Translations under genes and position numbers: made by a program
Notes under the pieces: generated by a model
Databases searched by the model: none
What the model saw: the letters and a program-made list of their open reading frames with translations, nothing else
Told to the model about the DNA's origin: nothing
Part shown: positions 1 to 46,026 of the stretch, one piece after another
Layout: every line of letters begins with the position of its first letter
How positions within the stretch are numbered: position 1 is the first letter of the stretch
Assembly (NCBI GenBank): GCA_017936665.1
Contig: JAGBFB010000013.1
Span: 1 to 46,026 of the forward strand
Direction of reading: 5' to 3'
DNA: 46,026 nt
Origin: Spirochaetaceae bacterium
Lineage (GTDB): Bacteria > Spirochaetota > Spirochaetia > Treponematales > Treponemataceae

Positions 1-2
1 AA

Positions 3-401
3 ATATCTGTAAAAGTGATTAATATTAATGTAGATAAAGAAAATCCTGTTTTAAATCGTTGCGAGGCTCTCAAGGAATATTCAGAATTTATGGAGCAAGT
101 GAAATTCAACATCGAAAACGAAATTCCAGAGGCACTTACAGTCGCAATCAAGCAATCTATAAAACAAGGCTTTCTTTCAGATTATCTTAGCCGAAAATCC
201 ACGGAGGTTGAAAATATGTTATTAACAGAATACGACTATGACACAGATATCGCTGTTCAACGACAAGAAGCCTACGAAGATGGTGCTCAACAAAAAGCAA
301 TCGAAACTGCTAAGAATGCTCTAAAAATGGATTTACCTATAAAACAAATTTCGACACTTACAGGACTTTCCATTGAAGAAATTCAAGCCCTAGTAAAATA
401 G
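3..401 (+). CDS. Rpn-family PD-(D/E)XK nuclease, C-terminal part (cut by window edge)
   Basis: The reading frame is open from the first bases of the window, so this is the 3' end of a longer gene. A GTG at 15 is an internal codon rather than a convincing start. The visible ~130 residues match the C-terminal tail of the recombination-promoting nuclease / PD-(D/E)XK transposase-like family: a helical segment with a run of Glu/Lys residues, then a short helix-turn-helix-like end reading GLSIEEIQALVK. The catalytic core lies upstream of the window and cannot be judged. Members of this family are often multicopy and horizontally mobile in spirochaete genomes. The identification rests on the tail alone. 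The gene could be intact or decayed outside the window. Confidence 0.72.
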   Translation: MSVKVININVDKENPVLNRCEALKEYSEFMEQVKFNIENEIPEALTVAIKQSIKQGFLSDYLSRKSTEVENMLLTEYDYDTDIAVQRQEAYEDGAQQKAIETAKNALKMDLPIKQISTLTGLSIEEIQALVK

Positions 402-506
402 CCCTTTCTAACCAGAACGAAAGAAGTTCGCAAAATCCCTACTAGTGCAGAAAAAAACTGGCGTAAAAAATGAGTTTAACGAAATTGTTTCAAAAGGCGT
501 AAACTG

Positions 507-594
507 AAATTGACACACACCTGCCTTGCGGAGTGAAACGACGCTCGAGCAGGTCGTGGGGAAATTTTAGTTGAGAGTCTTTTGGGAACATTTA
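507..594 (+). repeat. Degenerate dispersed repeat, copy A
   Basis: This GC-richer stretch stands out from its AT-rich surroundings. It has a clear inverted relative at the far end of the window (45951-46026). Shared blocks in the same order are AATTGA, TTGC, AGTGAAACG, a GC-rich middle with GAGCAGG/GCGAGGCGG, AATTTT and TGAGAG. No reading frame or simple hairpin explains the block order. It is likely a small non-autonomous intergenic repeat family. The rest of 402-675 holds only the nfeD promoter. Confidence 0.55.
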
Positions 595-640
595 TTAAAA
601 AAAATATTTCAAACCATTTTTTTTCTGGTACTAATTATTT

Positions 641-669
641 TTGCAAAATTCTGTAGAGTATGGTAAAAT
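641..669 (+). promoter_or_regulatory. nfeD promoter, predicted leaderless start
   Basis: TTGCAA (641-646), a 17-nt spacer and TAAAAT (664-669) form a sigma-70 promoter with an extended -10 TGG. The ATG at 676 begins six bases after the -10, exactly where transcription should start. There is no Shine-Dalgarno sequence, so the mRNA is predicted to be leaderless. Confidence 0.6.
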
Positions 670-675
670 ATACTC

Positions 676-1122
676 ATGATTGAATTTATTTTACAAAATA
701 TTAGTTGGTTTTGGTTAGCATTAGTTGTAATTTTCACTTTGATTGAAATTTTCACTATGGGGTTAACAACACTTTGGTTTGCCTTGGGTGCTGCAATCAT
801 GATTTTTTTAGGTCGACTTCCTATCCCGTTTGCAGTACAAATTTTTATTTTCTTAATTATTTCAATTATCCTATTATTATTAACTCGTCCAGTTCTAATG
901 AAAAAAATGAAAGTCGGAACTGAAAAAACAAATACAGATAGTTTAATAGGGAAAAAAGCTCTTGTTGTAAAAAGCATCAGTGAATTTGAAAAAGGTGAAA
1001 TCAAGATTAACGGAATTGTTTGGAGTGCAAAAACCGAAGATGGCTCATCAATTCCAGAAAACAGTCAGTGTGAAATCGTAAAAATCGAAGGTGTTACAGC
1101 CATCGTAAAACTTATAAACTAA
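676..1122 (+). CDS. NfeD-family membrane protein
   Basis: A 148-residue NfeD-type protein of the short class without the protease domain. The N-terminal half (about residues 1-75) holds two to three hydrophobic segments with the small linker TRPV after them. The C-terminal part (about 90-148) has the NfeD OB-fold pattern: DSLIGKKALV, then KINGIVWSAK and IVKIEGVTAIVK. These proteins partner with SPFH/stomatin proteins in the membrane and are thought to organise lipid microdomains or membrane quality control. The SPFH gene follows after 21 nt, so the two form an operon. The start ATG has no ribosome binding site and lies six nucleotides after a -10 element. Confidence 0.88.
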   Translation: MIEFILQNISWFWLALVVIFTLIEIFTMGLTTLWFALGAAIMIFLGRLPIPFAVQIFIFLIISIILLLLTRPVLMKKMKVGTEKTNTDSLIGKKALVVKSISEFEKGEIKINGIVWSAKTEDGSSIPENSQCEIVKIEGVTAIVKLIN

Positions 1123-1143
1123 AAAACATAAGGAAGGTAAATT

Positions 1144-2028
1144 ATGCTTTATGTAATTATCGCTTTAATTATCGTAGTTCTTTTATTAGTTGTAACAAAT
1201 ATTAGAATCGTTCCTCAATCACAGGCTTTCATACTAGAAAGACTTGGAGGTTATCTTACAACTTGGCAAGTTGGACTTCATGTTAAACTTCCATTAATTG
1301 ATAGAATTGCAAACAAAGTTTCATTAAAAGAACGAGTTTTGGATTTCAAACCACAGCCAGTTATCACAAAAGATAATGTAACAATGATGATTGATACAGT
1401 TATCTATTTTCAGATTACAGATCCAAAACTTTACACTTATGGTGTAGAAAATCCAATGAATGCTATCGAAAACCTTTCTGCAACTTCTTTGCGTAACATC
1501 ATTGGTGAACTTGACCTTGACGGAACTTTAACTAGCCGAGATGTTATCAATACTAGAATGCGTAGTATTTTGGACGAAGCAACTGATCCTTGGGGAATTA
1601 AAGTAAACCGTGTGGAAGTAAAAAATATTATTCCGCCAGAATCAATCCAAGAAGCCATGGAAAAACAAATGCGTGCCGAACGAGAACGCCGAGAATCAAT
1701 CCTTATTGCTGAAGGTCAAAAGCAATCTGCAATTCTTGTTGCTGAAGGAAAAAAAGCATCAGTTATCTTGGAAGCAGAAGGTCAAAAAGAATCTGCAATC
1801 AGAAAGGCTGAAGGTGAAGCAGAAGCAATCTTAGCCTTGCAAAAAGCAACTGCCGAAGGTCTTGCAATGATAAAAGCAGTTGGAATGGACGAAGCTGTTC
1901 TCAAACTTAGAGGTTTAGAAACTTTTGAAAAAGTAGCAGATGGTCAAGCAACAAAAATCATCATTCCATCAGACTTACAGGATATGAGTGGTCTTGTAAC
2001 TTCAATTTCTGAATTAGCAAAAAAATAA
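1144..2028 (+). CDS. SPFH/Band 7 (stomatin/QmcA-like) membrane protein
   Basis: A 294-residue slipin/QmcA-type protein. One N-terminal membrane anchor (about residues 3-20) leads into the SPFH domain (RIVPQSQAFILERLGGY to about residue 175, with PPESIQEAMEKQMRAERERRESIL). A long Ala/Glu-rich coiled coil with repeated EGQK(K/E)SA units follows (about 185-245). It probably multimerises in the membrane with its NfeD partner encoded 21 nt upstream. A good ribosome site, AAGGAAGG, precedes the ATG. Its terminator appears to lie inside the convergent transporter gene, which ends only 2 nt away. Confidence 0.93.
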   Translation: MLYVIIALIIVVLLLVVTNIRIVPQSQAFILERLGGYLTTWQVGLHVKLPLIDRIANKVSLKERVLDFKPQPVITKDNVTMMIDTVIYFQITDPKLYTYGVENPMNAIENLSATSLRNIIGELDLDGTLTSRDVINTRMRSILDEATDPWGIKVNRVEVKNIIPPESIQEAMEKQMRAERERRESILIAEGQKQSAILVAEGKKASVILEAEGQKESAIRKAEGEAEAILALQKATAEGLAMIKAVGMDEAVLKLRGLETFEKVADGQATKIIIPSDLQDMSGLVTSISELAKK

Positions 2029-2030
2029 TC

Positions 2031-2591
2031 TTATAGAAAGATAATTCCAAAAACCGCACCTAAAAGCATAATTATCACTGGGTGCGGTTTTATTTTTATC
2101 AATGTAAAAACTGCCAAAGAATAAAAAAATACACTTGGTAAATTAAATAAAGAATACCAAATTCCACTTTCATTATAATTATTAAAATTTAGCATAGAAA
2201 GTTCAAATACATTCCAAGCAGCAACTCCGATTAATCCTGTTACAACAGGTCTTATTCCAGAAAAAGCCGCTTTTACTAAAGGCTTATCTTGAATTTTTCC
2301 AAAGAAAGAAGCAATCATAATTATACAAATCAACGAAGGTAAAACAGTTCCTATAGTTGTGATTATTCCACCCAAAACACCATGCAATTCACAGCCAATA
2401 TATGTAGCCATATTTATTCCAATTGGCCCTGGAGTACTTTCTGATATTGCAACCATGTTAAAAAATTTTTCTGGGCTAATAATTCCTTTTTCAACAAGAG
2501 ATTGCTGCATCAAAGTAATTGCAACTTGCCCTCCACCAATAGTAAACAATCCAATATAAAAAAATGTCCAAAATAAACTTACCAAGCTCAT
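2031..2591 (-). CDS. Chromate transporter-type protein, second half (short-chain CHR)
   Basis: A 186-residue integral membrane protein with one CHR domain. It carries the family signatures FxxGGGQVA near residue 20 and SESTPGPIGINMATYIG at about 50-65, followed by four to five hydrophobic segments. Short-chain CHR proteins work as pairs of oppositely oriented halves; they are annotated as chromate efflux but the natural anion is often unknown. The start codon overlaps the stop of the upstream half by 4 nt (ATGA type), which implies translational coupling and fixed stoichiometry. Its last 15 or so codons contain the terminator of the convergent SPFH operon. Confidence 0.88.
   Translation of the reverse strand: MSLVSLFWTFFYIGLFTIGGGQVAITLMQQSLVEKGIISPEKFFNMVAISESTPGPIGINMATYIGCELHGVLGGIITTIGTVLPSLICIIMIASFFGKIQDKPLVKAAFSGIRPVVTGLIGVAAWNVFELSMLNFNNYNESGIWYSLFNLPSVFFYSLAVFTLIKIKPHPVIIMLLGAVFGIIFL
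2051..2098 (+). terminator. Terminator for the nfeD-SPFH operon, embedded in the convergent coding sequence
   Basis: A perfect 10-bp inverted repeat (2051-2060 with 2081-2090, AAACCGCACC) is followed by TTTTATTTTT on the plus strand. It is the only good terminator for the plus-strand operon. It lies entirely within the last codons of the minus-strand chromate transporter gene. Confidence 0.7.
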
Positions 2592-3187
2592 TTTTCACCT
2601 TCTATTTTGTCACATTTTTTTGTGGTTGTTACTACATAAGATAAAATACCTATAAAAGCTCCAGCAATAATCACTATAGGAGATGGAACTTTAAATACAA
2701 CAAGTGCTACAAAAGAACCTATCACTAAAAAAATTCCAACTATATTTTTCCATGATTTTACAGAATTCTTTATGAATTTCCAAAGAATACTTGTTAATAA
2801 GGCTGCAACTGCAACATTTATTCCTGCAAGTGCTTTTTGAACCCAAATTATTTCAGAAAAAGTTTCTAAAAAGTAAGCAATAATCGTAATGATTATTACA
2901 GAAGGAGTTACAACTCCACAGGTTGCAATAATTCCTCCTAAAATTCCTTGCAAATTATATCCAATGAAGGTTGCCACATTTACTGCAATTATACCTGGAG
3001 TAATTTGCCCGATGGCATAATAATCCATCATTTCATCTTTTGTAGTCCATTTTAATTTATCTATCAAAGTTCTTTCTAAAATTGGAAGCATTGCCAAACC
3101 TCCACCAAAAGTAACGGCTCCAATTTTAAAAAATGTAAAAAAAAGTTGAAAAAGCAATTTTATTTTATTTTTAAGACTATCTTTCAT
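2588..3187 (-). CDS. Chromate transporter-type protein, first half (short-chain CHR)
   Basis: A roughly 199-residue CHR-domain membrane protein. The family motifs are FKIGAVTFGGGLAML near the N-terminus and YAIGQITPGIIAVNVATFIG in the middle, with about five or six hydrophobic segments. The open frame runs 39 codons further upstream, but that part overlaps leuS and its promoter. The ATG at 3187 has AAGGA at the right distance and begins MKDSLKNK, so it is preferred. It is co-transcribed with the partner half. Its promoter abuts the leuS promoter head to head. Confidence 0.88.
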   Translation of the reverse strand: MKDSLKNKIKLLFQLFFTFFKIGAVTFGGGLAMLPILERTLIDKLKWTTKDEMMDYYAIGQITPGIIAVNVATFIGYNLQGILGGIIATCGVVTPSVIIITIIAYFLETFSEIIWVQKALAGINVAVAALLTSILWKFIKNSVKSWKNIVGIFLVIGSFVALVVFKVPSPIVIIAGAFIGILSYVVTTTKKCDKIEGEK

Positions 3188-3205
3188 AAAAAAATCCTTA
3201 AAATA

Positions 3206-3234
3206 AGTATATCGATTTATAAAAAATTTATCTA
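3206..3234 (-). promoter_or_regulatory. Promoter of the split CHR transporter
   Basis: On the minus strand TAGATA (3229-3234), a 17-nt spacer and TATACT (3206-3211) fit a sigma-70 promoter. The -35 box touches the leuS -35 box without a gap. Confidence 0.5.
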
Positions 3235-3263
3235 TTGCCCGATATAACAGAATTTGGTATAAT
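3235..3263 (+). promoter_or_regulatory. leuS promoter
   Basis: TTGCCC (3235-3240), a 17-nt spacer and a perfect TATAAT (3258-3263) preceded by TGG (extended -10). Transcription would start near 3270, giving a leader of about 28 nt. Confidence 0.7.
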
Positions 3264-3297
3264 AGAATAAATTTTATATTACAAGTGAGTTGAAAAA

Positions 3298-5841
3298 ATG
3301 GCAAAATATCCTTTTGAAACTATTGAGCCAAAATGGCAAAACTATTGGGAAAAAAATAAGACTTTCAAAGTAACAGAAGACACAAAATTTGAAAAAGCAA
3401 AGCGTCGTTATGTTTTGGATATGTTTCCATATCCATCTGCACAAGGATTACATGTTGGACATCCTGAAGGATACACAGCAACAGATATTTATTGTCGCTA
3501 TTTGCGTATGAATGGATATAATGTTTTACACCCTATGGGATATGATGCTTTTGGACTTCCTGCCGAAAATTACGCTATTAAAACAGGAACTCATCCTGCA
3601 ATTACAACAAATGCAAACATAGAAAACTTTACTCGTCAAATTAAAGCCTTAGGCTTTTCTTATGACTGGGATAGATGTGTTTCTACTTGTACTCCTGATT
3701 ATTACAAATGGACTCAGTGGATTTTCTTGCAATTATACAAAAAAGGATTAGCCTACGAAGCTGAAACTCCTATCAACTGGTGTCCTAGTTGTATGACAGG
3801 TCTTGCAAACGAAGAAGTAAAAGAAGGTCGCTGTGATAGATGTGGTGAAATTGTAACTCGCAAAACTATCCGCCAGTGGATTTTGAAAATCACAGCTTAT
3901 GCAGATAGACTTTTGGAAGATCTTGATGGATTAGATTGGCCAGAGTCAGTTAAATTGATGCAAAAAAACTGGATTGGTCGCAGTGAAGGTGCTGAAGTTA
4001 CTTTCAAAATTGCTGATAAAGACGGAAATCCAACAGATGATGGATTAACTGTATACACAACTCGCTGTGATACACTTTTTGGGGCAACTTATATGGTAAT
4101 TGCTCCTGAACATCGTCTTGTTTCAAAACTTACAACTGCTGAACAAAAACAAAGTGTAGAAGAATACATTGATGCTGCTGCAAAAAAATCTGACCTAGAA
4201 CGCACAGATTTAGCAAAAGATAAAACTGGTGTTTTTTCAGGAAGTTACGCAATCAATCCTGTAAATGGAAAATTGATTCCTATCTGGATTGCAGATTATG
4301 TACTTATTTCTTACGGAACAGGTGCAATTATGGCAGTACCTGCCCACGATGATAGAGACTGGGAATTTGCAAAAAAATTCAATTTACCTATCATCGAAGT
4401 TCTAAAATCTGAAGTTGATGTTCAAGAACAAGCCTGGACAGAAGATGGAATTCATGTAAACAGTGAATTTTTAGATGGATTGAACAAGGCAGATGCTATT
4501 GCAAAAATGCTTAACTGGCTTGAAGAAAACAAATGTGGTAAAAAAGCTGTAAATTATAAACTAAGAGACTGGGTTTACAGTCGCCAACGATACTGGGGAG
4601 AACCAATTCCACTAGTTCACTGTGAAAAATGTGGTTGCGTACCTGTACCAGAAGACCAACTTCCTGTTGAACTTCCTAATGTAAAATCTTATCAACCTAC
4701 AGGAACAGGAGAAAGTCCTCTTGCTGCAATCGACGAATGGGTAAATTGTACTTGTCCAACTTGTGGTGGAAAAGCCAAACGAGAAACAAATACAATGCCA
4801 CAGTGGGGAGGTTCATGTTGGTACTACCTTAGATATCTTGACCCAAATAATGACAAAGAATTTGCAAGCAAAAATGCTGTGGATTATTGGATGCCAGTTG
4901 ATTTATATGTTGGAGGCGCAGAACACGCAGTTCTTCACCTATTGTATGCAAGATTCTGGCACAAAGTCTTATTTGACTTAAGACTTGTAAACACAAAAGA
5001 ACCTTTCCAAAGATTAGTTAACCAAGGATTGATTACTTCATTTGCTTTCCAACGCAAAAACAAAACTTTAGTTCCTACAGACTGTGTTGAAGAAAAAGAT
5101 GGAAAGTTCTTTGAAAAAGGAACAGATGAAGAACTAGAACGTGTTATTGCAAAAATGTCAAAATCCCTTAAAAATGTTGTTAATCCAGATGATGTTATCA
5201 AAGAATTTGGTGCAGATTCTGTTCGTATGTACGAAATGTTTATGGGACCTCTTGAAATTTCAAAGCCATGGAGTACACAAGGATTGATTGGTGTAAACAG
5301 ATTTCTTGAAAAAATCTGGGCAGTTTCAGAAAAACCTCTGGTTGATGAAGAACCAACTGGCGAAATTAGAAAAATTTTGCACAAAACAATCAAAAAAGTT
5401 ACAGAAGATACTTCTTCATTGAATTTTAACACAGCAATTAGTGCAATGATGATTTTTATAAATGATGTTTCAAAACTAGATAAAATTCCAAAAAGTTTAT
5501 GGACAGATTTTGTAAAAATGCTTTCTGTGTACGCTCCACACTTAGGGGAAGAACTTTGGGAAAAACTTGGTTTTGGAGATTCAGCAAAGCCAGAAGGTAC
5601 AATTGCTTACGAAAAATGGCCTGAATACAATGAAGAATATTGTAAAGACAATGAATGTACAATTATGGTTTCTATCAACGGAAAAATGAGAGATAAATTT
5701 ATTGCTCCAATGAATACACCAAATGCAGAACTTGAAAAAATTGCTTTAGATACTGAAGGTGCAAAGAAATTTATGGAAGGAAAAACTCCAGTAAAAGTAA
5801 TTGTTGTTCCAAACAAACTAGTAAATATCGTAATCAAATAA
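3298..5841 (+). CDS. leuS: Leucine--tRNA ligase
   Basis: An 847-residue class I aminoacyl-tRNA synthetase of normal bacterial length that charges tRNA-Leu. Visible motifs are the HIGH-type HVGH at residues 52-55 within the MFPYPSAQG context, Zn-type CPSC and CDRC pairs near 165-185, the CP1 editing domain with the [19 protein letters not shown] block, the [11 protein letters not shown] connection, and KMSKS at about 619-623. The C-terminal anticodon-binding and tail domains are complete, ending VNIVIK. The ATG is preceded by a weak GTGAG. It is a monocistronic housekeeping gene with its own promoter and a shared downstream terminator. Confidence 0.98.
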
Positions 5842-5861
5842 AAAATGTGATTACACAAAAA

Positions 5862-5917
5862 AGGTCGTCTACAAAGTTTTTAATTAAATAAACTTTACGG
5901 ACGACCTAATTTTTTTA
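5862..5917. terminator. Bidirectional terminator between leuS and the carboxypeptidase gene
   Basis: AGGTCGTC (5862-5869) pairs perfectly with GACGACCT (5900-5907), and further AAAGTTT/AAACTTT pairing lies inside. The stem is flanked by T-runs in both directions, so it can stop both convergent transcripts. Confidence 0.8.
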
Positions 5918-5929
5918 TTTATAAAAAAA

Positions 5930-6748
5930 TTATTCGATAGATAACTGATTCCAATTATGAATGAACTCAATCATATACTGTTGTACATTTTTAAACCATT
6001 TTTTTTGGAAAGCACAGGCAGGTTTTCCTATATATCTATAATGCCAACATTCCCAACGATAACCGGTAACTGCCTCGTATCCTTTAGGATAAGATAAAGA
6101 CCAACCATAATCCATTGCATTTGCAGCAAGCCATTTTCCTGCTTTGGTTTCAGCATATTCGTCAGTTATTGAGCCAAAATCTACAGCAGTTCCAAGTTGA
6201 TGCTGACTTGTTCCAGGTCGTGCTGATTCTCTATCAGCGGCAGCCTGTCCCATCTGTTTCACATTTCGTTCGTACACAATTTTTTGATAATCATAAGACC
6301 TAAATGTAGAACTAACCACCAAAGTAATTCCGTCATTTTTGGCAGCCTGACCCATAACACGCAACGCTTTTTCCGCAGGAGTTCTTAAAGATAAATCATT
6401 TCTGTAAAAAACATAATCATCATTTTTTTCTAAAGGAAGAACATCGCTAGGCTTATAATCCTTTTCTAAAAAATGGGATTTATCTGCTATTACAAACAAA
6501 TCGTCATGATTATTTTGTAAAACATAGTTCAAATCTAATAAAAAGGCTTCTTTATTTTTCAAGATAAAATCAGCAACTTCGGGAGCTTCACCTTGAATGT
6601 TTGTAAAAGGATAGTTTCCGTTAGCAAAAAGAGCTTCTAACTTCTTTTCATCTTCAGTTTTACAAGAAGCAGATAAAGTTACAAACATCAACACCGTAAT
6701 AAACACCAAAGGCGAAGTAATACGAGAAAATATTTTTTTTTGAATCAT
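5930..6748 (-). CDS. LAS-family D-alanyl-D-alanine carboxypeptidase lipoprotein (VanY/DacB-like)
   Basis: A 272-residue zinc peptidase of the LAS family. The signal peptide ends in the lipobox LSASC with Cys at about 29. The catalytic domain shows SSTFRSYDYQ, then SQHQLGTAVDFG (the SxHxxGxAxD zinc motif) and ECWHYRY (ExxWH). It should trim peptidoglycan stem peptides from the outer face of the inner membrane. A TTG nine bases upstream would also be in frame, but GGAAG sits at the right distance from the ATG at 6748, so that start is chosen. The start is one base past the stop of the STAS gene, so it is the last gene of the phosphatase operon. That links envelope remodelling to the signalling proteins. 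Confidence 0.9.
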   Translation of the reverse strand: MIQKKIFSRITSPLVFITVLMFVTLSASCKTEDEKKLEALFANGNYPFTNIQGEAPEVADFILKNKEAFLLDLNYVLQNNHDDLFVIADKSHFLEKDYKPSDVLPLEKNDDYVFYRNDLSLRTPAEKALRVMGQAAKNDGITLVVSSTFRSYDYQKIVYERNVKQMGQAAADRESARPGTSQHQLGTAVDFGSITDEYAETKAGKWLAANAMDYGWSLSYPKGYEAVTGYRWECWHYRYIGKPACAFQKKWFKNVQQYMIEFIHNWNQLSIE

Positions 6749-6749
6749 T

Positions 6750-7076
6750 CTACACAACTTCCGTTACAGATTGAATTATTGGAAACATATCCAAAAATCC
6801 TGTAGATTCAATAGCTTTTCGAGCAGCACTAGAAGGTCGCATTATGTAAACCTTGTAATTACTATCTTCTGCATCATTATAGGCTGCTAAAATAACACCA
6901 ATACCTGTTGAATCAATTTTGTTAATTTCTGACAAATCTAAAACAAGATTAGTATCTTTAACCAAAGAGTATACTTTTGTCTGGAAATCTGTAAAAGTAT
7001 ATGAATTTATAGTACCCGCAACTTCTAATAAAACGTAGTTAGCACCTTTTTTTTCAACTAGTGTGACCTGATCCAT
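6750..7076 (-). CDS. STAS-domain anti-anti-sigma factor (SpoIIAA/RsbV-like)
   Basis: A 108-residue single STAS domain. The phosphorylation site is visible as DSTGIG with Ser56, preceded by the typical LVLDLSEINKI strand. In this family the unphosphorylated protein captures an anti-sigma kinase or another partner. SpoIIE-type phosphatases remove the phosphate. Two such phosphatases are encoded immediately upstream, which makes the pairing convincing. No anti-sigma kinase (SpoIIAB/RsbW type) lies in the window, so the kinase and final target are elsewhere. GGAGG precedes the ATG. The upstream gene stops 12 nt before it. Confidence 0.93.
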   Translation of the reverse strand: MDQVTLVEKKGANYVLLEVAGTINSYTFTDFQTKVYSLVKDTNLVLDLSEINKIDSTGIGVILAAYNDAEDSNYKVYIMRPSSAARKAIESTGFLDMFPIIQSVTEVV

Positions 7077-7088
7077 TTAATCCTCCAA

Positions 7089-9269
7089 TTAAGCCTTTAC
7101 ATTCTTAAGATATTTTACTGCGATAACACTCAAGTCATCTTCAAGTTCTTTTGAAGTAAATTCAAGAAGTTCTGAATGTAAGAATTTTGCCATCTTATCA
7201 GCAGGATATGCCATATTTTCATGAATAGATTTTTGAACTCTATCCTTTCCAAATGGTTCACCACGCAAAGATTCTGAATCAATAAGACCATCAGTACAAG
7301 CAACGATAATATCACCTGGGTTAAGTTTTACCTTTTTAACCTTTACAATCTTAGATACGTCTTTAACAAATCCTAGAATTCGTCCATCACCTTGAATTTC
7401 AATAACATTATTGTAAGCTTGGTTATACATGAACAACGCAGGAACACCACAGTTAATGTAGTACATTGTATTTTCTTTGAAATCTACTAAGGCAAAAAGA
7501 CCAGCTAAGAAAGTTCCCTTTGGAAGATTCATTCTGATAAAGTAATTTACTTTCTGTACCAATTCTTTGAAATCTTTTGTTTCGCTCAAGAAAGTTCTAA
7601 TAAGAGATTTCAAGATAACCATAGACATACTTGCGTTAATACCTTTACCACTTACGTCACCAATTACCATGATATAACGTTCATCTGTAAGTCTGATGAA
7701 GTCCACAAATTCACCACCAAGGTTATGTGCAGAAACAGAGATATATCCAACATCTACTTTTGGATTGTTAATTATATCGATATTTTCCTGAATAGACTGA
7801 ATAATCTGACCAGACATCTGAAGTTCTCTAATAACAGTACCTACAACAGACTCGTTTGCAATATTCTTCATATAGTAACCAATAACGAAGAAATATGAAT
7901 ACAAATTCTGGAAAGTGTCAAAGTCGTAATCTGAATAAGCACCACCGTTTCGTTTTGCACCTAAGAATAATACACCAAAAATATGTCGACCTTCCCTCAA
8001 GAGAATAAGTGCTTCTGATTTTGTTTTTTCAAATAATCCTGTTAACTCATTTTGAACACCTTGATAAATATGGTCAGATTCGATATGAGATTTGAAAACT
8101 ACAGAACGATTTGCATTTAGCAAAAGATCAAAAGTATTTGTATCAAGAGGAAGTTCTACCTCCAATCCAGTTGAACTGTAAGCAACAGAAAGGAAGCGTT
8201 CTTTTAATTCTATTAAAATTTCTACAGAAGAAACATCCAAAGTTTCCTGCAAAATATCAACTACATTTTGAGTTACAACATCAGAAGAGTCTTCATAATC
8301 GATACTTGCAAGTTTTTCTTCTAATCGTCGAGAATATTTACTATCATAATTTTTATTTCTTCCCCGTAGAAATTTTGCTAAGTTGTATCCAATTAGAAGG
8401 ATTACCAATACACCTAAAAGATAAAATAAAACAAATTGAACTGGTTGTTCTTGTCTTAAAGGTAATAATAAAGCAAATAATACACCAGCTAAAATTGCTT
8501 CAAAAAGGAAAGTATAAAAGAATTTACCCAAAGAAATTAATACAGATTTTACATCAAAGGATTCTGAAAGAGTAACTGATTTGTACAACATCAATACCAT
8601 TAAAACTAATCCAGCTGTAAATAATGTATCGTACATTGCAAAAGCAGGATAAGATTTTGAAACCCAGAAAAGAAGTCCAAAAATTCCCCATACAATTACA
8701 GCACTCAAAATTGTAAACAATGTTTGTTGTCTATATACAATTTGTGTTCCTGTTGCCATTTTAACTAAAAGTGATAAAACTCCAATTAATGGTAGGAGTG
8801 CAATATAAATCACGTAATACAAATCCATCCATGTAATTTGAGAGACACCTTCAATAGTGATAGGAAGATCCATCGGTTTTCCAGTAATAACAATTCCGTT
8901 TTCAGAAGTAACAACTAATGAATCAAATTGGAAGAACAATATGTATACAGCACAACCTATAAATATAACTTGGAACGCAATTGTTAAAAAGTTTGACTTA
9001 AACTTAGGATACATCAAACAATACAAAGCATAGTTTACTGATAACATTGCACCCATTAACAACATCAAAGTTCCTATTACGGAAGAAATCTTTGTATTGT
9101 TAAAGAACGAAATCATAACACTAGCTGCATTAAACAAAGCCACTACTGATACAAACAATGTAATATTGATTAATGGTCGGATTTTTTCTTCATCAGTCTT
9201 AACATCAATCATCATCGTAAACCAGATGAGAATAACTGCAAATAAAATATTTAATATAACAAAAATCAT
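7089..9269 (-). CDS. Multi-pass membrane sensor with SpoIIE-type PPM phosphatase
   Basis: A 726-residue protein. The first 300 residues hold about eight hydrophobic segments. A GAF-like region follows (about 320-480) and then a SpoIIE/PP2C phosphatase domain (about 510-720). The phosphatase shows GDVSGKG, ACTDGLIDS and a terminal DDLSV block. The first metal-site block reads GGEFVDF, with Glu where GGD is usual. It probably dephosphorylates the STAS protein encoded next. Its ribosome site (GAGAGG) lies inside the last codons of the previous gene and the gap is 3 nt, so translation is coupled. The input signal is unknown. Confidence 0.88.
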   Translation of the reverse strand: MIFVILNILFAVILIWFTMMIDVKTDEEKIRPLINITLFVSVVALFNAASVMISFFNNTKISSVIGTLMLLMGAMLSVNYALYCLMYPKFKSNFLTIAFQVIFIGCAVYILFFQFDSLVVTSENGIVITGKPMDLPITIEGVSQITWMDLYYVIYIALLPLIGVLSLLVKMATGTQIVYRQQTLFTILSAVIVWGIFGLLFWVSKSYPAFAMYDTLFTAGLVLMVLMLYKSVTLSESFDVKSVLISLGKFFYTFLFEAILAGVLFALLLPLRQEQPVQFVLFYLLGVLVILLIGYNLAKFLRGRNKNYDSKYSRRLEEKLASIDYEDSSDVVTQNVVDILQETLDVSSVEILIELKERFLSVAYSSTGLEVELPLDTNTFDLLLNANRSVVFKSHIESDHIYQGVQNELTGLFEKTKSEALILLREGRHIFGVLFLGAKRNGGAYSDYDFDTFQNLYSYFFVIGYYMKNIANESVVGTVIRELQMSGQIIQSIQENIDIINNPKVDVGYISVSAHNLGGEFVDFIRLTDERYIMVIGDVSGKGINASMSMVILKSLIRTFLSETKDFKELVQKVNYFIRMNLPKGTFLAGLFALVDFKENTMYYINCGVPALFMYNQAYNNVIEIQGDGRILGFVKDVSKIVKVKKVKLNPGDIIVACTDGLIDSESLRGEPFGKDRVQKSIHENMAYPADKMAKFLHSELLEFTSKELEDDLSVIAVKYLKNVKA

Positions 9270-9272
9270 CTT

Positions 9273-10655
9273 TTACCTCTCAATCTTTGCAACAAGCATT
9301 GTTACGTCGTCACGAAGTTTTTTATCACCATTATATGTAAGAACAAGATTTGCAATATCATCAACAAATTGTGATGCAGATTTAGTTGCACTTGACATAA
9401 GAGTATCCGCATATAATTGGGTATTTCCAAGTTCTTCACCACTTTCATCCATAACTTCAGAAACACCGTCAGAAGCCATAAGAATAACATCACCTTTGTG
9501 AAGTGGATGCTCTGCCACAACTAATTCGTCAAGTTCGATAATACCAACAACAGAACAGTTAGAAGTTAATTCTTTAATCTTGTATCCATCACCTTGATTA
9601 GAAATAACAACTGGGTCAGACATAGAAGCATTGATATATCGAATACACATTTTTTGTGTGTCAATAATTCCAATAAAAACAACTGTATATTTATCTTGTA
9701 AGTGCATTCCTTTAATAGCACGGTCGATAGCAGTAATAGTTGTAGCTAAATCTTCTGGATTCTGCATGATTTTTACAGTATTCATAACCAAACCCATAAC
9801 CAAGGCTGCTGCAAGACCTTTTCCAGAAACGTCACCTAACATAACAAGAGTTTTATGTTCATCAATAGGTAAAATTGTATAATAGTCTCCAGATACGTTT
9901 ACAAGAGGACGGAAGTAAGCAGCAAAATCCATTCCTGGAACATTAGGCATCGAGTGAGGCAAAAAAGAAACCTGAGTTTCTGCAAGCAAAGCCCACTCTT
10001 TTGAAAGTTCAGCAATTTCACTTAAATTTGCAATAGTTTTTCGTCGTTCTTCAAAACGAGAAAATTCATTTTCTAGCCATTTATAAATAATTGGGTCAAA
10101 TAAGCGAGTATAGCGACAGAATACATACAAATGTTTTTTTCCGTAAACAAGAAAGAATCCACGAGCATCTTTTATTGAAGAAACGATACCAAATTCACCA
10201 TCAATAAAGAAGATACCATCATCCCAACGTTCTGAATAGTTCAATTCAAGAACACGAGTTGTATTATCTGAACAAGTTAATCTGTCTGGACTATTGTAAA
10301 TAACATAGTTATTTTCTCTATCCACATAAAGAACAGAACAATCCCCTTTATCTTCCAATTCAGTATGAATTGCATCAATTAAGTCATCAACTGTATAACT
10401 AAAACGCAATTTGTTAATAAAAGAAGTAATCAGAGCTGTTTCTTTTGTATTCATAGCCCTACTTTTTACTTTTGTAACTAAGGAATTTGTAACTTGAGCA
10501 CCAACAATTTGCATTATTACAAAAACTATTATACCTATGATGAGCGCAGATAGAAACGAACCTTCAGGTAATAATAATAAAGAAAGAAGAACAAATAGTA
10601 TCCCCGTAATAACATTAACGCCGAACACCACTAAACGTCTTTGAGCTTTATACAT
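9273..10655 (-). CDS. Membrane-anchored SpoIIE-type PPM phosphatase
   Basis: A 460-residue protein with two N-terminal membrane helices (about 8-55), a GAF-like regulatory region (about 75-215) and a SpoIIE-type phosphatase domain (about 230-458). The metal motifs are intact: SGDYYTI, GDVSGKG, ASDGVSE and RDDVTML. It is the first gene of a four-gene operon with a second phosphatase, a STAS substrate and a carboxypeptidase. The start ATG has AAGGA at a suitable distance. Two phosphatases for one STAS protein suggest two separate inputs. Confidence 0.9.
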   Translation of the reverse strand: MYKAQRRLVVFGVNVITGILFVLLSLLLLPEGSFLSALIIGIIVFVIMQIVGAQVTNSLVTKVKSRAMNTKETALITSFINKLRFSYTVDDLIDAIHTELEDKGDCSVLYVDRENNYVIYNSPDRLTCSDNTTRVLELNYSERWDDGIFFIDGEFGIVSSIKDARGFFLVYGKKHLYVFCRYTRLFDPIIYKWLENEFSRFEERRKTIANLSEIAELSKEWALLAETQVSFLPHSMPNVPGMDFAAYFRPLVNVSGDYYTILPIDEHKTLVMLGDVSGKGLAAALVMGLVMNTVKIMQNPEDLATTITAIDRAIKGMHLQDKYTVVFIGIIDTQKMCIRYINASMSDPVVISNQGDGYKIKELTSNCSVVGIIELDELVVAEHPLHKGDVILMASDGVSEVMDESGEELGNTQLYADTLMSSATKSASQFVDDIANLVLTYNGDKKLRDDVTMLVAKIER

Positions 10656-10710
10656 AAAACAGTCCTTAAAAAAATTAAATATATGCCAAAATTTGACGAC
10701 ATATCAATTT

Positions 10711-10739
10711 ATTATAACATAGGTTTTAAAAAATAGGTA
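10711..10739 (-). promoter_or_regulatory. Promoter of the phosphatase-STAS operon
   Basis: A perfect TATAAT (10711-10716, minus strand) is preceded by TGT, an extended -10. The -35 position is poor. AAGGA lies before the ATG at 10655. Confidence 0.5.
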
Positions 10740-10784
10740 GAAAATTTTCTCAAAAAAGTAAAAAAAGTTAAAAATTACATATAT

Positions 10785-10821
10785 AAAAAAAAGACTAGAC
10801 AGTACAAAAACCATCTAGTCT
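10785..10821 (-). terminator. Terminator after dnaJ
   Basis: AGACTAGA (10792-10799) and TCTAGTCT (10814-10821) form an 8-bp stem. On the minus strand it is followed by a run of seven or more Ts. Confidence 0.85.
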
Positions 10822-10834
10822 CAATTTATTCAAA

Positions 10835-11965
10835 TTATGAATTACGTATCTCAGAAAGTTTTATCAATTTCGGCGAAGTTGAAGCACCTTCCAACTTAGA
10901 AATTTCCTCATACAGATTTTTTTCTTTTTGAGAAAGTCTTGAAGGAGACTGAATTATTACTTTTATATATAAATCACCTTTCTTGCTAGAATTTATAATA
11001 GGCACACCTTCATCTTTTAATCTTAGCAATTTTCCATTTTGAATACCTGCTGGAATTTTTACCTTAATTTTTCTTCCATCAAGTGAAGTAACAAACAAAT
11101 CTGTACCTAAGGCGGCTTGTGAGAATGTTACAGGAATAGCACAATACAAATCTTGTCCATCACGTTCAAAACTTTCGTGTGGAGAAACATGAATAAATAC
11201 AAATAAATCTCCTGGAGCACCGCCATTTCTACCTGCATGACCTTGTCGAGGGATTGCAATACGTTTGCCATCATCCACACCTGCTGGAATTGTAACTATG
11301 ATTTTTCGTTTTTTAGATTTTACACCTGTTCCAGAACAATCTGTACAAGGGTTATCAATTACAGAACCTGCTCCATGACAAGCTGGACAAGGTTGAGCCA
11401 CAGAAAAGAAACCTGCACTTCGTCTTACTTGCCCCGTACCTTGACAAGTAGGACAAGTTTTTCTTGACGCACCATTTGCACCACCTGTTCCACTACAAGT
11501 TGTACAAGTTTCATCATGATTAAATGAAATTTCGCGTTTTGTTCCAAAAACAGCTTCTTGAAAAGAAATTTCTAAATCATATCTTAAATTTGCACCTTGA
11601 CCTGGCTCTGATGCCCTTGAAGAACGACGAGAACCACCTCCAAAAATATTTTCAAAAACGCTTCCAAAATCACCAAAAATATCATCAAAATCTCGGAAAT
11701 TTCCAGCGTTAAAACCGCCAGCACCACCACCTGCCATACCATCAAGACCTGCAAAGCCATATTGGTCATAAATTTTACGTTTTTCTTCATCTGAAAGAAC
11801 TTCGTATGCTTCGGTTGCTTCTTTAAATTTTTCTTCGGCTTCTTTGTTTCCAGGATTTTTATCAGGATGATATTGGATAGCTAATTTCCTGTATCCTTTT
11901 TTAATTTCATCTTTTGAGGCACCTTTTGATACACCTAAAACCTCATAATAATCTCGTTTTGCCAT
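10835..11965 (-). CDS. dnaJ: Chaperone protein DnaJ
   Basis: A 376-residue type I J-protein. The J domain (1-70) carries YHPDKN with HPD at 33-35. A Gly/Phe-rich region follows (about 75-125), then four CxxCxGxG zinc-finger repeats ([32 protein letters not shown]) and the substrate-binding C-terminal domain. It stimulates the DnaK ATPase and delivers unfolded clients. AGAAGG precedes the ATG. It is separated from dnaK by a terminator-like hairpin and has its own promoter, so it can be expressed independently of dnaK. Confidence 0.98.
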
Positions 11966-11995
11966 TAAAATACCTTCTGAAAATCAGGATTTTTT

Positions 11996-12025
11996 ACTAT
12001 ATCATAAAAAAAGCATAAATTACAA
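11996..12025 (-). promoter_or_regulatory. dnaJ promoter
   Basis: On the minus strand TTGTAA (12020-12025), an 18-nt spacer and TATAGT (11996-12001) fit a sigma-70 promoter. No CIRCE element is seen. Confidence 0.45.
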
Positions 12026-12037
12026 GCAATACATAAT

Positions 12038-12090
12038 AAAGCCACAGTAAAACAGTTTAGAAAATTCTAAAAACTGCCACTGTGGCTATA
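12038..12090 (-). terminator. Hairpin terminator after dnaK
   Basis: GCCACAG (12041-12047) pairs with CTGTGGC (12080-12086), and an inner CAGTTT.../...AAACTG arm extends the structure. The following T-run is short, so it may be leaky and let some transcription reach dnaJ. Confidence 0.6.
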
Positions 12091-12112
12091 AAACTAGGTA
12101 ACGATAAAAAAC

Positions 12113-14041
12113 TTATTTATCGTCATCAACTACTTCGTAGTCAACATCATCAGCAGTACCTTTTTCTGAACCTGTTGATGTATTTGCAGAAGCTCCATCA
12201 GCACCACCCATATCTGGTCCTGGTTGACCGTTTGCAGCCTGTTGTTTATAAACTTCTTCTGCAATTTTATATGATGCTTGTTTTAATTCTTCTGTTTTTG
12301 CCTTAATTTCTTCTGTATTATCAGATTCTAAAGATTTCTTAAGAGCTGCAACAGCATCTTCAATTTTTTGTTTATCGGCAGCAGAAACTTTATCTCCCAA
12401 TTCTTTGAGTGTTTTTTCTGTTGCATAAACCATTGAGTCAGCTTCGTTACGAACATCAACTCTTTCTCTTTCTTTTTTATCTGCAGCAGCATTTGCTTCA
12501 GCTTCTTTAACCATGCGGTCAATTTCACTTTCGCTAAGACCACTTGAAGATTCAATTCTTACGCTTTGTTCTTTTCCTGTTCCTAAGTCTTTTGCAGAAA
12601 CGTGAACAATACCATTAGCGTCAATATCAAATGTAACTTCGATTTGAGGAACTCCACGAGGAGCAGCTGGAATACCAACTAAGTCGAATCTTCCTAAAGT
12701 TCTGTTTTGTGCAGCCATTTCTCGCTCCCCTTGAAGAACGTGAATTGATACAGCTGTTTGTCCGTCAGCAGCAGTTGAGAAAATCTGGCTTTTCTTTGTA
12801 GGAATTGTTGTATTTCTTGGAATAAGTTTTGTAAATACTGCACCCATTGTTTCAATTCCAAGTGAAAGAGGTGTAACATCAAGAAGAAGAACATCTTTTA
12901 CATCTCCACCAAGAATACCACCTTGAATTGCTGCACCAATTGCAACAGCTTCGTCAGGGTTTACACCTTTAGAACCTTCTTTACCAAAAACTTCTTTTAC
13001 TACTTGTAAAACTTTTGGCATACGAGTTGATCCACCAACTAACAATACTTCATCAATTTGGTCAGGTGTAACACCAGCATCTGCAAGAGCTTTTCTACAA
13101 GGTTCCTTTGTTTTTTCAAACAAGTCATCTGTCATTTGTTCAAATTTTGCTCTTGTTAATGATTTTTGAAGGTGTTTTGGACCTGTTGCGTCTGCTGTAA
13201 TAAATGGAAGATTAATTTCTGTTGAAGATTGTGCAGAAAGTTCAATCTTTGCTTTTTCAGCAGCTTCTCTTAAGCGTTGTAATGCCATTCTATCTTGAGA
13301 CAAATCAATTCCTGTATCAGCTTTAAATTCATCAACTAACCAGTTAATAATTCGGCGATCAAAGTCGTCTCCACCAAGATGAGTATCACCATTTGTTGAT
13401 TTTACTTCAAAAACACCATCACCTAATTCAAGAATTGAAATATCGAAAGTACCACCACCAAGGTCATAAACAGCAATCATTTTTTCTGTTTTTTGATCTT
13501 TGTTAAATCCGTAAGCCAAAGAAGCAGCAGTTGGTTCGTTAATAATTCGTTTTACATCCAAACCTGCAATTTTTCCAGCATCTTTTGTTGCTTGGCGTTG
13601 TGCGTCATTAAAATATGCAGGAACAGTAATAACTGCTTCTGTAACTTCTTCACCAAGGTAATCTTCGGCTGTTTTCTTCATTTTTTGAAGAATGAAAGCA
13701 CTAATTTCTTGTGTAGAATATTTTTTACCATCTACGTCAATTCTTAAATCATCATTTCCGTATGGTTCAACATGATATGAAACAAGTTTTGCTTCACCTG
13801 TAAGTTCGTTATATCTGTGTCCAATAAAACGTTTAATTGAGTAAATTGTATTTTCTGGATTAGTTACCATTTGGTTTTTTGCTGGTTGACCAACAATTCT
13901 TTCACCTTTAGCAGTAAAAGCTACGATAGAAGGAGTTGTTCTTCCTCCTTCAGAGTTTTGAATAACAACTGGTTCCCCACCTTCCATAACTGCAACACAT
14001 GAGTTTGTTGTTCCTAAGTCAATTCCAATAATCTTTCCCAT
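12113..14041 (-). CDS. dnaK: Chaperone protein DnaK (Hsp70)
   Basis: A 642-residue Hsp70. It starts [18 protein letters not shown] (phosphate loop 1). It also contains [14 protein letters not shown] and the [12 protein letters not shown] signature, the [10 protein letters not shown] linker, a beta-sandwich peptide-binding domain and a lid. It ends in the usual acidic [12 protein letters not shown] tail. It folds nascent and stressed proteins with DnaJ and GrpE. AGGAGA precedes the ATG. The grpE-to-dnaK spacer is unusually long (364 nt) and carries a tandem structured duplication that may tune dnaK expression. Confidence 0.99.
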
Positions 14042-14074
14042 AATATCTCCTATTGTAAATTTATGAAGAAAACT

Positions 14075-14200
14075 TCAGTTTTCGAATAAATTTGCAAGTT
14101 GCTGTTTCGAACATTGAGAGAAACAGCAGTTAATATACAAGTTTGCATTTTTGCAAACTTGAAATGAAATGTGAAGCACTATTTGTGCGTAACATTTCAT
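14075..14200 (-). CDS. Small ORF upstream of dnaK (41 aa)
   Basis: An ATG with AGGAGA at correct distance opens a 41-codon frame, MKCYAQIVLHISFQVCK at its start, ending TGA 33 nt before the dnaK ATG. Its first 23 codons are identical at the DNA level to the small ORF in the neighbouring repeat unit. The peptide is Cys-rich and resembles nothing I recognise. The hairpin arms overlap the codons, so it may be a leader peptide, a translated by-product of the RNA structure, or not translated at all. Confidence 0.35.
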   Translation of the reverse strand: MKCYAQIVLHISFQVCKNANLYINCCFSQCSKQQLANLFEN

Positions 14201-14253
14201 TATTTCTCCTAATTAAAAATTTGTGAGGAATTTTCAAATTCCGAACAAATCTT

Positions 14254-14361
14254 TTAAGCTGTCGTTTCGTAATGCAATGAGAAACGACCGTAAATATACA
14301 AGTTTGCATTTTTGCAAACTTGAAATGAAATGTGAAGCACTATTTGTGCGTAACATTTCAT
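14254..14361 (-). CDS. Small ORF between grpE and dnaK (35 aa)
   Basis: This is the counterpart of the 41-codon ORF in the first repeat unit. It has the same AGGAGA and ATG and the same first 23 codons, then diverges to end ...HYETTA and TAA. It begins 44 nt after the grpE stop. Both ORFs start inside hairpin A, so folding could hide the start codon. Coding function is unproven. Confidence 0.33.
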   Translation of the reverse strand: MKCYAQIVLHISFQVCKNANLYIYGRFSLHYETTA

Positions 14362-14405
14362 TATTTCTCCTAATTAAAAATTTGCATTTTGCAAACTATA
14401 ATTTC

Positions 14406-15008
14406 CTATTCAGTTACACTTCCATCTGGCATGTGTACCATTACTTTTGCAGGTCGCAAAACACGATCCTTCAACATATATCCTTTCAAGTAAATCTCTG
14501 CACAAACTGGTTCTTTTACAGCAGCAGGATTACTTGCAATGGCTTCATATTTATCGTGGTCGTAAGCATCACCTTTTTCACCAAAACCAACAAGATTGTA
14601 CTTATTTTCTAACATAGTACGAAGTTGTTTTTGAATAAGACTTACGCCTTCAACCAAAGCAGATGCACTTTCGGTACCCTTTGTATCGGCGGCGGCAGCT
14701 AATGCTCTGTCTAAATCATCTAGAGAAGAAAGCAAATCTGTCAATAAATTAGCGTTGGCATAATCAAAGGCATCTTGCTTTTCTTTTATCATTCTTTTGC
14801 GATAATTGTCAAAATCAGCACATTTTCTTAAATATTGGTCTTTTAATTGTGCAATTTGATTTTCACAATCTGCAAGTTTTTCTTCCAAAGTAGGTTCTTT
14901 ATTTTCTGCCTCTTCTACTTTAGTTTCACAAGAATCAGTAGTTTCTTTTTCATTTTCTGTTACTACATTTTCTGTTTGTTCATTATTTTTTTCTGTATCT
15001 TTTCCCAT
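14406..15008 (-). CDS. grpE: Nucleotide exchange factor GrpE
   Basis: A 200-residue GrpE. It has an acidic, low-complexity N-terminal region (about 1-40, rich in Glu/Thr), a long coiled coil (about 40-85, KDQYLRKCADFDNYRKR) and the C-terminal beta domain ending VLRPAKVMVHMPDGS. It releases ADP from DnaK. It is first in a grpE-dnaK transcript. There is no Shine-Dalgarno sequence; the ATG lies six bases after a -10 element, so the mRNA is predicted to be leaderless. Confidence 0.97.
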   Translation of the reverse strand: MGKDTEKNNEQTENVVTENEKETTDSCETKVEEAENKEPTLEEKLADCENQIAQLKDQYLRKCADFDNYRKRMIKEKQDAFDYANANLLTDLLSSLDDLDRALAAAADTKGTESASALVEGVSLIQKQLRTMLENKYNLVGFGEKGDAYDHDKYEAIASNPAAVKEPVCAEIYLKGYMLKDRVLRPAKVMVHMPDGSVTE

Positions 15009-15014
15009 ACTTTG

Positions 15015-15043
15015 AAGATAATATTATGGTAAATAATCGTCAA
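15015..15043 (-). promoter_or_regulatory. grpE promoter, predicted leaderless start
   Basis: On the minus strand TTGACG (15038-15043), a 17-nt spacer and TATCTT (15015-15020). The grpE ATG begins exactly six bases later, at the expected transcription start. Confidence 0.5.
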
Positions 15044-15071
15044 GAAAATAATGAAAAATTTTAAACTTTTT

Positions 15072-16019
15072 TTACAAAATTTCGTAATTTGGACCAAAAT
15101 CTGTTAAAAAAATCTTTATTTTATGATTTTCAAGGCAAACTTCTTCTGTAAATTTTACTAAATCCATAGCCATTGGACTTAAAATATCCTCAGGATGATA
15201 AGATAATTCTAAAATCGTATCTTCTTGTTCAAAAATTGAACGTGAAAAAGCCCCATGAATACACACTAAATCCTTTAGAGGCAAAAAAATTGAATGTAAA
15301 TGTTTTTCTTCACATTTTAATTTTAGAAAGAGTAATTGCATTTTTTCAATTTCTTGATGACTCACTTTTTCTGGCAAAAAATTAGATTCTTTTGAGCAAT
15401 TATTACACCTTTGCCACTCAGCAAAATCAGAAAAAAACTGAGAAGGACGTAATCTCAAAGGCTGAATCGAAGCTAAAAACCAAGGAACTGCCCTTCCAAA
15501 AGAATAAAAAACTTCTAGGGCAAAAGAAAGTTCCTTAATTTTCTTTATATCTTGAGTTGAAAGTTTATCGGATGGTTTTAAATTTTGATTTTCAATATAA
15601 ATATGATTTGGATAATAACTAATTGCCTCGTCCAAAACATTTTTAAAACCTTTTATTGTTGGAAAATCTGAAGAATCAATATTAAAACCAAAAACTAATC
15701 CATAATCATTTAGCATTCTAATTTTTTTACTAAAAAATTTACGCTTTTCAGTTAGATATTCACTTAAAAAATCAAATTGTAAAGTACAAGCAATCGTAGA
15801 TAAAGATTCTATTACATCCTTATCCAAAACCGAAGGCAAAAGATAAAATGTAAAATGCACTTGAGGAACTTCATTTTCAATAATTTTAATTAATTTTAGA
15901 AACCTTGATTTATCAGAAAAATATTCTTTATCCGAGATTGTAACTTGCTTTATATCCCTTTCTAATAAAAATCTTGGATTTTTTTCAAGTTCTAAAAGTG
16001 AAAAATTCAAATCTTCCAT
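15072..16019 (-). CDS. Radical-SAM-like protein lacking the Fe-S cluster motif (DUF4080-like C-terminal part)
   Basis: A 315-residue protein without a recognised start motif. Its layout resembles the C-terminal two thirds of B12-binding radical SAM proteins carrying DUF4080. A barrel-like stretch (about 20-150) includes NDYGLVFGFNIDSSDFP. It is followed by a block near 160-205 (LSTQDIKKIKELSFALEVFYSFGRAVP, then RPSQFFSDFAEWQ) that matches the DUF4080 pattern of a motile helix, a Tyr-x-Ser-Gly-Arg-like turn and an FF-x-x-x-AEW end. No B12 domain and no CxxxCxxC triad are present; the few Cys residues (CNNC near 207) are elsewhere. It may be a cluster-free descendant or a decayed gene. It follows asnA by 29 nt. 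Confidence 0.6.
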   Translation of the reverse strand: MEDLNFSLLELEKNPRFLLERDIKQVTISDKEYFSDKSRFLKLIKIIENEVPQVHFTFYLLPSVLDKDVIESLSTIACTLQFDFLSEYLTEKRKFFSKKIRMLNDYGLVFGFNIDSSDFPTIKGFKNVLDEAISYYPNHIYIENQNLKPSDKLSTQDIKKIKELSFALEVFYSFGRAVPWFLASIQPLRLRPSQFFSDFAEWQRCNNCSKESNFLPEKVSHQEIEKMQLLFLKLKCEEKHLHSIFLPLKDLVCIHGAFSRSIFEQEDTILELSYHPEDILSPMAMDLVKFTEEVCLENHKIKIFLTDFGPNYEIL

Positions 16020-16048
16020 AGAATAAAATTGATAATTCTCGTTCTATA

Positions 16049-17086
16049 CTATAATAGAGGAATTCCTGCTTTTTTACATTCCTCTAACATTTCTGGTGGC
16101 CAAGCACTAACTTGAGTTTCGCCAATATGAGCTTTTCGTAGAAGATACATACAAAGACGAGACTGACCAATTCCTCCACCCATAGTAAAAGCAAGTTCTC
16201 CTTTAAGCAATTTTGAGTGAAATTCCAACTTAGCGCGTTCCATGCAACCTCGTTGTTCAAGTTGAGCTTTCAAAGATTCAGGAGAAACTCTAATACCCAT
16301 AGAAGAAAGTTCAAAGGCAGATTCCAAAATAGGATTCCAAACCAATAAATCGCCATTTAAACCACGATGACCATCACCTGTTTCTGTAATCCAATCGTCA
16401 TAGTCTGGAGCACGTCCATCATGAATAGAACCGTCTTCAAATTGACCACCGATTCCAATTATAAAAATTGCTCCATATTCTTTTGCAGCTAAATTTTCTC
16501 TTTCTTTTGCAGTAAGGTTAGGATATTTTTTTTGCAAATCATCTGCATAAATAAATGTAATTTGTTCTGGCAAAATAGGAGCCAAATCTGGATATCTATC
16601 ATACAAGAAAAATTCAGTTCGCTTTATACAGCGATATATTTTTTTAACAACATCTTTCAAAAAAGGAATAGTTCTATCAGTTTCAGAAAGTACCAATTCC
16701 CAGTCCCATTGGTCAACATATAATGAATGAATATTGTCTAATTCTTCATCTGCACGAATAGCATTCATATCTGTGTAAATTCCAAAGCCAGAAGCAAGAT
16801 TCAAATCCGTAACTTTTACACGCTTCCATTTTGCTAACGAGTGAACAATTTCTAAAACAGTTTCGTTCATATCTTTTACAGGGAAAGAAACTGGGCGTTC
16901 AACTCCGTTCAAATCGTCATTTAACCCAATACCGCGTTTTACAAATAAAGGAGCGGTAACTCGAGTAAGGTTTAGTTCTGTTGATAATGCTAATTGAAAA
17001 AAGTCTTTAATTGCAACAATTGCATGTTCTGTTTCTTTTACAGAAAGAATAGATTTATAACCAGTTGGTTTTATAAGTGTAGCCAT
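16049..17086 (-). CDS. asnA: Aspartate--ammonia ligase (AsnA)
   Basis: A 345-residue ammonia-dependent asparagine synthetase, related to class II aminoacyl-tRNA synthetases. It makes asparagine from aspartate, ammonia and ATP. Family blocks seen are TRVTAPLFVKRGIGLNDDLNGVERPV near 40-65, YVDQWDWE near 125-132 and the C-terminal TMGGGIGQSRLCMYLL motif near 300-317. Length is normal for the family. GTGGAG precedes the ATG. It lies 27 nt after the GGDEF gene and may share its transcript. Confidence 0.97.
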   Translation of the reverse strand: MATLIKPTGYKSILSVKETEHAIVAIKDFFQLALSTELNLTRVTAPLFVKRGIGLNDDLNGVERPVSFPVKDMNETVLEIVHSLAKWKRVKVTDLNLASGFGIYTDMNAIRADEELDNIHSLYVDQWDWELVLSETDRTIPFLKDVVKKIYRCIKRTEFFLYDRYPDLAPILPEQITFIYADDLQKKYPNLTAKERENLAAKEYGAIFIIGIGGQFEDGSIHDGRAPDYDDWITETGDGHRGLNGDLLVWNPILESAFELSSMGIRVSPESLKAQLEQRGCMERAKLEFHSKLLKGELAFTMGGGIGQSRLCMYLLRKAHIGETQVSAWPPEMLEECKKAGIPLL

Positions 17087-17113
17087 ATTTACTCCACTTA
17101 TGGTTATATCACA

Positions 17114-20100
17114 TTAACAAATTTCAGTCCATAACACTGTACGGCTACGACCAGAATTTTTTGCAGCAAATAATGCTTTATCCGCATTTTGAACTACAAT
17201 ATTCATATCTGTTTTATCTTCTACAACAAAGTTTGAACATATTCCTGCACTAAAATTTAAATAATGCTCTTTTGGAACATTAAGTTTTATTCCAAGGCGT
17301 TTTTCTAAAATAGGTAAAAAGTAATTTTCTTTATCCAAACCTTCTCGCAATCGTTCTGAGGCTCGCAAAGCTTCTTCATCTGTTGTGTTTGGAAGAAGGA
17401 TAACAAATTCATCTCCACCAAAACGAGAAATAAAATCTACTCGACGATAAATATGTACTAACAAGTTAGAAAATTCTGAAATCAAAATATCACCTGCTTC
17501 ATGACCAAAATTATCGTTGTAATATTTGAAATGATCTAAATCGATAAAGGTAACTGAAGTTTGAAAGTGAGCAGAATGTTTACCTTGGTAACGACGAATC
17601 ATCTCACTTTCTGTAGAAAGTTTTTCTTGCAAAGCACGACGATTTTTTAGTTTTGAAAGTTGATCCATGGAAGAAATCATAAGCAAATGTTCATTTTGAT
17701 TAAGAATTGTTAATTGAGAAGAAAGCGAAGAAAGTCCAACACTCAAAATATTTATATCTTCCATTGAATAAGACCTTGAAGGACTTAAATTAATTATAAC
17801 TCCACCGATAAAATCAAACTTAGACAAATTAAAAAACAAGGAATTTTCACCTAGTTTAATAAATTTTTCTGAATAGTTTGGAATTAAATCTACATATTGT
17901 TCCCAATCATCTGAATCTAAAAAGACTGTATCATTCTTTGAAATTGAAGAAAGTAAATTCCATTCACCATCAACTTTTTCTGCAATATAAATTGAATCGC
18001 ATAACATATATTCAAAAATTGATTGAGCAACATCCCCTACATATTCTTCTCTACTTTTTGAAACAGAAGACAAATCTGTAAGTTTATTCAAAAACAGCGA
18101 ATCTCTAACTCGCTTGTGTAAAGTGTTCAAAAGTTGCTCTCTTGCAGCTAGTTCTTCAAGATAATTCAAATTTACATTTATTTTACTACAAGGAATTAAT
18201 TCTGAATTGTATGATTCAATTGGAAGTTTACTTAAATAATCAACATAAAAAACTAAAGAATGTTTTTTTGCAAATTCAGTTGCTAAATTTTTATAATACT
18301 CACCTTCTTTAGTAAAATTATTTTTGTGTAAGGCATAAGCAAACTGATAATATACAAAAGGAATTTGATGTGCATACGTAGATATATTTGTTTCAAATTC
18401 ATTTACAATCTGATTAATATTATTTTTTGCAGTATCTAAATCTCCCTCTGCTAAAGCAAGAATTGCAGGAACAAAAGGAAGCATCGCTTTGAAATTATCA
18501 GAAATCATCAAATCAGATTCAAGCAAGTTATAATAAGTCAACTTTGCTTGGGTAAATCTTCCTGTAAGTAAATCGCATAAAGTTCGTTGAAACAAAATAT
18601 CATTTAGTGGACAGAAAATAAAATCTTTTAAATCAAATAACTTACAAATTTTGACTAAATGAGAAAGAACTTCTTGAGATTCCTTAAAATGATTCATAAA
18701 CAACAAGGAAACTGAAATATTTTTTAATGTACACAAAACTTCAGAATAATCTTTTATTTCTGTAATTCTATCTACAAAAGAATTTACAATTTCAAAAGAT
18801 TTTAGATAATCACCTCGCAAAAAATATTCATAAGAAATTCCGTTTTTAATTTTTATGATTGAAGGCGTTTCACCAATGGCACATCTAATATTATCAGCTT
18901 TGTGATAATATTCAAATGCTTGTTCAGTTTCACCTTTTACGGCAAGGATAATTCCTTTCCAGTGACATGCAACAGAAAGACCAAATTCATTATTTAATTT
19001 TTGTGCAATTGAAAATGAACGCTCAACTGATTCTAATTGACCTGGTAAACGCTCTCTATTATCCTTGATTGATTTTGGAAAAATAAAGGAAGTATAAACA
19101 TAATTGTTAGGATAATTATCTTGCAATAAACTTAAAGTTCTAAAATATTCTTCTTCTACACGATGAGAATCATTTTTTTGAATAATCATATAATAAATCA
19201 TTGAAGATAAAGTATACCAAACTGAATTTTTTCCTGAAGTATTTCTGTTTCTAACCATGGATACATATTTCAGTGCATCTTGAAAGGCACTTTTTGCGTA
19301 TAAAAGTTGTCCCATAAAAAAGAAAACTTCATCTTCAATTTCATCATGATTATCTTCTTCTAAAATTGAATTCATCAAATTTGCTCCATCATCTAAACGA
19401 TTTGCGTAAAGATAAAGCAACGCTATTTGAAGATAAATTTTTCTGGTTTGAGGAATTGAAAAGTTGTAATTTATCTGATTTTTAAGAAATTTTTCGGCTT
19501 CGGAAATTCCGTTCCCTATGGATAAAAAATTTATACAGTCGCCAAAAAAATTATTTAATTCTGTGTAAGAGGCAACTTTATTAACTTGTAAATCTGATTG
19601 AGTTTTTTCTTCAACAGAATCATTTAAACTTGATAAATCAAAATAATTAGATTGTTCTGTAAGTTCTGTAAAAAATGAATTTGATTCATAATCAAAATTG
19701 TAATCTGAAAAATCAAAACACAAAATAATTTTGTTAGAAGTTGATTTTTCGTTAAACATTTTTATAAGAGTAATTGATTCATCTTTTATTTCTTGAGCAT
19801 TTAAAATAACTAGTGGCTTTTGTATGTAATTTTTAGTTAAGTCAAAAACAGTTTGCAAACAACGCTTTTTTTCGTAAAATAATTCTTCTATAATAACTAC
19901 ATCTTTTCTAAATTCAGTTTTTCCGTTTTTAAAATATGAAATAAAACTTTCATTTTGTAAAGAATATGTATATTTTTGAATTTGCTCGGAAGTAAGATTT
20001 TGCTGTTGCAAGGCAGACATAAAAGGTGCTATAGGAGATAATCTTACGGTAGGATTATTTAAATCCAAAATCAAGAAATCTTCGTTAAAAAATGAAGAAA

Positions 20101-20200
20101 AATTGTTCATTATTGATTCAGTTAAAGATAAATAACAAACACTTTCTTTTTCTGACTCTAAAAACTCAGAGATTATATTTTTCAAATCATTTACAAACAT
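17114..20200 (-). CDS. Diguanylate cyclase with TPR and GAF-like regions
   Basis: A soluble ~1028-residue signalling protein. Its order is a poorly conserved N-terminal region (1-190) that looks like a degenerate AAA/STAND domain without a Walker A loop, TPR-like helical repeats (about 220-670), a GAF-like domain (about 700-860) and a GGDEF domain (about 880-1028). The active site is intact (SRFGGDEFVILLP). An RRVD I-site lies five residues before it, so product inhibition by c-di-GMP is expected. An in-frame ATG seven codons upstream (20221) overlaps the promoter; the -10 TACAAT lies just before the ATG at 20200, so this start is preferred. No ribosome site precedes either. Confidence 0.9.
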   Translation of the reverse strand: MFVNDLKNIISEFLESEKESVCYLSLTESIMNNFSSFFNEDFLILDLNNPTVRLSPIAPFMSALQQQNLTSEQIQKYTYSLQNESFISYFKNGKTEFRKDVVIIEELFYEKKRCLQTVFDLTKNYIQKPLVILNAQEIKDESITLIKMFNEKSTSNKIILCFDFSDYNFDYESNSFFTELTEQSNYFDLSSLNDSVEEKTQSDLQVNKVASYTELNNFFGDCINFLSIGNGISEAEKFLKNQINYNFSIPQTRKIYLQIALLYLYANRLDDGANLMNSILEEDNHDEIEDEVFFFMGQLLYAKSAFQDALKYVSMVRNRNTSGKNSVWYTLSSMIYYMIIQKNDSHRVEEEYFRTLSLLQDNYPNNYVYTSFIFPKSIKDNRERLPGQLESVERSFSIAQKLNNEFGLSVACHWKGIILAVKGETEQAFEYYHKADNIRCAIGETPSIIKIKNGISYEYFLRGDYLKSFEIVNSFVDRITEIKDYSEVLCTLKNISVSLLFMNHFKESQEVLSHLVKICKLFDLKDFIFCPLNDILFQRTLCDLLTGRFTQAKLTYYNLLESDLMISDNFKAMLPFVPAILALAEGDLDTAKNNINQIVNEFETNISTYAHQIPFVYYQFAYALHKNNFTKEGEYYKNLATEFAKKHSLVFYVDYLSKLPIESYNSELIPCSKINVNLNYLEELAAREQLLNTLHKRVRDSLFLNKLTDLSSVSKSREEYVGDVAQSIFEYMLCDSIYIAEKVDGEWNLLSSISKNDTVFLDSDDWEQYVDLIPNYSEKFIKLGENSLFFNLSKFDFIGGVIINLSPSRSYSMEDINILSVGLSSLSSQLTILNQNEHLLMISSMDQLSKLKNRRALQEKLSTESEMIRRYQGKHSAHFQTSVTFIDLDHFKYYNDNFGHEAGDILISEFSNLLVHIYRRVDFISRFGGDEFVILLPNTTDEEALRASERLREGLDKENYFLPILEKRLGIKLNVPKEHYLNFSAGICSNFVVEDKTDMNIVVQNADKALFAAKNSGRSRTVLWTEIC

Positions 20201-20208
20201 ACAATTAT

Positions 20209-20236
20209 ATTGTACACCCATTTTTTAATAAAACAA
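20209..20236 (-). promoter_or_regulatory. Promoter of the GGDEF gene
   Basis: On the minus strand TTGTTT, a 16-nt spacer and TACAAT lead into the ATG at 20200 with only about eight bases between. TATAAT follows as an overlapping alternative. The mRNA would have almost no leader. Confidence 0.45.
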
Positions 20237-20244
20237 AGTTTAAA

Positions 20245-21075
20245 TTATAAATTTTGCTCTAAAAATAGTATTGAATCTAGGATTTTTTCTTTTAGTTGCC
20301 AAGGAGTATTTACAATTAACATTCCAGAACCGTACAATCCCATTTCTTTTTCTGGAGAATCTACGAGTAACTGAAAATTATCAATTTGAATTTCCTTTTC
20401 TTTTGATAGATTTTCTATAGAAGTTTTTATTTTATCCAACATCATTTCACATTCGGATTTGCGATGTTTTAAAAGAGGATACCATAAGCAAAGAACAGCA
20501 ACATTCCATTTTTTGTAAGCTAAAATAAGTGAATTTGCTGAATTTTCATAATCTGAAGAAACTTCATAACTTGGGTCAATTAAAAGCAAACCTCGTTTAA
20601 TTAAAGGAGGCACAACAGATTTTAGATTTTCAAATGAATTTTGATGTAAAATTGTAACTCGAGAATCTTTTATATTTGATTTTAGAATTTCAATTTCTGT
20701 ATTATGAAGTTCAAATAAAAATTCCTTATCACCAGAGCGCAAAAATTTTCGAATTATCTCTGGGGAACCTGGATATTGATTATTTTTTAGATATGGCTCT
20801 ACAAAGTGAAGATAATTTTTTACAAGATTTGGAATTTCAGAATTTTCTTTATTTGCTATAAATTTTTGATAAAGTGATAAAATTCCAACTTGACTTTCGC
20901 CAGTTTTAATAGCTCTCTCATCATCAAGAAAATAAATTCCTGCACCAGCATGTGCATCAATGGCTGTAAAGTTTTTATCTTTTTTTGTCATAGATTCTAA
21001 AACACCAACTAAACAAAGATGTTTTAAAATATCAGCGTGATTTCCTGCGTGAAAAGCGTGACGATAACTTAACAT
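20245..21075 (-). CDS. rlmJ: 23S rRNA (adenine(2030)-N6)-methyltransferase RlmJ
   Basis: A 276-residue SAM-dependent methyltransferase. The N-terminal MLSYRHAFHAGNHADILKH is diagnostic of RlmJ. IDAHAGAG at about 40-47 is the SAM loop, and DPSYE near 167 is the catalytic DPPY-type motif with Ser in place of the second Pro. It methylates A2030 of 23S rRNA (E. coli numbering). It begins 12 nt after the ABC transporter ATPase gene and probably reads through from that operon. Confidence 0.93.
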   Translation of the reverse strand: MLSYRHAFHAGNHADILKHLCLVGVLESMTKKDKNFTAIDAHAGAGIYFLDDERAIKTGESQVGILSLYQKFIANKENSEIPNLVKNYLHFVEPYLKNNQYPGSPEIIRKFLRSGDKEFLFELHNTEIEILKSNIKDSRVTILHQNSFENLKSVVPPLIKRGLLLIDPSYEVSSDYENSANSLILAYKKWNVAVLCLWYPLLKHRKSECEMMLDKIKTSIENLSKEKEIQIDNFQLLVDSPEKEMGLYGSGMLIVNTPWQLKEKILDSILFLEQNL

Positions 21076-21087
21076 ATTTTTAAAAAA

Positions 21088-21810
21088 CTAAAGAACACTC
21101 TGTAAAAACTGTTTTGTTCTATCATGTTGTGGATTTTCAAAAATATCCTCTGGAGTTCCTTCCTCAAGAACAATTCCATCATACATAAACAAAACTCTAT
21201 CAGCTACTTTTCTTGCAAAACCCATTTCATGAGTAACAACTACCATTGTCATTCCGTCTTCGGCAAGTTGTTCCATAACTGCTAAAACTTCACCAACCAT
21301 TTCTGGATCAAGAGCAGATGTAGGTTCATCAAAAAGCATTACTTCAGGATTCATCGCCAAAGAACGAACAATGGCAATTCGCTGTTTTTGTCCCCCAGAA
21401 AGAGCTGAAGGATACACTTCTGCCTTATCTCGTAATCCTACTCTGTCTAACAACGCATAGGCATCTGAGGTTGCTTGTTCCTTAGTTTTTAATTTTAGAG
21501 TAACAGGAGCAAGTGTGATATTTTCTAAAACTGTCAAATGAGGAAACAAATTAAAATGCTGAAAAACCATTCCCATCTTTTGACGAATTTTGTTTATATC
21601 ATTTTTTTTATCAAGAATATTTATTCCATCAATAAAAATTTCACCAGATGTTGGAGTTTCTAGTAAGTTCAAACAGCGCAAATAAGTACTTTTTCCAGAA
21701 CCAGATGGTCCAATTATTACAACCTTTTCGCCTTTTTTTATGGTTTGAGTTACGCCTTTTAAAACTTTTAAATCCCCAAAGTTCTTTTTTAGATTTTTAG
21801 TGTCTATCAC
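21088..21810 (-). CDS. Amino acid ABC transporter ATP-binding protein (GlnQ-like)
   Basis: A 240-residue ABC ATPase of the polar amino acid uptake family. Motifs in order are Walker [10 protein letters not shown] (about 34-42), Q-loop [13 protein letters not shown], signature LSGGQKQR, Walker [15 protein letters not shown] and the H-loop VVTHEMGFA. It begins at a GTG whose coding sequence overlaps the permease by 14 nt, so the two are translationally coupled. It powers import with the adjacent permease and binding protein. The exact amino acid is not determinable from sequence alone. Confidence 0.95.
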
Positions 21811-22465
21811 TTTTAGCCAACCTTTTTTCTAAAATTGCAAATAATTTTGTAAGTCCTAAAGTTAAACATAGATAAATTACAGCACATGTTAACAATGGAA
21901 TCCAAGCATTGTATGTTGCATTTCTAATCATATCTCCTGCTTTTGTTAAATCGGTAACAGCGATAAAACTTGCAACAGATGTTTCTTTGATTAAAACAAT
22001 AAATTCACTTGTATATGTAGGCAAAGCGGTTTTTACTGCTTGAGGTAATACAATTTTTATTAAAGTTTGAGCCTTACTTAATCCCAAGGAGCGTCCTGCT
22101 TCAGTTTGACCGATGTCAACTCCTTGAATTCCAGCTCTAAATATTTCAGTACAATAAGCCCCAGAATTTATTCCGTAGGCCAAAATTGCAACAAAAAGTC
22201 TATCTAATCCCAAAGGGGCAAAAACTACAAAATAAAAAATCATTAATTGAGTTGCTAATGGAATTCCACGAATTACTGTGGTATAAAAATTTGCAATTCC
22301 ACGTAAAATTTTACTAGAAGAAATTTTAAAAAGAGCAAAAATGCAACCAAGAACAGTTCCAATAAGGATTGCACAAATTGCTATTAGTACGGTAACACCA
22401 AGTCCTTGTAAAATAAGAACCCATCTATCACCTGAAATCATAGTATCATAGAATGATTGAAACAC
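21797..22465 (-). CDS. Amino acid ABC transporter permease (HisM/GlnP-like)
   Basis: A roughly 222-residue permease with about five membrane helices. It carries the EAA loop [30 protein letters not shown] (in part [15 protein letters not shown]) and the family motif [18 protein letters not shown] at 22477 also opens the frame, but GGAG would then overlap the start. GTG at 22465 has that GGAG six bases upstream and is preferred. It is downstream of the binding protein, separated by a hairpin. Confidence 0.93.
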
Positions 22466-22488
22466 TACATTCTCCAAAAATAAATTTT

Positions 22489-22524
22489 GGGCAATCTTAT
22501 TCTATTGGTGAGAAAAGACTGCCC
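22489..22524 (-). terminator. Intercistronic hairpin between binding protein and permease
   Basis: GGGCAATCTT (22489-22498) and AAGACTGCCC (22515-22524) form a 10-bp stem with one G-T pair. Only a poor T-run follows. This is the usual position for a partial terminator or 3' stabiliser that leaves more binding protein than permease mRNA. Confidence 0.6.
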
Positions 22525-22542
22525 ATAAAAAATACGTATAAA

Positions 22543-23316
22543 CTATTTTCTGATAATAATTACTTGTTCTGATTCAAAATAAGGAACAGAGAAATCTACA
22601 TTCTTTTTGCGTTCTTCTGTTACAGACATTCCAGCAGCAATAAAGTCGATTGCACCAGAAGCTAAAGCAGGAATAAGGCTATCGAATGCCATATCAACTA
22701 CTTCAAGTTTTGTACCAGCATCTTGAGCAATTTTTTGTCCCATTGTGATATCAAATCCAACAATTTTTGAACCTTCAACATATTCAAAAGGAGGGAAAGC
22801 AGCATTTGTTCCAAGTTTTAATGTTTTATTCCCTGTTAATTCTAAATCTGTAGGAATAACAACCTGTCCATCAATTGGCATAAATGAAGCAACTAAGTAT
22901 TCATAATCACCATTTGATTTAATTTTTTCGATTGTTTTATTAATAGAATCAACTAACTCTGTGTTTCCTTTTTTAATAGCGATTGCATATTCTTCTCTTG
23001 CAAATTTATCTTTTACGATATCTAATTTTCTGTTTTTTGCAACAATTTCTTTTGCAGGAAGTTCATCAAGAACAACAGCGTCAATATTTCCATTCATAAG
23101 ATCCATTGCTGCATCAATTCCTGTTTTAAAAGATACTACGGTTGCGTCTTTTACGTTATCTGTTACCCACCATTCACCTGTAGTTCCAGCTTGAACACCA
23201 ATTTTTTTACCAGCTAAGTCGTCAGCTCTATTGATGACAACTTTTTCTTTTTTAGCACATCCTGTTACACAGAAAACTAAAAGAAGTGTAAGTAAAACTG
23301 CAATAATTTTTTTCAT
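22543..23316 (-). CDS. Amino-acid binding lipoprotein of an ABC transporter, circularly permuted
   Basis: A 257-residue SBP_bac_3-type lipoprotein with signal peptide and lipobox VTGC (Cys20). The order of its halves is reversed compared with the family. Residues 32-146 are what normally forms the second half (DDLAGKKIGVQAGTTG through NGDYEYLVASFM). Residues 164-257 are the normal N-terminal half (KTLKLGTNAAFPPFEYVEG through PYFESEQVIIIRK), joined by a ~17-residue linker. Both halves are well conserved, so it is a circular permutation rather than a frameshift. AGGAGG precedes ATG 23316; a longer frame upstream begins inside the promoter. It should deliver an amino acid to the permease encoded next. 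Confidence 0.92.
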   Translation of the reverse strand: MKKIIAVLLTLLLVFCVTGCAKKEKVVINRADDLAGKKIGVQAGTTGEWWVTDNVKDATVVSFKTGIDAAMDLMNGNIDAVVLDELPAKEIVAKNRKLDIVKDKFAREEYAIAIKKGNTELVDSINKTIEKIKSNGDYEYLVASFMPIDGQVVIPTDLELTGNKTLKLGTNAAFPPFEYVEGSKIVGFDITMGQKIAQDAGTKLEVVDMAFDSLIPALASGAIDFIAAGMSVTEERKKNVDFSVPYFESEQVIIIRK

Positions 23317-23344
23317 AATTATATTTCCTCCTAAAAGTGATTTC

Positions 23345-23373
23345 ATTATACCACAGAACAACAAAATTGTACA
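23345..23373 (-). promoter_or_regulatory. Promoter of the amino acid ABC operon
   Basis: On the minus strand TGTACA (23368-23373), a 17-nt spacer and TATAAT (23345-23350) with TGG before it (extended -10). The start codon follows at 23316 with AGGAGG in between. Confidence 0.65.
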
Positions 23374-23466
23374 TAAAAAAACAGTATCATTCTGAACTTG
23401 TTTTAAGAAGTTTTGATGTATACATAGAGTAGATTCCGAAATTAATTCGCAACGGCGGTTATTTTA

Positions 23467-23503
23467 GAAAAAAAAGCCCCTAGAAAAATTAATTGCTAGG
23501 GAC
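23467..23503 (-). terminator. Terminator after the CotH gene
   Basis: GTCCCTAG and CTAGGGGC (minus-strand arms at 23496-23503 and 23476-23483) form an 8-bp stem followed by eight or nine Ts. Confidence 0.85.
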
Positions 23504-23530
23504 TTTGAAAAAAGAATATAAATGGAAAAA

Positions 23531-25975
23531 TTAGTACACAAGTCTAAAGTTTCTATCACCATCAGGTTGGGCAAAAATATCTGGTAACTCAGAGGTAAAA
23601 ACATCAGCACCTAACCAATTATCTTGGTCACCTTCTTTAATGAAAAATTTATATCCATTCCAAGAATCAAAACCAGGTTTTATATCTTGTTCCCAATTAA
23701 ATGTTTTGGTATAAATTCCAGTATTTTGTCTGGTTAGTTTATAATCATCAGATACATCCCAGTTACTACCAGGGAACATTAAATAAACTTCTGCATTTTC
23801 AGAGTAAGCACCTACAACATTAGAATCAAAATGTTCTGGATTATATGTAAAAGTGATAGTTCCCCAATCTTCAAAACAATATGGAACTACAACATCTGTA
23901 AAATCAACCCAATTTGTATATATAGTTTCTGATTCATAGAATTTTGTACTATTACTAACAGAATCCCCATTAGCATCACAGAACCAATCAGGCCAATAAT
24001 ATCTACCTTCTCTTTCGTAACCATACTTTAAACCATCACCATTAAGCCATACTGTCCAACCTTTAAAACCACCTGAAGACAATATATTACTAAATGTATC
24101 ACCAGATTTGAAACTACAATATAGTTTATGAGTTCCGTCACCACTTCCTGTCCAAAAGTACCCATCTCCAGCATCTAAAGTTAATACAAGTCCAGTTGTT
24201 TCTAAGGTTGGAAGTTTTGCATCTTTTATTGATTTTTGGCGAACTGTAAAATAATTCATTTCTCCTGGTGTGTAGATAGTATAGTCTTTATATGAATCAC
24301 CCCATTCAGCAGGTTTATCAATAAATTCAGTTGTTGTATCTTTATAAACTAAATTTTCACTAAAAATATATGGCTCAATCATTGAATGCCATTTTTTTAT
24401 TCTAGCAATACTGTTATCGTCATCAAAGAAACTATTTTCATTTGAGTATTCAAGAAGATATTTTTGATACAACTTCATATATTCTGGAACTTGAAGAATC
24501 TTTTGAATTAAAGGATGTTTTCCGTCTGTTAAATTTCCCCAAGTATAAGGATTTGCTTTACCAGCATCAACTCCTAAGTGGCAAACCCCTAAAGAGTTAT
24601 CATAATCATAAGGAATAAAATAAGCTTTTTCATCTTCGTCAAAATAGAAATAAAAATTATTTTTATTTATCCAATAATCATCCCACATTCCAAGAACAAC
24701 ATTGATAGCATAAGTGCGTAAGAATAAATCTCCTGCCATTTTTTCGTTATAAAACTTAGTGATTTTTTCTTTATCAGCAGAATCATTTACACCATCTGTA
24801 CAATTTGGAAGATTATTTAACTCTTCCATAAAAGCCAAAATTTGAGTTCTACCTTCTTCTAAGTCATTATCACCTTTGTAGTCGTAATCATAAGTTTTGT
24901 TAGTTGAGTCCTTTATAATTGTTCTATCTTCATCAGCGAAAGTAAAAGAAACATCTTCTTCACCGATTGAATTTGCATCATTTTTAACAAAGTTTGGACC
25001 ATATTCTGATTCTGATTTCCAAAGACATTTCCAGAGATTTCCTTTATTTGAAGAAAGATATCCGCCACCTTCTTTTTCTGTGCGTTCTTTTAGGAATTGC
25101 TTTTTGATTTCTTCAACCATGGCATAAACACCATAATCTACAGTTTCAAATTCAGATGTATTACCGTCTGCATCTAAATCTAAATCGTCAATAATTTGAA
25201 TTTTAAGAGTTGTGTAAGCAGCACGAGGTGCAATCCAAATTCCGTTTTGTCGGAAAAGATTGTAAGCATAAACTTCACGGCTATATGTTGCATCATCTTT
25301 AAATCTTTTTAAGATAATACCTTTCATACAATCAGCAAGTTTTTTATCTTCGCCTTTAGGAATCCATTCTTCAAAATCTAAAGCAAAATGAGCTTGTACA
25401 TAATCGTTTTTTCCTGCTTCATTTCCTTCTTGAGGACGACGACGGCTTGTATTTCCACGGATTCTAAATCCAATATCATTGAAAAACCATTCTTTATTGT
25501 CTTTAGTAAAATAAAAACCTTTTACAACTACACTTTCTTCATGAGAAAGAGAATAATCGCAATATGAAAGATGTTTATTCCATTCAGAACGATCAAAAAC
25601 TAAAACCATTTGACCAAGTGCATCTGGATTAAAAATATTATCCAAAGATTCTGTTCGAGAATCATATTCAGGATTTAATTCTTCTGTAAATTTTACTGTA
25701 TAAAGTTGAGATAAGTCCTCTTCTGAAATTACTGGACTTGCAACTGTGTTAGGACTTTCTGATTTTATAACACTTTTAGAATCATCCAACTGCAATTTCT
25801 CTGGCAAAACATCATTATCACCAGTTGAACCACTTCCACTTTCATTAGAAGAACCTCCTGAACCAGTTGTATCTCCACCAGTTTTGTCTCCACATGAAAC
25901 AAGAAACATCATTCCTAAAACAGTCATAAAACACAATAATACTGTTAAAAATTTCTTTGTAAAATTTAGTTTCAA
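23531..25975 (-). CDS. CotH-kinase family lipoprotein
   Basis: An 814-residue secreted lipoprotein. The signal peptide ends LVSC (Cys28), followed by a Gly/Ser/Thr linker (about 29-55) and a CotH-kinase domain (about 90-540). Family blocks are FRIRGNTSRRRPQ near 170, KGIILKRFKDDATYSRE, the VEEIKKQFL region and WINKNNFYFYF...IPYDYDNSLG near 445-462. A C-terminal beta-rich region of about 200 residues with many Trp/Tyr residues resembles a carbohydrate-binding module. Spore CotH proteins phosphorylate secreted proteins; here the substrate is unknown. TTG start with AAGGAGA. Expression may be phase variable through the poly-G in its promoter. Confidence 0.88.
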   Translation of the reverse strand: MKLNFTKKFLTVLLCFMTVLGMMFLVSCGDKTGGDTTGSGGSSNESGSGSTGDNDVLPEKLQLDDSKSVIKSESPNTVASPVISEEDLSQLYTVKFTEELNPEYDSRTESLDNIFNPDALGQMVLVFDRSEWNKHLSYCDYSLSHEESVVVKGFYFTKDNKEWFFNDIGFRIRGNTSRRRPQEGNEAGKNDYVQAHFALDFEEWIPKGEDKKLADCMKGIILKRFKDDATYSREVYAYNLFRQNGIWIAPRAAYTTLKIQIIDDLDLDADGNTSEFETVDYGVYAMVEEIKKQFLKERTEKEGGGYLSSNKGNLWKCLWKSESEYGPNFVKNDANSIGEEDVSFTFADEDRTIIKDSTNKTYDYDYKGDNDLEEGRTQILAFMEELNNLPNCTDGVNDSADKEKITKFYNEKMAGDLFLRTYAINVVLGMWDDYWINKNNFYFYFDEDEKAYFIPYDYDNSLGVCHLGVDAGKANPYTWGNLTDGKHPLIQKILQVPEYMKLYQKYLLEYSNENSFFDDDNSIARIKKWHSMIEPYIFSENLVYKDTTTEFIDKPAEWGDSYKDYTIYTPGEMNYFTVRQKSIKDAKLPTLETTGLVLTLDAGDGYFWTGSGDGTHKLYCSFKSGDTFSNILSSGGFKGWTVWLNGDGLKYGYEREGRYYWPDWFCDANGDSVSNSTKFYESETIYTNWVDFTDVVVPYCFEDWGTITFTYNPEHFDSNVVGAYSENAEVYLMFPGSNWDVSDDYKLTRQNTGIYTKTFNWEQDIKPGFDSWNGYKFFIKEGDQDNWLGADVFTSELPDIFAQPDGDRNFRLVY

Positions 25976-25987
25976 TTTTCTCTCCTT

Positions 25988-26020
25988 AACTACAAAAAAA
26001 TATTATTTTCTTTTGTAGTT
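25988..26020. repeat. 10-bp inverted repeat in the CotH leader
   Basis: AACTACAAAA (25988-25997) and TTTTGTAGTT (26011-26020) are perfect complements. They lie between the -10 box and the ribosome site, across the expected transcription start. The repeat may be an operator or an mRNA stem next to the AAGGAGA. Confidence 0.6.
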
Positions 26021-26022
26021 TC

Positions 26023-26051
26023 AGTGTACATGAATCACCCCCCCCCGTCAA
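26023..26051 (-). promoter_or_regulatory. CotH promoter with a G9 tract in the spacer
   Basis: On the minus strand TTGACG (26046-26051) is followed by a 17-nt spacer that begins with eight further Gs (nine in all, 26038-26046) and then TACACT (26023-26028). A homopolymer in the spacer can change its length by slippage and so alter promoter strength. Confidence 0.65.
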
Positions 26052-26115
26052 CTAGAAAAATTATGTTATGTAATGAGAAAGCTTTATTGTAAAAAGGAAT
26101 TAAAACTAAACTAAA

Positions 26116-28533
26116 TTATTCACCTTGCAAGATAACATTTACATTAACTGTACAACTTCTTCCTTTTGAATCAACTACAGTAATTTCATGTTTTCCTAAA
26201 GGACAATTCCACTCGTAAACTTCGTTGGGTTTTGTACGGGTTATAAAATCTGAACCACAAAACCAAATTAGTTCAGATGAATCGGCATCACTTGAGGCTT
26301 CTAAAATTATTTTGTTTCTGTTTTCATCTTTAGTACGATACACATAATCAGTTCCCGTCATAGGTGAAAGAATCTGTGGAGGAAATCCATCACGGTTATT
26401 CCACATATTAAAACTTTCTGGAGGATAAGAAGGTGGAACAAGTCTTGGCAATCCTGCTTGTTCAAACAAAATTTGTAAATCACTTGGCCAAAATTCTCGG
26501 ATTACAGTTTTTACATATTGCTTATCTATTTCATCTGTGCGATAACCTGTGCGTAAATCAATATTTATCTTTCTGTGAATTTTACATTTTTCAATTGGTG
26601 AAGTTCCGGGAATAAAGTAAGTCTTTTCTTTTTTTTCGCAATTTTCTGTTGGAATACTTCCCGAAACGGAACAAACTTCAATTTCAGAAACTTTGCGTGG
26701 AGGCCAATCTACAAGTATCATATCTTGTTTATTCATTTGTGATAAAATTGAATAAGCAATTTCAAAAAATAATGGAGCAGACATCCTTCTTCCTAAAAAT
26801 GAATTATTTCCCTGCCCATCAAAATTACCAATCCAAATACACAAAATATATTTATCAAAAAAACCAATTGTCCAGCTATCTTTAAATCCAATTGAAGTTC
26901 CTGTTTTATATCCTATTGGAATATTTTTTAAATCTATTGGAATTGATGAAACTGGTGGAACATTTGCTTCTAACATTTTTCTTACGATAAAAGCACTTTC
27001 TTCTGTTAATAATTGTTTTTCAAAATCTTCGCTTGATAAATTTTTTGTTGCAAATCCTTCTTTATAAAATTTAATATTTTTATATTTCCCATTATTTGCT
27101 AACATTGCATACAACTTTGTTAATTCTAACATTGTAACTTCTGCACTTCCTAAAACGATGGAAAGTCCATAATGCTCTTTTGATTTTAAATTTGATATAT
27201 TTGCACTTTGTAAAAAATCGTATAAATCAGGATTTTGTATTTGCTGTGCTAAACTTACAGCAGGAATATTTCTACTATCTGCCAATGCAAACCAAGCCTG
27301 TACTGGTCCTTTAAAAGTATTTCCATAATTATCTGGAGCATATTCATTAAATGCTTGTGGTGTATCTTTTAACATTGTACGATAATGAATTAATCCTTGT
27401 TCTAAAGCCAATGCGTAAATAAATGGTTTTAAAGTAGAGCCTGGAGAGCGTTTAGAAGTAGTAATATTTACTTGACCTTGAATTTCGTTGTTATAAAAAT
27501 CTAGCGAACCAATATTTGCTAACACTTCCATATTTTGCCAATCTAGTAAAAGTAAACCACCATTGTGAACTCCAAAAGATTTATGTTTTGCAATATGTGA
27601 TTCTAAAAATTCTTCACATTGTTTTTGTAAAGATAAATCTATTGTTGTTTTTTTTATTTGTCTAATTTTTTTTTCATCTTTTAAATTTATATTTTCTTGT
27701 TGTGCTAACATTTGAGTAAAGTGAATTGCTTCGTTTGGAAAATCGCAAACTGTATTTATTTTCATATCCATGTAATTTTTTTTATCTGCATCTTCAGGAT
27801 GTTCCTTTATCCAATTATTAAATAAAACCTTTCTGGCATTGATCAGTTCACTTGGAGTTTTAAATTTTTCTGGTGCACGTTTTGTAGGATTTTGTGGTAA
27901 AACACATAACATAATATTTTCTGAAAGAGAAAGTTTTTCTATTGGTTTTGAAAAATAATACCAAGAAGCACTTTCAAATCCTTCAATATTTTTTCCACAA
28001 GGAACAAGATTTACATACGCATCTAAAATTTCTTGTTTTGAAAAACACATTTCTAAATACAATGCAAAAATAATTTGTAAAAGTTTACCAGGAATATTTT
28101 TTGTGTAAAGATTATATTTTAACTTTGCAACTTGCATTGTAATTGTACTTGCACCAATACGCCTACTTTTTTTTATGTAAGTTTCATTAAATGCTTTAAA
28201 TATTGAAACAATATTTATTCCATTGTGTGAATAAAAAAATTTATCTTCTTGTGTTAATAATAAATCAATAAATTCTTGGGGATATTCATTAACATTTTTG
28301 TAAACGCGATATTTATCATCTTCAGTTAAAAATACTTGAATTAAATTTCCGTTTCTATCTTCATAAGATGAAGAAAAATAAATTCCAGATAAAATATCAC
28401 CATTGTTTTTTACATAAAGCACATGAACAAAAAATGCAAGAATTGATAAAACAAAAATTGAAAGGAGAACAAGCAAAACTTGTTTTTTTGAAAAATGAAA
28501 TCTCTTAAAATTTATTTTACACAATCCTTGCAC
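26116..28533 (-). CDS. pbpC: Penicillin-binding protein 1C (bifunctional peptidoglycan glycosyltransferase)
   Basis: An 805-residue class A PBP of the 1C type. One N-terminal membrane anchor (about 17-42) leads into a GT51 domain with QEDKFFYSHNGIN near 90 and GASTITMQVAKL near 135. The transpeptidase domain has STLK (Ser about 365), SRN and KTG (GYKTGTSIG near 541). A C-terminal BiPBP-type domain follows (about 715-805). It starts at GTG with TAGGA upstream, 12 nt after the alpha-2-macroglobulin gene. PbpC paired with a macroglobulin is a well-known bacterial arrangement. Confidence 0.93.
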   Translation of the reverse strand: MQGLCKINFKRFHFSKKQVLLVLLSIFVLSILAFFVHVLYVKNNGDILSGIYFSSSYEDRNGNLIQVFLTEDDKYRVYKNVNEYPQEFIDLLLTQEDKFFYSHNGINIVSIFKAFNETYIKKSRRIGASTITMQVAKLKYNLYTKNIPGKLLQIIFALYLEMCFSKQEILDAYVNLVPCGKNIEGFESASWYYFSKPIEKLSLSENIMLCVLPQNPTKRAPEKFKTPSELINARKVLFNNWIKEHPEDADKKNYMDMKINTVCDFPNEAIHFTQMLAQQENINLKDEKKIRQIKKTTIDLSLQKQCEEFLESHIAKHKSFGVHNGGLLLLDWQNMEVLANIGSLDFYNNEIQGQVNITTSKRSPGSTLKPFIYALALEQGLIHYRTMLKDTPQAFNEYAPDNYGNTFKGPVQAWFALADSRNIPAVSLAQQIQNPDLYDFLQSANISNLKSKEHYGLSIVLGSAEVTMLELTKLYAMLANNGKYKNIKFYKEGFATKNLSSEDFEKQLLTEESAFIVRKMLEANVPPVSSIPIDLKNIPIGYKTGTSIGFKDSWTIGFFDKYILCIWIGNFDGQGNNSFLGRRMSAPLFFEIAYSILSQMNKQDMILVDWPPRKVSEIEVCSVSGSIPTENCEKKEKTYFIPGTSPIEKCKIHRKINIDLRTGYRTDEIDKQYVKTVIREFWPSDLQILFEQAGLPRLVPPSYPPESFNMWNNRDGFPPQILSPMTGTDYVYRTKDENRNKIILEASSDADSSELIWFCGSDFITRTKPNEVYEWNCPLGKHEITVVDSKGRSCTVNVNVILQGE

Positions 28534-28545
28534 TTAAAATTTTTC

Positions 28546-31500
28546 CTACTTAGAAATTTTAATTGGACTTTGCGGTCCTATTCCTTTAATTTCGCCATTA
28601 TACATAGATTCAGCATACAAAGGAGGAACAACAAAAGTTCCTGTACTAATCGCTTTTGCTAAGTAAGTAAAACTATTTATTCTATCAGTTACAGTTCCGT
28701 ACAACACAACCCTATCTTCTCTAATATCAATATAGTCTGGTTTCCACATTGAATCTGAAGTTCTTATTGATTCAATATCACTTTCGAGTCCTGCACATGA
28801 AAGATCAATTACAGCAACATTGTTTAAATATCCTTCTTTTGAAGAGCGAATATTTATTTTTACCATAACTGTATCACCAATTTTAATATCAGATAATTTA
28901 CTTCCATCTGGTTTGCAGAATTCTCTAAAAACTTCAATTCCATCATCAACTGGTTTTGTTGGAATACTTGTTTCATATCCACCTTCAACAGTTTGATAAT
29001 ACATCAACAATTCTGAATCATTTTTGAAAATAATTTTTTCTGCATCAGAATCAAAGTTTGATTTTTTTGCATATTGTGATTTTACATTTTCACTTTCAGA
29101 TTCAAAAGGTAATTTTTTTTCTTCATTATTAATCAATTGATAAATTTCATAAGGATTATTTTCAGCAGAAATTAATTTTGAATATGAATACAATGCTTTA
29201 TAAGCAGCAGACGTTGAAAAGGAATTAAAAAAATTAAATCTTAATCTATTACAGAATGATTCAACTTGTTCCTTTGTAATGTGTTTAACTTTTTCTGGAA
29301 AGTATGTTGAAACAATATCAATATAAGTTGAATTATAATGTAATTCATTTTGATAATCCCAAGACGAATCGAACATCATATCAAATTTTGCGGCGTTATA
29401 AAGTTTATTAGCTTTTTCTTCTTGCATCATCATTTTATAACTTGCTGCAAGATATAATTTTTCATATTCACTTGAAGAATCAAAAATTGATAAATCTTTT
29501 TCTAAATCTTCAATGTAATGAGTTGTAACTTCTTCATTTTTTGTAAGAATATAAATTGCATAAGCGCGAATATGAGCTTCTCGTTTTTCTTCAGAATCAG
29601 AAGCAATTACTTCAACTGCTTTTAAAACTTTAGACATAAAAGTTGAAGGAACAGAAAAGCCATGATTCTTTGCGTCAGTTAAAAATTCTGCTGCATACAA
29701 AGTAATTATATCTTGTGTTGGAGATTTATTTGTCCAATACCCAATATTACCATCAGGTTTTATCCTTGATTGTAAAATTGAAATTGTTTCTTCAACCATT
29801 CCATTAACTTTTTCTTGAGTAATACCAGCAACTTTTGCAACATCGCGATAAATATATGGATAGGTTTTACTAACAACTTGTTCAGAACAACCATAAGGAT
29901 ATTTTTCCAAATAAAATTTTAATCCGTCAACAAATGTTGTTGGCATGTTTGAAACAGAAGCAGTCCTTTGAGCATACTCATCATAAGTTTTATGTTCTAC
30001 ATTTAATTTTGCAGATTTAGATTTTGTTAAACCTGATTCAATCCAAACTTGATAAGGCATTGAAGGTCGCACACTTAAAGTAGAAGTATAAACTGTTTTT
30101 TCTTCTACTCCAGAAAGATTTTTACCAGTTGCAATAAATTTTAATTCAGCGCCCCCTAATTTATTTTCTGCTTTAACAACAAAGCGCACAACTTCATCCT
30201 TCCCTTCTGGAATTTTTACTTTGACAGTTTTGTCTGTCAACACAGAAAGATGCTCTGTATTTTCAAGATTGATTGTAACTTCTGCATTATCTCCACTTCC
30301 TTTAAAATTATTTGTTACAGTTACAGAAACATCAAATTCATCTCCGGGAGCTGCAACAAGAGGATTATTTGGAATCATGATAAAAGCATTAGTTGCTATT
30401 GTTGAAGTTTGTGCAGACCCAACAGTATCAGGAGAAACTGCAACTGCCATAACTCTAATTGAACCGTTAAAGTAATCTGGAACTTTATATTTTACAGATC
30501 GAGTTGATTGATCTGCATCTAAAATTCCAGACCAGAAAGCAACAGGTTTATTTACTTTTCTACTAAATGGATTTAAATTTGATTTAAGCATATCCATTCC
30601 AGCCCCACCACCAAAAGCAGAAACTGATTTTAATACATTATAGTCAGGTAAAACCAAATCTAAAATTTGTAATGTTCCAACTTCTAATGCTTTCTTTTGA
30701 AAAAAGAATGAAAGAGGATCAGGAGTAGAATATCTTCCTACTTGTAAAATTCCTTCATCGACAGCAAAGACCACAATCTTTCCTTTTTCTGAAGTTGAAT
30801 AATTTATTGTAAATTCTTCACCAGATTTTATTTCTGATGGCACATCTAATTTTATTTTATTTGTCCGATTATCCTTATTTACAGAAAATGGCACAGTACC
30901 ATAACAGAATGGACTCATAAAAATTTCTTCAGAAGTTGAACTTCGAGTAAACATTACATTTATATATCCATTACCTTCTATACCGAAAGGTATATCAATA
31001 GTTTGTATTGAAGAAAGTTCGGAAGTATTAAACCATTTATAAGAATAAACTTTATCTCGTTCTATTGTAATTAAACCACTTCCTGGATAAGGCGATTTAA
31101 TAAAAAGTTTTGCAGTTTCTCCTACTGATAAATCAGAATCTTCAAGAGTTATTTCAAGTTCTGCATTTCTTGTTAAACTTCTTGTAATATTTTTATCACC
31201 AACTACAGAGTAGTTAATTTTGTTAAACACCAAACCTTCTTCATTTACTAAAGAAACAGTAAATTCTCCTTCGATATTTGTAGGCACAACAAAATCATAT
31301 CCGTCTTTTGTAATAGAAATTTTTTGACTTGAAACCGGATATTCTTTTTTTACAGACTGATATTTATACAAACCGTTTGGTTGTTTTACTAATGATGAAA
31401 CATATTTTTGTTCTTCAATATTCAAAGTGATATTTTCAAGTGAAATTTTTTCTAAGTTTTTATCAATAGCAATTAAAGAAATTTTTCTTACTGAATCATT

Positions 31501-34179
31501 ATTAACATAAGAAAGTGAACCGTCTGCTTTATATCCAATCATATATTTTAACGGAGATACTATAACTTGTGATTGTTTTGAAACATTACGGCCACTATCT
31601 TTTTCAAAAGCTTCTACATAAAAAGTTAATTGATATGTCGCTTTCTCAAATTTTTCTAAGTTAATCTTGAAATTTGCTTTACCTTCATCATTTGTTTTTA
31701 CTTCACCTAAAAATTCATCATAAGAGTTTTCTTTTAAATATGGATCTGAAAAATTATAATCAGAATATTTTTTTACAGATGGAAAACCAGGTGTTAAAGT
31801 AATTTGTCCTCTAACTTCATTTCCACTAGCAGGAGTTCCAAAAAGATTTCTTAAACTTACAGTTCCAATTAATTCATCTGTATCAATCCATCCAGAATTT
31901 GGAAGAGGTTCAAATCCTGTTTGCAAAGTTAAAGTGTCAGGTAAAAATTCTTCCACACTTAAAGAATTTGATGCAAGATAATTTCTTTTTATTTTCTCAT
32001 TTTCTTCTTTTAATAAGTACAGGGTAACAGTATACTTTCCTGTTGGAGAATATTGTTTTGTAGAAAAACTTACTTCATTAAAACCAGATGCGGAATTAGA
32101 AAATTGTTTTGTAAACATTTCAGTTCCTTTAGAATCTACAACAGCAAGTTCTAGTGGAATGTTGTACAAATTATTATTCCAATCTCCAGATTTTAAAATC
32201 ATACCAACATTAATTTCTTCCCCAGGACGATAAATTCCTCTATCATTAAAAAGATAAGCGTTAATTTTTTCTGGATCAGAAGAACCATAAACGCCACCAA
32301 CATCAAAGTTTGAATAATCCAATCTTCTTCCATTAGCTGAATAAGGCATAAAAGATAAATCATTTGCTTTTTCAACAATGTATGCAATTGGCTCATGTTC
32401 ATTTTCTAATCCGGATAAATCTGAAATTGTTGCATGACCTAATGAATTTGTAAAAGTTTCATAAACAGGATTTCCGTTAATTCCTAAAACACATACTCTT
32501 GCATTTCCAACAGGATTTCCAGTTGAAATTGATTGAACAAAAATATCTTTTGTTCTGTTTGAATTTTGTTTTACAAAAAATCCTAAGTCTGTTACAAGAA
32601 TCAATCTTTTATCTTTTAAACGAGAATTGCTATCATCTTCAACAGAAAAAATAAATAAACCATTTTTTAGATTTTTTTCTGGCACAGAATTTAGTTGCTT
32701 TGTAAAATCATAAGAAAAATATGAAACAGTTTCTAAGTTTGCTCCAGGAATATAATATTTGCTTGTTGTTTTTTCAGAAATATTATCTTCATCAAAACGA
32801 TAATTTGAAAATTTAAAATTTTTCATATCACCATTTGACATGGCAACAAGATGATTAATATCTTTTGGCATTATTCGTGAAATTGAATACTCTACTCTGT
32901 TTACACCTCTGGAATACAATGACATTTTTTTACTTCCAGACAATGAAAGAATTGTACCCTCTGATAAAATTCCAAGTTCTTTAGGATAGTTTTTTACTCG
33001 CAAAGTTTTTTCATAAACATCATCCCACTTATAACCACCGTAAAAATTTATATTACCTGCAATTTTTACATAAATATATTTTTGTGGAGTTGTTTTTATT
33101 TTAAATGAATTTACAGATGAATTCTTTTCCGCAGTTGGAATCATCGTAAAATCAATTTTTTTTGATTGTGATAAAACTAAATCAGTAACATAAGTTGTAT
33201 CGTACCAATCATAATTTTTAATTTCTTTATGACCTTGTTCTTTTGGTCTATCATCTGGAAGTTCGTAAACTGAAATATATTTTTCTAATTCTTCTGCCGA
33301 AACCATTCCTTTAGTTTCAACAAAAATTATTTGGTCATAATTTTGTTTATCATTTTTAATCAAAGAATGACTTACGTTTTGAATATTTACATAATCACTA
33401 ATTCCAGGAACAGTAACTGAATCAGTCAACTTAGAGGAAGGAGCTCCTCCAAAAAGTGATTTTATTCCACTATCAACTACAATGTTCATTTCAGAAGTAT
33501 ATTGAGGCATTGGAATTGGTTCACTAACTACATAAGCGATGGTTTTATTTTCATTATATGAAATTTTAAAATTATAATTTTTTTCTATACTTTCAACTTT
33601 ATTAGAATTACTAGAAGACTTATCTTTTTTACCAGATTTTAATTTAAGTGAAATTTTCTTTGAAATATTTTCTGTGTCAAATGGTGCAGTTCCTTCCAAA
33701 GAAAATGTTACACGTTTAATTGAAGTATTTTCTGGATCAATAAAAAATTCTGCATCAGTCATTGAAAGTTTATAATCTAAAGTTTTAAATGAGCAGGAAC
33801 TATCAACAATTACATTATCAGAAAATAGTTTTGTGTTAAAATTGATTTTATACTTTGTTCCAAGAGACCAATTTTCTTTGGGAACAAATTTTAAATAACT
33901 ATCATTTACCCATGACCAAGTTCCATTTATAACTGGTGAAATTGTTATAAGATTAGACAAATCTTGTTCGCTATAATTTATAGGTGCAACTGATGAAGAA
34001 AATGCAATTTCTAAAGGTGATTTAAGTTCTGTACTAGTATCAGTAAAATAAATTGCTGGTTCATATAAATTAGTAGTAACTTCAAATTTTGTAGCCTCTA
34101 CTTTTTGCGAAGGCTTACAACCAAAAAAAATAGCAACAAATAAGACAAAAAAAATAACTGAGGAAAATTTAAACTTCAT
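28546..34179 (-). CDS. Bacterial alpha-2-macroglobulin lipoprotein (YfhM-like)
   Basis: An 1877-residue periplasmic protease trap, one of the largest genes here. The signal peptide ends IFFGC (Cys21). MG-type beta domains fill the N-terminal two thirds, with MG/bait features such as DRGIYRPGEEINVG near 648. The thioester motif YPYGCSEQ lies near residue 1430, with Cys and Gln intact, followed by the alpha-helical thioester domain and a receptor-binding-like C-terminus. Such proteins are thought to guard the cell envelope from host or phage proteases and to work with PbpC. TGGAG precedes the ATG. Confidence 0.95.
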   Translation of the reverse strand: MKFKFSSVIFFVLFVAIFFGCKPSQKVEATKFEVTTNLYEPAIYFTDTSTELKSPLEIAFSSSVAPINYSEQDLSNLITISPVINGTWSWVNDSYLKFVPKENWSLGTKYKINFNTKLFSDNVIVDSSCSFKTLDYKLSMTDAEFFIDPENTSIKRVTFSLEGTAPFDTENISKKISLKLKSGKKDKSSSNSNKVESIEKNYNFKISYNENKTIAYVVSEPIPMPQYTSEMNIVVDSGIKSLFGGAPSSKLTDSVTVPGISDYVNIQNVSHSLIKNDKQNYDQIIFVETKGMVSAEELEKYISVYELPDDRPKEQGHKEIKNYDWYDTTYVTDLVLSQSKKIDFTMIPTAEKNSSVNSFKIKTTPQKYIYVKIAGNINFYGGYKWDDVYEKTLRVKNYPKELGILSEGTILSLSGSKKMSLYSRGVNRVEYSISRIMPKDINHLVAMSNGDMKNFKFSNYRFDEDNISEKTTSKYYIPGANLETVSYFSYDFTKQLNSVPEKNLKNGLFIFSVEDDSNSRLKDKRLILVTDLGFFVKQNSNRTKDIFVQSISTGNPVGNARVCVLGINGNPVYETFTNSLGHATISDLSGLENEHEPIAYIVEKANDLSFMPYSANGRRLDYSNFDVGGVYGSSDPEKINAYLFNDRGIYRPGEEINVGMILKSGDWNNNLYNIPLELAVVDSKGTEMFTKQFSNSASGFNEVSFSTKQYSPTGKYTVTLYLLKEENEKIKRNYLASNSLSVEEFLPDTLTLQTGFEPLPNSGWIDTDELIGTVSLRNLFGTPASGNEVRGQITLTPGFPSVKKYSDYNFSDPYLKENSYDEFLGEVKTNDEGKANFKINLEKFEKATYQLTFYVEAFEKDSGRNVSKQSQVIVSPLKYMIGYKADGSLSYVNNDSVRKISLIAIDKNLEKISLENITLNIEEQKYVSSLVKQPNGLYKYQSVKKEYPVSSQKISITKDGYDFVVPTNIEGEFTVSLVNEEGLVFNKINYSVVGDKNITRSLTRNAELEITLEDSDLSVGETAKLFIKSPYPGSGLITIERDKVYSYKWFNTSELSSIQTIDIPFGIEGNGYINVMFTRSSTSEEIFMSPFCYGTVPFSVNKDNRTNKIKLDVPSEIKSGEEFTINYSTSEKGKIVVFAVDEGILQVGRYSTPDPLSFFFQKKALEVGTLQILDLVLPDYNVLKSVSAFGGGAGMDMLKSNLNPFSRKVNKPVAFWSGILDADQSTRSVKYKVPDYFNGSIRVMAVAVSPDTVGSAQTSTIATNAFIMIPNNPLVAAPGDEFDVSVTVTNNFKGSGDNAEVTINLENTEHLSVLTDKTVKVKIPEGKDEVVRFVVKAENKLGGAELKFIATGKNLSGVEEKTVYTSTLSVRPSMPYQVWIESGLTKSKSAKLNVEHKTYDEYAQRTASVSNMPTTFVDGLKFYLEKYPYGCSEQVVSKTYPYIYRDVAKVAGITQEKVNGMVEETISILQSRIKPDGNIGYWTNKSPTQDIITLYAAEFLTDAKNHGFSVPSTFMSKVLKAVEVIASDSEEKREAHIRAYAIYILTKNEEVTTHYIEDLEKDLSIFDSSSEYEKLYLAASYKMMMQEEKANKLYNAAKFDMMFDSSWDYQNELHYNSTYIDIVSTYFPEKVKHITKEQVESFCNRLRFNFFNSFSTSAAYKALYSYSKLISAENNPYEIYQLINNEEKKLPFESESENVKSQYAKKSNFDSDAEKIIFKNDSELLMYYQTVEGGYETSIPTKPVDDGIEVFREFCKPDGSKLSDIKIGDTVMVKINIRSSKEGYLNNVAVIDLSCAGLESDIESIRTSDSMWKPDYIDIREDRVVLYGTVTDRINSFTYLAKAISTGTFVVPPLYAESMYNGEIKGIGPQSPIKISK

Positions 34180-34191
34180 AAAATATCTCCA

Positions 34192-34254
34192 AAAACAATC
34201 TTTTTTTTATACTAACACACAAAATATCATTTTGTATAGAGAAAAGATTGTTTT
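34192..34254. repeat. Nested palindrome upstream of the alpha-2-macroglobulin gene
   Basis: AAAACAATCTTTT (34192-34204) and its perfect complement AAAAGATTGTTTT (34242-34254) enclose a second inverted pair ACAAAAT/ATTTTGT (34219-34225 with 34229-34235) and TATAC/GTATA. A stem followed by five Ts would fold in the minus-strand transcript just after the 440-residue gene. It may be a terminator, a processing site or a 5' leader stem. Confidence 0.6.
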
Positions 34255-34277
34255 AGAAGAAAATTAGTATAAATTAT

Positions 34278-35600
34278 TTACCACCAAATTATATTTGGCA
34301 ATCCAACTTGAATAAAAATATTCTTAAAATCCCTCAAAAGATTTAATACATCAGATTTAACTGAATCATTTAACAATATATTCAACAAGAAAAATACTAT
34401 AAAACATGAAATAATCATTAAACAAATTTTTATTAAAATTTCTTTCCAAGTAAATTTTGATATTAGCTGAAAAAGTAAAAACGAAATTATTGAAATTCCT
34501 ATAAATAATGAAAATTTTACTGTAATTAAAAAACAACTAGTTATTGAAAGTATACTTGATAAAATAGAAATAAATTTATTTCCCTTTTTTAAGATTACTG
34601 TTAATAATTTTAAAATGAAAAATAAAATAAAATTCATAATTAAAATTACATTTCTAAACTTTTCAATTTTAGGTGGAAGATTTTTATATTCAACAGCATT
34701 AACATTTAAATTGAAATTTATATTTTCCAAATCAAATTTTTCACCTGAGGATTTTATGCTAAATTCTAATTTTCTTCCATCTTTTTCAATAAATTCATAA
34801 TATTCAGGATCTGCAAAAATACTTATTACTTTATCTGGCAAATTTAACCAAAGAGAATTACAAAGCAACATAATTGCAGAAGAGATAAAAATCACACTGG
34901 AAATAAAATCAAAAAAATTTGCGAAAAAATTTGTTACTACAGAACTATTTTGCTTTGCAACTTTTATTTTTTCTGTTTTTTCAGGTTTGTCCATTTTACT
35001 TTTTTTATCTTTAATTTTTTTTACTTTAGATTTTTTACTATTACTAAATTTTTCTTTGATAATATAAATTTTATTTTTTACCATACAACAAAAATTATTT
35101 ATCTTAGAATTTTTTACTTCAGATATTAAATCAAGTTTGATTTTTGGAACTTCATTATAAATAAATCCATATTTTAAAATTTCCGTTAATAAATTAACCT
35201 CAACTTCTTTTAAAGAAATAAAATTAAACATATAATTTTTTTCTGGGAATTTTATTTCTATTCTATAAACATCTTCTGTTTTTATTTCACTTGGTTTAAA
35301 ATCTATTACTTCTGGTAATATTTTATTATAAGTAAATTCACAGTTTTCTACATATTTTTTTTCAATACAATCTATTATTTCATTTGATAAATTATTTTTT
35401 GAATATTTATAATTTAAGTTCCAATACAATCCCTTTTCAGTAAAGACAAAACCATTATGTAAAAATTTATTTGTCCAAACAGAAAATAAAATATTTTCAG
35501 ATTCTAAAATTTTAAATTTACGCTTGATAAAAATAATTTCATTTTCTAAAAATTCTTTTTGAAGTTTTAATTTATCAACGCTAATAATTGATTTATTCAT
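34278..35600 (-). CDS. Uncharacterised membrane protein with PH-like N-terminus
   Basis: A 440-residue protein that I do not recognise as a whole. The first 170 residues look soluble. The stretch LFSVWTNKFLHNGFVFTEKGLYWNL near 40-65 resembles bacterial PH-like domains that read ...GFVLTDKGIYW. A Lys-rich linker follows (about 185-225, many KKSK/KIKDKK units), then three or four C-terminal membrane helices (about 230-260 and 320-430). It lies between a transglutaminase lipoprotein and the macroglobulin gene, 27 nt after the former, so it may serve the same envelope operon. TTAGGA precedes the ATG. Function unknown. Confidence 0.7.
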   Translation of the reverse strand: MNKSIISVDKLKLQKEFLENEIIFIKRKFKILESENILFSVWTNKFLHNGFVFTEKGLYWNLNYKYSKNNLSNEIIDCIEKKYVENCEFTYNKILPEVIDFKPSEIKTEDVYRIEIKFPEKNYMFNFISLKEVEVNLLTEILKYGFIYNEVPKIKLDLISEVKNSKINNFCCMVKNKIYIIKEKFSNSKKSKVKKIKDKKSKMDKPEKTEKIKVAKQNSSVVTNFFANFFDFISSVIFISSAIMLLCNSLWLNLPDKVISIFADPEYYEFIEKDGRKLEFSIKSSGEKFDLENINFNLNVNAVEYKNLPPKIEKFRNVILIMNFILFFILKLLTVILKKGNKFISILSSILSITSCFLITVKFSLFIGISIISFLLFQLISKFTWKEILIKICLMIISCFIVFFLLNILLNDSVKSDVLNLLRDFKNIFIQVGLPNIIWW

Positions 35601-35627
35601 AATTCAATCCTAATAAATATTTATTTT

Positions 35628-37106
35628 CTACTTAACAACATAGTTTGCATAAATTTGATAGCTACTATTCTCTTTATTTGAAACACCGATAGAAATTTCT
35701 TTTACATTCTTTGGAATTGTAACTTCACCAGAAAAAAATCCAGTTCCATCGTCTGTTAATTTATTATATTTATTTCCACAGATTACTGTTACAATTTTTT
35801 TACCTTCAACTTTTATTTTAAAGTTGTAAGTTTGCCCTGCAACAAGAGGCATTGTTTTTGGCTCAAGGATTTTTGCTGTACCTCCTGTAATCGAATATAA
35901 AGTAGGATAGCGAACAGAATTTATTCCAGTTGATTCAATTAAAAATGAACCACAACTGTTTCCTCGTTGTTCACCGTTCTTCCAATAAAAAATTGAAACA
36001 GAATATTTTGCAACTTGTGGTAAACTAAATGTAGCACAATCATCTTCAACTAAAACTCTGTTTTTAACAATTTGATTTGAAGATAAATTTGCAATTTCAA
36101 AAGTAAAACTATATCCATCTTTCATTTTATAATTTAAAACAAATGTTCCATCAGCTAAATTATATTTTTTTAAATCAGGCGAAAAATTTTCTGCTAAGTC
36201 AAAAAACTTAGGTTGCAAATCTGGTAAATTAAAAAATTCATCAAAAGATAAAACATCTTTTAAAAGTTGATAAGATTTTTCTTCTGGAAAGTGAGTATAA
36301 ATAAAATGTTCTGGTTTTAAGAAAAGCCAATCTGTATTATATCGCTGAACAGAAGTGCGACCATTCATATATCCTGAATCCCAAGTTGCATCAACCAAAT
36401 ACCACTTTCCTTCAACTTGTACAATATTCCAAGCATGATTTGAATCATAAATATTTTTTTCAGTTTCTAATGAAGTTCCAACACCACGAGCATATCCATG
36501 AACTTTATGACAAGGAATTTTTAACTCATCACAAAATTGTTTGTAAACAGTTGCATAACCTTCACAAACAGCAAGTCCAGTTTTTAAAACTGAATAATAA
36601 TCTTGATTTGGAATTTTTCCTGCCCAAAAACTTGCAGCATCATATTTTATCAAAAGAGCTGTGATATCATGAGCAAGTTTTGCTTTTTCAAAATCATTCT
36701 GTGCAACTTCATTAATTTTTTTACAAACTTCTCTAATGTAACTTTCAGGATTTGTTTTTCTCAAATTTTCCATTGTAGAATTTTTTTTGATTGCTTTCAT
36801 ACTTTCGTCTGCTTTATCAGTACGATAAGAATAGGCTTTTTCGTAAGATGAGGGTGTTGAAAAATTCGTTATTTTTGTAGAAGTTTGTGATTGTGGTTTT
36901 GGTAAACTTGGTAAACGAGTTCCTTCCATTGAAGGATAATCCTTTTGAGATTTTTCATTACTTTTAGAAAAAGCTTCTCCAAAACTTTCCAATCCAAAAG
37001 AAATATCATATATAATTTCTTTAAAAGTTTGACAACCAAAAAGTCCCAAACTAAAAACAATAAAAAAAATAATACTAAAAAACCTGTTACTAATAGAATT
37101 TTTCAT
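35628..37106 (-). CDS. Transglutaminase-like lipoprotein
   Basis: A 492-residue lipoprotein with lipobox LFGC (Cys25). The core is a transglutaminase/cysteine-protease-like domain (about 130-245) with the catalytic triad in order: Cys in GLAVCEGYATVYKQFC near 180, His in SNHAWNIVQVEGKWYLVDATW near 222 and Asp near 238. A C-terminal beta-sandwich region follows (about 330-492). Such secreted proteins probably cross-link or cleave isopeptide bonds in the envelope. It is the first gene of the envelope run that continues with the 440-residue protein, the macroglobulin and PbpC. AAGGAAGG precedes the ATG. Confidence 0.9.
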   Translation of the reverse strand: MKNSISNRFFSIIFFIVFSLGLFGCQTFKEIIYDISFGLESFGEAFSKSNEKSQKDYPSMEGTRLPSLPKPQSQTSTKITNFSTPSSYEKAYSYRTDKADESMKAIKKNSTMENLRKTNPESYIREVCKKINEVAQNDFEKAKLAHDITALLIKYDAASFWAGKIPNQDYYSVLKTGLAVCEGYATVYKQFCDELKIPCHKVHGYARGVGTSLETEKNIYDSNHAWNIVQVEGKWYLVDATWDSGYMNGRTSVQRYNTDWLFLKPEHFIYTHFPEEKSYQLLKDVLSFDEFFNLPDLQPKFFDLAENFSPDLKKYNLADGTFVLNYKMKDGYSFTFEIANLSSNQIVKNRVLVEDDCATFSLPQVAKYSVSIFYWKNGEQRGNSCGSFLIESTGINSVRYPTLYSITGGTAKILEPKTMPLVAGQTYNFKIKVEGKKIVTVICGNKYNKLTDDGTGFFSGEVTIPKNVKEISIGVSNKENSSYQIYANYVVK

Positions 37107-37122
37107 AAAAACCTTCCTTAAA

Positions 37123-37151
37123 ATTATCTAAAATACATATTTATTACGCAA
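37123..37151 (-). promoter_or_regulatory. Promoter of the transglutaminase operon
   Basis: On the minus strand TTGCGT (37146-37151), a 17-nt spacer and GATAAT (37123-37128). One of the repeated TATTTATTAC motifs lies in the spacer. Confidence 0.42.
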
Positions 37152-37314
37152 CTTGATGATAAAAAGCAAAAAACCAACATTAACAAAAAATAATTTATTT
37201 TACGAAACATAATTCACCTCGTTAAAAGTATATTTATTACTGATTAAGTTTATTATAACACTAATATTTTTATTTTCAAGGTATATTTGATAACCTTTTA
37301 GGTATATTTATTAC
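37134..37314. repeat. Four copies of a GTATATTTATTAC motif
   Basis: Copies lie at 37134-37147 (one base different), 37228-37240, 37281-37293 (GATAA ending) and 37302-37314, all in the same direction. The last three start 53 and 21 nt apart, close to whole helical turns. They fill the divergent region between the transglutaminase gene and an XRE regulator gene and look like operator sites. The rest of the interval is AT-rich with no other feature. Confidence 0.5.
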
Positions 37315-37360
37315 TTAAATAACTGTTTATTTTGTTTTTTTTTTACATAATAATTATATT

Positions 37361-37768
37361 GTGGAACAAAACGAAAATGAATTAATCGATATTGCTAAAC
37401 TTTTTGGAGAAAATTTACGCAAACTTAGAAAAGAAGCAAACTTAACACAGGAACAACTTTCAGAAAAATTAGAAATAAGTCAAAAACATCTTTCTAAAAT
37501 TGAAACGGGAAATCAATTTGCATCAGCCCAGTTGATTTCAAAAATTGCAAACATTTTGGAATTAAATCCTTCTCAATTATTTGAAATTTTAGATGAAACA
37601 ACTCCTACAAAAAAATTAGTAAATAAAATTGTTTCAAGAGTTACTACAAATATGATGATTGAAATAAAAAGACAAAACGATATTCTTTACAATAAACTTC
37701 ACCAAGAAATAGAAGAAATTAAGAATTCTAACACACCTAAAAAAGATATCTTTGGATTTCCACTTTAA
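37361..37768 (+). CDS. XRE-family transcriptional regulator
   Basis: A 135-residue protein with an N-terminal HTH_3 domain (about 12-66): FGENLRKLRKEANLTQEQLSEKLEISQKHLSKIETG is the canonical helix-turn-helix. The C-terminal half (75-135) is helical and may dimerise. It starts at a GTG with no ribosome site; AT-rich -10-like boxes lie within 10-15 nt upstream, so the transcript has little or no leader. It is divergent from the envelope operon. The repeated motif between them suggests it may control one or both promoters. Confidence 0.85.
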   Translation: MEQNENELIDIAKLFGENLRKLRKEANLTQEQLSEKLEISQKHLSKIETGNQFASAQLISKIANILELNPSQLFEILDETTPTKKLVNKIVSRVTTNMMIEIKRQNDILYNKLHQEIEEIKNSNTPKKDIFGFPL

Positions 37769-37818
37769 TAAAAAAAGTCGGCTAAGCAATTTCTCAACAG
37801 AAACCTTAAACCGACTTT
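37768..37818 (-). terminator. Terminator of the TM2-like gene
   Basis: AAAGTCGG (37774-37781) and CCGACTTT (37811-37818) form an 8-bp stem with inner TTTC/GAAA pairing. A T-run follows on the minus strand. It may also end the convergent XRE transcript. Confidence 0.75.
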
Positions 37819-37839
37819 GTAAAAAAAGTTGTTCTTTAA

Positions 37840-38052
37840 TTAAACTAGAACAGTAACTTCTTTTTTTGCAAGAACACAAATTAAGTCAATAAGCCAAAGG
37901 ATTCCAACAAATCCACCTGTAAAAATTTGTAAAAGCCCAACAATAATTGGAAGAATTTTTCCACTTGTTAATCGGCGATAAATTCCATAAATATCATACA
38001 ATAATACCAAAAGAATTTTTAATCCCCAACTCATTTTAGATTTTTTTGCCAT
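37840..38052 (-). CDS. Small TM2-like membrane protein
   Basis: A 70-residue protein with two hydrophobic segments (about 9-25 and 34-60) separated by a basic turn, YGIYRRLTSG. The end FVGILWLIDLICVL resembles TM2-domain proteins, but the resemblance is partial. A longer frame upstream lacks a ribosome site. The ATG at 38052 has AGAGG and is preferred. It follows the transporter gene by 55 nt and may be co-transcribed. Function unknown. Confidence 0.65.
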   Translation of the reverse strand: MAKKSKMSWGLKILLVLLYDIYGIYRRLTSGKILPIIVGLLQIFTGGFVGILWLIDLICVLAKKEVTVLV

Positions 38053-38106
38053 ACAACAACCTCTTAAAAATAAAATTACTATCAAATAGTATAAACATAT
38101 TTTCCA

Positions 38107-39036
38107 TTATATTTGCTTATCTGTCAAATTTTTCTTTTTAAAATTTTTATTAAAAATTCCCGACAAAAATGAAAATTGAGTTTCAGATAAAATCAAAGCA
38201 AAGAAAATTAAACAGCAACCTAAAATCATTCTACCAGTTAAATATTCTTTTAAGAATATAATAGAACAAAGTACACCAAAAACCGCTTCAAAGGATAAAA
38301 GCAAAGAAGCCGTTGATGCTCTAACATATTTTTGGCAAACATTTTGTAACAAAAATCCTAACAGGGTGCTAAATAATCCAAGATACAACATCGAAACGAT
38401 TACATCTCCTCGTTGAATTTCTTGCAAAGGAAAATTTTCTCCCATAATAGGTGCTAAAATCCAGGAAAATAAAGCAGAAAAACCTAACTGTAGAATTGTT
38501 AATAAAACTGGGTCTTGATTTTGTGTATATCTTGAAATAAAAATGATGTGAATTGCAAAGAAAAATCCACAGACGATTGTAAGTAAATCCCCAATGTTTA
38601 TAGAAAAATCACCTTGCAAAGAAAGAAAACCAATTCCAACTAAAGCAATAATTGCTGCAACAACTGAATACCAAGATGGCTTTATTTTATTAAAAATCCA
38701 ATGTAAGAATGGAACCATCATCACATAAGTTGTGGTAAGAAAGGCATTTTTTCCTGCTGTTGTAAATTGAATTCCCACAGTTTGAAAAGCGTATGCCAAA
38801 AATAAAAATACGCCCAAAATCATTCCATGAAAAAAAGTTGATTTATCCATTTTTTTTAAGCGAGATAAAAATATCAAAGCCAAAACTACAGAAGCAATTG
38901 TAAATCTAAAAGCCAACATATAAATTGGAGGAATATAATCAACTGAATTTTTTACAACAACAAAGGCAAAACCCCAAATTATTGTAATCGAAATTAATCC
39001 TAAAGCACAAATAAAAGAACGAGTTTTTTCTGTCAT
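38107..39036 (-). CDS. DMT-superfamily (EamA) transporter
   Basis: A 309-residue protein with ten predicted membrane helices in two EamA repeats. The first begins ISITIIWGFAFVVVKN; the second has GLFSTLLGFLLQNVCQKYV and SFEAVFGVLCSIIFLKE. These are metabolite or drug exporters of unknown substrate. There is no Shine-Dalgarno sequence; the ATG lies six bases after a -10 element, so a leaderless mRNA is predicted. The gene sits directly outside the left 27-bp repeat of the accessory island. Confidence 0.92.
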   Translation of the reverse strand: MTEKTRSFICALGLISITIIWGFAFVVVKNSVDYIPPIYMLAFRFTIASVVLALIFLSRLKKMDKSTFFHGMILGVFLFLAYAFQTVGIQFTTAGKNAFLTTTYVMMVPFLHWIFNKIKPSWYSVVAAIIALVGIGFLSLQGDFSINIGDLLTIVCGFFFAIHIIFISRYTQNQDPVLLTILQLGFSALFSWILAPIMGENFPLQEIQRGDVIVSMLYLGLFSTLLGFLLQNVCQKYVRASTASLLLSFEAVFGVLCSIIFLKEYLTGRMILGCCLIFFALILSETQFSFLSGIFNKNFKKKNLTDKQI

Positions 39037-39042
39037 GATGTT

Positions 39043-39071
39043 ATGTTACAGAAAAATTGTGAAAAATTCAA
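39043..39071 (-). promoter_or_regulatory. Promoter of the EamA transporter, predicted leaderless start
   Basis: On the minus strand TTGAAT (39066-39071), a 17-nt spacer and TAACAT (39043-39048). The ATG at 39036 begins six bases later. Confidence 0.5.
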
Positions 39072-39098
39072 TTAAGGGAAAAAAGATAAAACTAATAG

Positions 39099-39125
39099 AT
39101 AAAAGAAAAGATGGACATAAGAAAA
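39099..39125 (+). repeat. Left 27-bp direct repeat of the accessory island
   Basis: Identical over 27 bp to 43185-43211; the shared core includes GAAAAGATGGACATAAG. The identity stops at both edges. It contains the -35 box of the DUF4160 promoter. Confidence 0.85.
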
Positions 39126-39140
39126 AAACTAGAGTATATT
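39112..39140 (+). promoter_or_regulatory. DUF4160 promoter, predicted leaderless start
   Basis: TGGACA (39112-39117, inside the 27-bp repeat), a 17-nt spacer and TATATT (39135-39140). The ATG at 39147 is at the expected transcription start, and no ribosome site is present. Confidence 0.6.
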
Positions 39141-39146
39141 TTTACT

Positions 39147-39398
39147 ATGCCTAGAGTATTTGAATTAGATGGATATAAATTTTTTTTCTTTTCAAACGAA
39201 GGAAATCCTTTAGAACCCTGTCATATTCATGTAAGGAAATCTGAAAATTTGGCTAAATTTTGGATTTTAGATTCAGCAATACTTGCAGACAATTATGGTT
39301 TTTCTGCCACAGAATTGGCTAAAATAAAAAATATTGCCAACGACAATATTACACTAATTAAGGAGACTTGGAATGAATTTTTCAATGGAAAATGCTAG
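39147..39398 (+). CDS. DUF4160 protein
   Basis: An 83-residue protein that starts MPRVFELDGYKFFFFSNEGN and continues EPCHIHVRKSENLAKFWI, the DUF4160 signature with its HIHV motif. An upstream ATG at 39111 lies inside the 27-bp repeat and would add 12 residues not seen in the family. The ATG at 39147 is preferred because a strong promoter places transcription exactly there. It overlaps the following DUF2442 gene by 26 nt. The two domains commonly occur together and have been considered toxin-antitoxin-like, but that is unproven. Confidence 0.85.
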   Translation: MPRVFELDGYKFFFFSNEGNPLEPCHIHVRKSENLAKFWILDSAILADNYGFSATELAKIKNIANDNITLIKETWNEFFNGKC

Positions 39399-39636
39399 AG
39401 CAAAAAAAATTTGGTTCGATGAAAATAATTTTTGGATTTTCTTAGTTGATGGAAGACAACTTTCAATCCCTAAAGCCTATTTCCCAAAATTAGAAAAAGC
39501 ATCTCCAAAAGAATTAAATGATTATGAATTAAGTGGAAATGGATTAGGCATCCATTGGGATTCCCTTGATGAAGATTTGTATGTACCAAACCTCTTAATT
39601 CAGTCAAATATAAAAACTGATAAAAAATTAGCGTAA
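39373..39636 (+). CDS. DUF2442 protein
   Basis: An 87-residue protein with the DUF2442 pattern: FWIFLVDGRQLSIPKAYFPKLEKASP, then ELSGNGLGIHWDSLDEDLYVPNLL. It begins inside the DUF4160 gene with a strong AAGGAGA six bases before the ATG. It is the likely DNA-binding or antidote partner of the DUF4160 protein by analogy with such pairs; this is inference. The two form a compact module at the left end of the island. Confidence 0.87.
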   Translation: MNFSMENARAKKIWFDENNFWIFLVDGRQLSIPKAYFPKLEKASPKELNDYELSGNGLGIHWDSLDEDLYVPNLLIQSNIKTDKKLA

Positions 39637-39668
39637 AAGTAATCAGTAGAATTGTAGTTTTTCTTCGT

Positions 39669-39710
39669 AAAACTCTCGACTTGCTACCGAGTTTTGCAAG
39701 ATTCTTTTTT
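39669..39710 (+). terminator. Possible terminator after the DUF4160/DUF2442 pair
   Basis: AAAACTC (39669-39675) and GAGTTTT (39689-39695) form a 7-bp stem. A run of six Ts begins about nine bases later, so function is uncertain. Confidence 0.35.
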
Positions 39711-39719
39711 ATATCTTTT

Positions 39720-39764
39720 CTAAATCGTTTATCAAATTGTTTACAACAGTTTGTTTGTCTTAAA
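39720..39764 (-). pseudogene. Remnant of an XRE-regulator gene tail
   Basis: About 45 nt on the minus strand resemble (roughly 80 percent by eye) the stretch at 40404-40448, which covers the end of the XRE gene and the bases after its stop. No gene body remains. It suggests that a related regulator once lay here and was lost. Confidence 0.35.
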
Positions 39765-39794
39765 AATAATAAAGGAACAAAAGACGGAATAACA

Positions 39795-39902
39795 ATGTGG
39801 GGAAAGTACAAAGGCGTTTGGGTTGGAGTAAAGAAAACTCATGGCAATATTGCAACAGTATTTCCAGATAGTAATCAATCTGATAAAAAGAAACGGAGGT
39901 AA
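39795..39902 (+). CDS. Short ORF resembling the end of a polymorphic toxin
   Basis: A 35-codon frame with ACGGA upstream and start MWGKYKGVWVGVKKTHG, continuing NIATVFPDSNQS and a basic KKKRR end. An IATVFP-type strand is common at the C-terminus of secreted RNase toxin domains, but no toxin core lies upstream; the frame only opens at 39681. The stop codon overlaps the CGGAGG of the next gene, which suggests both are translated. It is most likely a leftover toxin tip, or a small protein of unknown role. Confidence 0.4.
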   Translation: MWGKYKGVWVGVKKTHGNIATVFPDSNQSDKKKRR

Positions 39903-39906
39903 ATAA

Positions 39907-40347
39907 ATGCTTGAAGAAATTAAACAAGAATTGGATAAAATAAAAGATTGTTGGGAAACTCAAGATGGCATTTCTGATTCAGATTATTCCAAACTTGAAA
40001 AAAAGATTTTTGATTTAAAAGATGAAGAATCTTTTTCTACGATTATGACTTTGCTGATTAGTCTAAGAAAAAAAATCGGATTAGAAAATGATTGGCAAAC
40101 CGAACAATGGTGGGAAAATGTTTCAGATTTTATGTCTGAGCAAATTCTTGAAACAATTATTTTTATTTGTAGTGATTGTTTAGCAGATGATTTTATTTTA
40201 CTTTCTGAAATCTTTGAAGATATTACGCAAAAATCTAAAAGTAAAGATTTTGTAAGATGCATAGAAGAAACTTCAAAAAAATATTCTGCCGCATGTGAAG
40301 AAAATAATGTTTTTTCTGTGATTCAAGATTGCAAAAATTTTTTATAA
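39907..40347 (+). CDS. Acidic protein, possible immunity protein
   Basis: A 146-residue soluble, acidic, mostly helical protein (for example LEEIKQELDKIKDCWE, and WQTEQWWENVSDFM near 70). I do not recognise the family. A strong CGGAGG precedes the ATG and lies in the tail of the short toxin-like ORF 4 nt upstream. Size, acidity and position after a toxin-tip-like ORF fit an immunity protein kept after its toxin was lost. A terminator follows directly. Confidence 0.65.
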   Translation: MLEEIKQELDKIKDCWETQDGISDSDYSKLEKKIFDLKDEESFSTIMTLLISLRKKIGLENDWQTEQWWENVSDFMSEQILETIIFICSDCLADDFILLSEIFEDITQKSKSKDFVRCIEETSKKYSAACEENNVFSVIQDCKNFL

Positions 40348-40355
40348 TCTAAAAG

Positions 40356-40395
40356 TTTTCCATACCCTTATTATTTAGAGTATGGAAAGTTTTTG
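40356..40395. terminator. Terminator between the immunity-like and XRE genes
   Basis: TTTTCCATAC (40356-40365) and GTATGGAAAG (40380-40389) form a 10-bp stem with T-rich flanks on both strands. It serves two convergent genes. Confidence 0.7.
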
Positions 40396-40420
40396 AATCT
40401 TAGCTAAATCATTTACCAAA

Positions 40421-40783
40421 TTATTTATCACAGTCTTTTTTCTCTAAATTTTCTGCTAATTGTTCCATTAACTGTATTTTATCAGAGTCTAAGTTTTCAC
40501 ACTTTTCTATTAAATCATGATATTTGCGATATAAGCGAAGTTGTTTTTGTTCTGTTTCTTTTTGTGATGGGGATTTTGTGGTTTCTGTTCCATTTACCAA
40601 ATATTCAACACTCACACCTAAAACTTGGGCGATTTTTACGGCAGTTTCGGCGGAAGGGGTACTTCCAAGTTTTATTCCTTGACCTATATTCGTGAGACTA
40701 AAATTACAAGTTGTTGCTAAATATGTACGAGTGATTCCTAAATAATCTAGTTCATCAACCACGCGTTCCCAAAAATTACTCAT
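40421..40783 (-). CDS. XRE-family repressor (controller-like)
   Basis: A 120-residue HTH_3 protein. The helix-turn-helix (about 8-62) reads YLGITRTYLATTCNFSLTNIGQG then TPSAETAVKIAQVLGVSVEYLV. The C-terminal half is a Lys/Glu-rich coiled coil (about 75-118) suited to dimerisation. It is divergent from the methyltransferase gene, and three dyad operators lie between them, the nearest touching its own promoter. This is the arrangement of controller proteins in restriction-modification loci: autoregulation plus delayed expression of the other arm. Confidence 0.85.
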   Translation of the reverse strand: MSNFWERVVDELDYLGITRTYLATTCNFSLTNIGQGIKLGSTPSAETAVKIAQVLGVSVEYLVNGTETTKSPSQKETEQKQLRLYRKYHDLIEKCENLDSDKIQLMEQLAENLEKKDCDK

Positions 40784-40798
40784 TCTCTATATATAGTG

Positions 40799-40872
40799 TA
40801 AGAAATTTCTGACTAATTCACTAAAAACTAAGTAATTTCTGACAATATCCGATAAACTAAGTAATTACTGAG
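40799..40872. promoter_or_regulatory. Three regularly spaced dyad operators
   Basis: Repeats TAAGAAATTTCTGAC (40799), TAAGTAATTTCTGAC (40829) and TAAGTAATTACTGAG (40858) lie 30 and 29 nt apart, about three helical turns each. Their centres are palindromic: AGAAATTTCT and AGTAATTACT are perfect. They fill the divergent XRE/methyltransferase interval, the natural binding sites of an XRE dimer. Confidence 0.7.
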
Positions 40873-40919
40873 TTAAAAACAATTTACTCAATTTTTATTT
40901 ATTTTCAGGAAATTATTTT

Positions 40920-41981
40920 ATGGCAAATGCGAACTTAAAAAATGCAAAGAAACAAAAAAATGATGAATTTTATACACAATATCAAGATATTCAAAAAGAA
41001 GTAAATGCGTATCTTGAATATGATAATAATGTTTTTAGAGGAAAAACAATTTTACTTCCATGCGACGATCCAGAGTGGAGCAATTTTACAAAGTTTTTTG
41101 CTCAGAATTTTGAAAACTTTGGGATAAAAAAGTTGATTTCTACAAGTTTTGCGGTGGAATCAAAAAAAATGGATATTGATTACGAGCCAACTTTATTTGA
41201 AAGCATTGACCCAAGATTTGATAAATCTAAGACACGATGTAAGGGAAAAATTTTTACTCTTTCTCAAGATGAAAACCAGGACGGAAAAATCAACATTGAC
41301 GACTTAAAATGGAATTATCTTGACGGAGATGGGGATTTTAGAAGTGATGAAGTGAAAAAATTGCGTAACCAAGCCGACATCATCATAACGAATCCACCAT
41401 TTAGTTTGTTTCGGGAGTTTGTAGGGTGGATTATGGAAGCAAACAAGAAGTTTTTGATTATTGGGAATATGAATGCGATTACATACAAGGAAATTTTCCC
41501 TTTGATAAAAGAAAATAAAATGTGGCTTGGTGTTAGTATTCATAGTGGTGATAGAGAATTTGGTGTTCCTCAAAGTTATCCTCTAACTGCAGCATCTTTT
41601 AGAATTGATGAAAGTGGGAAGAAATTTATTCGTGTAAAAGGAGTTCGTTGGTTTACGAATTTTGAACATGGACGACGACATCAACCACTTTCTCTTATGA
41701 CAATGGAAGATAACATTAAGTTTTCCAAACATAAAGAAGTTCAAGGAATTGGATATCAAAAATACGACAACTACGATGCAATCGAAGTTCCTTTTTCAGA
41801 CGCTATTCCATCAGATTATGACGGAGTAATGGGAGTTCCAATTTCATTTTTAGATAAATACTGTCCAGAACAATTCGAGATAATCAAATTTCGAAAAGGA
41901 AATGATGATAAAGATTTATGTATAGATGGAAAATGTCCATATTTTCGTATCCTTATAAAAAAGAAAAGTGAAGGACGTTAG
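40920..41981 (+). CDS. EcoRI-type adenine-specific DNA methyltransferase
   Basis: A 353-residue member of the EcoRI_methylase family. Catalytic motif IV reads IIITNPPFSLFREF (NPPF about 158-161), preceded by the family block YLDGDGDFRSDEVKKLRNQAD and followed by FLIIGNMNAITYKEIF. An EF-hand-like loop, DENQDGKINIDDL, lies at about 117-129. It should methylate adenine N6 in a specific site; the target is unknown. It is divergent from the XRE gene and 46 nt before a DUF262-HNH nuclease gene, suggesting modification and restriction partners. Weak AGGA upstream. Confidence 0.9.
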   Translation: MANANLKNAKKQKNDEFYTQYQDIQKEVNAYLEYDNNVFRGKTILLPCDDPEWSNFTKFFAQNFENFGIKKLISTSFAVESKKMDIDYEPTLFESIDPRFDKSKTRCKGKIFTLSQDENQDGKINIDDLKWNYLDGDGDFRSDEVKKLRNQADIIITNPPFSLFREFVGWIMEANKKFLIIGNMNAITYKEIFPLIKENKMWLGVSIHSGDREFGVPQSYPLTAASFRIDESGKKFIRVKGVRWFTNFEHGRRHQPLSLMTMEDNIKFSKHKEVQGIGYQKYDNYDAIEVPFSDAIPSDYDGVMGVPISFLDKYCPEQFEIIKFRKGNDDKDLCIDGKCPYFRILIKKKSEGR

Positions 41982-42027
41982 TCCTGAACAAATCCGTGTG
42001 GCAATAAAACATCAAAGGAATAAATAA

Positions 42028-43188
42028 ATGAAAACAACATTAAAAACAGACATTACTATCAACGATATTTGTAAAGGTTTTACCTACAACGAACTTGAAG
42101 GAAAAGGTCTTTATGGACTTTCTGGAAAACTTACAATTCAGCCAGAATATCAACGAAACTACATTTACGCAGACGGAACACGAGATGTTGCTGTTATCGA
42201 ATCGATTTTGAAAGGCTATCCTCTTGGGATTTTATATTTTGTAAAAACTGGCGAAGATACTTTTGAAGTTTTGGACGGACAACAACGAATTACAAGCTTT
42301 GGACGTTATGTAATTGGAAAATTTGCTGTAAAAATTGATGGAATGGAAAATTATTTTTCTGGGCTTAATGAGGATTTGCAACAAAAAATCCTTGATACAA
42401 AACTTTTAATTTACGAATGTGAAGGTACAGAAACCGAAATAAAAGAATGGTTTAAAACTATAAATATTGCGGGAATTCCACTAAACGAGCAAGAACTTTT
42501 GAATGCGATTTATTCTGGAAAGTTTGTTACAGAAGCAAAACGTGAGTTTTCAAATAGTCAAAATTCAAATGTGCAAAAATGGAAGGCTTATGTAAAAGGT
42601 GATGTAAAACGACAAGATTTTTTGTCTTGTGCTTTTGACTGGGTAAGCAAGGGCGAAAAAGAAAAATATATGTCTGAACACAGAAATAGCGACAATATCA
42701 ATGAGTTAAAAACTCATTTTACAACTGTTATCGATTGGATTTCTGGAGTTTTCAAATCTGTAGAAAAAGAAATGTGTGGCTTAAAATGGGGTGAACTTTA
42801 CGAAAAATATGGAAAAAATCCATACAATCCAGATGAAGTTGATAAAAAACTAAAAGAACTTTACGCAGATGGTAGTGTAAAAAAGCGTAGTGGAATTTTT
42901 GAGTATATTTTGGGTGGGTGCGTTGATACTAAACTTCTAGAAATCCGTGTTTTTGAAGACCGTGATAAGCGGATTGTTTATGAAAATCAAACTAAACTTG
43001 CAAATGAGAATCAATTATCAAACTGTCCTTTGTGTGCAATTTCTGATAATGTAAATAAAACACGTATTTGGAAACTTTCTGAAATGGATGCTGACCATGT
43101 AACTGCTTGGAGCAAAGGTGGCTCAACTGATATTACTAATTGTCAAATGTTGTGCATAACTCACAATCGTGCAAAAGGGAATAAATAA
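42028..43188 (+). CDS. DUF262 plus HNH nuclease
   Basis: A 386-residue protein. The N-terminal DUF262 (ParB/GmrS-like) domain has [13 protein letters not shown] near 40 and the NTP-site motif [10 protein letters not shown] near 83-92. The C-terminal HNH domain (about 330-386) has CPLC, then [20 protein letters not shown] and [11 protein letters not shown], with the HNH residues and a CxxC/CxxH zinc pair intact. Known relatives are modification-dependent or phage-defence nucleases. Here a cognate methyltransferase lies next to it, so it is the likely restriction arm. AAGGA precedes the ATG. Its stop codon lies within the right 27-bp repeat. Confidence 0.88.
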
Positions 43189-43211
43189 AAGAAAAGATGG
43201 ACATAAGAAAA
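43185..43211 (+). repeat. Right 27-bp direct repeat of the accessory island
   Basis: Identical to 39099-39125. It begins at the stop codon of the DUF262-HNH gene and runs into the T-tail of the glgP terminator. Confidence 0.85.
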
Positions 43212-43245
43212 GCCCGTCACTAGAAAATCTAGCAACGAGCCTTTT
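43208..43245 (-). terminator. glgP terminator
   Basis: On the minus strand a long stem is centred on CTAG/CTAG (43220-43223 with 43229-43232) with outer GGCTCG/CGGGCT-type pairs and a few G-T pairs. CTTTTC follows. It overlaps the 27-bp repeat by four bases. Confidence 0.75.
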
Positions 43246-43273
43246 GTTAGAAAGTTATGTTATAAAGTAAAAC

Positions 43274-45721
43274 TTATTTTACTTTAACTGTTTTTACCTT
43301 CCAAATATCTTTTACATAATCTTCGATTGTGCGGTCTGAAGAGAATTTACCTGAACAAGCAATATTAAGAATTGCTTTTCTTGCCCAACCTTTTCTATCT
43401 TGGAAAGTTTCTCCAGAAAGTTTGCGAGCTTCGCAGTAAGCATCAAAGTCAGCAAGAACATAGTAAACGTCAGCACGATTTCCTTCGATTCCGTAAACCA
43501 AAGATTCGTAGAGTTCTCTGAAAAGTTGATGTGTAGGATCGTATGTTCCATCCACAAGTTGATTAAGAACTTTTGCAAGCCCTGGATTTCTTTCGATGTA
43601 TTTTTGTGGATTATATGTGTGTTCTTCTTCAATCTTGATGATTTCATCAGATGTAAGACCAAAGATGAAGGCATTTTCTCTACCAACTTCTTCTACGATT
43701 TCTACGTTTGCACCGTCCATAGTTCCAAGTGTTAAAGCACCATTTATCATGAACTTCATGTTACCTGTTCCAGAAGCTTCAAGACCTGCTGTAGAAATTT
43801 GTTCAGAAATATCTGAAGCTGGGAAAAGTTTTTCTGCTACGGAAACACGATAGTTTTCTACGAATACAACTTTAATTCTTCCTTCAACACGAGGATCGTT
43901 GTTTACTCTTTCAGCAACAGTATTTATCAATTTGATAATTGCTTTTGCTCTACGATATCCAGAAGCAGCTTTTGCCCCGAAAATAAATGTACGAGGAGCT
44001 GGTTTGTAAGAAGAATCTTCCAACATTTTGTTATATTCATACATAACATGTAAAATGTTAAGAAGTTGTCGTTTATATTCATGAAGACGTTTGATTTGTA
44101 CATCAAAAATTGATGTAGGATCAAGTTCAACACCTTGTGTATCTTTTAGATATTTGCACAATGCTTCTTTGCTTCTTTGTTTAATAGCAAGGAATTCTTC
44201 TTGACTAGCAGCATCATCAGCAAATTTTGCCAATTCTTTGATTTTTGATAAATCTTTTTCCCATCCATGACCAATTCTATCTGTGATGAATTTTGAAAGT
44301 TCTGGGTTTGCTGAAACAAGCCAACGTCTTTGTGTAATACCGTTTGTTTTGTTGTTGAATTTTTTAGGATATAATTCTGCCCAATCTTTTAATTCTTGTG
44401 TTTTAAGAAGTTCTGTGTGAAGAGCAGCTACACCGTTTACACTGAAACCTGCATGAATTGCAAGCCAAGCCATGTGAATCATTCCGTTGTGGATAATAGA
44501 CATACGATTTTGTCTGTCATAATCTGTAGGGAATTTTTCTCTTAATTCAATAAGGAAGCGACGGTTAATTTCTTCAACAATTTGATAAATTCTTGGAAGT
44601 AATCCTTGGAAAATATCAATTGGCCATTTTTCAAGAGCTTCTGCAAGAATTGTGTGGTTTGTATAAGCAAAAGTTTTTGTAACAATTGCCCATGATTCAT
44701 CCCAACCCATTCCGTATTCATCCATGAAAAGTCTCATAAGTTCAGGGATTGCAACTACTGGGTGAGTATCGTTTAATTGAATTGCGTGTAAATCAGCAAA
44801 TTTTGAGAAATCTGTTCCGTAAGTTACTTTGTATTTGTTAATCAAATCTTGCAAACTTGCTGAACAGAAGAAATATTGTTGTTTTAAGCGAAGTGCTTTA
44901 CCAAGAGGACCATTATCGTTTGGATAAAGAACTCGGCTAATATTTTCTGCATCATTTTGTCTTTCAACTGCACGATGATATTGCATATCGTTAAAAAGTT
45001 GTAAGTCAAATCCATCTGGAGATGAAGCTTGCCACAAACGAAGAGTATTTACAGTTTTTGTATCATATCCAACGATTGGCATATCGTATGGAGTTGCGTT
45101 TACGATTTCTGCATCTTCGATATAGAAAGAATCTTCGCCTTTTTCATTTTTGCGAACACATACGCGTCCACCAAATTTTACTTGAACAGTTAAATCAGAA
45201 CGTTTGATTTCCCATGGATCTCGGTGTTTTAACCAGTTATCTGGGTATTCAACTTGATATCCATCTTCGATGTGTTGTTCAAACATTCCATATTGATAAC
45301 GAATACCATATCCATGTCCTGGATAATCTAAAGTAGCAAGAGAATCAAGGAAACAAGCAGCAAGACGACCAAGTCCTCCGTTTCCAAGCCCTGCATCTGG
45401 TTCTTCATCTTCAATACTTGTATAGTCGATGTCCATATCTTTTAAAACTTCAACAACAGCGTCTTTAATTTGAGCGTTGATAAGGTTATTGCTCATTGCA
45501 CGTCCCATAAGGAATTCTGCAGAAAGATAGTAAACTTGACGAGTAGGCTTCTTGTCATAAGCAGCACGAGTTTTCATCCAGTTGTCCATAATCAACTCAA
45601 GTGCAGAAGCAGAAACAGCATCAAATAAATCATGTTTTGTAGCTTGTGATAAATCTTTACCATACTGAAGCTTTAAGCGAGATGTTAGGTTTTCTTTAAA
45701 TTCTTTTGCATTAAATTGCAT
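43274..45721 (-). CDS. glgP: Glycogen/maltodextrin phosphorylase
   Basis: An 815-residue alpha-glucan phosphorylase of family GT35. It releases glucose-1-phosphate from glycogen or maltodextrin. Blocks seen include YYLSAEFLMGRAM near 63, GLGNGGLGRLAACFLDS near 112, INDTH-type LNDTHPVVAIPELMRL and the PLP site EASGTGNMKFMINGALTLGT near 650-670, whose Lys binds the cofactor. AGGAG precedes the ATG. It has its own promoter and terminator. Confidence 0.97.
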   Translation of the reverse strand: MQFNAKEFKENLTSRLKLQYGKDLSQATKHDLFDAVSASALELIMDNWMKTRAAYDKKPTRQVYYLSAEFLMGRAMSNNLINAQIKDAVVEVLKDMDIDYTSIEDEEPDAGLGNGGLGRLAACFLDSLATLDYPGHGYGIRYQYGMFEQHIEDGYQVEYPDNWLKHRDPWEIKRSDLTVQVKFGGRVCVRKNEKGEDSFYIEDAEIVNATPYDMPIVGYDTKTVNTLRLWQASSPDGFDLQLFNDMQYHRAVERQNDAENISRVLYPNDNGPLGKALRLKQQYFFCSASLQDLINKYKVTYGTDFSKFADLHAIQLNDTHPVVAIPELMRLFMDEYGMGWDESWAIVTKTFAYTNHTILAEALEKWPIDIFQGLLPRIYQIVEEINRRFLIELREKFPTDYDRQNRMSIIHNGMIHMAWLAIHAGFSVNGVAALHTELLKTQELKDWAELYPKKFNNKTNGITQRRWLVSANPELSKFITDRIGHGWEKDLSKIKELAKFADDAASQEEFLAIKQRSKEALCKYLKDTQGVELDPTSIFDVQIKRLHEYKRQLLNILHVMYEYNKMLEDSSYKPAPRTFIFGAKAASGYRRAKAIIKLINTVAERVNNDPRVEGRIKVVFVENYRVSVAEKLFPASDISEQISTAGLEASGTGNMKFMINGALTLGTMDGANVEIVEEVGRENAFIFGLTSDEIIKIEEEHTYNPQKYIERNPGLAKVLNQLVDGTYDPTHQLFRELYESLVYGIEGNRADVYYVLADFDAYCEARKLSGETFQDRKGWARKAILNIACSGKFSSDRTIEDYVKDIWKVKTVKVK

Positions 45722-45727
45722 AATTTC

Positions 45728-45765
45728 TCCTGTAGAAAAGTAGCACTAGTTGTGCAATTATTTTT
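45728..45765 (-). promoter_or_regulatory. glgP leader hairpin
   Basis: On the minus strand GCAC-AACTA-GTGC lies just before the AGGAGAA. The same GCACAA(A)TAGTGC core is the loop of hairpin A before dnaK. It may be a recurrent leader element of this genome. Confidence 0.4.
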
Positions 45766-45780
45766 CCTAGTCATTGTTAA

Positions 45781-45841
45781 AATACCGTAAAAAACTGACG
45801 GTAATTACATCTAATGTAAAGTAAAATAGAAGTATGGTCAA
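45781..45841 (-). promoter_or_regulatory. glgP promoter and 5' stem
   Basis: TTGACC (45836-45841), a 17-nt spacer and TACATT (45813-45818) on the minus strand predict a start near 45806. The first transcribed bases form a TACCGT...ACGGTA stem, a position that can protect the 5' end of an mRNA. Confidence 0.55.
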
Positions 45842-45950
45842 GTAAGACAGACATAAAATATATTCGTATAAGCAAAGCAAGATGAAAATTTTGTAAATGC
45901 AAAAATTGATACAAAAATCGCATAGAAATTGTGTTTTTAGCAGATTCGTA

Positions 45951-46026
45951 CAAAAAATGCTCTCAGCCAAAATTGCTCCGCCTCGCTAGTGCTGCGTTTC
46001 ACTTGCAATGCTTCGGCGTATCAATT
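45951..46026 (-). repeat. Degenerate dispersed repeat, copy B
   Basis: Inverted relative of the 507-594 element; shared blocks in order are AATTGA, TTGC, AGTGAAACG, a GC-rich centre, AATTTT and TGAGAG. It runs off the end of the window. The remaining 45842-45950 is AT-rich with nothing recognised. Confidence 0.55.

Follow-up and report, generated by a model that had tools for sequence, protein, structure and literature searches.

The stretch of DNA analysed here (hereafter the window; 46,026 nucleotides of a Spirochaetaceae contig) carries on its reverse strand a three-gene operon in the order substrate-binding protein (SBP), permease, ATPase. The first gene, at 22543-23316 (-), with its ATG at 23316 and its stop codon at 22543-22545, encodes a 257-residue product plus stop, which homology and translation identify as a circularly permuted SBP_bac_3 lipoprotein. 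Its signal peptide (residues 1-19; 23260-23316, -) is intact in the sequence and leads to the lipobox VTG followed by C20. The permease lies at 21797-22477 (-), matches PF00528 and scores above the cut-off of TIGR01726, the polar amino-acid permease family; the ATPase, at 21088-21810 (-), matches PF00005 and is GlnQ-like, although it falls below the GlnQ equivalog cut-off (NF007027, 329 bits versus the 379 needed). Both are also adjacent to the SBP gene in relatives. A ribosome-binding site, AGGAGG, stands at 23327-23332 (-), and a possible promoter, TGTACA-17-TATAAT with a TG extension, at 23345-23373 (-), a pattern whose frequency in a promoter scan was no higher than chance within the window. 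No Rfam element reached its gathering threshold 5′ of the operon.

Directly upstream of the operon is a lipoprotein with a CotH kinase domain (PF08757; 23531-25975, -). Elsewhere in the window, a TD-1 RNA (RF03155, 72 bits; 14048-14170, -) lies directly 5′ of a DnaK-like ORF (12113-14041), and at 26116-34179 (-) a penicillin-binding-protein-1C-like ORF was recognized by eye beside an alpha-2-macroglobulin-like ORF of 1877 residues.

The half that normally ends the protein comes first. This half B (residues 27-146; 22879-23238, -), delimited by sequence and structure alignments, comprises lobe 2, the hinge strand from lobe 2 to lobe 1 and the last helices of lobe 1, and holds T45/T46 and D84. 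It is followed by a new linker, PIDGQVVIPTDLELTGN (residues 147-163; 22828-22878, -), which joins the normal C and N termini, both located on lobe 1, and is overlapped by an FMPxDGxIxIP motif at residues 145-155. Half A (residues 164-257; 22546-22827, -), assigned by homology to PF00497, is the normal N-terminal part of lobe 1; it holds N171, F174, F211, S231 and R236 and ends with the hinge strand SEQVIIIRK. The break thus falls in the loop that follows the first hinge strand, with ..EQVIIIRK at the C terminus and ..VVINRADDLAGKK at the mature N terminus. The initial annotation, made by reading the sequence, had described this swapped order, a new linker of about 17 residues, the fusion of the natural termini inside the chain, the signal peptide and the two transporter genes that follow, and it was accurate on each.

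Swapped halves and predicted fold

When solved structures were searched with phmmer, the window protein matched AncQR as two strong stretches in reversed order, residues 165-257 aligning with AncQR 11-104 (E = 1.5e-26) and residues 27-141 with AncQR 108-226 (E = 2.2e-18), and TmArgBP was likewise matched as two reversed stretches. The sole straight-through chain among the matches listed was the tandem SBD1-SBD2 of GlnPQ (6h30), where the alignment spans the domain junction. The profiles agree: PF00497 scored 122 bits against a cut-off of 26.4, with its best stretch at residues 166-257 (profile positions 1-92), and TIGR01096 of NCBIfam gave two stretches on the window protein versus one on a usual-order Treponema orthologue. 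SBP_bac_3 homology therefore spans the whole domain, both halves matching solved members, but the order of the parts is not the canonical one (N-terminal lobe 1, lobe 2, C-terminal lobe 1), and because the halves are swapped we file the protein as a permuted variant of the family and not as an ordinary member. The E-values, together with the conservation of this order at over 120 loci, exclude a chance match and support the reading of the gene as a circular permutant.

AlphaFold2 predicted one bilobed protein (pLDDT 93, pTM 0.82), the packing of the lobes being judged through these two scores and the structural alignments. In this predicted model, residues 27-148 superpose on TmArgBP 126-247 (6svf) at 1.4 Å over 121 residues, and residues 161-252 superpose on TmArgBP domain 1, so that the prediction yields the bilobed SBP_bac_3 fold and, as far as computation can, excludes a fold other than that of a binding protein. 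End to end, the model matched usual-order SBPs weakly in VIA-align, as expected for a permutant, and more poorly than did a control model of a usual-order orthologue, which aligned with TmArgBP at Z 24.5 over 208 residues. Its best end-to-end match was OpuAC (2b4l; Z 13.4, 4.4 Å, 205 residues), a purely structural resemblance, as no OpuAC family appeared among the Pfam matches of the window protein at E ≤ 0.001.

The positions equivalent to LAO Y14, F52, R77, T121 and D161, in an LAO sequence that we presume to be correct, are conserved across nearly all permuted rows of the alignment. Among them, R236 and D84, the equivalents of LAO R77 and D161, are kept across the permuted rows; we take the LAO residues to hold the alpha-carboxylate and the alpha-amino group of the ligand, respectively. 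Among subunit families, the best matches were those for glutamine, cystine and arginine/lysine, none of which reached its equivalog cut-off. With a permease and an ATPase of the same class adjacent, the operon has the composition of a polar amino-acid ABC importer, whose probable ligand, by analogy, is a polar alpha-amino acid. The relatives, the high-confidence model and the conserved ligand-contact positions all support the earlier view that the permuted protein is probably functional.

Spread of the permuted order

The permuted gene is present in 3/3 genomes of the window's genus. Across the family, 147 of 274 genomes gave matches at E ≤ 1e-25, most of them full length with 49-73% identity and the order preserved; full-length colinear permuted relatives occur in about 130 of the 274 genomes and in 9 of the 20 genera, and T. 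bryantii, T. lecithinolyticum, T. brennaborense and Treponema sp. JC4 are among the named carriers. The permuted order thus prevails among the operons of the family, a point beyond the reach of the initial annotation, and the gene is also present elsewhere in the phylum, in other families. A profile scan of the fetched loci, some of which overlap, gave 122 permuted and 36 usual-order ORFs. An alignment of 53 permuted proteins has 32 invariant columns, in line with the earlier remark that both halves are well conserved, and the MPxDG motif of the linker occurs in 113 of 118 permuted Treponema-type ORFs. One Treponema genome (G128; loci L141 and L142) encodes two permuted SBPs, one in an operon and the other, strongly diverged, with no permease detected nearby.

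An error of assembly or binning, or a decayed pair of fragments from two neighbouring SBP genes, could in principle produce such an order, and the window's genome is a draft of 43 contigs. However, relatives carry the gene intact and in this order at more than 120 loci, the isolates T. bryantii XBD1002 and T. lecithinolyticum ATCC 700332 included. This rules out an assembly artefact and, with the invariant columns, leaves this explanation a negligible probability. The protein might instead borrow the fold as a sensor or scavenger outside transport, as a few permuted copies (L139-L141, L143, L154) have no detected permease nearby. This is very improbable, given that the permease and ATPase directly follow in the window and that a permuted ORF precedes permease and ATPase in 90 loci and, in a further 12, just a permease. 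A domain-swapped dimer or chain, in which half A of one molecule pairs with half B of the next, deserves somewhat more weight than a non-transport role but is still improbable. The linker is short, SBPs of this family can domain-swap, a capacity seen in TmArgBP, and the (BA)3-permease chains described below indicate that A can come after B through a native-like hinge; against this, AlphaFold2 gave a confident single-chain bilobed model, and the linker has a conserved motif and a nearly constant length (11-15 residues between profile ends in 115 Treponema-type ORFs), which argues for a monomeric permutant.

Usual-order orthologues and independent permutations

In about 17 genomes of one Treponema genus (g16), a usual-order SBP replaces the permuted gene beside the same permease and ATPase. 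All usual-order orthologues among the family matches listed belong to this one genus, whereas the permuted order is found in nine; within this genus and operon, permuted and usual-order orthologues are about 55-65% identical per half. In an SBP tree built with both halves arranged in a common frame, the usual-order Treponema proteins form one clade inside the permuted ones (support 98/89, within 98/85, within 100/99), and in permease trees the permuted operons L142, L028 and L152 are placed among usual-order operons. Constraining the permuted proteins to a single clade was not rejected by the AU test on the SBP alone (p = 0.08) but was rejected on the permease and ATPase, which do not carry the trait (p = 0.0115), and on all three genes of the operon (p = 0.005).

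The usual-order Treponema proteins also end in a C-terminal tail of the type AFMPVDGQIRVLSASDL (in L129, AYMPLEGEIRIPVIEGLE), which matches the FMPxDGxIxIP linker of the permuted proteins over its first half. The MPxDG tail is present in 14/14 usual-order Treponema ORFs versus 0/37 other usual-order proteins, most of which stop at the last helix. The likeliest history is that the order was permuted once and then reverted one or two times, the linker persisting as a tail. Recombination or transfer within the genus may have been involved, and none of the Treponema loci examined showed an intermediate in which the whole gene is duplicated.

The usual order could alternatively be ancestral in the clade; no reversion would then have taken place, and the same hinge permutation would have arisen there repeatedly and in parallel. 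Other lineages do show independent permutations at this hinge, and the SBP-only AU test is compatible with this history. Yet all Treponema-type permuted proteins have a common breakpoint and nearly all a common MPxDG linker, the tail is confined to the Treponema members of the usual-order set, the permuted order is spread over nine genera against one for the usual-order orthologues among the matches listed, and this history would require about three separate permutations at identical residues. We regard parallel permutation as unlikely, albeit the most serious competitor to permutation followed by reversion.

Beyond the spirochaetes, 17 of 197 genomes of one order of Clostridia matched a permuted query at E ≤ 1e-45, among them one canonical tandem (L183) and one form cut at the second hinge (L190). 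The Clostridia cases are mostly stand-alone permuted SBPs with a permease and an ATPase; in L191 the permuted SBP is fused to the permease, and L183 encodes a usual-order ABAB-permease chain. Since only 3 of 388 sampled genomes of Bacillota at large matched the permuted type (E ≤ 1e-42, with a query different from that of the Clostridia search), the permuted type seems concentrated in this one order. Three Clostridia loci (L187-L189) carry a near-copy of the Treponema-type permuted SBP operon, with permeases scoring 364-365 bits against that of the window, which suggests a transfer between phyla; the other permuted Clostridia loci have different linkers. A single origin of all permuted SBP_bac_3 proteins with the Treponema revertants was rejected (lnL 65 lower, AU p = 0.0086). 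In the broad tree, well-supported branches force at least three changes of order, and the number of origins is uncertain because the deep forks are weak.

The cut point also varies, which, like the differing linkers, speaks for more than one origin. L156 and L157 start later, at IGVQAG, and retain the ..DV.. loop at the C terminus. Two Clostridia genomes encode proteins cut at the second hinge strand (L190:2121-2948, -, and L220:1498-2301, -), in the order lobe 1 C-part, lobe 1 N-part, lobe 2, which are 62% identical to each other and accompanied by a permease and an ATPase. BABABA-permease chains occur in Clostridia (L114:2363-5407, +, and L115:1333-4434, +, where a long Pro- and Glu-rich linker separates the first unit) and in spirochaetes (L138, L165, L166); with the ABAB-permease chain, they establish that tandem SBP arrays exist. 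We find it reasonably probable that SBP_bac_3 proteins of anaerobes have undergone permutation on several independent occasions, with cuts at one or the other hinge crossing, and that at least one lineage has reverted and kept a linker scar.

Proposed mechanism and known permutants

We propose that the gene product, a lipoprotein related to SBP_bac_3 and TIGR01096 proteins but permuted at the hinge, binds the substrate of a polar amino-acid ABC importer. Its chain would run from lobe 2 through the second hinge strand into lobe 1, then through the new linker to the first hinge strand, which is now cut. The protein would close as a Venus flytrap on an alpha-amino acid, with one of the two interlobe strands interrupted by the new termini; Arg236, Thr46 and Ser231 would contact the carboxylate and Asp84 the amino group, and the permease and ATPase encoded alongside would receive the bound amino acid. 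The lipid anchor would leave from the hinge and not from lobe 1. The permutation probably arose through tandem duplication of the gene followed by loss of the outer halves: a B-A unit could be excised from a GlnPQ-like A-B-A-B array, and the BABABA chains could be trimmed arrays. It would be ancestral in a Treponema-centred clade, with one or two reversions within a single Treponema genus, and would have arisen independently in other lineages. We give this explanation as a whole, a working importer SBP permuted at the hinge with the history just described, a probability of about 85%.

TmArgBP, AncQR, GlnBP and LAO (TIGR01096) are homologous to the window protein over both halves, with the same ligand-contact positions, and canonical SBP_bac_3 importers have the same kind of permease and ATPase partners; the window protein differs from them in its swapped halves, in termini moved from lobe 1 to the hinge and in the new linker. 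The SBD-permease fusion of GlnPQ is a usual-order ABAB tandem, unlike the BABABA-permease chains among the Clostridia and spirochaete loci, but the window protein aligns straight across its SBD1-SBD2 junction, an arrangement that would allow excision of a permutant.

Tp0684 (TpMglB-2), a type I glucose-binding lipoprotein from T. pallidum, is circularly permuted ('Type Ic' or 'Cluster Bc') and has relatives in treponemes and Gram-positive gut bacteria (PMC4990184). It resembles the window protein in its natural permutation, its lipid anchor and its similar taxa, but has a type I sugar-binding fold, belongs to a different family and is cut differently; Pfam assigns the window protein to SBP_bac_3, and Tp0684 is absent among the PDB sequence matches listed. 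The passages of that study consulted here describe neither recurrence nor reversion. The reason proposed there for permutation in treponemes, relief of strain on the lipid-tethered N terminus (PMC4990184), is weakened because 33 of 115 Treponema-type permuted ORFs lack a cysteine at the lipobox position, which the other 82 have. In structure, the glycine-betaine-binding proteins OpuAC and ProX are related by circular permutation (CPSARST, PMC2395249) and are another case among bilobed binding proteins, but in a different family (12% identity) and as an old divergence visible in structure only, not between close orthologues of one operon. In the open-access literature, the scope of our search (subscription journals lay outside it), we found no published permuted SBP_bac_3 protein, only Tp0684 and the OpuAC/ProX pair. 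Natural permutation of binding proteins is therefore already known; what is surprising is its recurrence and probable reversion within SBP_bac_3.

As a rule, natural circular permutation is known from pairs of distantly related proteins. Here, both orders occur among close orthologues in the same operon and one genus, with sister lineages and a scar, so that the spread of a permutation, its cost or gain for hinge motion and anchoring, and its reversibility become directly testable. Annotation that relies on order may split or under-score permuted proteins, and permuted SBPs are natural hinge-cut scaffolds for biosensors. If our reading is true, the operon of these treponemes would hold close orthologues whose chain order has changed naturally and reversibly.

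Follow-up and report, generated by a model that had tools for sequence, protein, structure and literature searches.

Promoters with a homopolymeric tract between the -35 and -10 boxes are known from Neisseria, where poly-G or poly-C tracts occupy this position in porA and fetA and expression is set by spacing, according to the available sections of two reports (PMC7864442, PMC5320596); for porA, the first of these describes a tract that sets transcription through spacing near 17. Three transcriptional phase-variable genes with differing tract types were described for one gonococcal strain in the accessible part of the second report (PMC5320596). In Treponema pallidum, the promoter of the gene for the OmpW homologue TP0126 has a poly-G tract between its two boxes, with the optimum at a total spacing of 17, and a G8 reporter of the tprL poly-G promoter was more active than a G10 reporter, as given in the portion of PMC7864442 available. 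Mycoplasma hyorhinis carries a homopolymeric tract in every vlp promoter region, and the corresponding lipoproteins switch on and off, as stated in the accessible text of PMC10502178.

A promoter of this general layout was found in the window, the whole stretch of 46,026 bases that was analyzed here. Positions 26051 to 26023 of the minus strand read TTGACGGGGGGGGGTGATTCATGTACACT, consisting of a -35 hexamer (TTGACG, 26046 to 26051), a 17-nt spacer, and a -10 hexamer (TACACT, 26023 to 26028). With the tract set apart, the layout is TTGAC GGGGGGGGG TGATTCATG TACACT. The tract is a G9 run (26038 to 26046; C9 on the plus strand), which is the putative length-variable part of the spacer, and the remaining 9 nt of the spacer, TGATTCATG, lie at 26029 to 26037. 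The initial annotation had counted nine Gs and a 17-nt spacer, both of which hold, but it placed all nine Gs inside the spacer; only eight are there, because the first G of the tract doubles as the sixth base of TTGACG. Its statement that this is the only long G or C homopolymer in an AT-rich window was borne out: there is no other G or C run of at least 6 in the 46,026 bases, which are 35% A, 34% T, 17% C, and 14% G. A scan of 401 bases with the consensus promoter returned three promoter-like sites, compared to 1.5 (standard deviation, 1.2) in shuffled sequences, and the promoter of the CotH locus was unremarkable when matched singly against the consensus.

Downstream of the promoter, on the same strand, a predicted 5' leader stem-loop of 13 bp (25988 to 26020; folding energy, -10.8 kcal/mol; z, -4.3, with a putative transcription start) abuts a Shine-Dalgarno sequence, AAGGAG (25982 to 25987). 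The gene that follows (23531 to 25975, minus strand) begins with TTG and encodes a CotH-family protein of 814 amino acids that matches PF08757 with an E value of 9.7e-29 and 101.3 bits (Pfam gathering score, 23.8); this places it in the CotH kinase family. The lipoprotein signal FLVSC, with the lipobox cysteine at position 28, agrees with the earlier identification of the product as a secreted lipoprotein. The upstream neighbor on the minus strand is the gene for penicillin-binding protein 1C (pbpC, 26116 to 28533; TIGR02073, above the cut-off). No terminator was found in a search between pbpC and the CotH gene, so read-through is possible and could mask a switch at the CotH locus.

The initial annotation treated the tract as a feature of a single locus. 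However, the genome to which the window belongs (G000; 2.58 Mb in 43 contigs; 30% GC in a 400-kb sample) contains 20 such promoters, of which that of the CotH gene is the only one in the window. The genome has 18 sites matching TTGACG7, 17 matching TTGACG8, and 11 matching TTGACG9. There are 35 G runs of at least 8, and the surroundings of all of them were examined: 17 directly follow TTGAC (binomial P, ∼5e-44 at the TTGAC frequency of the 400-kb sample), and 19, together with one G7 run, follow TTGAC or TTGAC plus one C or T, which gives the 20 promoters. The 400-kb control sample was chosen by position and includes none of the tracts, so that it provides a background for genes and motifs and is unsuited to estimating tract density; it contains no G run longer than 6. 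It is extremely improbable that the tracts arose by chance or as a sequencing artifact, such as the spurious G runs of two-color chemistry. Such an origin would be in keeping with the reliance on a single assembly whose method is not stated, but the tracts are internal, have unique flanks, occur on many contigs, and are associated with TTGAC in the 19 cases above, and long G runs were absent from the control. For the set as a whole, artifact was rejected in practice on the grounds of the unique flanks and the TTGAC association, with less certainty for single tract lengths.

The 20 promoters conform to the formula TTGAC-G(7-10)-N(7-9)-TAnnnT, and the tract base is G in every one. The -10 boxes, which are predicted boxes picked by motif fit 5 to 11 nt from the tract, read TAnnnT in 20 of 20 promoters and are preceded by TGn in 13. 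When the promoters are aligned on TTGAC, conservation extends upstream of the -35 box, with C at position -5 in 18, C at -4 in 16, T at -3 in 19, A at -2 in 20, and C or G at -1 in 20. The counterpart of this conserved CCTA[C/G] in the window is TCTAG, adjoining the -35 hexamer on its upstream side (26052 to 26056, minus strand). The genome has 14 copies of the motif CCTASTTGAC; the tract follows directly in 13 cases, the remaining site has no G run, and none of the 14 is followed by a short tract. Two further G9 tracts, at C8:52388 and C22:20083, lack TTGAC; one of them follows CCTAGT and resembles a promoter of the set minus the -35 core, and the other lies upstream of a lipoprotein gene.

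Strong conservation upstream of the -35 box is also what might be expected under the main rival to a slippage mechanism. This is that the G tract, together with CTA[C/G] before the -35 box and TGA before the -10 box, forms a fixed element recognized by a dedicated regulator or sigma factor, with a length that hardly varies and no phase variation. The tract lengths lend this some support, as 18 of the 20 are G8 or G9. However, lengths of 7 to 10 do occur in the set, and the way in which they vary points to spacing: the longer the tract, the shorter the remaining spacer tends to be (r, -0.61), and as a result total spacing is less variable than in permuted data (P, 0.007; n, 20, with some members being paralogs, so that not all are independent). 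The total spacer is 15 nt in 4 promoters, 16 nt in 14, and 17 nt in 2, one of which is the CotH promoter. In many lipoprotein promoters of this genome, then, a homopolymer fills part of the spacer and total spacing is constrained. Weighing these observations with those described below, we consider a fixed recognition element unlikely.

A dispersed set of lipoprotein genes that is switched by slippage altering the length of the promoter spacer is probably the best explanation. The G9 tract in the window would be the adjustable part of the spacer in a sigma-70-type promoter that drives the CotH-family lipoprotein gene. Slippage during replication would add or remove Gs, the distance between the -35 and -10 boxes would shift among ∼15, 16, and 17 bp, and within single cells these shifts could raise or lower the expression of each lipoprotein independently of the others. 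For a smaller number of lipoprotein genes, which have G tracts within the reading frame, switching would be by frameshift. The phase variation proposed in the initial annotation is partly supported, short of proof, in that slippage is the best reading of the position of the tract in the -35/-10 spacer, of the lipoprotein target, and of the set found across the genome. A point against slippage is the narrow range of assembled lengths, mostly 8 to 9, for which a fixed recognition element could account. The clustering of total spacing at 16 could also reflect a situation in which most promoters are kept in a single state.

Tandem copies on contig C18 offer an in-genome proxy for variation in tract length, although all tract lengths come from one assembly. 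The two promoters differ only in the tract, which is G8 in one copy and G9 in the other. Identity extends from ∼30 nt upstream of the -35 box through the 5' leader, and the signal-peptide codons are identical but for one base, whereas the rest of both genes has diverged. Duplicated promoters that differ in the tract alone argue against an element of fixed length, but the one-base difference may have come from an old, ordinary indel or from a mistake in assembly. G tracts of at least 8 are also found within lipoprotein reading frames, where they would be useless to a promoter-binding protein. There are six more tracts of this kind; the frame continues through three of them (those of L074 and L080 and the second tract of L091) and is broken by the other three (the first tract of L068 and those of L073 and L078). 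Such a mixture is as expected if these genes switch by frameshift. The second tract of L068 also breaks a frame, that of a protein not identified as a lipoprotein. At L091 (C29:2576 and C29:3771), a poly-G promoter precedes one lipoprotein gene, and the gene immediately downstream, which likewise encodes a lipoprotein, has its own in-frame G9, an arrangement that would amount to two stacked switches.

All 20 promoters are followed, 29 to 120 nt from the end of the tract, by the start codon of an open reading frame with a signal peptide and lipobox, so that the products are expected to be exported, and surface exposure is predicted. Inspection by eye classified 20 of 20 as lipoproteins, and an automatic rule classified 18; the two exceptions, L071 and L096, are clear on inspection. 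Applied to 297 control genes, the rule accepted 20 (binomial P, ∼1e-19), and the enrichment persisted (P, ∼1e-14) when paralogs were collapsed to 12 families by our count. The largest target family, with 8 of the 20, comprises small lipoproteins that are partly lipocalin-like. Two targets form a pair with FGE-sulfatase and Listeria-Bacteroides repeats, others are CotH, OmpA-like, TRL-like, and DUF6567 proteins, and several had no match.

Membership of 8 of the 20 genes in one paralogous family and of two more in a pair, along with the one clear tandem duplication, would be in line with the shared promoters being an inert by-product of gene duplication, in which a functionless tract was copied along with an ancestral lipoprotein gene. 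This is very unlikely, however, because BLASTP and Pfam divide the 20 genes among about a dozen families, the spacing is constrained, and unselected tracts of G8 or G9 would decay, yet CCTASTTGAC with a short tract does not occur. Simple inheritance of the tract with the CotH gene was rejected as well, since the locus fetched for a CotH paralog on contig C5, 69% identical, has no G or C run of at least 6.

A profile search found 13 genomic members of the small lipoprotein family, of which 8 have a poly-G promoter. The neighboring members at C31:1483 and C31:2266 are preceded by promoters of the form TTGACG-spacer-TATAAT/TATAAA that lack a G tract, which indicates that expression as such does not require the tract. 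The members at C7:51921 and C22:8970 come directly after members driven by poly-G promoters, and the count of 13 also includes C29:57033.

Leader stem-loops like that of the CotH gene are frequent in the set. Stems of at least 7 bp ending at the Shine-Dalgarno sequence were present in 13 of 18 leaders (those with a recognized site, of 20), compared to 34 of 175 controls (Fisher P, 8e-6). Averaged over 19 leaders of the set, the folding z was only -1.3, and the stem sequences differ from gene to gene, some being A/T-rich. It is possible that the hairpin protects the mRNA or leaves the ribosome-binding site accessible. By eye, the paralogs L204 and L205, which have no G tract, seem to have leader hairpins too.

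The promoter was sought in other genomes with patterns of differing stringency. TASTTGACG7 was found in 2 of 274 genomes of the family, with 17 sites in G000 and one in G175. The looser TTGACG8 was found in 23 of the 274, with 17 sites in G000 and 1 or 2 in each of the other 22; only 3 of 28 of the TTGACG8 sites printed from other genomes had a lipoprotein start downstream by a crude rule, and a family-wide system was rejected for this reason. In the phylum, STTGACG8-N5-9-TANNNT was present in 7 of 392 genomes (16 sites in G000, 4 in G508, and 1 in each of five others), and the reversed-pattern control gave a total of one site over the same 392. The four sites in G508, which belongs to another family of the same class, precede lipoproteins (L245, L250, L252, and L254) that have a C-x-GDNPAP start in common. 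That all four are exactly G8 would suit a fixed element, but TTGAC followed by G14, G16, or G17 occurs in other genomes, which does not. Two genomes of the same genus (74% and 87% complete) contain no such promoter site, and other G runs of at least 8 are present in them. Among the genomes searched, the set looks restricted to the species of G000, with one smaller parallel in G508.

Searches of broader collections, which may leave out the genome of the window or near ones, gave no plasmid match for 1.2 kb around the tract, no stretch with CCTASTTGACG7 in viral_contigs, and two with CCTASTTGACG8 in genome_contigs, from a Kiritimatiellae MAG and a Pseudomonadales MAG. In the former, which is from goat reticulum and belongs to another phylum, a promoter-like site, CCTACTTGAC-G16 (L113/L262), precedes an open reading frame for a secreted protein and is the only TTGACG8 site of that genome. 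Family genomes G173, G207, and G223 have TTGACG9 at the start of related membrane-protein open reading frames of ∼390 amino acids (L147, L150, and L153), which by eye we take to be MBOAT-like; this is possibly phase variation of the coding type. In the same-genus genome G001, the promoter of one gene homologous to the small lipoprotein family (contig C147; L192/L238) contains TTGAC and then, in the spacer, a C-rich stretch with interruptions in place of a G tract.

If switching by spacer slippage is correct, a bacterium outside the classic phase-variation pathogens would have this as its standard means of driving a substantial part of its lipoprotein coat. The set would also offer ∼20 matched natural promoters with varied tract and remaining spacer in which spacing could be related to promoter strength, and material on how such promoter sets arise and spread across unrelated genes. 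Whether the 20 unlinked, slippage-prone promoters and the frameshift tracts together constitute a dedicated combinatorial contingency set, generating very many surface states in one species with a smaller-scale parallel in G508, is a proposal for which we see the chances as evenly balanced.

The type of switch is already known. What is new, and unusual, is that a single genome repeats one design upstream of 20 lipoprotein genes, which represent about a dozen families; a literature search on poly-G tracts, homopolymers, phase variation, Treponema or spirochetes, and lipoprotein promoters, with few subscription journals covered, turned up no multipromoter poly-G lipoprotein set in a spirochete. 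The initial annotation aptly pointed to T. pallidum, but the tpr poly-G promoters that it named are only near relatives in design, and the exact analogues are TP0126 and Neisseria porA, in which the tract lies between the boxes. As in these two, a homopolymer lies within the spacer in 20 of 20 promoters, with a spacer of 15 to 17 nt between predicted boxes. The CotH-locus gene matches PF08757 rather than the Tpr family, and none of the 20 target proteins matched Tpr or OmpW (Pfam; E ≤0.01).

Within the sections of the literature available, TP0126 and tprL of T. pallidum are like the promoters of G000 in having poly-G inside the promoter, and the TP0126 tract likewise lies between the boxes, but only a few genes, for putative outer membrane proteins, are concerned there, as opposed to 20 promoters of one design before lipoproteins. 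Similarly, porA and fetA, as far as those sections go, have the tract in the same position, whereas G000 repeats one tract type and one design 20 times. The Vlp system is alike in that several lipoprotein genes each have their own promoter tract, as do the 20 genes here; the Vlp tract is poly-A in the text available, in contrast to G in 20 of 20. The vlp genes are one clustered family, whereas those of G000 are dispersed and belong to about a dozen.
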